Positions 1-21,511 of a stretch of DNA of 21,511 bases are shown piece by piece. Position numbers and translations under genes: made by a program. Below the pieces are notes generated by a model. That model was given only the letters and a program-made list of their open reading frames with translations. It did not search any database and was not told the DNA's origin. Each line of letters begins with the position of its first letter. Position 1 is the stretch's first letter. This stretch comes from a virus, in IMG/VR virus record IMGVR_UViG_3300047355_000123, positions 1 through 21,511 of that record, one strand, 5' to 3'.

Positions 1-127
1 GCTTTATGGCGGGCATCGTCTAGCATTCTTAAAAAATCTTCGTCCATTATGTCGATACCGAGGCCCTCGGAATTGGTGCGGCATTTCTTGCACTTGCAAT
101 CAAATTCCTCGTATCTGAAATATCTTA
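1..127. repeat. Left copy of 127-bp terminal direct repeat (circular contig overlap)
   Basis: Bases 1-127 are identical to bases 21385-21511. The endolysin reading frame runs uninterrupted through the joined ends, so the molecule is circular or circularly permuted with a unit length of 21,384 bp. A length of exactly 127 matches a common maximum k-mer of short-read assemblers, which suggests an assembly overlap and not a biological terminal repeat. Confidence 0.95.
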
Positions 128-134
128 GTTCCAT
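1..134 (-). CDS. Endolysin, M15 peptidase family, N-terminal part (continues across the circle junction)
   Basis: This is the 5' part of the endolysin whose 3' part lies at 21135-21511. The ATG at 134-132 opens a frame that runs to base 1 and continues from base 21384 down to the stop at 21137-21135, giving 127 residues. The N-terminus begins MELRYFRYEEFDCKCKKC. The F-x-x-x-E-F-D opening followed by clustered cysteines is usual at the start of small M15_3-type peptidases found in phages. The start lies inside the end of the preceding 40-residue membrane-protein gene, with a 10-bp overlap, which suggests coupled translation. A shorter start at 21431 exists, but it would remove the conserved N-terminal helix, so I prefer 134. 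Confidence 0.88.
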   Translation of the reverse strand, partial: MELRYFRYEEFDCKCKKCRTNSEGLGIDIMDEDFLRMLDDARHK

Positions 135-247
135 ATTATCGAACAGGCTGCGACAAAGATAATTATATCGGCAACATCCGCACGGCCATACTCGCGCGCC
201 TTATACGTTGCGTTCACTAACACAGTCGCTAATATAATCCAAATCAT
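125..247 (-). CDS. 40-residue two-helix membrane protein in the lysis cassette
   Basis: A short gene of 40 codons plus stop begins at ATG 247-245, sharing ATGA with the stop of the holin-like gene, and ends at TAA 127-125 inside the endolysin start. The protein has a hydrophobic segment at residues 1-12 (MIWIILATVLVN), a charged loop around residues 13-26 (TYKAREYGRADVAD) and a second hydrophobic segment at residues 27-39 (IIIFVAACSIIW). The junctions on both sides and its place between a holin-like gene and the endolysin argue that it is real. It could be a second holin, an antiholin or a pinholin-type protein. No family is recognised and the role is inferred from position and topology only. 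Confidence 0.65.
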   Translation of the reverse strand: MIWIILATVLVNATYKAREYGRADVADIIIFVAACSIIWN

Positions 248-447
248 TTTTGGAGCTTTGCAAGCATTAACTCGATTTTGTGGACGGATGCCAATAGTTC
301 TTTCATGTCGCTCTTTATCTCGTTGCTGTCAATTTCAAGCTGGATCACCCTGCTTTTAAGACGCGCCACCGTGCTGTTGAGGTTTACCCATACACCAACC
401 AAACCCGCCGCCACTGGCGCAACCACTGCAACAAATTCCCATTCCAT
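244..447 (-). CDS. Holin-like protein: one membrane helix plus coiled coil
   Basis: The likely 67-residue product has one hydrophobic segment at about residues 5-21 (FVAVVAPVAAGLVGVWV), followed by a long charged helix with heptad-like spacing (residues 25-67) that probably forms a coiled coil. An upstream ATG at 492 exists, but the ATG at 447 overlaps the tail-tip stop as TGATG, a typical coupled start, and places the membrane segment at the N-terminus. Location directly before the endolysin supports a lysis role: timing membrane permeabilisation so that the endolysin reaches the peptidoglycan. A small structural or membrane-anchoring protein is an alternative. Sequence family is not recognised. 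Confidence 0.68.
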   Translation of the reverse strand: MEWEFVAVVAPVAAGLVGVWVNLNSTVARLKSRVIQLEIDSNEIKSDMKELLASVHKIELMLAKLQK

Positions 448-2765
448 CACTTCTCTTTTTTCTGTATTATATACCAATTCGAATTGTGGCACAAGATAGT
501 GACGCCATCATAAGCCCTATTAAAATCGTAGGACGTTGCGCCGTCGATAGTTACGCCTGTGTCGCCTGTATTGGGTCGCAGGCTTACATATTGATTTGCG
601 GCTATTGTGCCATCGCTATGGAATTGAATGCTGCGCCCCTCGTTATCTGCAACCAGCGGCAAATAAATAATGCTTGCACCGTTGCCGCCTTGCCACGTGT
701 TCATGATCATATAGTCAATCGGCCGCACGTTGTACGTTGTGCCTGTTCGATTTGTTACGGTGGCGGTTCTGTACTGCACGCGCGAGCCGTAACTATCCTC
801 ACCAATTAATAACGTCCTGTTCAGCGCATCCGTCGCTCCTGTAACACCTAGGCCGGGATTGTGGGTTATCGGGTCCACCACGTCGATGGCGTCGCCTATG
901 GCCGTCGTAACGGTCGAAGCATCTCGCGCAACTAGAAACGCCTCTAATTCGGTTTCGATGGATCGCGCTGTAAAGGTCAATTGAAATAATGCGAAGTCGC
1001 CGGCTGTGTCGTCCAGCACTTGCCACATCTTTAAATCACTTCCGTACACCGTGCCGCGTTGTATCGGTGTGCTGATCCGCTGGCCTGCTAGTATCTCCTG
1101 CACGCCTAGCCGGTTAATCCCTAACCCTGTACCCGTGTAGTTTAAACTGTGCCACTGCGATACAGGGCCGGACAATCCGCCCCCTATGATTTGTAGTACA
1201 CCGTCAGCGTTCTGCGTTTCTCCGTCACCAAACAAGCAAAGTCCTTGGTCAATCTCAGCGCGTGCCGTGTCGCTGTTGGTAGCTGTAAAAATAACCTCAT
1301 CCCCTAGCGCGTTGTTGCCAAGGAGATCAGCACGCAAAACAACGATTTGAAAATCTGCCGTTGATGTGTTCACTAGCGTGCCATCGAATCCGCCATCATC
1401 ATCAATGCCCACAATGGTCACACTTAAATCCATTCCGGTCTGATCACTTGGCAGCGGTGGCGTATTAATTACAATCGGCATGGTAATTTCACCGCCTTCG
1501 TTCCTGTTGAATACGTAGCTTACGACTTCGTAATATTCCGGCGTCGCCGTCCATTGTGGAGTACTGTAAACGTGCGAAGTGTATTCAAGTACACCCTCAT
1601 CCAACGCGCCGAGTTGAAAATCTAAAGTTGTTTCTGTGAACTGTGCATCCCGTTGCAGGTACTGCGTGCCCACCTTAACAAGAAAGCGAAGCATGACACG
1701 CGCCACAAGGTCATCGCCGGTAGCTACGCCGTCGCCAGCATATGAATAATTAAATGTGCCGGTGATTAAAAATTCGGTGTCCTGCAAGTAGTCTATATCT
1801 GTATCCTCTAGCGTGTTGCCGAATTCGGTTTCGGTGTAAAGGTTGTCGTAGATGAGCGGGTAATTGCCATTGTATTTGCGCGTGCGCCGCACTTCCTTTA
1901 AAGGTGCAAGGCCGCTGTACTGGTATCCGCGTAGCCGTTCCAGTGTTGAATCAAATGCACGCGCTGCGCTATATGTGTCCTGTGTTATATCCGTGCCGTC
2001 TTTTTGCTTGCCTTCTACCGTTAGCGTCGTACTTGCCTGCTGCGCGCCCAATGGTAAGAACCACCAAACGCCTTCGCTTTGAAACAGTCGGGCGTTGAAT
2101 ACCTTGGTAAGGCTTTCGAGTATTTCAAAGGTTGAATAGTATTGATTCACTCCGTTGCTGTCTGGGTTGCCTAGCCCTAAACTTGAAACGCGTGCATCTA
2201 TCAATTGATTGCTACCGGTGTAATCCACCGCGAAAAAGTCGTTCACATAGTACAAAAAATCTTCCGTACTCCATAGATGAGTCGCCCGTGTGCGGTTCAA
2301 ACATTCCAGCAGCATGGTCGGCACATCTAACAAGCCCGTCGAATCGTGCTTAACGTATTGCAAATTACCAAGGTCGTCGGCTGCTGTTAACGTGTTTTGA
2401 ATAGGCTGGTAATCGTATGGCCGTGTGACCTGCTCCGGATACAATACCCCAAACCAGTACGGACTATTTACCCCGTCCGGATCTTTGTACACGCTCACCG
2501 AAAAACGCAGCTCCGGCGTCGTGGTCAGCAGGTCCATGAACGTTGTGTGAATGCTGGTTTCCTCCGTCAGCGTAAAGGTTAATTCACTACCTATGACGCC
2601 CTGCAAACGGTCTTCATTGTTGCCGGTGTATGTCAAAACAAATCCATCTGCACCGAGCTTAAACGTGCCCGCCGTGCCGGTGAAATCTGCATCGTGGATA
2701 TTCAATCGGTAGTCCGTGCCGAGGTCATCGGTAAACTCTGCGTATAGTCGTATTGGATCAGCCAT
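447..2765 (-). CDS. Large tail-tip / distal tail protein with fibre-like C-terminus
   Basis: The 772-residue protein directly follows the tape measure gene with no gap, the position of the distal tail and tip proteins in siphophages. The N-terminal 250 residues resemble the long tip proteins of Bacteroidetes phages, including a segment around residues 215-240 (STFEILESLTKVFNARLF then a WW-rich strand) that I recognise as recurrent but cannot name. The last 70 residues (VTIDGATSYDFN ... GVTILCHNSNWYII) match the beta-strand pattern seen at the C-termini of many tail fibres, usually near the receptor-binding tip. The likely role is to cap the tail tube, organise the baseplate and contact the host. 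No enzymatic motif is evident. Function is inferred from position and C-terminal pattern. Confidence 0.75.
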   Translation of the reverse strand: MADPIRLYAEFTDDLGTDYRLNIHDADFTGTAGTFKLGADGFVLTYTGNNEDRLQGVIGSELTFTLTEETSIHTTFMDLLTTTPELRFSVSVYKDPDGVNSPYWFGVLYPEQVTRPYDYQPIQNTLTAADDLGNLQYVKHDSTGLLDVPTMLLECLNRTRATHLWSTEDFLYYVNDFFAVDYTGSNQLIDARVSSLGLGNPDSNGVNQYYSTFEILESLTKVFNARLFQSEGVWWFLPLGAQQASTTLTVEGKQKDGTDITQDTYSAARAFDSTLERLRGYQYSGLAPLKEVRRTRKYNGNYPLIYDNLYTETEFGNTLEDTDIDYLQDTEFLITGTFNYSYAGDGVATGDDLVARVMLRFLVKVGTQYLQRDAQFTETTLDFQLGALDEGVLEYTSHVYSTPQWTATPEYYEVVSYVFNRNEGGEITMPIVINTPPLPSDQTGMDLSVTIVGIDDDGGFDGTLVNTSTADFQIVVLRADLLGNNALGDEVIFTATNSDTARAEIDQGLCLFGDGETQNADGVLQIIGGGLSGPVSQWHSLNYTGTGLGINRLGVQEILAGQRISTPIQRGTVYGSDLKMWQVLDDTAGDFALFQLTFTARSIETELEAFLVARDASTVTTAIGDAIDVVDPITHNPGLGVTGATDALNRTLLIGEDSYGSRVQYRTATVTNRTGTTYNVRPIDYMIMNTWQGGNGASIIYLPLVADNEGRSIQFHSDGTIAANQYVSLRPNTGDTGVTIDGATSYDFNRAYDGVTILCHNSNWYIIQKKEK

Positions 2766-4730
2766 TTAAAATCCTCTTACTCGGTTTCGGTCGATTGCAT
2801 TGCGCTCACTGGTTAGGAGTATATCTCGGCCTGAAATCTTGCCGGTGACCTGTACGCTTTGCCCGCCCATCATACTCTGCAATTTGTCAAGCGGCGCGAT
2901 TACTTCCGGATTGTGCTGTGCGCCTGAGTACTCACCCACCTGCGCGATGACCGGCCCGCTTACGATGCCACCGCTGGCCATCTGCGGAATGCCAAAGCCG
3001 CCGCCTATAAACTTACCGAGTCCGCCCTTTACTAAACTACTGCCCGGCATAAGCACGGATAGAATAGCAAACTGCGCTATCAGCGAAGCCAGCTGAATCA
3101 ACATCTGCTTAATCATATTACGCATTACCTCTTCAAACGTTGCCGTTCCATCAATGATGCTCCTGAATGTGCTATCGATAAAGTTCGCCATGCTTTGGGC
3201 GATGCTGTTGATTTGGTTCTTAACAAGGTTCGTGCGCTCGATGACCTTATCAATGTCCTCTTCGTCGAGATCGGCATCGTCTATAAATTCGATGTCTTCA
3301 AATTCAAGGTCCGCCTGAACGGTCACGGTTCCCGTTGGTGTTGGTGTTACCGCTGCACCTGCACCGCCGCCGCTAATGGCTGACGGTATTAAATTAGTCA
3401 AGCCGCCCAATGTGCTTAACGCATTGGCTACGCTTTCTTTTGTAACCAACTCCAACGGCTCACGCTCCAGCTCCGTATTGACAGCGGTTGTAAAGTCCTC
3501 GGCTGCCTTTGTACCAAACTCGGCCATGCGATCCGCCGCGTTGGTGAATGCGTTGCTAATGGCGTCGCCTATGTTTGATAGGTCACCGCTCAGAACCGCG
3601 CTAATGATTGTGCCAAGGTCTTGGAATGCACCGATAACCGCATCCACCGCGAACAGGAAGAAATCGAATACAACTTGCACCGTGCCCTTTATGCCGCCAA
3701 TGATACCACGCAAAAGGCTGGACTCATTGTATAGCGTTATAAAGTAATTGATGACGTCGGTAATGTATGGCGCAATCTCATCGGCAAAGGTTACAATCGC
3801 GATACCCAAACCGACGACGGCAGCAATTACCAAACCGATCGGCGAAAGCAATGCCATAAATCCTTGTATCAATGACGGTAGTATAACCAGCAGCGGGCCG
3901 AGTGCGGCCGCGATACCTGCACCGATAACCATGAACCTCTTAACTTCAGGGCTAAGGTTTTGGAAGGTGGCCAGCATATTCTTTAGGCCGTCAATGACCG
4001 GCGGAAGAAATTCCATTATAATCTTACCGAATTCCTCCTGCAAATCGCCAAACGAATTGGCAAGTTGCTTCAGTCCACCCGTGCCCGCCTTCGCTGCTGC
4101 CTCGGCTGATCCGCCGTATTGCTTTTCCAGCTCGTCAAGTATAACCGTTTGCGCCTCGGCCAGTCTGCCGCTTTCGGTCAGGCTTTTAATCACCGCCTTT
4201 TGATCCTCGCTGAACTGGATACCCGACCGGCTCAACGCTGTCAGGTTTGCAATCGGATCGTTCAGCGCTTTACCCAATTGAATGGATGCGCTTTTTAAGT
4301 CGCCATCTAAACGCGTGGCAAGATCTAGCGCCACCTTTTGCGTGCGTGTAAACTGATCGCCGGCGATATTAGTGAACGTCAGCAGCTGCGAAGTTGCATC
4401 CTTTAATATCTCTTCATCCCCGAATATGGTTTTCGTTTGCAAGTCGCTCGCCATCTGCTGCAACTGCTTGGAAGTAAAGCCAACGGTTGCGCCGGTAGAC
4501 TTCAAACCTGCCTCAACCTGTGCAATAGCTTTGGCCTGCTGGTCGAATGCTTTCACCGCTGTAAAGCCTAGCGCCGCGATCGGTGCGGTCAGCCCCATGG
4601 TCATCGACTTGCCAAGCTTCTTGGTGTTCATACCAAAGCGCTGCATCTTTTTCATAGATGAGCCAAGCGCCTTATCAAATTGCTTTGTCTGCGCTCCTAT
4701 CGTTACGATTAAATCGTTCAGCTTTGCCAT
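2766..4730 (-). CDS. Tape measure protein
   Basis: This 654-residue protein sets tail length and is ejected with the DNA. The N-terminal 250 residues are amphipathic and helical, with a typical tape-measure opening (LIVTIGAQTKQFDKAL, then GLTAPIAALG). A strongly hydrophobic block at residues 267-315 is the usual membrane-inserting part. The C-terminal end (GGGFGIPQMASGGIVSGPVI, then an EVIAPLD motif) also matches the family. At about 0.15 nm per residue it predicts a tail near 100 nm. It starts inside the end of the frameshifted chaperone gene (13-bp overlap), exactly where tape measure genes sit. No lysozyme or peptidase domain was seen. Confidence 0.93.
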   Translation of the reverse strand: MAKLNDLIVTIGAQTKQFDKALGSSMKKMQRFGMNTKKLGKSMTMGLTAPIAALGFTAVKAFDQQAKAIAQVEAGLKSTGATVGFTSKQLQQMASDLQTKTIFGDEEILKDATSQLLTFTNIAGDQFTRTQKVALDLATRLDGDLKSASIQLGKALNDPIANLTALSRSGIQFSEDQKAVIKSLTESGRLAEAQTVILDELEKQYGGSAEAAAKAGTGGLKQLANSFGDLQEEFGKIIMEFLPPVIDGLKNMLATFQNLSPEVKRFMVIGAGIAAALGPLLVILPSLIQGFMALLSPIGLVIAAVVGLGIAIVTFADEIAPYITDVINYFITLYNESSLLRGIIGGIKGTVQVVFDFFLFAVDAVIGAFQDLGTIISAVLSGDLSNIGDAISNAFTNAADRMAEFGTKAAEDFTTAVNTELEREPLELVTKESVANALSTLGGLTNLIPSAISGGGAGAAVTPTPTGTVTVQADLEFEDIEFIDDADLDEEDIDKVIERTNLVKNQINSIAQSMANFIDSTFRSIIDGTATFEEVMRNMIKQMLIQLASLIAQFAILSVLMPGSSLVKGGLGKFIGGGFGIPQMASGGIVSGPVIAQVGEYSGAQHNPEVIAPLDKLQSMMGGQSVQVTGKISGRDILLTSERNAIDRNRVRGF

Positions 4731-5340
4731 TGATCTCTTTCTAGTATTCGCTGCCTGAGTTCTTCCTTGTTCAGTTTACCGGCCTTGGCCTTTGGTTTCT
4801 CCCATGGGAATTGCATCAGGTCCTTAGGCTGCAATTTACGCCCTTTTTTTAGGTGGGGTTGCATGATCATTGAACCAAGCCACCGCGTGCGCTCCCACTC
4901 CATACGTTCGCGTATCTCTTCGCTTTCTCTGTTGGCGTCAAGTGCTAGGCTTACCTCGCCGAATGTCATCGACCAAAACGCAGAAGGGGACAGGCGTAAA
5001 ATGCCCATCCCCATCCGTATAATATCCGGCCAGCCAATCGGCTTATCCGTGCCGTCTATGCTTTTTTTTCGCTGCTATATTCGCCGAGTGCGTCAAAGCA
5101 TTGGGTGACGTGTTCCAGCGTTATATGATCTTCGAACGTCATCAGGTCCATTTCAAACTCCTGACCTTCAAAGCTGCATCCACATTCAACACCGACAAAG
5201 CAAAGGAAGGCACAAGCGTCTGCGCTCAGCTTCGACGGATCGGATAGGCTGAACACATTGACTTTTGTTTTACGCTCGAATTTCTTCAGCGCCTTCATGC
5301 TGTACCGCACCGGGTACTCCGTGCCGTTTACTTCGATCAT
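4718..5340 (-). CDS. Tail assembly chaperone, long form made by -1 ribosomal frameshift (gpG-T type)
   Basis: Reading slips back one base at A AAA AAA (5068-5062) near the end of the short chaperone gene. This joins residues 1-93 of the short form to 114 residues encoded down to the stop at 4718, giving about 207 residues. The downstream frame is open from the slip site, has its first ATG only at 5014, and encodes a segment typical of tail assembly chaperone T-parts (LRLSPSAFWSMTFGEVSLAL, then charged helices). Before that ATG the frame already encodes sensible sequence (SIDGTDKPIGWPDIIR), which supports frameshifting over separate initiation. Such G and G-T pairs chaperone the tape measure before tail tube polymerisation. 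The gene lies between the tube and tape measure genes as expected. Confidence 0.86.
5056..5340 (-). CDS. Tail assembly chaperone, short form (gpG type)
   Basis: This 94-residue acidic protein (MIEVNGTEYPVRYSMKALKK at the start) is the zero-frame product upstream of the slippery run. The pattern of a short beta-hairpin followed by M-K-A-L-K-K-F-E-R-K is characteristic of tail assembly chaperones located between the tube and tape measure genes. Translation ends at TAG 5058-5056, two codons after the slip site (GAA AAA AAA GCA TAG). The gene overlaps the tail tube stop by four bases as ATGA. It is expected in large excess over the long form. Confidence 0.87.
   Translation of the reverse strand: MIEVNGTEYPVRYSMKALKKFERKTKVNVFSLSDPSKLSADACAFLCFVGVECGCSFEGQEFEMDLMTFEDHITLEHVTQCFDALGEYSSEKKA
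5062..5068 (-). promoter_or_regulatory. -1 ribosomal frameshift slippery site A AAA AAA
   Basis: On the minus strand a run of eight A residues (5069-5062) holds the heptamer A AAA AAA in the correct phase for -1 slippage (zero frame GAA AAA AAA GCA TAG). The stop codon lies just downstream. A weak candidate stimulatory hairpin follows: AGCC (5043-5040), loop GATT, GGCT (5035-5032), flanked by CGG (5049-5047) and CCG (5029-5027), about 12-18 nt after the slip site. The heptamer is close to the efficient A AAA AAG signal of E. coli dnaX. Confidence 0.85.
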
Positions 5341-5753
5341 GAGGCGACCGTGTCAGTAATTGCACCGGTCAATTCAAAGGTAGCTGAATACGTTGCTGTG
5401 TCTTCTGTGCCGCCTGACTGCTCAAGGCTGGTAATAATTGCGGACGCGCTAAAGGAAAGGTCGCCAGTTACCTCAGTAGCTTTTGAGAATTTCACGGTAA
5501 CGGCTGTGCGTGCCTCCCATGCAGTCCACAAATCCGTTACGTCCTTGTTTGAATCTGCGTCCGTGTAATCAATCAAACCGCTGACGCTGATTGATCCGCT
5601 GCGTACTCCACCGAGCAGCTCACGAAATCCCGCGCTGTCCTTTGTAGTGATGTCGATGGTTTCGACGTTAAGGGAGAGGCTGCAATCGGTTGCCGCTGCG
5701 ATCAACGTGCTATCAATGTAAACGCCTAGTTCTGTACCGTTAAAAATGGCCAT
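5337..5753 (-). CDS. Major tail tube protein
   Basis: This 138-residue protein, almost all beta strand, has the hallmarks of the TP901-1-type tube family: an N-terminal strand pair (GTELGVYIDSTLIAAATDCS), then SLNVETIDITTKDSAGFREL, then GVRSGSISVSGLIDY. The phrase D-I-T-T-K-D-S preceding a W-rich middle and alternating V/S strands is typical. It forms the hexameric rings of the tail tube around the tape measure. It sits directly upstream of the chaperone pair, as in most siphophages, and one base after the stop of a 55-residue gene. Confidence 0.9.
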   Translation of the reverse strand: MAIFNGTELGVYIDSTLIAAATDCSLSLNVETIDITTKDSAGFRELLGGVRSGSISVSGLIDYTDADSNKDVTDLWTAWEARTAVTVKFSKATEVTGDLSFSASAIITSLEQSGGTEDTATYSATFELTGAITDTVAS

Positions 5754-5754
5754 T

Positions 5755-5922
5755 TTATTCTTCTGTTAAATCGTTATTATCTGAGTCTTTCTTTTTCTTT
5801 GGGGCGTCGAGGTATCCCTTTGCTTTTAGTTCTGCGGCAAAGTCAGAAGTAACCGACGGCGTTGCGCCTTTCTTCCAATTGTTACCGCGTAGCTTGCACG
5901 CCTTTTGAATTGTGACCTTCAT
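5755..5922 (-). CDS. Small basic 55-residue protein between tail genes
   Basis: An ATG at 5922-5920 opens 55 codons ending at TAA 5757-5755, one base before the tube gene start. The sequence opens MKVTIQKACKLRGNNWKKG, has the segment DFAAELKAKGYLD, and ends in a mixed basic and acidic tail (KKKKDSDNNDLTEE). The pattern 'G-x-x-W-x-x-G ... A-x-x-L-x-x-x-G' resembles very small proteins often found among phage head-tail genes, but I cannot assign a named family. The tight spacing on both sides (9 bp and 1 bp) supports a real gene. Its role is unknown, possibly a connector or assembly accessory. Confidence 0.7.
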   Translation of the reverse strand: MKVTIQKACKLRGNNWKKGATPSVTSDFAAELKAKGYLDAPKKKKDSDNNDLTEE

Positions 5923-5931
5923 GGGTGCAAG

Positions 5932-6336
5932 TTAATCAATTTCAGGTTGATCCGGAAACCATCCGTTTTCTTCCATGTACTCCTGCGTTCTTATCGTCGT
6001 TGTGCTTGGTACAATATGCCCAAACGGGAACTTTGAATTCACTTGCACGTAACTACTCAGGCTGTACCGCTCATCGTTCGACAGCTCAGGGAAGCAAGCA
6101 ACAAGGCGTTCAAGCGTTGCCGCGGGGCTAACGTGGATGATAAAGTCCGTATCCACTTGCAAGGCGTTCTGCACTCCGTCAGGGTGTACGACAATACCGA
6201 ACACGGCTGAATCTTTCTCCCAATCCGATTGAATGAGAACGGGTCGAGAGATGTTGTACAGCTCGCGCGTGATTTGCTTCGCCCGTGCTTCGCTTGTCTG
6301 CGTGTCCGTTGGTAGGACTATGATATAACCGTTCAT
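5932..6336 (-). CDS. Uncharacterised 134-residue protein in the tail gene cluster
   Basis: The gene overlaps the end of the tail-terminator fusion gene by ATGA (6336-6333) and precedes the 55-residue gene. The protein begins with a hydrophobic strand (MNGYIIVLPTDTQTS), has alternating strand and helix segments, and ends acidic (WFPDQPEID). A C-terminal part rich in F, P and G (SKFPFGHIVPSTTTIRT) may be extended. No catalytic motif, signal peptide or membrane segment is seen. By location it is a tail or neck accessory protein. It could work with the fused adhesin next to it, for example as a chaperone, but that is only inference from adjacency. Confidence 0.75.
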   Translation of the reverse strand: MNGYIIVLPTDTQTSEARAKQITRELYNISRPVLIQSDWEKDSAVFGIVVHPDGVQNALQVDTDFIIHVSPAATLERLVACFPELSNDERYSLSSYVQVNSKFPFGHIVPSTTTIRTQEYMEENGWFPDQPEID

Positions 6337-8387
6337 GAATAGATGTCGTAGAAGGTGTTAATGTTGGACTTAATGTCGGCGCGGCTCGAAATATGCGTTG
6401 ACGCATTCCACAAAATAAATTCTTGATAAACAGCGTTCACAGGATTTGACCCTAGGCGTTTACCAAATTCAAGTCCAGCCGTTACTGCTACCGTCGTAGT
6501 TAAAGCATCCACGTTTTCGGTATTGTCTACGCTGTAAATTTTATTCGTGCCATCGTATGAGAACATCGCTAAAGTTTGCGCCCCACTTGATACGCTTAAA
6601 GCATCATCATTACCTTCCAAGCTAAATCGATAGCTTGTTTGAAAGTTCAATATTTCTAAGCCGTCATTGCTGCTTGCTAAATTCGTGAAGTATCCGAAGC
6701 CGCTGCTTTTCGTTGCGCCTATCAATGATAATTGGAAATTACTACCACAATCCACGGACGATTCCAAAACATCGTCTGTCCCATCTGTTTGTATAGCAGG
6801 CTTACCGTTCTCCAATATTACCCCGTTCGTGCCGTCGTAAATCTTCGGCATTTGCGAGGTCGTGGATTGCGTTGCATCGTTTCCGCTTCCGCTCTGGTCG
6901 TACCAAGTCCGTACAAATCCGTCATTGCTTCCGCAGTGCGTAGCCAGTGCAGTAGTATCTAACTCGTCGTTAGAAAATCCAATGTCCGCGTAGCTGCTCC
7001 CGTTGTAAACTTCTACCGCGTCACCCGTGTAAGCCGTGCGAAGTTTCCGCAAAGAGTAAGCCGCAGCCGCTCCCGTGTACGTGTCCAATAATAAATTGGC
7101 TGCGGTTACTTCCTCCCACGATTGCGCCAAGGTGAACGGAGGCGTGCCATACGTTGCGCCGTCCTCGAATGCGTCAAAAACCGCAACCGTATCCGCGTAA
7201 GCTGTATCGTCTGCAAATGTGTGAATTAAAGTGTAATCGCCTATTACATCGTCGTCACTGATAAAGCCCGTTTTGTGGTAAATCTTTCGAACGATTACTT
7301 TGCCCGCTGCTGGCGTGTCGCTGGAAGGGTCGATAAAAATACCGTCGCCTTCTGACTTGACACTATACCCGCGTTCAAAAGAAACGCTAGGCATTTGCAA
7401 ACCTGTTTCAACCTCATCTTCGAAGCGGTTGGTGTAACTTACCAACGATTTAAATGCGCCCGCTGTAGCGTCGTATATAAGCGCCTGATTGCCTGCCGGC
7501 GTGCCTACTATTGTAACGTCGCTCAAGTCGTTTAAATCCGTAGGTACTGCGCTTGTATCGGCCTTTGCGTTCAATGCTGTTTGTGTTGCCGTGCTTACCG
7601 GCTTATCCGCGTCGCTTGTATTGTCTACGTTGCTAAAGTCTGCGCTGTTCGCCTTGGCGTTTAGCTCTGTTTGCGTGGCTGTACTCACCGGCTTCGCTGC
7701 ATCGCTGGTATTGTCCACGTTGCCCAATCCTACCTCGCTCTTAACGATGCTGTCGTTTGTCCATTCGCTGCCGTCGTACTTCAGTACGTCTCCCGTTTCC
7801 GGTCCGCCCTGTCCGAATTGTACGTCCGTCAATTGCCCCAACTGCGTCACGCCGCCCGCGTCGTCTGCCGGTTGCCATTCCTGTACGGATGCATCGTAGG
7901 CAAGTACCTGCCCGTCTGTTACACCTGTTACGTCAACATCGTACAGGTCGCCAATCTTTGCACCCGTCACCGGTGTGCCTTGCGCTATGGTAAAGTTGTC
8001 GCGCTTGATCCGAAATGTAAACGTAAGCACCTGAGCAAATCGCCGGGGCGCGTCGATCGTGTCAATGTCCACGTCATTGAATTGGATGCTCTCCACGTTC
8101 ACGCCGTTGTATGTGCCGCTAACGCGATCCAATGCACCGCGCACTTTGTCGCCGAGATCAGCAGCCAGTGCATACGTATCGGCATAGCAAAGGAATTCAA
8201 ACCGTACTTCGTCGAGCTTACTCGGCCCGTCGTGCGTGTCTTCAGGCGCTACGCTTTGCAGCTGGTAAACGATGAACGGCGTTGCGGTTTCCTGCTCGGC
8301 TACCTCCGGGAATACGTTCACCCCAACGATGTCGGTGACGTCTGTGTTTTGCGTCAGTATTACGTACGCGGCTATTCCTGCATTCAT
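6333..8387 (-). CDS. Tail terminator (DUF3168-like) fused to tail-fibre repeats and an arabinofuranosidase/lectin-like domain
   Basis: This 684-residue protein has three parts. Residues 1-130 look like a tail completion/terminator protein (DUF3168 type: VFPEVAEQETATPFIVYQLQ, later RRFAQVLTFTFRIKR). Residues 140-320 are fibre-like, with LTDV and LSDV phrases plus two 30-residue repeats containing VDNTSDAAKPVSTATQ. Residues about 430-684 carry an arabinofuranosidase-B-catalytic/LamG-like jelly-roll signature (AYSLRKLRTAYTGDAVEV, then FVRTWYDQSGSGNDATQ, then NGKPAIQTDGTDD). The terminator domain normally caps the tail tube at the neck as a ring. The fused part looks like an adhesin. The gene overlaps its neighbours by 4 bp on both sides and shows no internal break. 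Usual DUF3168 proteins are about 120-150 residues, so this one is about five times longer. Confidence 0.82.
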   Translation of the reverse strand: MNAGIAAYVILTQNTDVTDIVGVNVFPEVAEQETATPFIVYQLQSVAPEDTHDGPSKLDEVRFEFLCYADTYALAADLGDKVRGALDRVSGTYNGVNVESIQFNDVDIDTIDAPRRFAQVLTFTFRIKRDNFTIAQGTPVTGAKIGDLYDVDVTGVTDGQVLAYDASVQEWQPADDAGGVTQLGQLTDVQFGQGGPETGDVLKYDGSEWTNDSIVKSEVGLGNVDNTSDAAKPVSTATQTELNAKANSADFSNVDNTSDADKPVSTATQTALNAKADTSAVPTDLNDLSDVTIVGTPAGNQALIYDATAGAFKSLVSYTNRFEDEVETGLQMPSVSFERGYSVKSEGDGIFIDPSSDTPAAGKVIVRKIYHKTGFISDDDVIGDYTLIHTFADDTAYADTVAVFDAFEDGATYGTPPFTLAQSWEEVTAANLLLDTYTGAAAAYSLRKLRTAYTGDAVEVYNGSSYADIGFSNDELDTTALATHCGSNDGFVRTWYDQSGSGNDATQSTTSQMPKIYDGTNGVILENGKPAIQTDGTDDVLESSVDCGSNFQLSLIGATKSSGFGYFTNLASSNDGLEILNFQTSYRFSLEGNDDALSVSSGAQTLAMFSYDGTNKIYSVDNTENVDALTTTVAVTAGLEFGKRLGSNPVNAVYQEFILWNASTHISSRADIKSNINTFYDIYS
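7557..7721 (-). repeat. Two 90-bp coding repeats in the fused tail-terminator/fibre gene
   Basis: Residues 223-252 and 253-277 of the fusion protein are two copies of a 30-residue unit sharing NVDNTSDA-x-KPVSTATQT-x-LNAKA. The DNA repeats with a period of 90 bp and is diverged at third positions, so the repeat is old. This unit is widespread in phage tail fibres, where it commonly forms part of a trimeric shaft. Confidence 0.85.
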
Positions 8388-8905
8388 TTCTTTCCTTTGT
8401 TTCGTGCGACTTTGTCAATCTGAAATTTATACTTCTTACGCATCTTCTCAAACGCCTCGCCGCGCTTGTTTGCAATCGACCGACCGAATACGCCTTTGTT
8501 GCGGTTGTTGCCTTTTATATACTGATCATCACCTTCTACGATGTTGGCGAACCATCCATCGCTATCTTCTGACACTTTTCTACCGACACGCGGCCCAACC
8601 CAATAAGTACTTTTTTGCTTATCAATAAGCCAAACCTTAACAGATCGCCGTAATGTGCCGGGCAAAATGTCAAAAGGTTTCTGATTAGTACGACGAACGC
8701 GAATAGTTTCCTTTGCGTCAACAATGTTGTTCAACATCTCATCCTTGTAAATCTTACCGACTGCGCGATGGATTCGCTTTTGTATTTTCGGATCGGTAAC
8801 CTGTTTACGCAGCTGCTCGAATTGTTTTAGTAGCGGCTTAATGTCTGCGCCGATTCCTTCAAAGCCAACCTTACCGCCTTTCTGCTCAAGTGATCCCTGT
8901 GCCAT
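8384..8905 (-). CDS. HK97 gp10-like head-tail / tail completion protein
   Basis: The 173-residue basic protein lies between the head-closure gene and the tail-terminator fusion, the normal place of HK97 gp10-like proteins. It has an N-terminal helix (ADIKPLLKQFEQLRKQV), a central motif with TLRRSVKVWLIDKQKSTYWVGP, which is the typical 'L-R-x-S-x-x-V' followed by a strand and 'VGP', and a lysine-rich C-terminus. These proteins act at the joining of head and tail. The start overlaps the head-closure stop by 20 bp and the stop overlaps the next start by ATGA. Confidence 0.83.
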   Translation of the reverse strand: MAQGSLEQKGGKVGFEGIGADIKPLLKQFEQLRKQVTDPKIQKRIHRAVGKIYKDEMLNNIVDAKETIRVRRTNQKPFDILPGTLRRSVKVWLIDKQKSTYWVGPRVGRKVSEDSDGWFANIVEGDDQYIKGNNRNKGVFGRSIANKRGEAFEKMRKKYKFQIDKVARNKGKK

Positions 8906-9236
8906 GTGTTCCGGTTATTTCGCAAAGCAAGATAAGCTGGTCATTGCGCCCAACTTCCTCGATGCCTTGAATGGTGTACGTGTTGCTGTTGTAGATAACG
9001 CGGTCCGCTGGATTGATTGCCCGCGTGTCCGTGCTGCTGCGGATTTTAAACCGTAGCCGCTGGACGGGTGTATCTTGATCGCCCGTTATTTTTTCCGCCA
9101 TACCTTCGCCGGCCTTCATCAGTTCAGCCCATACGGTTACGAGCGTAGCCCATGCCGGTACGCGCTCACCGAATGCGTTGGTACTGGTCGTGTAGTTCTG
9201 CACCTCTATACGCCGGTCGCTTTGTCCTATTCTCAT
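8886..9236 (-). CDS. Head closure / head-tail joining protein
   Basis: The likely 116-residue product starts MRIGQSDRRIEVQNY and continues with N-A-F-G-E-R-V-P-A-W and V-W-A-E-L-M-K-A, the standard pattern of the phage head-tail joining family (SPP1 gp16-like). Near the C-terminus the pattern 'NPADRVIYNSNTYTIQGIEE' is also typical. The ATG at 9236 shares ATGA with the connector stop. An upstream ATG at 9353 would add 39 unrelated residues inside the connector gene and is rejected. The protein plugs the portal-connector channel after packaging and forms the docking surface for the tail. Confidence 0.88.
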   Translation of the reverse strand: MRIGQSDRRIEVQNYTTSTNAFGERVPAWATLVTVWAELMKAGEGMAEKITGDQDTPVQRLRFKIRSSTDTRAINPADRVIYNSNTYTIQGIEEVGRNDQLILLCEITGTHGTGIT

Positions 9237-9799
9237 ACTGAAGTAATAACGCGGTACGGATTCAAAATAGAATAAAGGCCGAGCGGTAACGTGGTGGCAA
9301 TTGTACCCGTCACAACCGGCTGGCGCTGCTCGTATAGGTGCGCCACCATCCAACGGATTGCGGTAATCATCGGCTTTGGAATTGTGGCCTCTGAATAACC
9401 GACGTTCATATTCACCTGCACCGCGTTAAATGTATCGTCATAAAGATCAGGCACGCTGTCGAATGTGATCCGCGCGGCTTTGGTTTTTATATCGGCCCAC
9501 CACTTCGCTGTTGCCAGCGTCTGCGTGCTGTTGGCTGTGTCCTTGTACTGCACCGAGGTAATGGAGTTCACCGGGCCAATGGGTAAACGGACGTTATAAA
9601 AATAATCGATATACCCCACGGCGGTAACGTCACCCATGCGCGTATTGCAATAGTCTTCAATCCACGCAATCGATGCATCCCGGTACGCTTCTATTAGTGT
9701 ATCCTCGTCGGTGTGATCCACTCTCAAATGCTCTTTAAGTTGCGCCACGGTTATAATGCTATCGAGGTCGGGCGTGCCTGTTATTTCTACGGTCATCAT
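9233..9799 (-). CDS. Head-tail connector protein (gp6/gp15-like)
   Basis: The likely 188-residue protein opens MMTVEITGTPDLDSIITVAQ and then has 'LKEHLRVDHTDEDTLIEAYR' followed by A-S-I-A-W-I-E-D-Y-C-N, the signature helices of the phage connector family. These proteins form a ring under the portal. I chose the ATG at 9799 because the upstream alternative at 9862 begins inside the terminator stem-loop and would add an unrelated G/F-rich stretch. The gene starts only 18 bp past the T-tract of that terminator, so its mRNA must come from terminator read-through unless a promoter is hidden there. Confidence 0.87.
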   Translation of the reverse strand: MMTVEITGTPDLDSIITVAQLKEHLRVDHTDEDTLIEAYRDASIAWIEDYCNTRMGDVTAVGYIDYFYNVRLPIGPVNSITSVQYKDTANSTQTLATAKWWADIKTKAARITFDSVPDLYDDTFNAVQVNMNVGYSEATIPKPMITAIRWMVAHLYEQRQPVVTGTIATTLPLGLYSILNPYRVITSV

Positions 9800-9816
9800 G
9801 TCGCTAAAATACGGAC

Positions 9817-9845
9817 AAAAAAAAGAGGGGCCGAAGCCCCCCTTT
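9817..9845 (-). terminator. Strong intrinsic terminator after the capsid gene (CUUCGG loop)
   Basis: On the minus strand GGGGGGC (9842-9836), loop TTCG (9835-9832), GCCCCTC (9831-9825) forms a seven-pair stem with one G-U pair, extended by AAA/TTT, followed by eight T residues (9824-9817). The C(UUCG)G loop is an exceptionally stable tetraloop. It lies between the capsid stop (9868) and the connector start (9799), so it should reduce transcription of the minor head and tail genes relative to capsid. Confidence 0.9.
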
Positions 9846-9867
9846 CCAAACAAATAACCCAACCAAA

Positions 9868-11769
9868 TTATCCATTCAAGTGGTTCGCCAAAGAAAGCGC
9901 ACCCGGCTGTCGCAAATCGAAGTCGAAGAAACGGTTCACGTGCAATGCAATCTGTGCAGTGCCTGCATCGCTGTACGGGTCAACAAGCAAATCGATGCCA
10001 CCAAAGTAGGCAAGGATAGCACCCTGTGCGAAGTTTCCGAAAATCATTGAACCTGCTGCGGCTGTTGTGCCATCGTTCAAAAATCCGTCAACCAAGTAAG
10101 GAGTCGCGACTGCGTTGTACATATTGAACTGGCCGTTGTCCCACAAAGGTGTAACGCCTGAAACCTGTGCCAAAACCTTTGAAAGGCCGTAAGCACCGGG
10201 CGACATTACGTAGTTTGCGCCGGCAAGGTTTGCACCTGCTGCAAGTGCATCCTCTTCCATCTGGTTCACGATTGCAGTAGTTAACGCTGTGTCAGTTACG
10301 CTTGACTGATTCACGGCAGTAGATGCGCAAATAGTGTCAAAAGCATAATCGTCTACGTAGGCGTTCATGGCTGCGGCCAACTCGTTAGCAATCAAAGCGT
10401 CAACCTCTGCACCGCCCTGCAAAACAAGTTGCTTGCTGTACTTGGTGTTAGCTGCAACACGCTGTGGCGACAAGCTCAACTCATCCATTTCCATGGTAGA
10501 AGCTGCATCGGCTGAAACTTCTGTTTCACCTGTTCCGACTGCTTTGTTGCTCACACGTGGAAACTGAAGGTTTCCGGTAGCGTTTCGAATCACTGTCGTG
10601 CCAAGTCCTTCGACTACGGTAGGCGCGCGCAGTGCTTCAATCGCAGCAGGTACAACAGTAGGAACAAATCCTGAACCGTCGCCGCTTCCTGCTTGGAAGT
10701 CGTCAGCAGCTCCAGCACGCAACGCGATGGAAGGAATTGCAATTTGTCCGGCCATCTGCAAGCCTTGGCTTCGTGCTTCCTTGCTGGCTTCACTTGCCCA
10801 CTCTGCTTCTGCACCTTCCAAGTTTCGACCGTTTGCAACTGCAGCGACTGCACGGCTTAAGCTGAAAGAACTATTCACGCGCTCAACTTCGCGCTGCTCG
10901 GATGCGCCAGCTGTACCGCTCTGCGCCATTCGTGCAACCATATCCTGTTCGCGTGTTTTGTGCTTAATCTTAACGTCCAAGTCCTGCATCATGCCGTCGA
11001 GCTTGTCGCATCGCTCTTGTTCTGCTTCTGTCATAACGCGGCCTTCTGAGTCCGCCTTTTGGCCAATGGCTACGAATTCCTCGTAGTTAGCATTGCGTTG
11101 GCCTTTCAAATCGTTTAAAGTCATCTTAGTAATATTTTGCGTAAAGTTACGCGGTTCTGTTTTTATCGCTTCAGGTTCTGCACGCTTCTCCGCTACGGGT
11201 TCCGCTGCTACCTGTTCTTCTTTCAATTCCTCCACTTCCTGCGCCGCCGCTGCCATGTTACGCGCGTATACTGATGCCGTCGGGCTTGCTGGGTATGTAA
11301 CCGCCGACGTATCCAATAGTTTGCCCACCTTGGTAATTGTTCGCGTGCTGCGGTCCTCGCTCCATTCGTCCGCCTCGATTGTAAAGGCAAACGAGCTTTG
11401 TGATATATCGCCGCGCTTAATGAGCTTGTACAAATCGCGCCCGTCCTGCGTGTCGGCAAGTGCCGCGCGATACTTCAAACCCTGATCGTCAACGCTCAAC
11501 TCTAACGTGCCGTTGGTCGTTCGTGCCAATGGTGCGCCGGTATGGTTAAGCAAAAACCGAACGTCGTCTTCCATGACGTTATCAAACGCTCCGCGTGCAA
11601 CGGTTTCTTTGAAGTAACCTAAATCGTACTCTACTTCGAAGTTACTGGCATAGCCTTCCACTACTAACGAGTCATCGCCAGCGGCCCGCACTTCTGCCGT
11701 GCGCAGTTCTACGTTTTCACCGTATTGGCTGCGCAGTTCTTCCGTGCGCTTATCTTCTTTATTCTCCAT
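9868..11769 (-). CDS. Prohead protease fused to HK97-fold major capsid protein
   Basis: The 633-residue fusion has an N-terminal HK97-type prohead serine protease (about residues 25-180, with LVVEGYAS and RGAFDNV phrases, histidine in FLLNHTGAPLART near residue 76, and serine in SQSSFAF near 125). An A/E/K-rich linker follows, then a capsid protein from about residue 216 (MTLNDLKGQRNANYEEF, a coiled-coil delta-like region, then the main fold ending FFDFDLRQPGALSLANHLNG). In separate-gene phages the capsid protein starts at just this MTL-type methionine, here ATG 11124. The fused start ATG 11769 overlaps the portal stop by 11 bp. An upstream ATG at 11823 adds unrelated residues. Protease-capsid fusions are known in other phages. 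The protease presumably cleaves itself off during maturation. Confidence 0.93.
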   Translation of the reverse strand: MENKEDKRTEELRSQYGENVELRTAEVRAAGDDSLVVEGYASNFEVEYDLGYFKETVARGAFDNVMEDDVRFLLNHTGAPLARTTNGTLELSVDDQGLKYRAALADTQDGRDLYKLIKRGDISQSSFAFTIEADEWSEDRSTRTITKVGKLLDTSAVTYPASPTASVYARNMAAAAQEVEELKEEQVAAEPVAEKRAEPEAIKTEPRNFTQNITKMTLNDLKGQRNANYEEFVAIGQKADSEGRVMTEAEQERCDKLDGMMQDLDVKIKHKTREQDMVARMAQSGTAGASEQREVERVNSSFSLSRAVAAVANGRNLEGAEAEWASEASKEARSQGLQMAGQIAIPSIALRAGAADDFQAGSGDGSGFVPTVVPAAIEALRAPTVVEGLGTTVIRNATGNLQFPRVSNKAVGTGETEVSADAASTMEMDELSLSPQRVAANTKYSKQLVLQGGAEVDALIANELAAAMNAYVDDYAFDTICASTAVNQSSVTDTALTTAIVNQMEEDALAAGANLAGANYVMSPGAYGLSKVLAQVSGVTPLWDNGQFNMYNAVATPYLVDGFLNDGTTAAAGSMIFGNFAQGAILAYFGGIDLLVDPYSDAGTAQIALHVNRFFDFDLRQPGALSLANHLNG

Positions 11770-12961
11770 TGTTCTGTGTTTCTGAAACTTTATCGGAATA
11801 AGCGCCAAGCCTATCCAGTGCAATTTGATTCACGGGGACGCTGTGGGTATCCCCTCCGTCCGTTGGGTTTAGTTCTTCCTTGCCTCTGACTTCGTTAATA
11901 CTTAGCACGCCATTATTCAACATCTTCGTATAGAAGTCTGCGCGGCTTTGCATATCGCCCCGGTACAAATCGTTGAGATTAAACTTGCTGTATATCTGTG
12001 GACGCTCCCGTGACTGGATTAACTTCCTGTCAATCTCCTGCTCGATGCGTTTCGCCCAAGGTGCAATGGTGTGCCGTGCGAATTGTAAGTTCTGCTGTTC
12101 GACGTTGTTGTAAGTCGTTTGGCTTTCAAGCTGTACCAATGTAGGGGGCACGCTAAAAATGCGGCATATCTCTTCAGCCTGAAATTTGCGCGTTTCGATA
12201 AATTGCGCCTCGTCGGGGCTGATGCTAATCCGCGAATATTTAAACCCAAACGGCAGCAGCTTCGTGCCAGCCTGTTGTGCGGCCTTGTTCCAACTGCCCT
12301 GAATTATATCCATCTGCTCCTTTTTCAAAGGCTGGTCGCTGGATAATATCCCCGTCATTTGTCCGCCGCTACCAAAGTACTCAGCGCCGAAATCCTCGGC
12401 GGCTTTTGCGAGTCCTAAATTCTCACGGTGCAAACGGATCGGCGACTTCCTTTGTAGGTTGCAAATCTCCAGCATATTCTCCGGCTGCACGATGCCCACG
12501 TTTCGCACGCTGTAAACGATTTGCCCGTTCACGTTCTTCCGGTCTACGTCGTAAATATCAACGCAGGTCAAACTAGTAACGTACCCACGGCCATCGCGCT
12601 CAATCAGTGCATACCCTACGCCGTTAATAACTGCATTGCTGATAACCGTTTCCCAAAAGTCGAATGCCGTTTGGTATTCGTTGGGCTTGTATTTGATAAC
12701 GTCATAAGCCGGATGAACGTTCGCCGGTTCTATCTCTCGGCCGATGCGTTCGTACACCTCTAAGTCAAGGCTCGCCAAGGTGCTGGCTATCTTGTACACG
12801 CAGGCGTAAACCGTCGAGATCGTGAGCGCCGTATTCTCGTTTATGTTCGCACCGCTCACCGTAGTGCCGTAGATGCCTAGGTCGTTCGCCAAGGTCTGTG
12901 AATCGTACTTGCCTACGCGATACCTCAAAAGCGCGTTTAATCTGTCGCGAAGTGTTGCCAT
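11759..12961 (-). CDS. Portal protein (HK97 family)
   Basis: The 400-residue protein is a portal of the HK97/phi-PVL group. Supporting segments are NTALTISTVYACVYKIASTL near residue 45, YKPNEYQTAFDFWETVISNA near residue 92, and RKFQAEEICRIFSVPPTLVQ near residue 262. The C-terminal phrase VLSINEVRGKEELNPTDGGD is also very typical. It forms the dodecameric ring through which DNA is packaged and ejected. It lies directly between the large terminase and the protease-capsid gene in standard order. Length is normal for the family. Confidence 0.96.
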   Translation of the reverse strand: MATLRDRLNALLRYRVGKYDSQTLANDLGIYGTTVSGANINENTALTISTVYACVYKIASTLASLDLEVYERIGREIEPANVHPAYDVIKYKPNEYQTAFDFWETVISNAVINGVGYALIERDGRGYVTSLTCVDIYDVDRKNVNGQIVYSVRNVGIVQPENMLEICNLQRKSPIRLHRENLGLAKAAEDFGAEYFGSGGQMTGILSSDQPLKKEQMDIIQGSWNKAAQQAGTKLLPFGFKYSRISISPDEAQFIETRKFQAEEICRIFSVPPTLVQLESQTTYNNVEQQNLQFARHTIAPWAKRIEQEIDRKLIQSRERPQIYSKFNLNDLYRGDMQSRADFYTKMLNNGVLSINEVRGKEELNPTDGGDTHSVPVNQIALDRLGAYSDKVSETQNNGE

Positions 12962-12976
12962 ATGGTTCGCAATTTA

Positions 12977-14668
12977 CTACAGGGAAATTATATCAAAATT
13001 CTGTTCTACCTCCTGCGGTGTTTTCATGTGTTCGCCGATGCCCATAACCATGGCCACAATAGGGTCGATCTTGCCGCCGCTCTTTTGTTTGTCGGCTTTT
13101 ATGTTGCCGGCCGGATCCATTTTTAACTCGACGTTTCCAAGCGCCCAACGTAGGACCGGATCGCCATCGTGCCAAACCTTGCCCGTCCTTACCAACACCT
13201 CCAGCTGTTTTGTGGGGCTGCTCATAGATACAAAGCCCTGACCGAATGGCGTCAGCGGTACGCCGTCGTCCACCAAGTCAATCGCGATCTGCGTGCTGTT
13301 GTATCTGTCGAATGCAATCTTTTCTATTTGGTAGTTATGCATCAAACTGTTGCCGTCTACTTCCTGACCGTCTGGCCGATTCATTACGCCGCTAACCAGC
13401 CGGCGAATAGCAGCGTAGTCCGTCACATTACCATCGGTTACGTGTACATTCGGAAGTTCTAGAAAGGTGCGGTAAATATGTCCGGGGTCGCGGTCGAGTA
13501 CTTGGTCGATGGTATCGCTTGGCATAAAGTAATGGCCGCGTACATGGTAACCGCCTTCGTCCGGGTACACCATCACCAGCGCCGTCATATCCGAAACGCT
13601 AGCAAGGTCTAACCCACCCCAACACGGCAGGCCGGTAAGGTCCGCCTCGCGTTTGTTAGCGCTCCATATTTCGTCCTGTATCCAAGTCTTGGAAGCGGTC
13701 ACCCATTTGTTCAGGTGCTTGGTTTTAAATTCTACCTCACGCGATCCGCCTAGGTTTATCGCTTGTTGTAATTGTGATTCTAGTAATTGCTGACGCAGCG
13801 CCACGCCCAACGATGGATTCGCTTTTATCCATGTGCTGGAGTCGGTCCAATCGTCATCTTCATCCAGCTCGTAAATCAAAGCAAATTGTGCTTCATCGTG
13901 TTTCACTCCGTCGAGTATTTCCTTGCACGTCTTTTGCATTTCGTAGCATGGAGATTCACGGTTGAAGCCTGCGGTTGTAATTGTAAGGTGTAACGGGTTA
14001 CGCCGCGCCTGCATACCGGAGCGCAGGACGTTCGCCACGCCGTCCGTTGGGTGCGCGTGGTATTCGTCAATGCCTGCGAAGTGTATGTTGAGGCCGTCGA
14101 GTGTATCGCGTTCACTGCTCAGGTAGGTGCATCGTGCGGATAGCTTTGGCGCTTTTATATCGTGCTTTCCGGCCCTTAGGTGTCGCCTGAGTTGCGGCGA
14201 AATCGAAACCATCCTTTGCGCTTCGTCAAATCCAATCTTTGCTTGGTCTTTCTTCGTTGCCGCAAAATAAACCTCGGCAGCTTTTTCCTGATCAAAGAAA
14301 AGAGCAGCGAGCGCACAACCCGCCATAAGTGTCGTTTTGCCATTCTTCCTAGCCACAGTAATATATGCATAGTTAAAGCGTCTTGTTCCGTCTTCACGAA
14401 ACCACCCGTAAAGATTCCACAATATAAACTGTTGCCATGGAAGTGGATCGAACGGCTTGCCATCCCATTCGCCTACCGTGTGCCGGATCGCCCTTTGAAA
14501 AAATGTAATGTAAGCCGCCGCGGTCTTTGGTCTAAATTCCAAGCCGCGTTCTTCTGCTGTGTCGAGGTCCGTTAGGTAACGCTGGCACGCCTTGGCTACG
14601 TATTTGGCTGCTGGTATTTTGCCGGTAACGATGTCGAGCGCGTACCGATGCGCTACACTGTCAAGCAT
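12977..14668 (-). CDS. terL: Terminase large subunit (Terminase_1 family)
   Basis: With the start at 14668 the protein is 563 residues and overlaps the small-subunit stop by 8 bp. The ATPase domain carries a Walker A-like motif ARKNGKTT (about residues 106-113) and Walker B with catalytic glutamate in FAGIDEYH (about 200-204). The nuclease domain begins at GGLDLASVSDMTAL (about 352-364), with the first metal-binding aspartate, and ends with the family's late motif GGKIDPIVAMVM. An upstream in-frame ATG at 14716 would add 16 residues lying wholly within the small-subunit gene. The enzyme cuts concatemeric DNA and pumps it into the prohead. Confidence 0.96.
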   Translation of the reverse strand: MLDSVAHRYALDIVTGKIPAAKYVAKACQRYLTDLDTAEERGLEFRPKTAAAYITFFQRAIRHTVGEWDGKPFDPLPWQQFILWNLYGWFREDGTRRFNYAYITVARKNGKTTLMAGCALAALFFDQEKAAEVYFAATKKDQAKIGFDEAQRMVSISPQLRRHLRAGKHDIKAPKLSARCTYLSSERDTLDGLNIHFAGIDEYHAHPTDGVANVLRSGMQARRNPLHLTITTAGFNRESPCYEMQKTCKEILDGVKHDEAQFALIYELDEDDDWTDSSTWIKANPSLGVALRQQLLESQLQQAINLGGSREVEFKTKHLNKWVTASKTWIQDEIWSANKREADLTGLPCWGGLDLASVSDMTALVMVYPDEGGYHVRGHYFMPSDTIDQVLDRDPGHIYRTFLELPNVHVTDGNVTDYAAIRRLVSGVMNRPDGQEVDGNSLMHNYQIEKIAFDRYNSTQIAIDLVDDGVPLTPFGQGFVSMSSPTKQLEVLVRTGKVWHDGDPVLRWALGNVELKMDPAGNIKADKQKSGGKIDPIVAMVMGIGEHMKTPQEVEQNFDIISL

Positions 14669-15023
14669 CTTTGAACGTAAGGAGCTGTTCCAGTTCGTCG
14701 TCCATTTCAACCTCAACTTCGATGCGCTTACGGGCCGCCGGTGTCATGCCTAATTCCTTCAGCACTACCAAATATTTGGATCGTGATTCAACTAACATCT
14801 GATGTTCTGGCCGGTGCTTCGTCATCGTGCCGCCGTCCCTGTTTTTGAATTCGTAGGTGTAACCTTTTTCGTCGATCAGGCTTTGCAGTTCCCGGACCTC
14901 AACGGCTAAACACGCGGCCATTGTTAACAGGTCTTCATCCAATTCGCCAATGTGTCGAGCGCTGCGCAGTGCGTTCTTTATGCGCTTATATTCAAGCTTC
15001 TGCGTTTCTGTGAGTACGTCCAT
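14661..15023 (-). CDS. terS: Terminase small subunit (P27 family)
   Basis: The 120-residue protein starts MDVLTETQKLEYKRIKNALR and has the P27-type layout: helices with a middle segment (LLTMAACLAVEVRELQSLID), a short hairpin (GYTYEFKNRDGGTMTKHRPE), and the late motif LKELGMTPAARKRIE. It recognises the packaging site and recruits the large subunit. An in-frame ATG at 15173 would add 50 residues extending into the HNH gene and was rejected. The start lies 3 bp after a TACCTTTG box. The gene is flanked upstream by a 98-bp non-coding stretch, the only sizeable gap in the packaging and structural region. Confidence 0.9.
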   Translation of the reverse strand: MDVLTETQKLEYKRIKNALRSARHIGELDEDLLTMAACLAVEVRELQSLIDEKGYTYEFKNRDGGTMTKHRPEHQMLVESRSKYLVVLKELGMTPAARKRIEVEVEMDDELEQLLTFKDA

Positions 15024-15121
15024 GCTCAAAGGTAGCGCCAAAACGCAAAGAAAAAAATGAAATAAATCGCCATGGATACTACGGCGATGCAGGCGCTTTT
15101 GTCTCAGGTTTTTGCAGGGGG
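15024..15121 (-). promoter_or_regulatory. Intergenic stretch before terS: TAnnTTTG box, inverted repeat and hairpin
   Basis: The minus strand carries TACCTTTG at 15034-15027, a perfect match to the Bacteroidetes -7 consensus, but no clear -33 TTG at normal spacing. Just upstream is a T-rich run on the minus strand (A-rich on plus, about 15050-15066). An inverted repeat ATCGCC (15066-15071) / GGCGAT (15083-15088) with an 11-bp spacer lies in the middle. A G5/C5 hairpin (15117-15121 with 15126-15130) covers the HNH stop codon. It may hold the late promoter, and possibly terminase binding or cos elements since it separates HNH from terS. Confidence 0.5.
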
Positions 15122-15403
15122 CTACCCCCCGTGCGACTCGCGGCCTGATTTGCTTGCATGGCAAGGTGTGCATAGGCTTTGCCAGTTGCTTACATCAAAG
15201 AATTCAGCCCCTTGACGTACTGGAATGACGTGATCCACCACGTTAGCAGGTCCGCCGCACTCGTTACACTCCGGGTTGTTCTTAATAAACGCCAACCGGC
15301 TCTTACGCCATGCGTTTGTCCAGTACCTGCGATCTTGTGGCGTGTCGCGCTTGCGTCCTTTGCGCCTCGGATCGGGCGTCTGCTTGCGTGGTATCGTAGG
15401 CAT
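15122..15403 (-). CDS. HNH endonuclease of the packaging module
   Basis: The 93-residue basic protein has a zinc-binding HNH fold: CNEC (Cys46, Cys49), the DH pair in VVDHVIPV (residues 57-58), Asn73 in NWQSLC, and CTPCH (Cys78, Cys81, His82), followed by KSGRE. Small HNH proteins next to the terminase genes, such as HK97 gp74, assist the large terminase in cutting DNA at the packaging site, and their presence generally goes with cos-type packaging. The ATG at 15403 follows directly on the TGA of the upstream small gene. Family assignment is firm; packaging mode is inferred. Confidence 0.93.
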   Translation of the reverse strand: MPTIPRKQTPDPRRKGRKRDTPQDRRYWTNAWRKSRLAFIKNNPECNECGGPANVVDHVIPVRQGAEFFDVSNWQSLCTPCHASKSGRESHGG

Positions 15404-15637
15404 TCAACGGTGTTTGTAACCAAGGTGCCCGGTTAGTACGTAAAGCTGATCGCCCACGGTTACGCGCTTATTCCCGTTGTGTCGCTTATCATTTAGCAAC
15501 CGCGTCCGCTTCTGCCTTAGGTCGTGGATTCTTGCCTCTCTTTGCTGGTCTGTTAGCGATCTCAGGCGTTTGTGTAAGGTGTTGTTCAGCCTCTCGTCGG
15601 TAACGTTCGCACAGTTCTCTAAGCTCTTCCATCGCAT
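15404..15637 (-). CDS. Probable 77-residue basic protein overlapping the end of ninG
   Basis: A frame different from ninG runs through the last third of that gene and past its stop, ending at TGA immediately before the HNH start (adjacent stop and start codons). The best ATG is at 15637, giving 77 residues: a helical, charged first half (ERLNNTLHKRLRSLTDQQRE) and a small beta-like end (NKRVTVGDQLYVLTGHLGYK). The 85 bp between the ninG stop and the HNH start would otherwise be non-coding in a genome with almost no gaps, which supports a real gene. The 149-bp overlap with ninG is unusually long. A shorter start by a non-ATG codon is possible. No family is recognised. Confidence 0.5.
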   Translation of the reverse strand: MRWKSLENCANVTDERLNNTLHKRLRSLTDQQREARIHDLRQKRTRLLNDKRHNGNKRVTVGDQLYVLTGHLGYKHR

Positions 15638-15980
15638 ACTTTCGCGGGCGCTCTGCCTCTCGCATAATCTGCGCAGCTCGTCCACGCTTAAAGCTGTCAA
15701 GTCTTTGACCGAAATACCACTGCCGCCCTTGGTCGTACAAATTGCAGGCAACGCACTGCGGGGCTGTGTTTCCGATACCGTCCGCTGGGTCGTGCCAACG
15801 GGTGGCCATGTGCCTCCTGCTTGCAAAATGTCCGCAATGGAGGTGCCCAACATGGTGACGTGTGTGGCAGGTAAAGCACTCGGCGAAGCCTTTCGCGTCT
15901 GCTGCTCGGTATCTGATCGCTTTGCTGTACCACTCATCGACCTTTTTCTTTAGCTGTGCGTGTGTCTGCTTCCTTGGCAT
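15489..15980 (-). CDS. ninG: NinG-family recombination nuclease
   Basis: The 163-residue protein matches lambda NinG (Rap) in layout. The start is PRKQTHAQLKKKVDEWYSKA; a zinc-binding core follows with CFTC (Cys35, Cys38), HCGHFASRRHMATRW (residues 48-62) and QCVACN (Cys76, Cys79), then a helical lysine/arginine-rich C-terminus. Lambda Rap is a structure-specific nuclease that cuts branched recombination intermediates. It overlaps the preceding gene by 47 bp, but its N-terminal helix is conserved, so this start is kept. Placement after the replication genes is also as in lambdoid phages. Confidence 0.9.
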   Translation of the reverse strand: MPRKQTHAQLKKKVDEWYSKAIRYRAADAKGFAECFTCHTRHHVGHLHCGHFASRRHMATRWHDPADGIGNTAPQCVACNLYDQGRQWYFGQRLDSFKRGRAAQIMREAERPRKYAMEELRELCERYRREAEQHLTQTPEIANRPAKRGKNPRPKAEADAVAK

Positions 15981-16320
15981 TCCCGTTAATTGCGTCGCTA
16001 ATGTAATCCTTTAGCAGTTCGCGTTCACGCTTGCGGTTCTTGTATTCGGTGGATTGCTGCACCCTGTGCCAGTTCGCCCTTAGCTTAGTACGGTACGCCT
16101 CACGCTGATCGCTGTAATTGTCCTCACACATCTGCCAAAACGCCTCTGTGTGTTTTGTTACACTCGGATGCTCTGAAAACGTACCTGCATGGCTGATAAA
16201 GTACTCGCGTTCGATCGGGTGCGGATTGTACCGGCTTGCGCATTCCGCGCCATATACTTCTGTGATTGCGTACCTGCGTGCGTCCATTAGGTCCAACCAA
16301 AAGCGCTCTATTTCGGTCAT
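15934..16320 (-). CDS. Uncharacterised 128-residue protein of the replication region
   Basis: The protein starts MTEIERFWLDLMDARRYAIT at an ATG that shares ATGA with the preceding stop. A longer in-frame start at 16395 would add 25 arginine-rich residues read through the preceding gene and is unlikely. The protein is helical and charged, with aromatic residues in the middle (HPIEREYFISHAGTFSEHPS), and a lysine/arginine/glutamate-rich end. I see no enzymatic motif. By position between a possible loader and NinG it may act in replication or recombination, but that is adjacency only. Confidence 0.75.
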   Translation of the reverse strand: MTEIERFWLDLMDARRYAITEVYGAECASRYNPHPIEREYFISHAGTFSEHPSVTKHTEAFWQMCEDNYSDQREAYRTKLRANWHRVQQSTEYKNRKRERELLKDYISDAINGNAKEADTRTAKEKGR

Positions 16321-17024
16321 TTTTGCGCTTGTTTCTGTCGTTCGTCCATCTCCTGCCGCTCTGTGTACGTTAAGCGGTCTTCTCCTGCCATCCAATCGGC
16401 TGGATGCACCCTTGATGCCACCGGGTTAATTTGAGTGGCGTATTCGGGCTGTAAATGCCTCATTGCTTCCTGCTGCATTCGCTCGGCGTCTTTGCGTTCG
16501 TTCTCGCGGATCGTCTGAATAACCGGCTGCTTCAGTTGGTCGTATTTGGTAAAGCAATCGACAAACTGCGCCAATTTCAACCGCTCGTAATACGGCCCAA
16601 AGCTTTCTTTGGCCATCATATACAGGCAAAGTCGCCAATCTTCAAGCGTGAAGGCCGGGAACTGCTGTACAAGCTCGTTCACGGTTAGCGCAATGTGCGC
16701 CGGCTCGTTTAGTGTCTTATTTGCGTCTATGAAGTCCACGCAACGGCTGATCATACCGACCAGCGCCGCCCGTGTAGCGCTTTCGTTGACTTTAAGCGCC
16801 GTTTTCACGTTTGTGCCTTCAAAGCACGCCGCCACTGTCAGGCGCGATACGTCCAGTTCGTGCAAATTCTGCAAGCTGTTCGCGGTTGACGTCTGTTTTA
16901 AGGTTTGCCGCTCTGCTGGAGTTAGTTCTGCCGCCTGCGCGCTGTTTAAAAACAAGGCCTTTGTATCCGTTTGCGATACTTCTGTGGATCGCTTCGATTG
17001 CGTCGGTTTGGTTGGTGTACTCAT
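16317..17024 (-). CDS. Possible replication accessory (loader-like) protein; N-terminus overlaps the initiator gene
   Basis: As drawn, the protein has 235 residues. Its first 69 residues (T/S/Q-rich, low complexity) lie inside the end of the initiator gene in another frame. The remainder is helical, with a segment around residues 125-160 (FTLEDWRLCLYMMAKESFGP, then YYERL) that recalls a recurrent Bacteroidetes phage and plasmid family with 'G-x-x-Y-x-R' and a nearby helix. A GTG codon at 16808-16806, ten bases after the initiator stop, could start a 163-residue version with no overlap. Position immediately after the initiator is where lambda has its helicase loader gene P, so a loader role is conceivable, but no sequence signature proves it. 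Confidence 0.7.
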   Translation of the reverse strand: MSTPTKPTQSKRSTEVSQTDTKALFLNSAQAAELTPAERQTLKQTSTANSLQNLHELDVSRLTVAACFEGTNVKTALKVNESATRAALVGMISRCVDFIDANKTLNEPAHIALTVNELVQQFPAFTLEDWRLCLYMMAKESFGPYYERLKLAQFVDCFTKYDQLKQPVIQTIRENERKDAERMQQEAMRHLQPEYATQINPVASRVHPADWMAGEDRLTYTERQEMDERQKQAQK

Positions 17025-17535
17025 TTTGGAGTTGAATTAGTGCCCTTTGTTCACTTTTGGGCGATTTGTACGTAAAACGGTGGTCTGTTTTCTTGTACTC
17101 CAACCACTCAGACCATGCGGCCGTGAAGGCTTCTGTCTGCCATGGAAGTACTATCGAAAATTTTTTCCCCTTGTTTTGTAGTGTTTTAGTAATTTGTTTA
17201 GTAAGTTGATTAGTACGTGTCCGTTTGCGCCCACCCCCCTGTCCGTTAGCACCCACCCCCCTGTCCGTTTGCGCCCACCCTAAAGTCCGTTTGTGCCCAC
17301 CCTGTCCGTTTGCAACCACCCCCCTATTGAGGTGGCCGCTTTGGATCAGTCTGTAAATAATCTTTCGGGTACGGTCTTCGCTGATACCGAGCGCCTCGGC
17401 TAGTTTGGCGTTCGTCATAAAACACGCCTTTCCATTTTCCGCGAAGCTGGCAACCTCAGCCAATAGGACGCGATCCATGGGCGCAAGGTCCAGCGTCCAA
17501 ATCTCCAGCGGTATCCATATGCCTTTACGATCCAT
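16819..17535 (-). CDS. Replication initiator, winged-helix / DnaD-like replisome organizer, containing the origin
   Basis: The 238-residue protein has an N-terminal winged helix typical of phage replisome organizers (GIWIPLEIWTLDLAPMDRVL, CFMTNAKLAEALGISEDRTR, then IIYRLIQSGHLNRG, residues 6-71). Residues 71-106 are a low-complexity G/R/T/Q region encoded by iterons. Residues 130-198 form a DnaD-like domain (W-S-E-W-L-E-Y-K-K, KSPKSEQRALIQLQNEYTNQ, AIEAIHRSIANGYKGLVF). Such proteins bind repeats in their own gene, melt adjacent AT-rich DNA and recruit the host helicase. The layout of N-terminal DNA-binding domain, internal origin and C-terminal partner domain parallels lambda O, although the family differs. 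Confidence 0.85.
   Translation of the reverse strand: MDRKGIWIPLEIWTLDLAPMDRVLLAEVASFAENGKACFMTNAKLAEALGISEDRTRKIIYRLIQSGHLNRGVVANGQGGHKRTLGWAQTDRGVGANGQGGGRKRTRTNQLTKQITKTLQNKGKKFSIVLPWQTEAFTAAWSEWLEYKKTDHRFTYKSPKSEQRALIQLQNEYTNQTDAIEAIHRSIANGYKGLVFKQRAGGRTNSSRAANLKTDVNREQLAEFARTGRIAPDSGGVL
17155..17218. other. AT-rich stretch next to the iterons (candidate DNA unwinding element)
   Basis: Bases 17161-17220 are about 72% A+T by direct count, in a window where most coding DNA is close to balanced. On the plus strand it is a T/G-rich run (GTAGTGTTTTAGTAATTTG and similar) directly abutting iteron 1. It still codes for residues about 106-127 of the initiator (NQLTKQITKTLQNKGKKF). Iterons followed by an AT-rich tract inside the initiator gene is the lambda-type origin arrangement. 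Confidence 0.7.
17219..17325. repeat. Five tandem origin iterons inside the initiator gene
   Basis: On the plus strand five units begin GTCCGTT at 17219, 17241, 17263, 17285 and 17304, with the core GTCCGTTTGCGCCCACC. Units 1, 2, 3 and 5 are 22 bp and unit 4 is 19 bp. Since 22 is not a multiple of 3, successive copies are read in different frames, producing unlike peptides (GVGANGQ, GGRKRTR, GWAQTD) from nearly identical DNA. Selection therefore appears to act on the DNA, as expected for initiator binding sites. Spacing near two helical turns puts the copies on the same DNA face. Confidence 0.85.
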
Positions 17536-17561
17536 GCGCGTTGTTTTGCTGGCGTATCATC

Positions 17562-17981
17562 TTAGGCGCTTTCAATAATATACGTTTTCATTTCATGCAG
17601 CAGCTTGCTCGCTTCTTTACTCATTGGGTGAGTTGTGTTTCTAAGGCAATCCTCATAATCCTCTTTGTCTGTCCATTGTGGATCGACTTTATTGTAATTG
17701 GCCTTAATATCAATCAGTGTTAGTTTCAACATTTCAGCCGCATAACAAAATGGAGCGCCTTCAATGTGCGTGCGTTGCTTTTGTAGATTCCTTGCTTTGT
17801 CGTCGTGTGGTAATTTTTGACTGGCCGAGCTTATTAGTTGCCCAAAATTATTTGCAGCCTCTTCATCTGTTTCTAGCTTTTTAATTGCGTCGGTTAATGC
17901 GTCTTCTATGGTTGCACGATATAAAGCCATCGCGATTCGACAGCTCATATCGTCATGTGTAAATTTTAAAATGTGTTTCAT
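17562..17981 (-). CDS. Uncharacterised 139-residue early protein
   Basis: The gene starts at an ATGA overlap with the HTH gene and ends 26 bp before the initiator gene. The protein begins MKHILKFTHDDMSCRIAMAL and is predicted mostly helical, with acidic stretches (KKLETDEEAANNFGQLIS) and a hydrophobic helix near residues 80-95 (YAAEMLKLTLIDIKANY). No membrane segment, metal site or known motif is seen. Codon use and coupling suit a true early gene. It may be a regulator or host-interaction protein, but nothing in the sequence shows which. Confidence 0.75.
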   Translation of the reverse strand: MKHILKFTHDDMSCRIAMALYRATIEDALTDAIKKLETDEEAANNFGQLISSASQKLPHDDKARNLQKQRTHIEGAPFCYAAEMLKLTLIDIKANYNKVDPQWTDKEDYEDCLRNTTHPMSKEASKLLHEMKTYIIESA

Positions 17982-18202
17982 TGTTTTATGTTTTTGTTTA
18001 TCTGCTCAATTGTTTCGGCTACTGCGTCAAATAGCTGCAGCGGCTCGACCTCATCGAGCTGTATGATCTGACCGCTGTGCTTCAATATTCCGGACGGGTT
18101 ACGGAAGCAATAATTTTCAATCGTTCGCCGGCTTACGTCCAACTCCACGGCACAGCGTTCAATAGTTGTATAGTGTTGCTTTATAAACTCTCTCAGATTC
18201 AT
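17978..18202 (-). CDS. Small HTH DNA-binding protein (candidate regulator)
   Basis: The likely 74-residue product (MNLREFIKQHYTTIERCAVE) carries a helix-turn-helix: ERCAVELDVSRRTIENYCF spans the first helix, the turn (LDVS) and the recognition helix, as in small Cro/C.-type or transposon-associated regulators. The C-terminal half (GQIIQLDEVEPLQLFDAVAE) is acidic and probably mediates dimerisation. In-frame ATGs at 18223 and 18274 are possible starts. I chose 18202 because it begins directly before the HTH fold and keeps the overlap with the previous gene smallest. It is the best candidate to bind the paired palindromes at the early promoter, though no site contact can be shown. Confidence 0.65.
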   Translation of the reverse strand: MNLREFIKQHYTTIERCAVELDVSRRTIENYCFRNPSGILKHSGQIIQLDEVEPLQLFDAVAETIEQINKNIKQ

Positions 18203-18356
18203 GGTATTCAGTTTTAATTTCATAGCGGATCCCCTTGCTTTCGAGGTCGTCCATGTATTGGATTGCGCTGCCATAGTTTTCGAATTTCACGCTGCTGTTA
18301 TATGCCGGGACTTTGACGCAATAGTAAAGACGCTCAAAATGGGAAGTTTTGGCCAT
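18159..18356 (-). CDS. Uncharacterised small protein (about 65 residues)
   Basis: The likely product starts MAKTSHFERLYYCVKVPAYN and overlaps the SSB-like gene end by 23 bp and the HTH gene start by 44 bp. The sequence shows alternating strand and helix (SSVKFENYGSAIQYMDDLES, then RYEIKTEYHESERVYKATLY), suggesting a small alpha/beta domain with a tyrosine-rich C-terminus. An earlier in-frame ATG at 18401 would lengthen the overlap and adds residues that mirror the SSB tail region. No family is recognised. Overlaps at both ends are longer than usual, so the exact limits are uncertain. Confidence 0.6.
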   Translation of the reverse strand: MAKTSHFERLYYCVKVPAYNSSVKFENYGSAIQYMDDLESKGIRYEIKTEYHESERVYKATLYNY

Positions 18357-18681
18357 CGGGTGCAGGTTGTTGGGTTGGTGCTGGCTGCGCTGCGCCTTCA
18401 ATTATTTCGTAATTCCAAGGCACAAGGCTCATAAATACAATCAACGGGGATGCTTCATCCTTCTGCCATTCGCTGCCGCGCACGTTGCAGCGTGCTTTGA
18501 TTGTCTTGCCCTCAGGTAATGCAACGGCCTCATCTACATCGTCTTTGAGAAACTCCAGCGCTAAAGTCTGCGGGAATTTACCGTCCTGCACTTCAACGTG
18601 TACTTCGCATTTACGAAAGCCGCTTTCCCATTCCATCGGTTTGCAAACGCGCTTAATAACTCCCTCAATTATCAATTCCAT
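18334..18681 (-). CDS. DUF3127-like single-stranded DNA-binding protein with SSB-type tail
   Basis: The 115-residue protein opens MELIIEGVIKRVCKP and has the strand pattern of an OB fold (FRKCEVHVEVQDGKFPQTLA, then KTIKARCNVRGSEWQK, then ASPLIVFMSLVPWNYEI). This layout matches DUF3127, a Bacteroidetes family of SSB-like proteins. It ends with a proline- and glutamine-rich linker and the tip DGQNFPF, closely resembling the acidic ...FPF/IPF tip that lets SSB recruit replication proteins. The ATG at 18681 was chosen over 18732 because the fold begins there. It likely coats ssDNA during phage replication and recombination. Confidence 0.83.
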   Translation of the reverse strand: MELIIEGVIKRVCKPMEWESGFRKCEVHVEVQDGKFPQTLALEFLKDDVDEAVALPEGKTIKARCNVRGSEWQKDEASPLIVFMSLVPWNYEIIEGAAQPAPTQQPAPDGQNFPF

Positions 18682-18943
18682 GTTTTTTATAAGATTTAGT
18701 GAATTCTGTTTGTGAACAGTTTGGCAAATCAATCGCCCGCAACTGGTTTAATTTTAACCGCTCGAATATCTCACGCCAGCGGTTTGGCGTTGGGTTGGTG
18801 TCTATTATTTCATCCTCTAAACCGTCGTCGTCGTCCTTCATTGTGGACGTGCTGAGCAGCAGTAAAGCGTAATCTTTGACGTCTTCCACGTGTGCGGCTT
18901 GGTCGGCTTCCACGCTATCGAAAAACTCTTCAAGGCTATTCAT
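18665..18943 (-). CDS. Acidic 92-residue early protein, function unknown
   Basis: The gene overlaps the preceding stop by 8 bp and the SSB-like start by 17 bp. The protein is strongly acidic in its first half (LEEFFDSVEADQAAHVEDVK, then a KDDDDGLEDE run around residues 36-45). The second half is helical and more basic (NRWREIFERLKLNQLRAIDL), ending TEFTKSYKKHGIDN. It is predicted to be soluble and has no catalytic motif. It may be a partner of the SSB-like or annealing-type proteins on either side, but this is only from location. Confidence 0.72.
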   Translation of the reverse strand: MNSLEEFFDSVEADQAAHVEDVKDYALLLLSTSTMKDDDDGLEDEIIDTNPTPNRWREIFERLKLNQLRAIDLPNCSQTEFTKSYKKHGIDN

Positions 18944-19310
18944 CTATTTCGTCTTCACCGTAAACGCCAGCAGTGTAAAAGCCGGCAAGCTTCAAAATGG
19001 CACGAGATAAAGCGCGTTTTTCAGCCATGGCAATCGGGTACGCATTGCGGTTATTTGATTTGCTCGCCTCGCCAAACGTTTCAACCTTGCCTATTTCGCA
19101 TTTTGCGTAGGCTTTAACGCAGTATTTTCCCTCTTTGGTGTCTGACCATTCGGGCACGGTAGAAAAGCGAACCTCGGCCTTTATTTTAGCCTGTAAATGT
19201 TCGACGCCTCGCCGCGTCATAATGACAAAGCCGCGCGGGTCTTTGTGGAAGTGATCCGGATGCATATCGTACTTCGCAGATAGCGCCCTGAGTTCGTCGG
19301 TGTTGTTCAT
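18936..19310 (-). CDS. Possible recombination-associated early protein (124 residues)
   Basis: The gene overlaps the primase-like gene by ATGA and the following gene by 8 bp. A core of strands (HPDHFHKDPRGFVIMTRRGV, IKAEVRFSTVPEWSDT, CVKAYAKCEIGKVETFGEAS) is followed by the phrase NAYPIAMAEKRALSRAILKL. The pattern 'YP-x-x-MAEKRA-x-x-RA' recurs near the C-terminus of several phage recombination-related (annealing-protein-like) families, so a role in ssDNA handling next to the SSB-like gene is plausible. I cannot place it in a named family with certainty. The C-terminus is acidic (YGEDEIDE). Confidence 0.72.
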   Translation of the reverse strand: MNNTDELRALSAKYDMHPDHFHKDPRGFVIMTRRGVEHLQAKIKAEVRFSTVPEWSDTKEGKYCVKAYAKCEIGKVETFGEASKSNNRNAYPIAMAEKRALSRAILKLAGFYTAGVYGEDEIDE

Positions 19311-19831
19311 TGCTCAAAAGTTAATGGTGTAACGTCGTAATTGACGAAGGGCGCGTAGCCTGATGCAAATCGCAAGCTGCTGAGGTTGTTCGACACGGGC
19401 ACATCCACCACAACGTTAAACTGTTCCTCGATTAGATCCATGACGCGGCTGGCTTTCTCCCGGTGATTGGTTTCGTTTATGCCGTCAACTGCGACCAGCA
19501 TATAAACGCCCTCACCCATGCAGCTGATGCCACCGGCCACAACATACGGCGCGGCCTCCATATCGCGCACCACGTTCTCCGGATCAAATCCAGCGCCTTG
19601 GTGCTTGCCGTCCACGTCAATCTGCACCAGACCGCTGTGCGTAGTGATCGCCTTTTGTTTGCGGTTGTAGAATACACCGTGCGGCATAATCGCCGGCAGT
19701 TGCTTCTTATTGTAGTCGTTGATCATTACATCGGGTCGAACGTGTTCCAGCCATTCGATGAGGTACACAATGCGCGTTTCGCGATCAAACGCCCCACGGC
19801 AGGAGCTGACTTGTATTGTTTCAATATTCAT
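19307..19831 (-). CDS. Stand-alone BT4734/VirE N-terminal domain protein (AEP primase-like)
   Basis: The 174-residue protein matches the BT4734-like N-terminal domain in order: LPAIMPHGVFYNR (residues 45-57), SGLVQIDVDGK with two aspartates at 72 and 74, GISCMGEGVYMLVAV (101-115), and SLRFASGYAPFVNYD (152-166). To my knowledge this domain belongs to the archaeo-eukaryotic primase superfamily, where the D-x-D pair binds metal. In Bacteroidetes proteins it is usually fused to a VirE or primase-type helicase; here it is alone and the genome shows no helicase elsewhere. It likely acts in phage DNA priming or replication. Overlaps of 4 bp on both sides place it firmly in the early operon. Confidence 0.8.
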   Translation of the reverse strand: MNIETIQVSSCRGAFDRETRIVYLIEWLEHVRPDVMINDYNKKQLPAIMPHGVFYNRKQKAITTHSGLVQIDVDGKHQGAGFDPENVVRDMEAAPYVVAGGISCMGEGVYMLVAVDGINETNHREKASRVMDLIEEQFNVVVDVPVSNNLSSLRFASGYAPFVNYDVTPLTFEQ

Positions 19832-19977
19832 CGTTCTCGGTTTTGCTTTAGGTGCATTTTCATTTTGTCAATCAGGCGCAGAAACTCGCGTTCCTCGGCT
19901 AGGTCTTGCTGCCATTGGTTGAATGACTGCGGGGCTGTTACTTGTACGCTGGAGCGTACGCAAATAGGTTTTTTCAT
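19828..19977 (-). CDS. Small 49-residue early protein
   Basis: ATG 19977 shares ATGA with the stop of the 35-residue gene, and the stop at 19828 shares ATGA with the primase-like gene. The product (MKKPICVRSSVQVTAPQSFN at the start) is helical in its second half (QWQQDLAEEREFLRLIDKMK) and basic at the end (KQNRER). An alternative upstream ATG at 20112 would cross the whole 35-residue gene in another frame and was rejected. No family is recognised. It could be a small regulatory or adaptor protein. Confidence 0.72.
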   Translation of the reverse strand: MKKPICVRSSVQVTAPQSFNQWQQDLAEEREFLRLIDKMKMHLKQNRER

Positions 19978-20081
19978 AGTTTCTCGTCTTGTTGTTTGTC
20001 GTGTTGTTCGTCGGCCTCTTCGTAATAGTCGCGACCTTCGTCTTCGTCGTCTGCTGGGTAGTCGTATCCTTCTCTCCACAT
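19974..20081 (-). CDS. First early gene: highly acidic 35-residue protein
   Basis: A frame of 35 codons runs from ATG 20081 to TGA 19976-19974, sharing ATGA with the next gene. The product (MWREGYDYPADDEDEGRDYY at the start) has 15 aspartate or glutamate residues and only four lysine or arginine residues, so it is strongly negative. It lies directly behind the candidate early promoter, with the -7 box ending four bases before ATG. Very acidic small early proteins in phages can mimic DNA or inhibit host enzymes; that role here is inference. No known family is recognised. Confidence 0.62.
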   Translation of the reverse strand: MWREGYDYPADDEDEGRDYYEEADEQHDKQQDEKL

Positions 20082-20085
20082 GGGG

Positions 20086-20116
20086 CAATAGTACGAAAGA
20101 ACATTCGTACACGCAA
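20086..20116 (-). promoter_or_regulatory. Candidate early promoter (TTG - 20 bp - TACTATTG)
   Basis: On the minus strand TTG at 20116-20114 is followed after 20 bp by TACTATTG at 20093-20086, one mismatch from the Bacteroidetes -7 consensus TAnnTTTG. The predicted transcription start is within a base or two of the ATG at 20081. The region lies between the end-of-genome terminator and the first early gene, where a promoter is required. Confidence 0.6.
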
Positions 20117-20126
20117 GAACTTTCGT
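20091..20126. promoter_or_regulatory. Twin quasi-palindromes overlapping the early promoter (candidate operators)
   Basis: Two 16-bp units, ACGAAAGAACATTCGT (20093-20108) and ACGCAAGAACTTTCGT (20111-20126), match at 14 of 16 bases with centres 18 bp apart. Unit 1 lies within the perfect inverted repeat GTACGAA (20091-20097) / TTCGTAC (20104-20110). Together they span the -33 element and most of the spacer up to the -7 box, so a bound dimer would block the polymerase. The small HTH protein at 17978-18202 is a candidate ligand. Confidence 0.6.
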
Positions 20127-20143
20127 AATTATTTTACAGGCAC

Positions 20144-20169
20144 AAAAAAAGCCCCCACGTTTGGAGGCT
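20144..20169 (-). terminator. Intrinsic terminator at the end of the late transcript
   Basis: On the minus strand AGCCTCC (20169-20163), loop AAACGT, GGGGGCT (20156-20150) forms a seven-pair stem with one G-U pair, followed by a run of T residues (20150-20144). It lies after the last late gene and before the early promoter, so it closes the transcription circle and insulates early from late expression. Confidence 0.85.
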
Positions 20170-20196
20170 CTTTAAATCAACTATGAATAATACAAA

Positions 20197-20222
20197 GTGC
20201 AGGGTAATCATCAAACCTGCAC
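20197..20222. repeat. 7-bp inverted repeat (hairpin) before the late terminator
   Basis: GTGCAGG (20197-20203) and CCTGCAC (20216-20222) form a perfect inverted repeat with a 12-base loop, between the stop of the 57-residue gene and the terminator. It has no T-tract on either strand, so it is not a terminator itself. It may protect the 3' end of late mRNA or serve as a protein-binding site. Confidence 0.6.
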
Positions 20223-20232
20223 CGTTGCAAAT

Positions 20233-20406
20233 CTACGACTTATTTCGCCGCTTTGTACGTCCTAACACAATCGCGTTAATGATCCGCTTTAGTACGTCCA
20301 CAATTTTGTCGTCCTTTTCCGTTTCGGTGAGTGCGGTAACCGTGCCCGCTGCTGTCAAGATTGCCAGCGCAATCTCCGACCAATACATTTTTGCAAGTTC
20401 TAACAT
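20233..20406 (-). CDS. 57-residue holin-like membrane protein, last gene of the late unit
   Basis: ATG 20406 opens 57 codons ending at TAG 20235-20233. The product (MLELAKMYWSEIALAILTAA at the start) has one moderately hydrophobic segment (residues 12-27, IALAILTAAGTVTALT). A charged motif then follows that I recognise from small phage and prophage holin-like proteins, TETEKDDKIVDVLKRIINAI, and the protein ends in a basic tail (RTKRRNKS). The layout, one helix and a basic C-terminus, fits small holins or accessory lysis proteins. It lies 22 bp after the metallophosphoesterase and before the terminator. Confidence 0.68.
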   Translation of the reverse strand: MLELAKMYWSEIALAILTAAGTVTALTETEKDDKIVDVLKRIINAIVLGRTKRRNKS

Positions 20407-20428
20407 GGATCAAATGTACGCAAAAGCG

Positions 20429-21142
20429 TCAAAGCGGCATGAGGCAATTGATCGCCGTATGTCCACCGATAACAACGCCGCAACCTATCGCCTGCTTTTT
20501 GTAGTGCTTAGCATATGCAGCCGCGTACGTTTCGCGGTCAAGGCCGCAACCTACTTGCATACCAAATAATTTGGTACGATTACCAACCATCCACTCAACA
20601 TAAGCCTGCGTGTGTATATGCCCCTGCACCGTGCTTTGTAGGTCGTTCTTTGCCTTTGTGCGTGCGGTCCCGCCTTCCCCGTGAATAAATTGCACGCCAT
20701 CATATTCAACGCGCTCGCGCCAGTTCCATGACGTACCTAACACCTCATTAAAGGACTTAATCCAAACGCTGGGAATGGATGAGCTAAACGCCCTGCGCAT
20801 TACAACGCGGTCATGATTTCCGATAATGCAGTCAGCCACCGGAAAAGCTATGCGCCATTTTTGCAGGTCTTCAATTGCACGCTCCAGCTCCGTCTTTGCG
20901 CTTTCCCCGTCCGGGTCGGTTTCGTGCCTACTAGTGGCGTGTGAATCGATGAGGTCGCCAATGAATATAACCTGATTGCACGCGTACTTATCATAGGTTT
21001 CAAGGCAAAACTCGAAATATCCTTCCTTTTCAAACGGGCAATGCAAATCACCGATAACGAGAATCCGTCGCTCTTTGTTGCGTAGGTAGTCCAGCGCTTT
21101 CTTTTGCTGGGGTGTGACTCGCGGGCGGATCGTGTTAATCAT
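20429..21142 (-). CDS. Calcineurin-like metallophosphoesterase
   Basis: The 237-residue protein has the full set of metallophosphoesterase motifs: GDLHCP (Asp32, His34), GDLIDSH (Asp63), GNHD (Asn109, His110), HGEGG (His154) and GHIHTQ (His175, His177), which together bind two metal ions. The family cleaves phosphodiesters or phosphomonoesters of nucleotides, nucleic acids or phosphoproteins; the substrate here is unknown. The gene overlaps the endolysin stop by 8 bp and lies in the late region after lysis. In phages such enzymes may act on host nucleotide signals or DNA, but no neighbour fixes the role. Length is normal for single-domain members. Confidence 0.93.
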   Translation of the reverse strand: MINTIRPRVTPQQKKALDYLRNKERRILVIGDLHCPFEKEGYFEFCLETYDKYACNQVIFIGDLIDSHATSRHETDPDGESAKTELERAIEDLQKWRIAFPVADCIIGNHDRVVMRRAFSSSIPSVWIKSFNEVLGTSWNWRERVEYDGVQFIHGEGGTARTKAKNDLQSTVQGHIHTQAYVEWMVGNRTKLFGMQVGCGLDRETYAAAYAKHYKKQAIGCGVVIGGHTAINCLMPL

Positions 21143-21511
21143 ATAACCAAACTACGTCGGCATCCTTCGCCGGGTGGTCATCCACGTGCAGGAAATCCCG
21201 ATGCACGCCAATGCGATTAAATCCAGCCTCGTATAACGCGCCAAGTATATACCCGCGTGTCCTGCTGTCTGTGCAAACAATATCAACCGCCAAGCCGTCA
21301 AGGTGGGCGCTGTCTTTTTTCCCTCCGCTTGCCCTATTATTTGCCGCACAGCGTACCCCACTGCTCACATGAAAAGCAACGCCCGCTTTATGGCGGGCAT
21401 CGTCTAGCATTCTTAAAAAATCTTCGTCCATTATGTCGATACCGAGGCCCTCGGAATTGGTGCGGCATTTCTTGCACTTGCAATCAAATTCCTCGTATCT
21501 GAAATATCTTA
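21135..21511 (-). CDS. Endolysin, M15-type peptidase, C-terminal part (5' end continues at 1-134)
   Basis: This part holds the catalytic region of the 127-residue endolysin and lacks only the first few codons at the window edge. Motifs are SSGVRCAANNRASGG (a variant of the SGYR...HN..GG pattern), SAHLDGLAVDI with zinc ligands His72 and Asp79, and FLHVDD with His111, in full-length numbering. It ends ADVVWLYD, a common end for the M15_3 group. The enzyme probably cleaves peptidoglycan cross-links or stem peptides. There is no signal peptide, so export depends on the holin-like proteins upstream. It overlaps the metallophosphoesterase start by 8 bp. Confidence 0.92.
   Translation of the reverse strand, partial: RYFRYEEFDCKCKKCRTNSEGLGIDIMDEDFLRMLDDARHKAGVAFHVSSGVRCAANNRASGGKKDSAHLDGLAVDIVCTDSRTRGYILGALYEAGFNRIGVHRDFLHVDDHPAKDADVVWLYD
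21385..21511. repeat. Right copy of 127-bp terminal direct repeat
   Basis: Identical to 1-127. It should be counted only once in the circular genome, and the duplicated endolysin codons within it are not a second gene. Confidence 0.95.

Follow-up and report, generated by a model that had tools for sequence, protein, structure and literature searches.

Can the protein that terminates a phage tail also carry an adhesin and, if so, where on the virion would the adhesin stand? The question is raised by a single gene for a 684-aa protein, here called FUS, within the window, by which we mean the whole stretch of viral DNA analyzed, 21,511 nucleotides in length. A first-pass annotation of this DNA had described the product as a DUF3168-like tail terminator continuous with fibre repeats and an arabinofuranosidase-like C-terminal domain, and had proposed that copies of it might project from the neck as whiskers. 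The features on which the argument depends are collected in Table 1.

Table 1. Positions, strands and supporting evidence for the features of the window discussed in the text.
Feature	Position	Strand	Evidence or remark
Head-tail adaptor Ad1	9233..9862	(-)	phrog_442/phrog_40, PF05135
Head closure protein Hc1	8886..9353	(-)	PF05521 E 4.8e-15, phrog_25
Neck protein (HK97 gp10 / Neck1-like)	8384..8905	(-)	via homologue L038:7447-8004, phrog_5 'tail completion or Neck1' E 2.6e-6
FUS, tail terminator + fibre stalk + linker + lectin-like domain	6333..8387	(-)	684 aa
Tail terminator domain, FUS residues 1-135	7983..8387	(-)	PF11367 E 2.4e-9, phrog_347 E 3.4e-15, fold 6tba_4A Z 16.2
Fibre stalk with tail-fibre repeats, FUS residues 136-320	7428..7982	(-)	phrog_5207, phrog_35419 and others at 213-250
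Stalk repeat 1, VDNTSDAAKPVSTATQ, FUS residues 224-239	7671..7718	(-)	sequence
Stalk repeat 2, VDNTSDADKPVSTATQ, FUS residues 254-269	7581..7628	(-)	sequence
Conserved linker ('bridge') travelling with lectin, FUS residues 321-430	7098..7427	(-)	
Concanavalin/GH54-like jellyroll, presumed sugar-binding head, FUS residues 431-684	6336..7097	(-)	GH54 profile E 6e-9, fold Z 21.6
Hypervariable lectin half, FUS residues 521-684	6336..6827	(-)	median identity 31%
g5932, obligate companion of lectin cassette	5932..6336	(-)	134 aa; linkage
Major tail tube protein	5337..5753	(-)	PF06199 E 6.9e-17, phrog_1407
Tape measure protein	2766..4730	(-)	phrog_27166 E 2.4e-68
Tail-tip protein TT447, without lectin in window	447..2765	(-)	772 aa; tip assignment from position after tape measure

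FUS in the terminator slot of a small siphophage genome

An exact 127-bp direct repeat is present at the two ends of the window (1-127 and 21385-21511), which makes it probable that the record is a complete genome, 21,384 bp long. For a siphophage this is a very small size; the contigs of several relatives measure 22-25 kb. The protease and the major capsid protein are encoded by one fused gene (9868-11823) that overlaps the portal gene, and a tandem repeat of about four ~22-bp units (17218-17302), which could be an origin, lies within a replication-initiation-like gene (16819-17535). A Pirellulaceae host was considered on the strength of one GTDB contig from a Pirellulaceae MAG, but this contig looks like one from a phage and no host was assigned.

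The ATG of FUS overlaps the stop codon of the neck gene upstream, and its coordinates and strand agree with the first-pass annotation. Among the matches listed, the order adaptor, head closure, neck, FUS, g5932, tail tube, two small genes, tape measure and tip is constant across about 70 loci. The type 1 neck set is complete and in order (phrog_442/40, phrog_25, phrog_5, phrog_347); the phrog_5 member is recognized through the homologue in L038, the window's own neck gene giving no match in Pfam or PHROG. The stretch separating the tail tube gene from g5932 contains a 55-aa ORF (5755-5922, MKVTIQKACKLRGNNWKKG...), and L077, L099 and L286 have ORFs that resemble it. TT447 is the sole large gene found between the tape measure and the lysis genes, and this single protein may form the whole tail tip.

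The identification of the N-terminal domain draws on domain searches and on structure prediction, which agree. PF11367 matches residues 10-127 with 37.8 bits (E 2.4e-9) against a curated Pfam cut-off of 24.5 bits, and four PHROG families of tail terminators (347, 123, 176 and 78) match residues 13-132, phrog_347 with E 3.4e-15. In the AlphaFold2 model, where the block pLDDT for residues 1-130 is mostly 62-90 with one block at 50, residues 1-129 align by VIA-align with the tail terminator of RcGTA (6tba_4A) over 126 residues at 2.4 A (Z 16.2), and with neck or terminator chains of Bxb1, phiXacJX1, Mu and T5 (Z 13.5-15). The terminator fold that had been proposed for residues 1-130 is thus upheld. 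The same slot holds a 130-aa standalone homologue in the sister phage L291 (best match phrog_347, E 9e-18). Bacuni_F1, a cultured phage of Bacteroides, has a 'putative tail completion protein' in this slot, some 130 aa long and 34% identical to residues 24-127. FUS resembles the standalone siphophage terminators and tail completion proteins (PF11367, phrog_347; RcGTA g8, T5 p142, Bacuni_F1) in profile, fold and slot, and its N-terminal domain is of similar length. Of the standalone proteins used for comparison, most have about 115-175 aa and no fibre, whereas FUS adds a stalk and lectin of about 550 aa on the same chain. Some terminators are known to be larger and to possess extra domains, for instance for contact with a sheath (PMC11784142).

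The first-pass annotation had pointed out that its reading would fall if another gene in the cluster encoded the real terminator. Pfam and PHROG scans of the larger ORFs of this probably complete genome found no second one; some of the small ORFs have no family match of any kind. FUS is the tail terminator, and the only one found in this record. The adjacent gene g5932 was considered for the part and rejected: it tracks the lectin and not the terminator, moves with the lectin to the tail tip in two contigs (L091 and L146) and does not follow the plain terminator in L291.

Profiles and the predicted fold also bear out the claim that a single 684-aa ORF joins this terminator to fibre repeats and a GH54-like domain. 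The fibre repeat had been reported to occur twice; both copies are present, but they are near-identical rather than identical (VDNTSDAAKPVSTATQ and VDNTSDADKPVSTATQ). The repeats are common to many phage tail-fibre families in PHROG.

The fusion might have been an artefact of assembly. Relatives on viral contigs were taken from the best 80 of 99 matches to the whole of FUS and the best 80 of 261 matches to its terminator domain, and the counts given here and below are of these listed matches. They include at least 69 non-redundant complete proteins with the FUS terminator domain, from independent contigs, and 68 of the 69 are 398-1201 aa long; the short exception (L163) matches to residue 170 and then reaches a stop near the end of its contig. 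Identity runs across the junction at up to 96% in L041 (residues 1-317) and at 92% over residues 1-378 in L028, and a terminator that is only 43% identical, in the Pirellulaceae-binned contig, is fused too. Because the fusion recurs in at least 69 complete proteins from independent contigs, an assembly join is ruled out; the search suggested by the first-pass annotation, for the same fusion at the same gene position in metagenomic phages, thus finds it. No cultured phage with the fusion was found: none of 50,697 phage records carries it over 80% of its length.

A variable head, its companion gene and their several carriers

Among the matches listed, the lectin is present in 58 of the 69 complete proteins with the FUS terminator and absent from 11, most of which bear a different fibre C-terminus. 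By this comparison of sequences the head is swappable. The number of lectin domains per chain also varies, with one in the window and two or three in some relatives. Twenty-one relatives have a terminator that matches the window's at 90% identity or more. Among them the terminator has a median identity of 97%, while the last lectin domain has one of 81% in its first 90 residues and of 31% in the ~165 residues that follow. This last lectin half is, on these values, hypervariable and apparently fast-evolving; within the window, no template/variable repeat pair of a diversity-generating retroelement was found. In relatives with terminators only about 42% identical, the stalk and linker are mostly 79-97% identical. 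Because terminator and lectin diverge while stalk and linker stay similar, FUS is a mosaic that has undergone exchange to either side of the stalk.

The head does not travel alone. Among the matches listed, g5932 lies within 1.2 kb downstream in 73 of 73 lectin-bearing fusions and in 0 of 26 fusions without lectin, with no discordant case. It has no family match in Pfam, PHROG or NCBIfam, and its structural model is poor (pLDDT 48) and not usable. The gene occurs in two sequence types, about 60% identical, and its link with the lectin cassette holds strictly in each of two phage lineages. It is probably a dedicated chaperone or partner subunit of the lectin head.

Lectin and g5932, usually with the linker, are found behind several unrelated N-termini. 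A second N-terminal family (MITFNNIVERF...) comprises at least 42 complete proteins among the matches listed, 29 with lectin, and occurs with the same stalk, lectin and g5932 in L062 (6446-6895), L101, L104, L109 and L142. In L147 and L148 a MITF-like domain has a gene of its own, apart from that of the lectin; these standalone forms are 148-151 aa long (L147:630-1076 and L148:1222-1677). This domain is possibly another connector protein serving as anchor. We suspected a divergent terminator, and no match was obtained by profile-profile comparison, Pfam, PHROG, NCBIfam or PDB sequence search. The cassette is also found on collagen-like fibres (L092, L102) and on another N-terminus (L129), and in L139 and L209 the lectin is a separate gene immediately behind the terminator-fibre gene. 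phrog_10356 matches the FUS lectin and, at another part of the profile, the head-closure protein of the window; this double match hints at a head-closure/lectin fusion elsewhere, and no such fusion was found among cultured phages.

The tail-tip protein, which has no lectin in the window, carries the same head in two relatives. One, in L091 (2529-6047), bears linker and lectin, and the other, in L146 (2316-5552), bears the lectin; in both, g5932 lies directly behind. L291 lacks the lectin and has a plain terminator; its tip and the L091 tip share 96% identity along 772 residues. As judged from these genes the lectin can be placed at the neck or at the tip, the L091 and L146 contigs being too short to include their own terminators.

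Activity of the head and placement of FUS on the virion

A GH54 AbfB profile matches residues 447-516 (E 6e-9), and residues 435-680 of the model, a monomer that is good at residues 440-540 and low in pLDDT in the stalk, align by VIA-align with a GH54 arabinofuranosidase over 239 residues at 2.7 A and 14% identity (Z 21.6) and with the Pan3 tailspike (Z 15.7). Many other rows in the list are concanavalin-like domains, including clostridial and trypanosomal ones, which we take to indicate a common fold only. The arabinofuranosidase-like character assigned earlier to the C-terminus therefore stands for the fold, and for FUS relatives, which match Pfam ArabFuran-catal (PF09206) at E 6e-22 to 2e-27, but the window protein itself falls below the Pfam threshold. 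With a GH54 catalytic domain as its closest relative in both fold and sequence, the head might be an active arabinofuranosidase-like glycosidase that trims capsule from the neck instead of a lectin. We think this improbable, because the PF09206 similarity spans only positions 11-87 of 315, the first quarter of the profile, and the half beyond the match is the hypervariable one, in which E656 is the only invariant acidic residue, unlike a conserved active site. Residues 431-684 are presumed to be sugar-binding, as their modelled fold predicts.

Two other rivals concern the fate of the protein. FUS might be cleaved during or after assembly, or lose its fibre, so that only the ring stays or a released fibre docks elsewhere. 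The separate lectin genes of L139 and L209 indicate that head and stalk need not form one continuous chain, but we hold this course of events to be unlikely: fused lengths are kept in all but one of the 69 relatives listed, the stalk and linker are 92% and 86% identical in close pairs, and FUS contains no internal start with a convincing ribosome-binding site, only GAGG/AGGA before GTG224. Alternatively, the terminator-like domain might have moved to the tail tip as a fibre anchor, leaving another protein to terminate the tail. The terminator and distal-tail rings of RcGTA do have a common tube-like fold (PMC7296036), and L091 and L146 demonstrate that lectin and g5932 occur on tip proteins. 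Against this, FUS remains in the terminator slot, sister phages (L291, Bacuni_F1) have a plain homologue in that slot, and the larger ORFs of this probably complete genome yielded no other terminator. Further, the lectin is on the tip in none of the 16 non-redundant loci, among the matches listed, that have a lectin-bearing terminator and a complete tip gene. We give this alternative very little credence.

Neck whiskers, as first proposed, are the best-supported placement, because residues 1-130 have a terminator fold, no rival terminator was found and an assembly artefact is excluded; the slot, the standalone homologues and the recurrence of the fusion are in keeping with it. We consider it likely that FUS, as the phage's only terminator with a C-terminal adhesin, projects from the neck as whiskers with an accessory glycan-binding role. 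Siphophage and RcGTA terminators form hexameric rings atop the tail tube (PMC7296036, PMC11784142, PMC10276861). As in those particles, residues 1-130 would form a ring that caps the tube and docks the head, and six copies are expected, since the known rings have six subunits. The stalk, linker and concanavalin-like head would continue on the same, intact chain and project outwards, giving six lectin heads on the window phage and as many as 18 on its relatives. It is plausible that the C-terminus extends outwards, because in Milano and in R-type pyocin a C-terminal arm of the terminator extends to the outer sheath (PMC10491603). By analogy with the neck passage structure of lactococcal phages, which binds host cells weakly through carbohydrate-binding modules (PMC6669499), and with the head fibres of RcGTA, which bind capsule (PMC7296036), the whiskers would bind capsule, mucus or surface glycans in a weak, reversible and multivalent manner and so help adsorption. 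The separate tip protein would carry out irreversible binding and ejection, and g5932 would act as chaperone or partner of the head. Whiskers are probably present at the neck, besides a binding tip, in the window phage and in dozens of marine relatives.

Several considerations weigh against neck whiskers. C-terminal fusions to a terminator may not be tolerated automatically: in T5 a C-terminal tag resulted in aberrant fibres, and folding of the tag into the lumen was suggested (PMC11784142). To judge from the genes of L091 and L146, with the same cassette on the tail tip, the head is not neck-specific. A hexameric ring bearing trimeric fibres would require a 6-to-2x3 arrangement, and the stalk is modelled at low confidence. 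Sugar binding by the FUS head is predicted from its fold.

Known neck fibres and the wider meaning of the fusion

The whiskers of the neck passage structure in lactococcal 936 and P335 phages have variable sugar-binding modules (PMC6669499, PMC10747895). Like the whiskers predicted for FUS, they are long, have variable ends of sugar-binding type and are encoded among structural genes. They are built from a protein of their own, which has a BppU-like domain at its N-terminus and forms a ring around the adaptor or portal, whereas FUS has a terminator as its anchor and GH54-like heads. FUS shares with them a C-terminal module of carbohydrate-binding type, as judged by fold (concanavalin/GH54-like, Z 21.6), and not the BppU-like anchor, its N-terminus being a PF11367 terminator by profile and by fold. 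T4 wac fibritin, the collar spikes of XM1 and the fibres of Anabaena phage A-1(L) arise from the head-tail junction, as proposed for FUS (PMC10966104, PMC10491603), but they are separate fibre proteins on collar or neck rings (pentadecameric gp5 in A-1(L)), and none is described there as continuous with a terminator. The CBM-decorated major tail proteins and Dit of 936 phages and the RcGTA head fibres are, like FUS, cases of structural proteins that display accessory glycan binders (PMC6669499, PMC7296036); the carrier is the tube, Dit or a capsid vertex in those cases and the terminator in FUS. The suggestion that the architecture is undescribed must therefore be divided. Neck whiskers tipped with sugar-binding modules are known, whereas in the open-access literature we found no description of a neck fibre fused to the terminator, and the terminator as covalent anchor is, provisionally and relative to that literature, new.

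Taking the carriers together, we lean, by a narrow margin, towards a more general reading in which the terminator serves small marine siphophages as a covalent whisker anchor of general use. The head (linker, one to three hypervariable lectins and companion gene) would then be a mobile cassette, exchanged by lineages among neck, tip and further anchors, and the same receptor-binding module could be fitted to either end of the tail. The tail terminator is normally regarded as a purely structural cap; if this reading is true, it becomes receptor-facing in a common group of environmental phages. Predictions of host range made from the tail tip only would then miss a fast-evolving adhesin among the head-tail connector genes, and the companion gene, together with exchange between neck and tip, would make it possible to test whether it matters where on the virion an adhesin stands.
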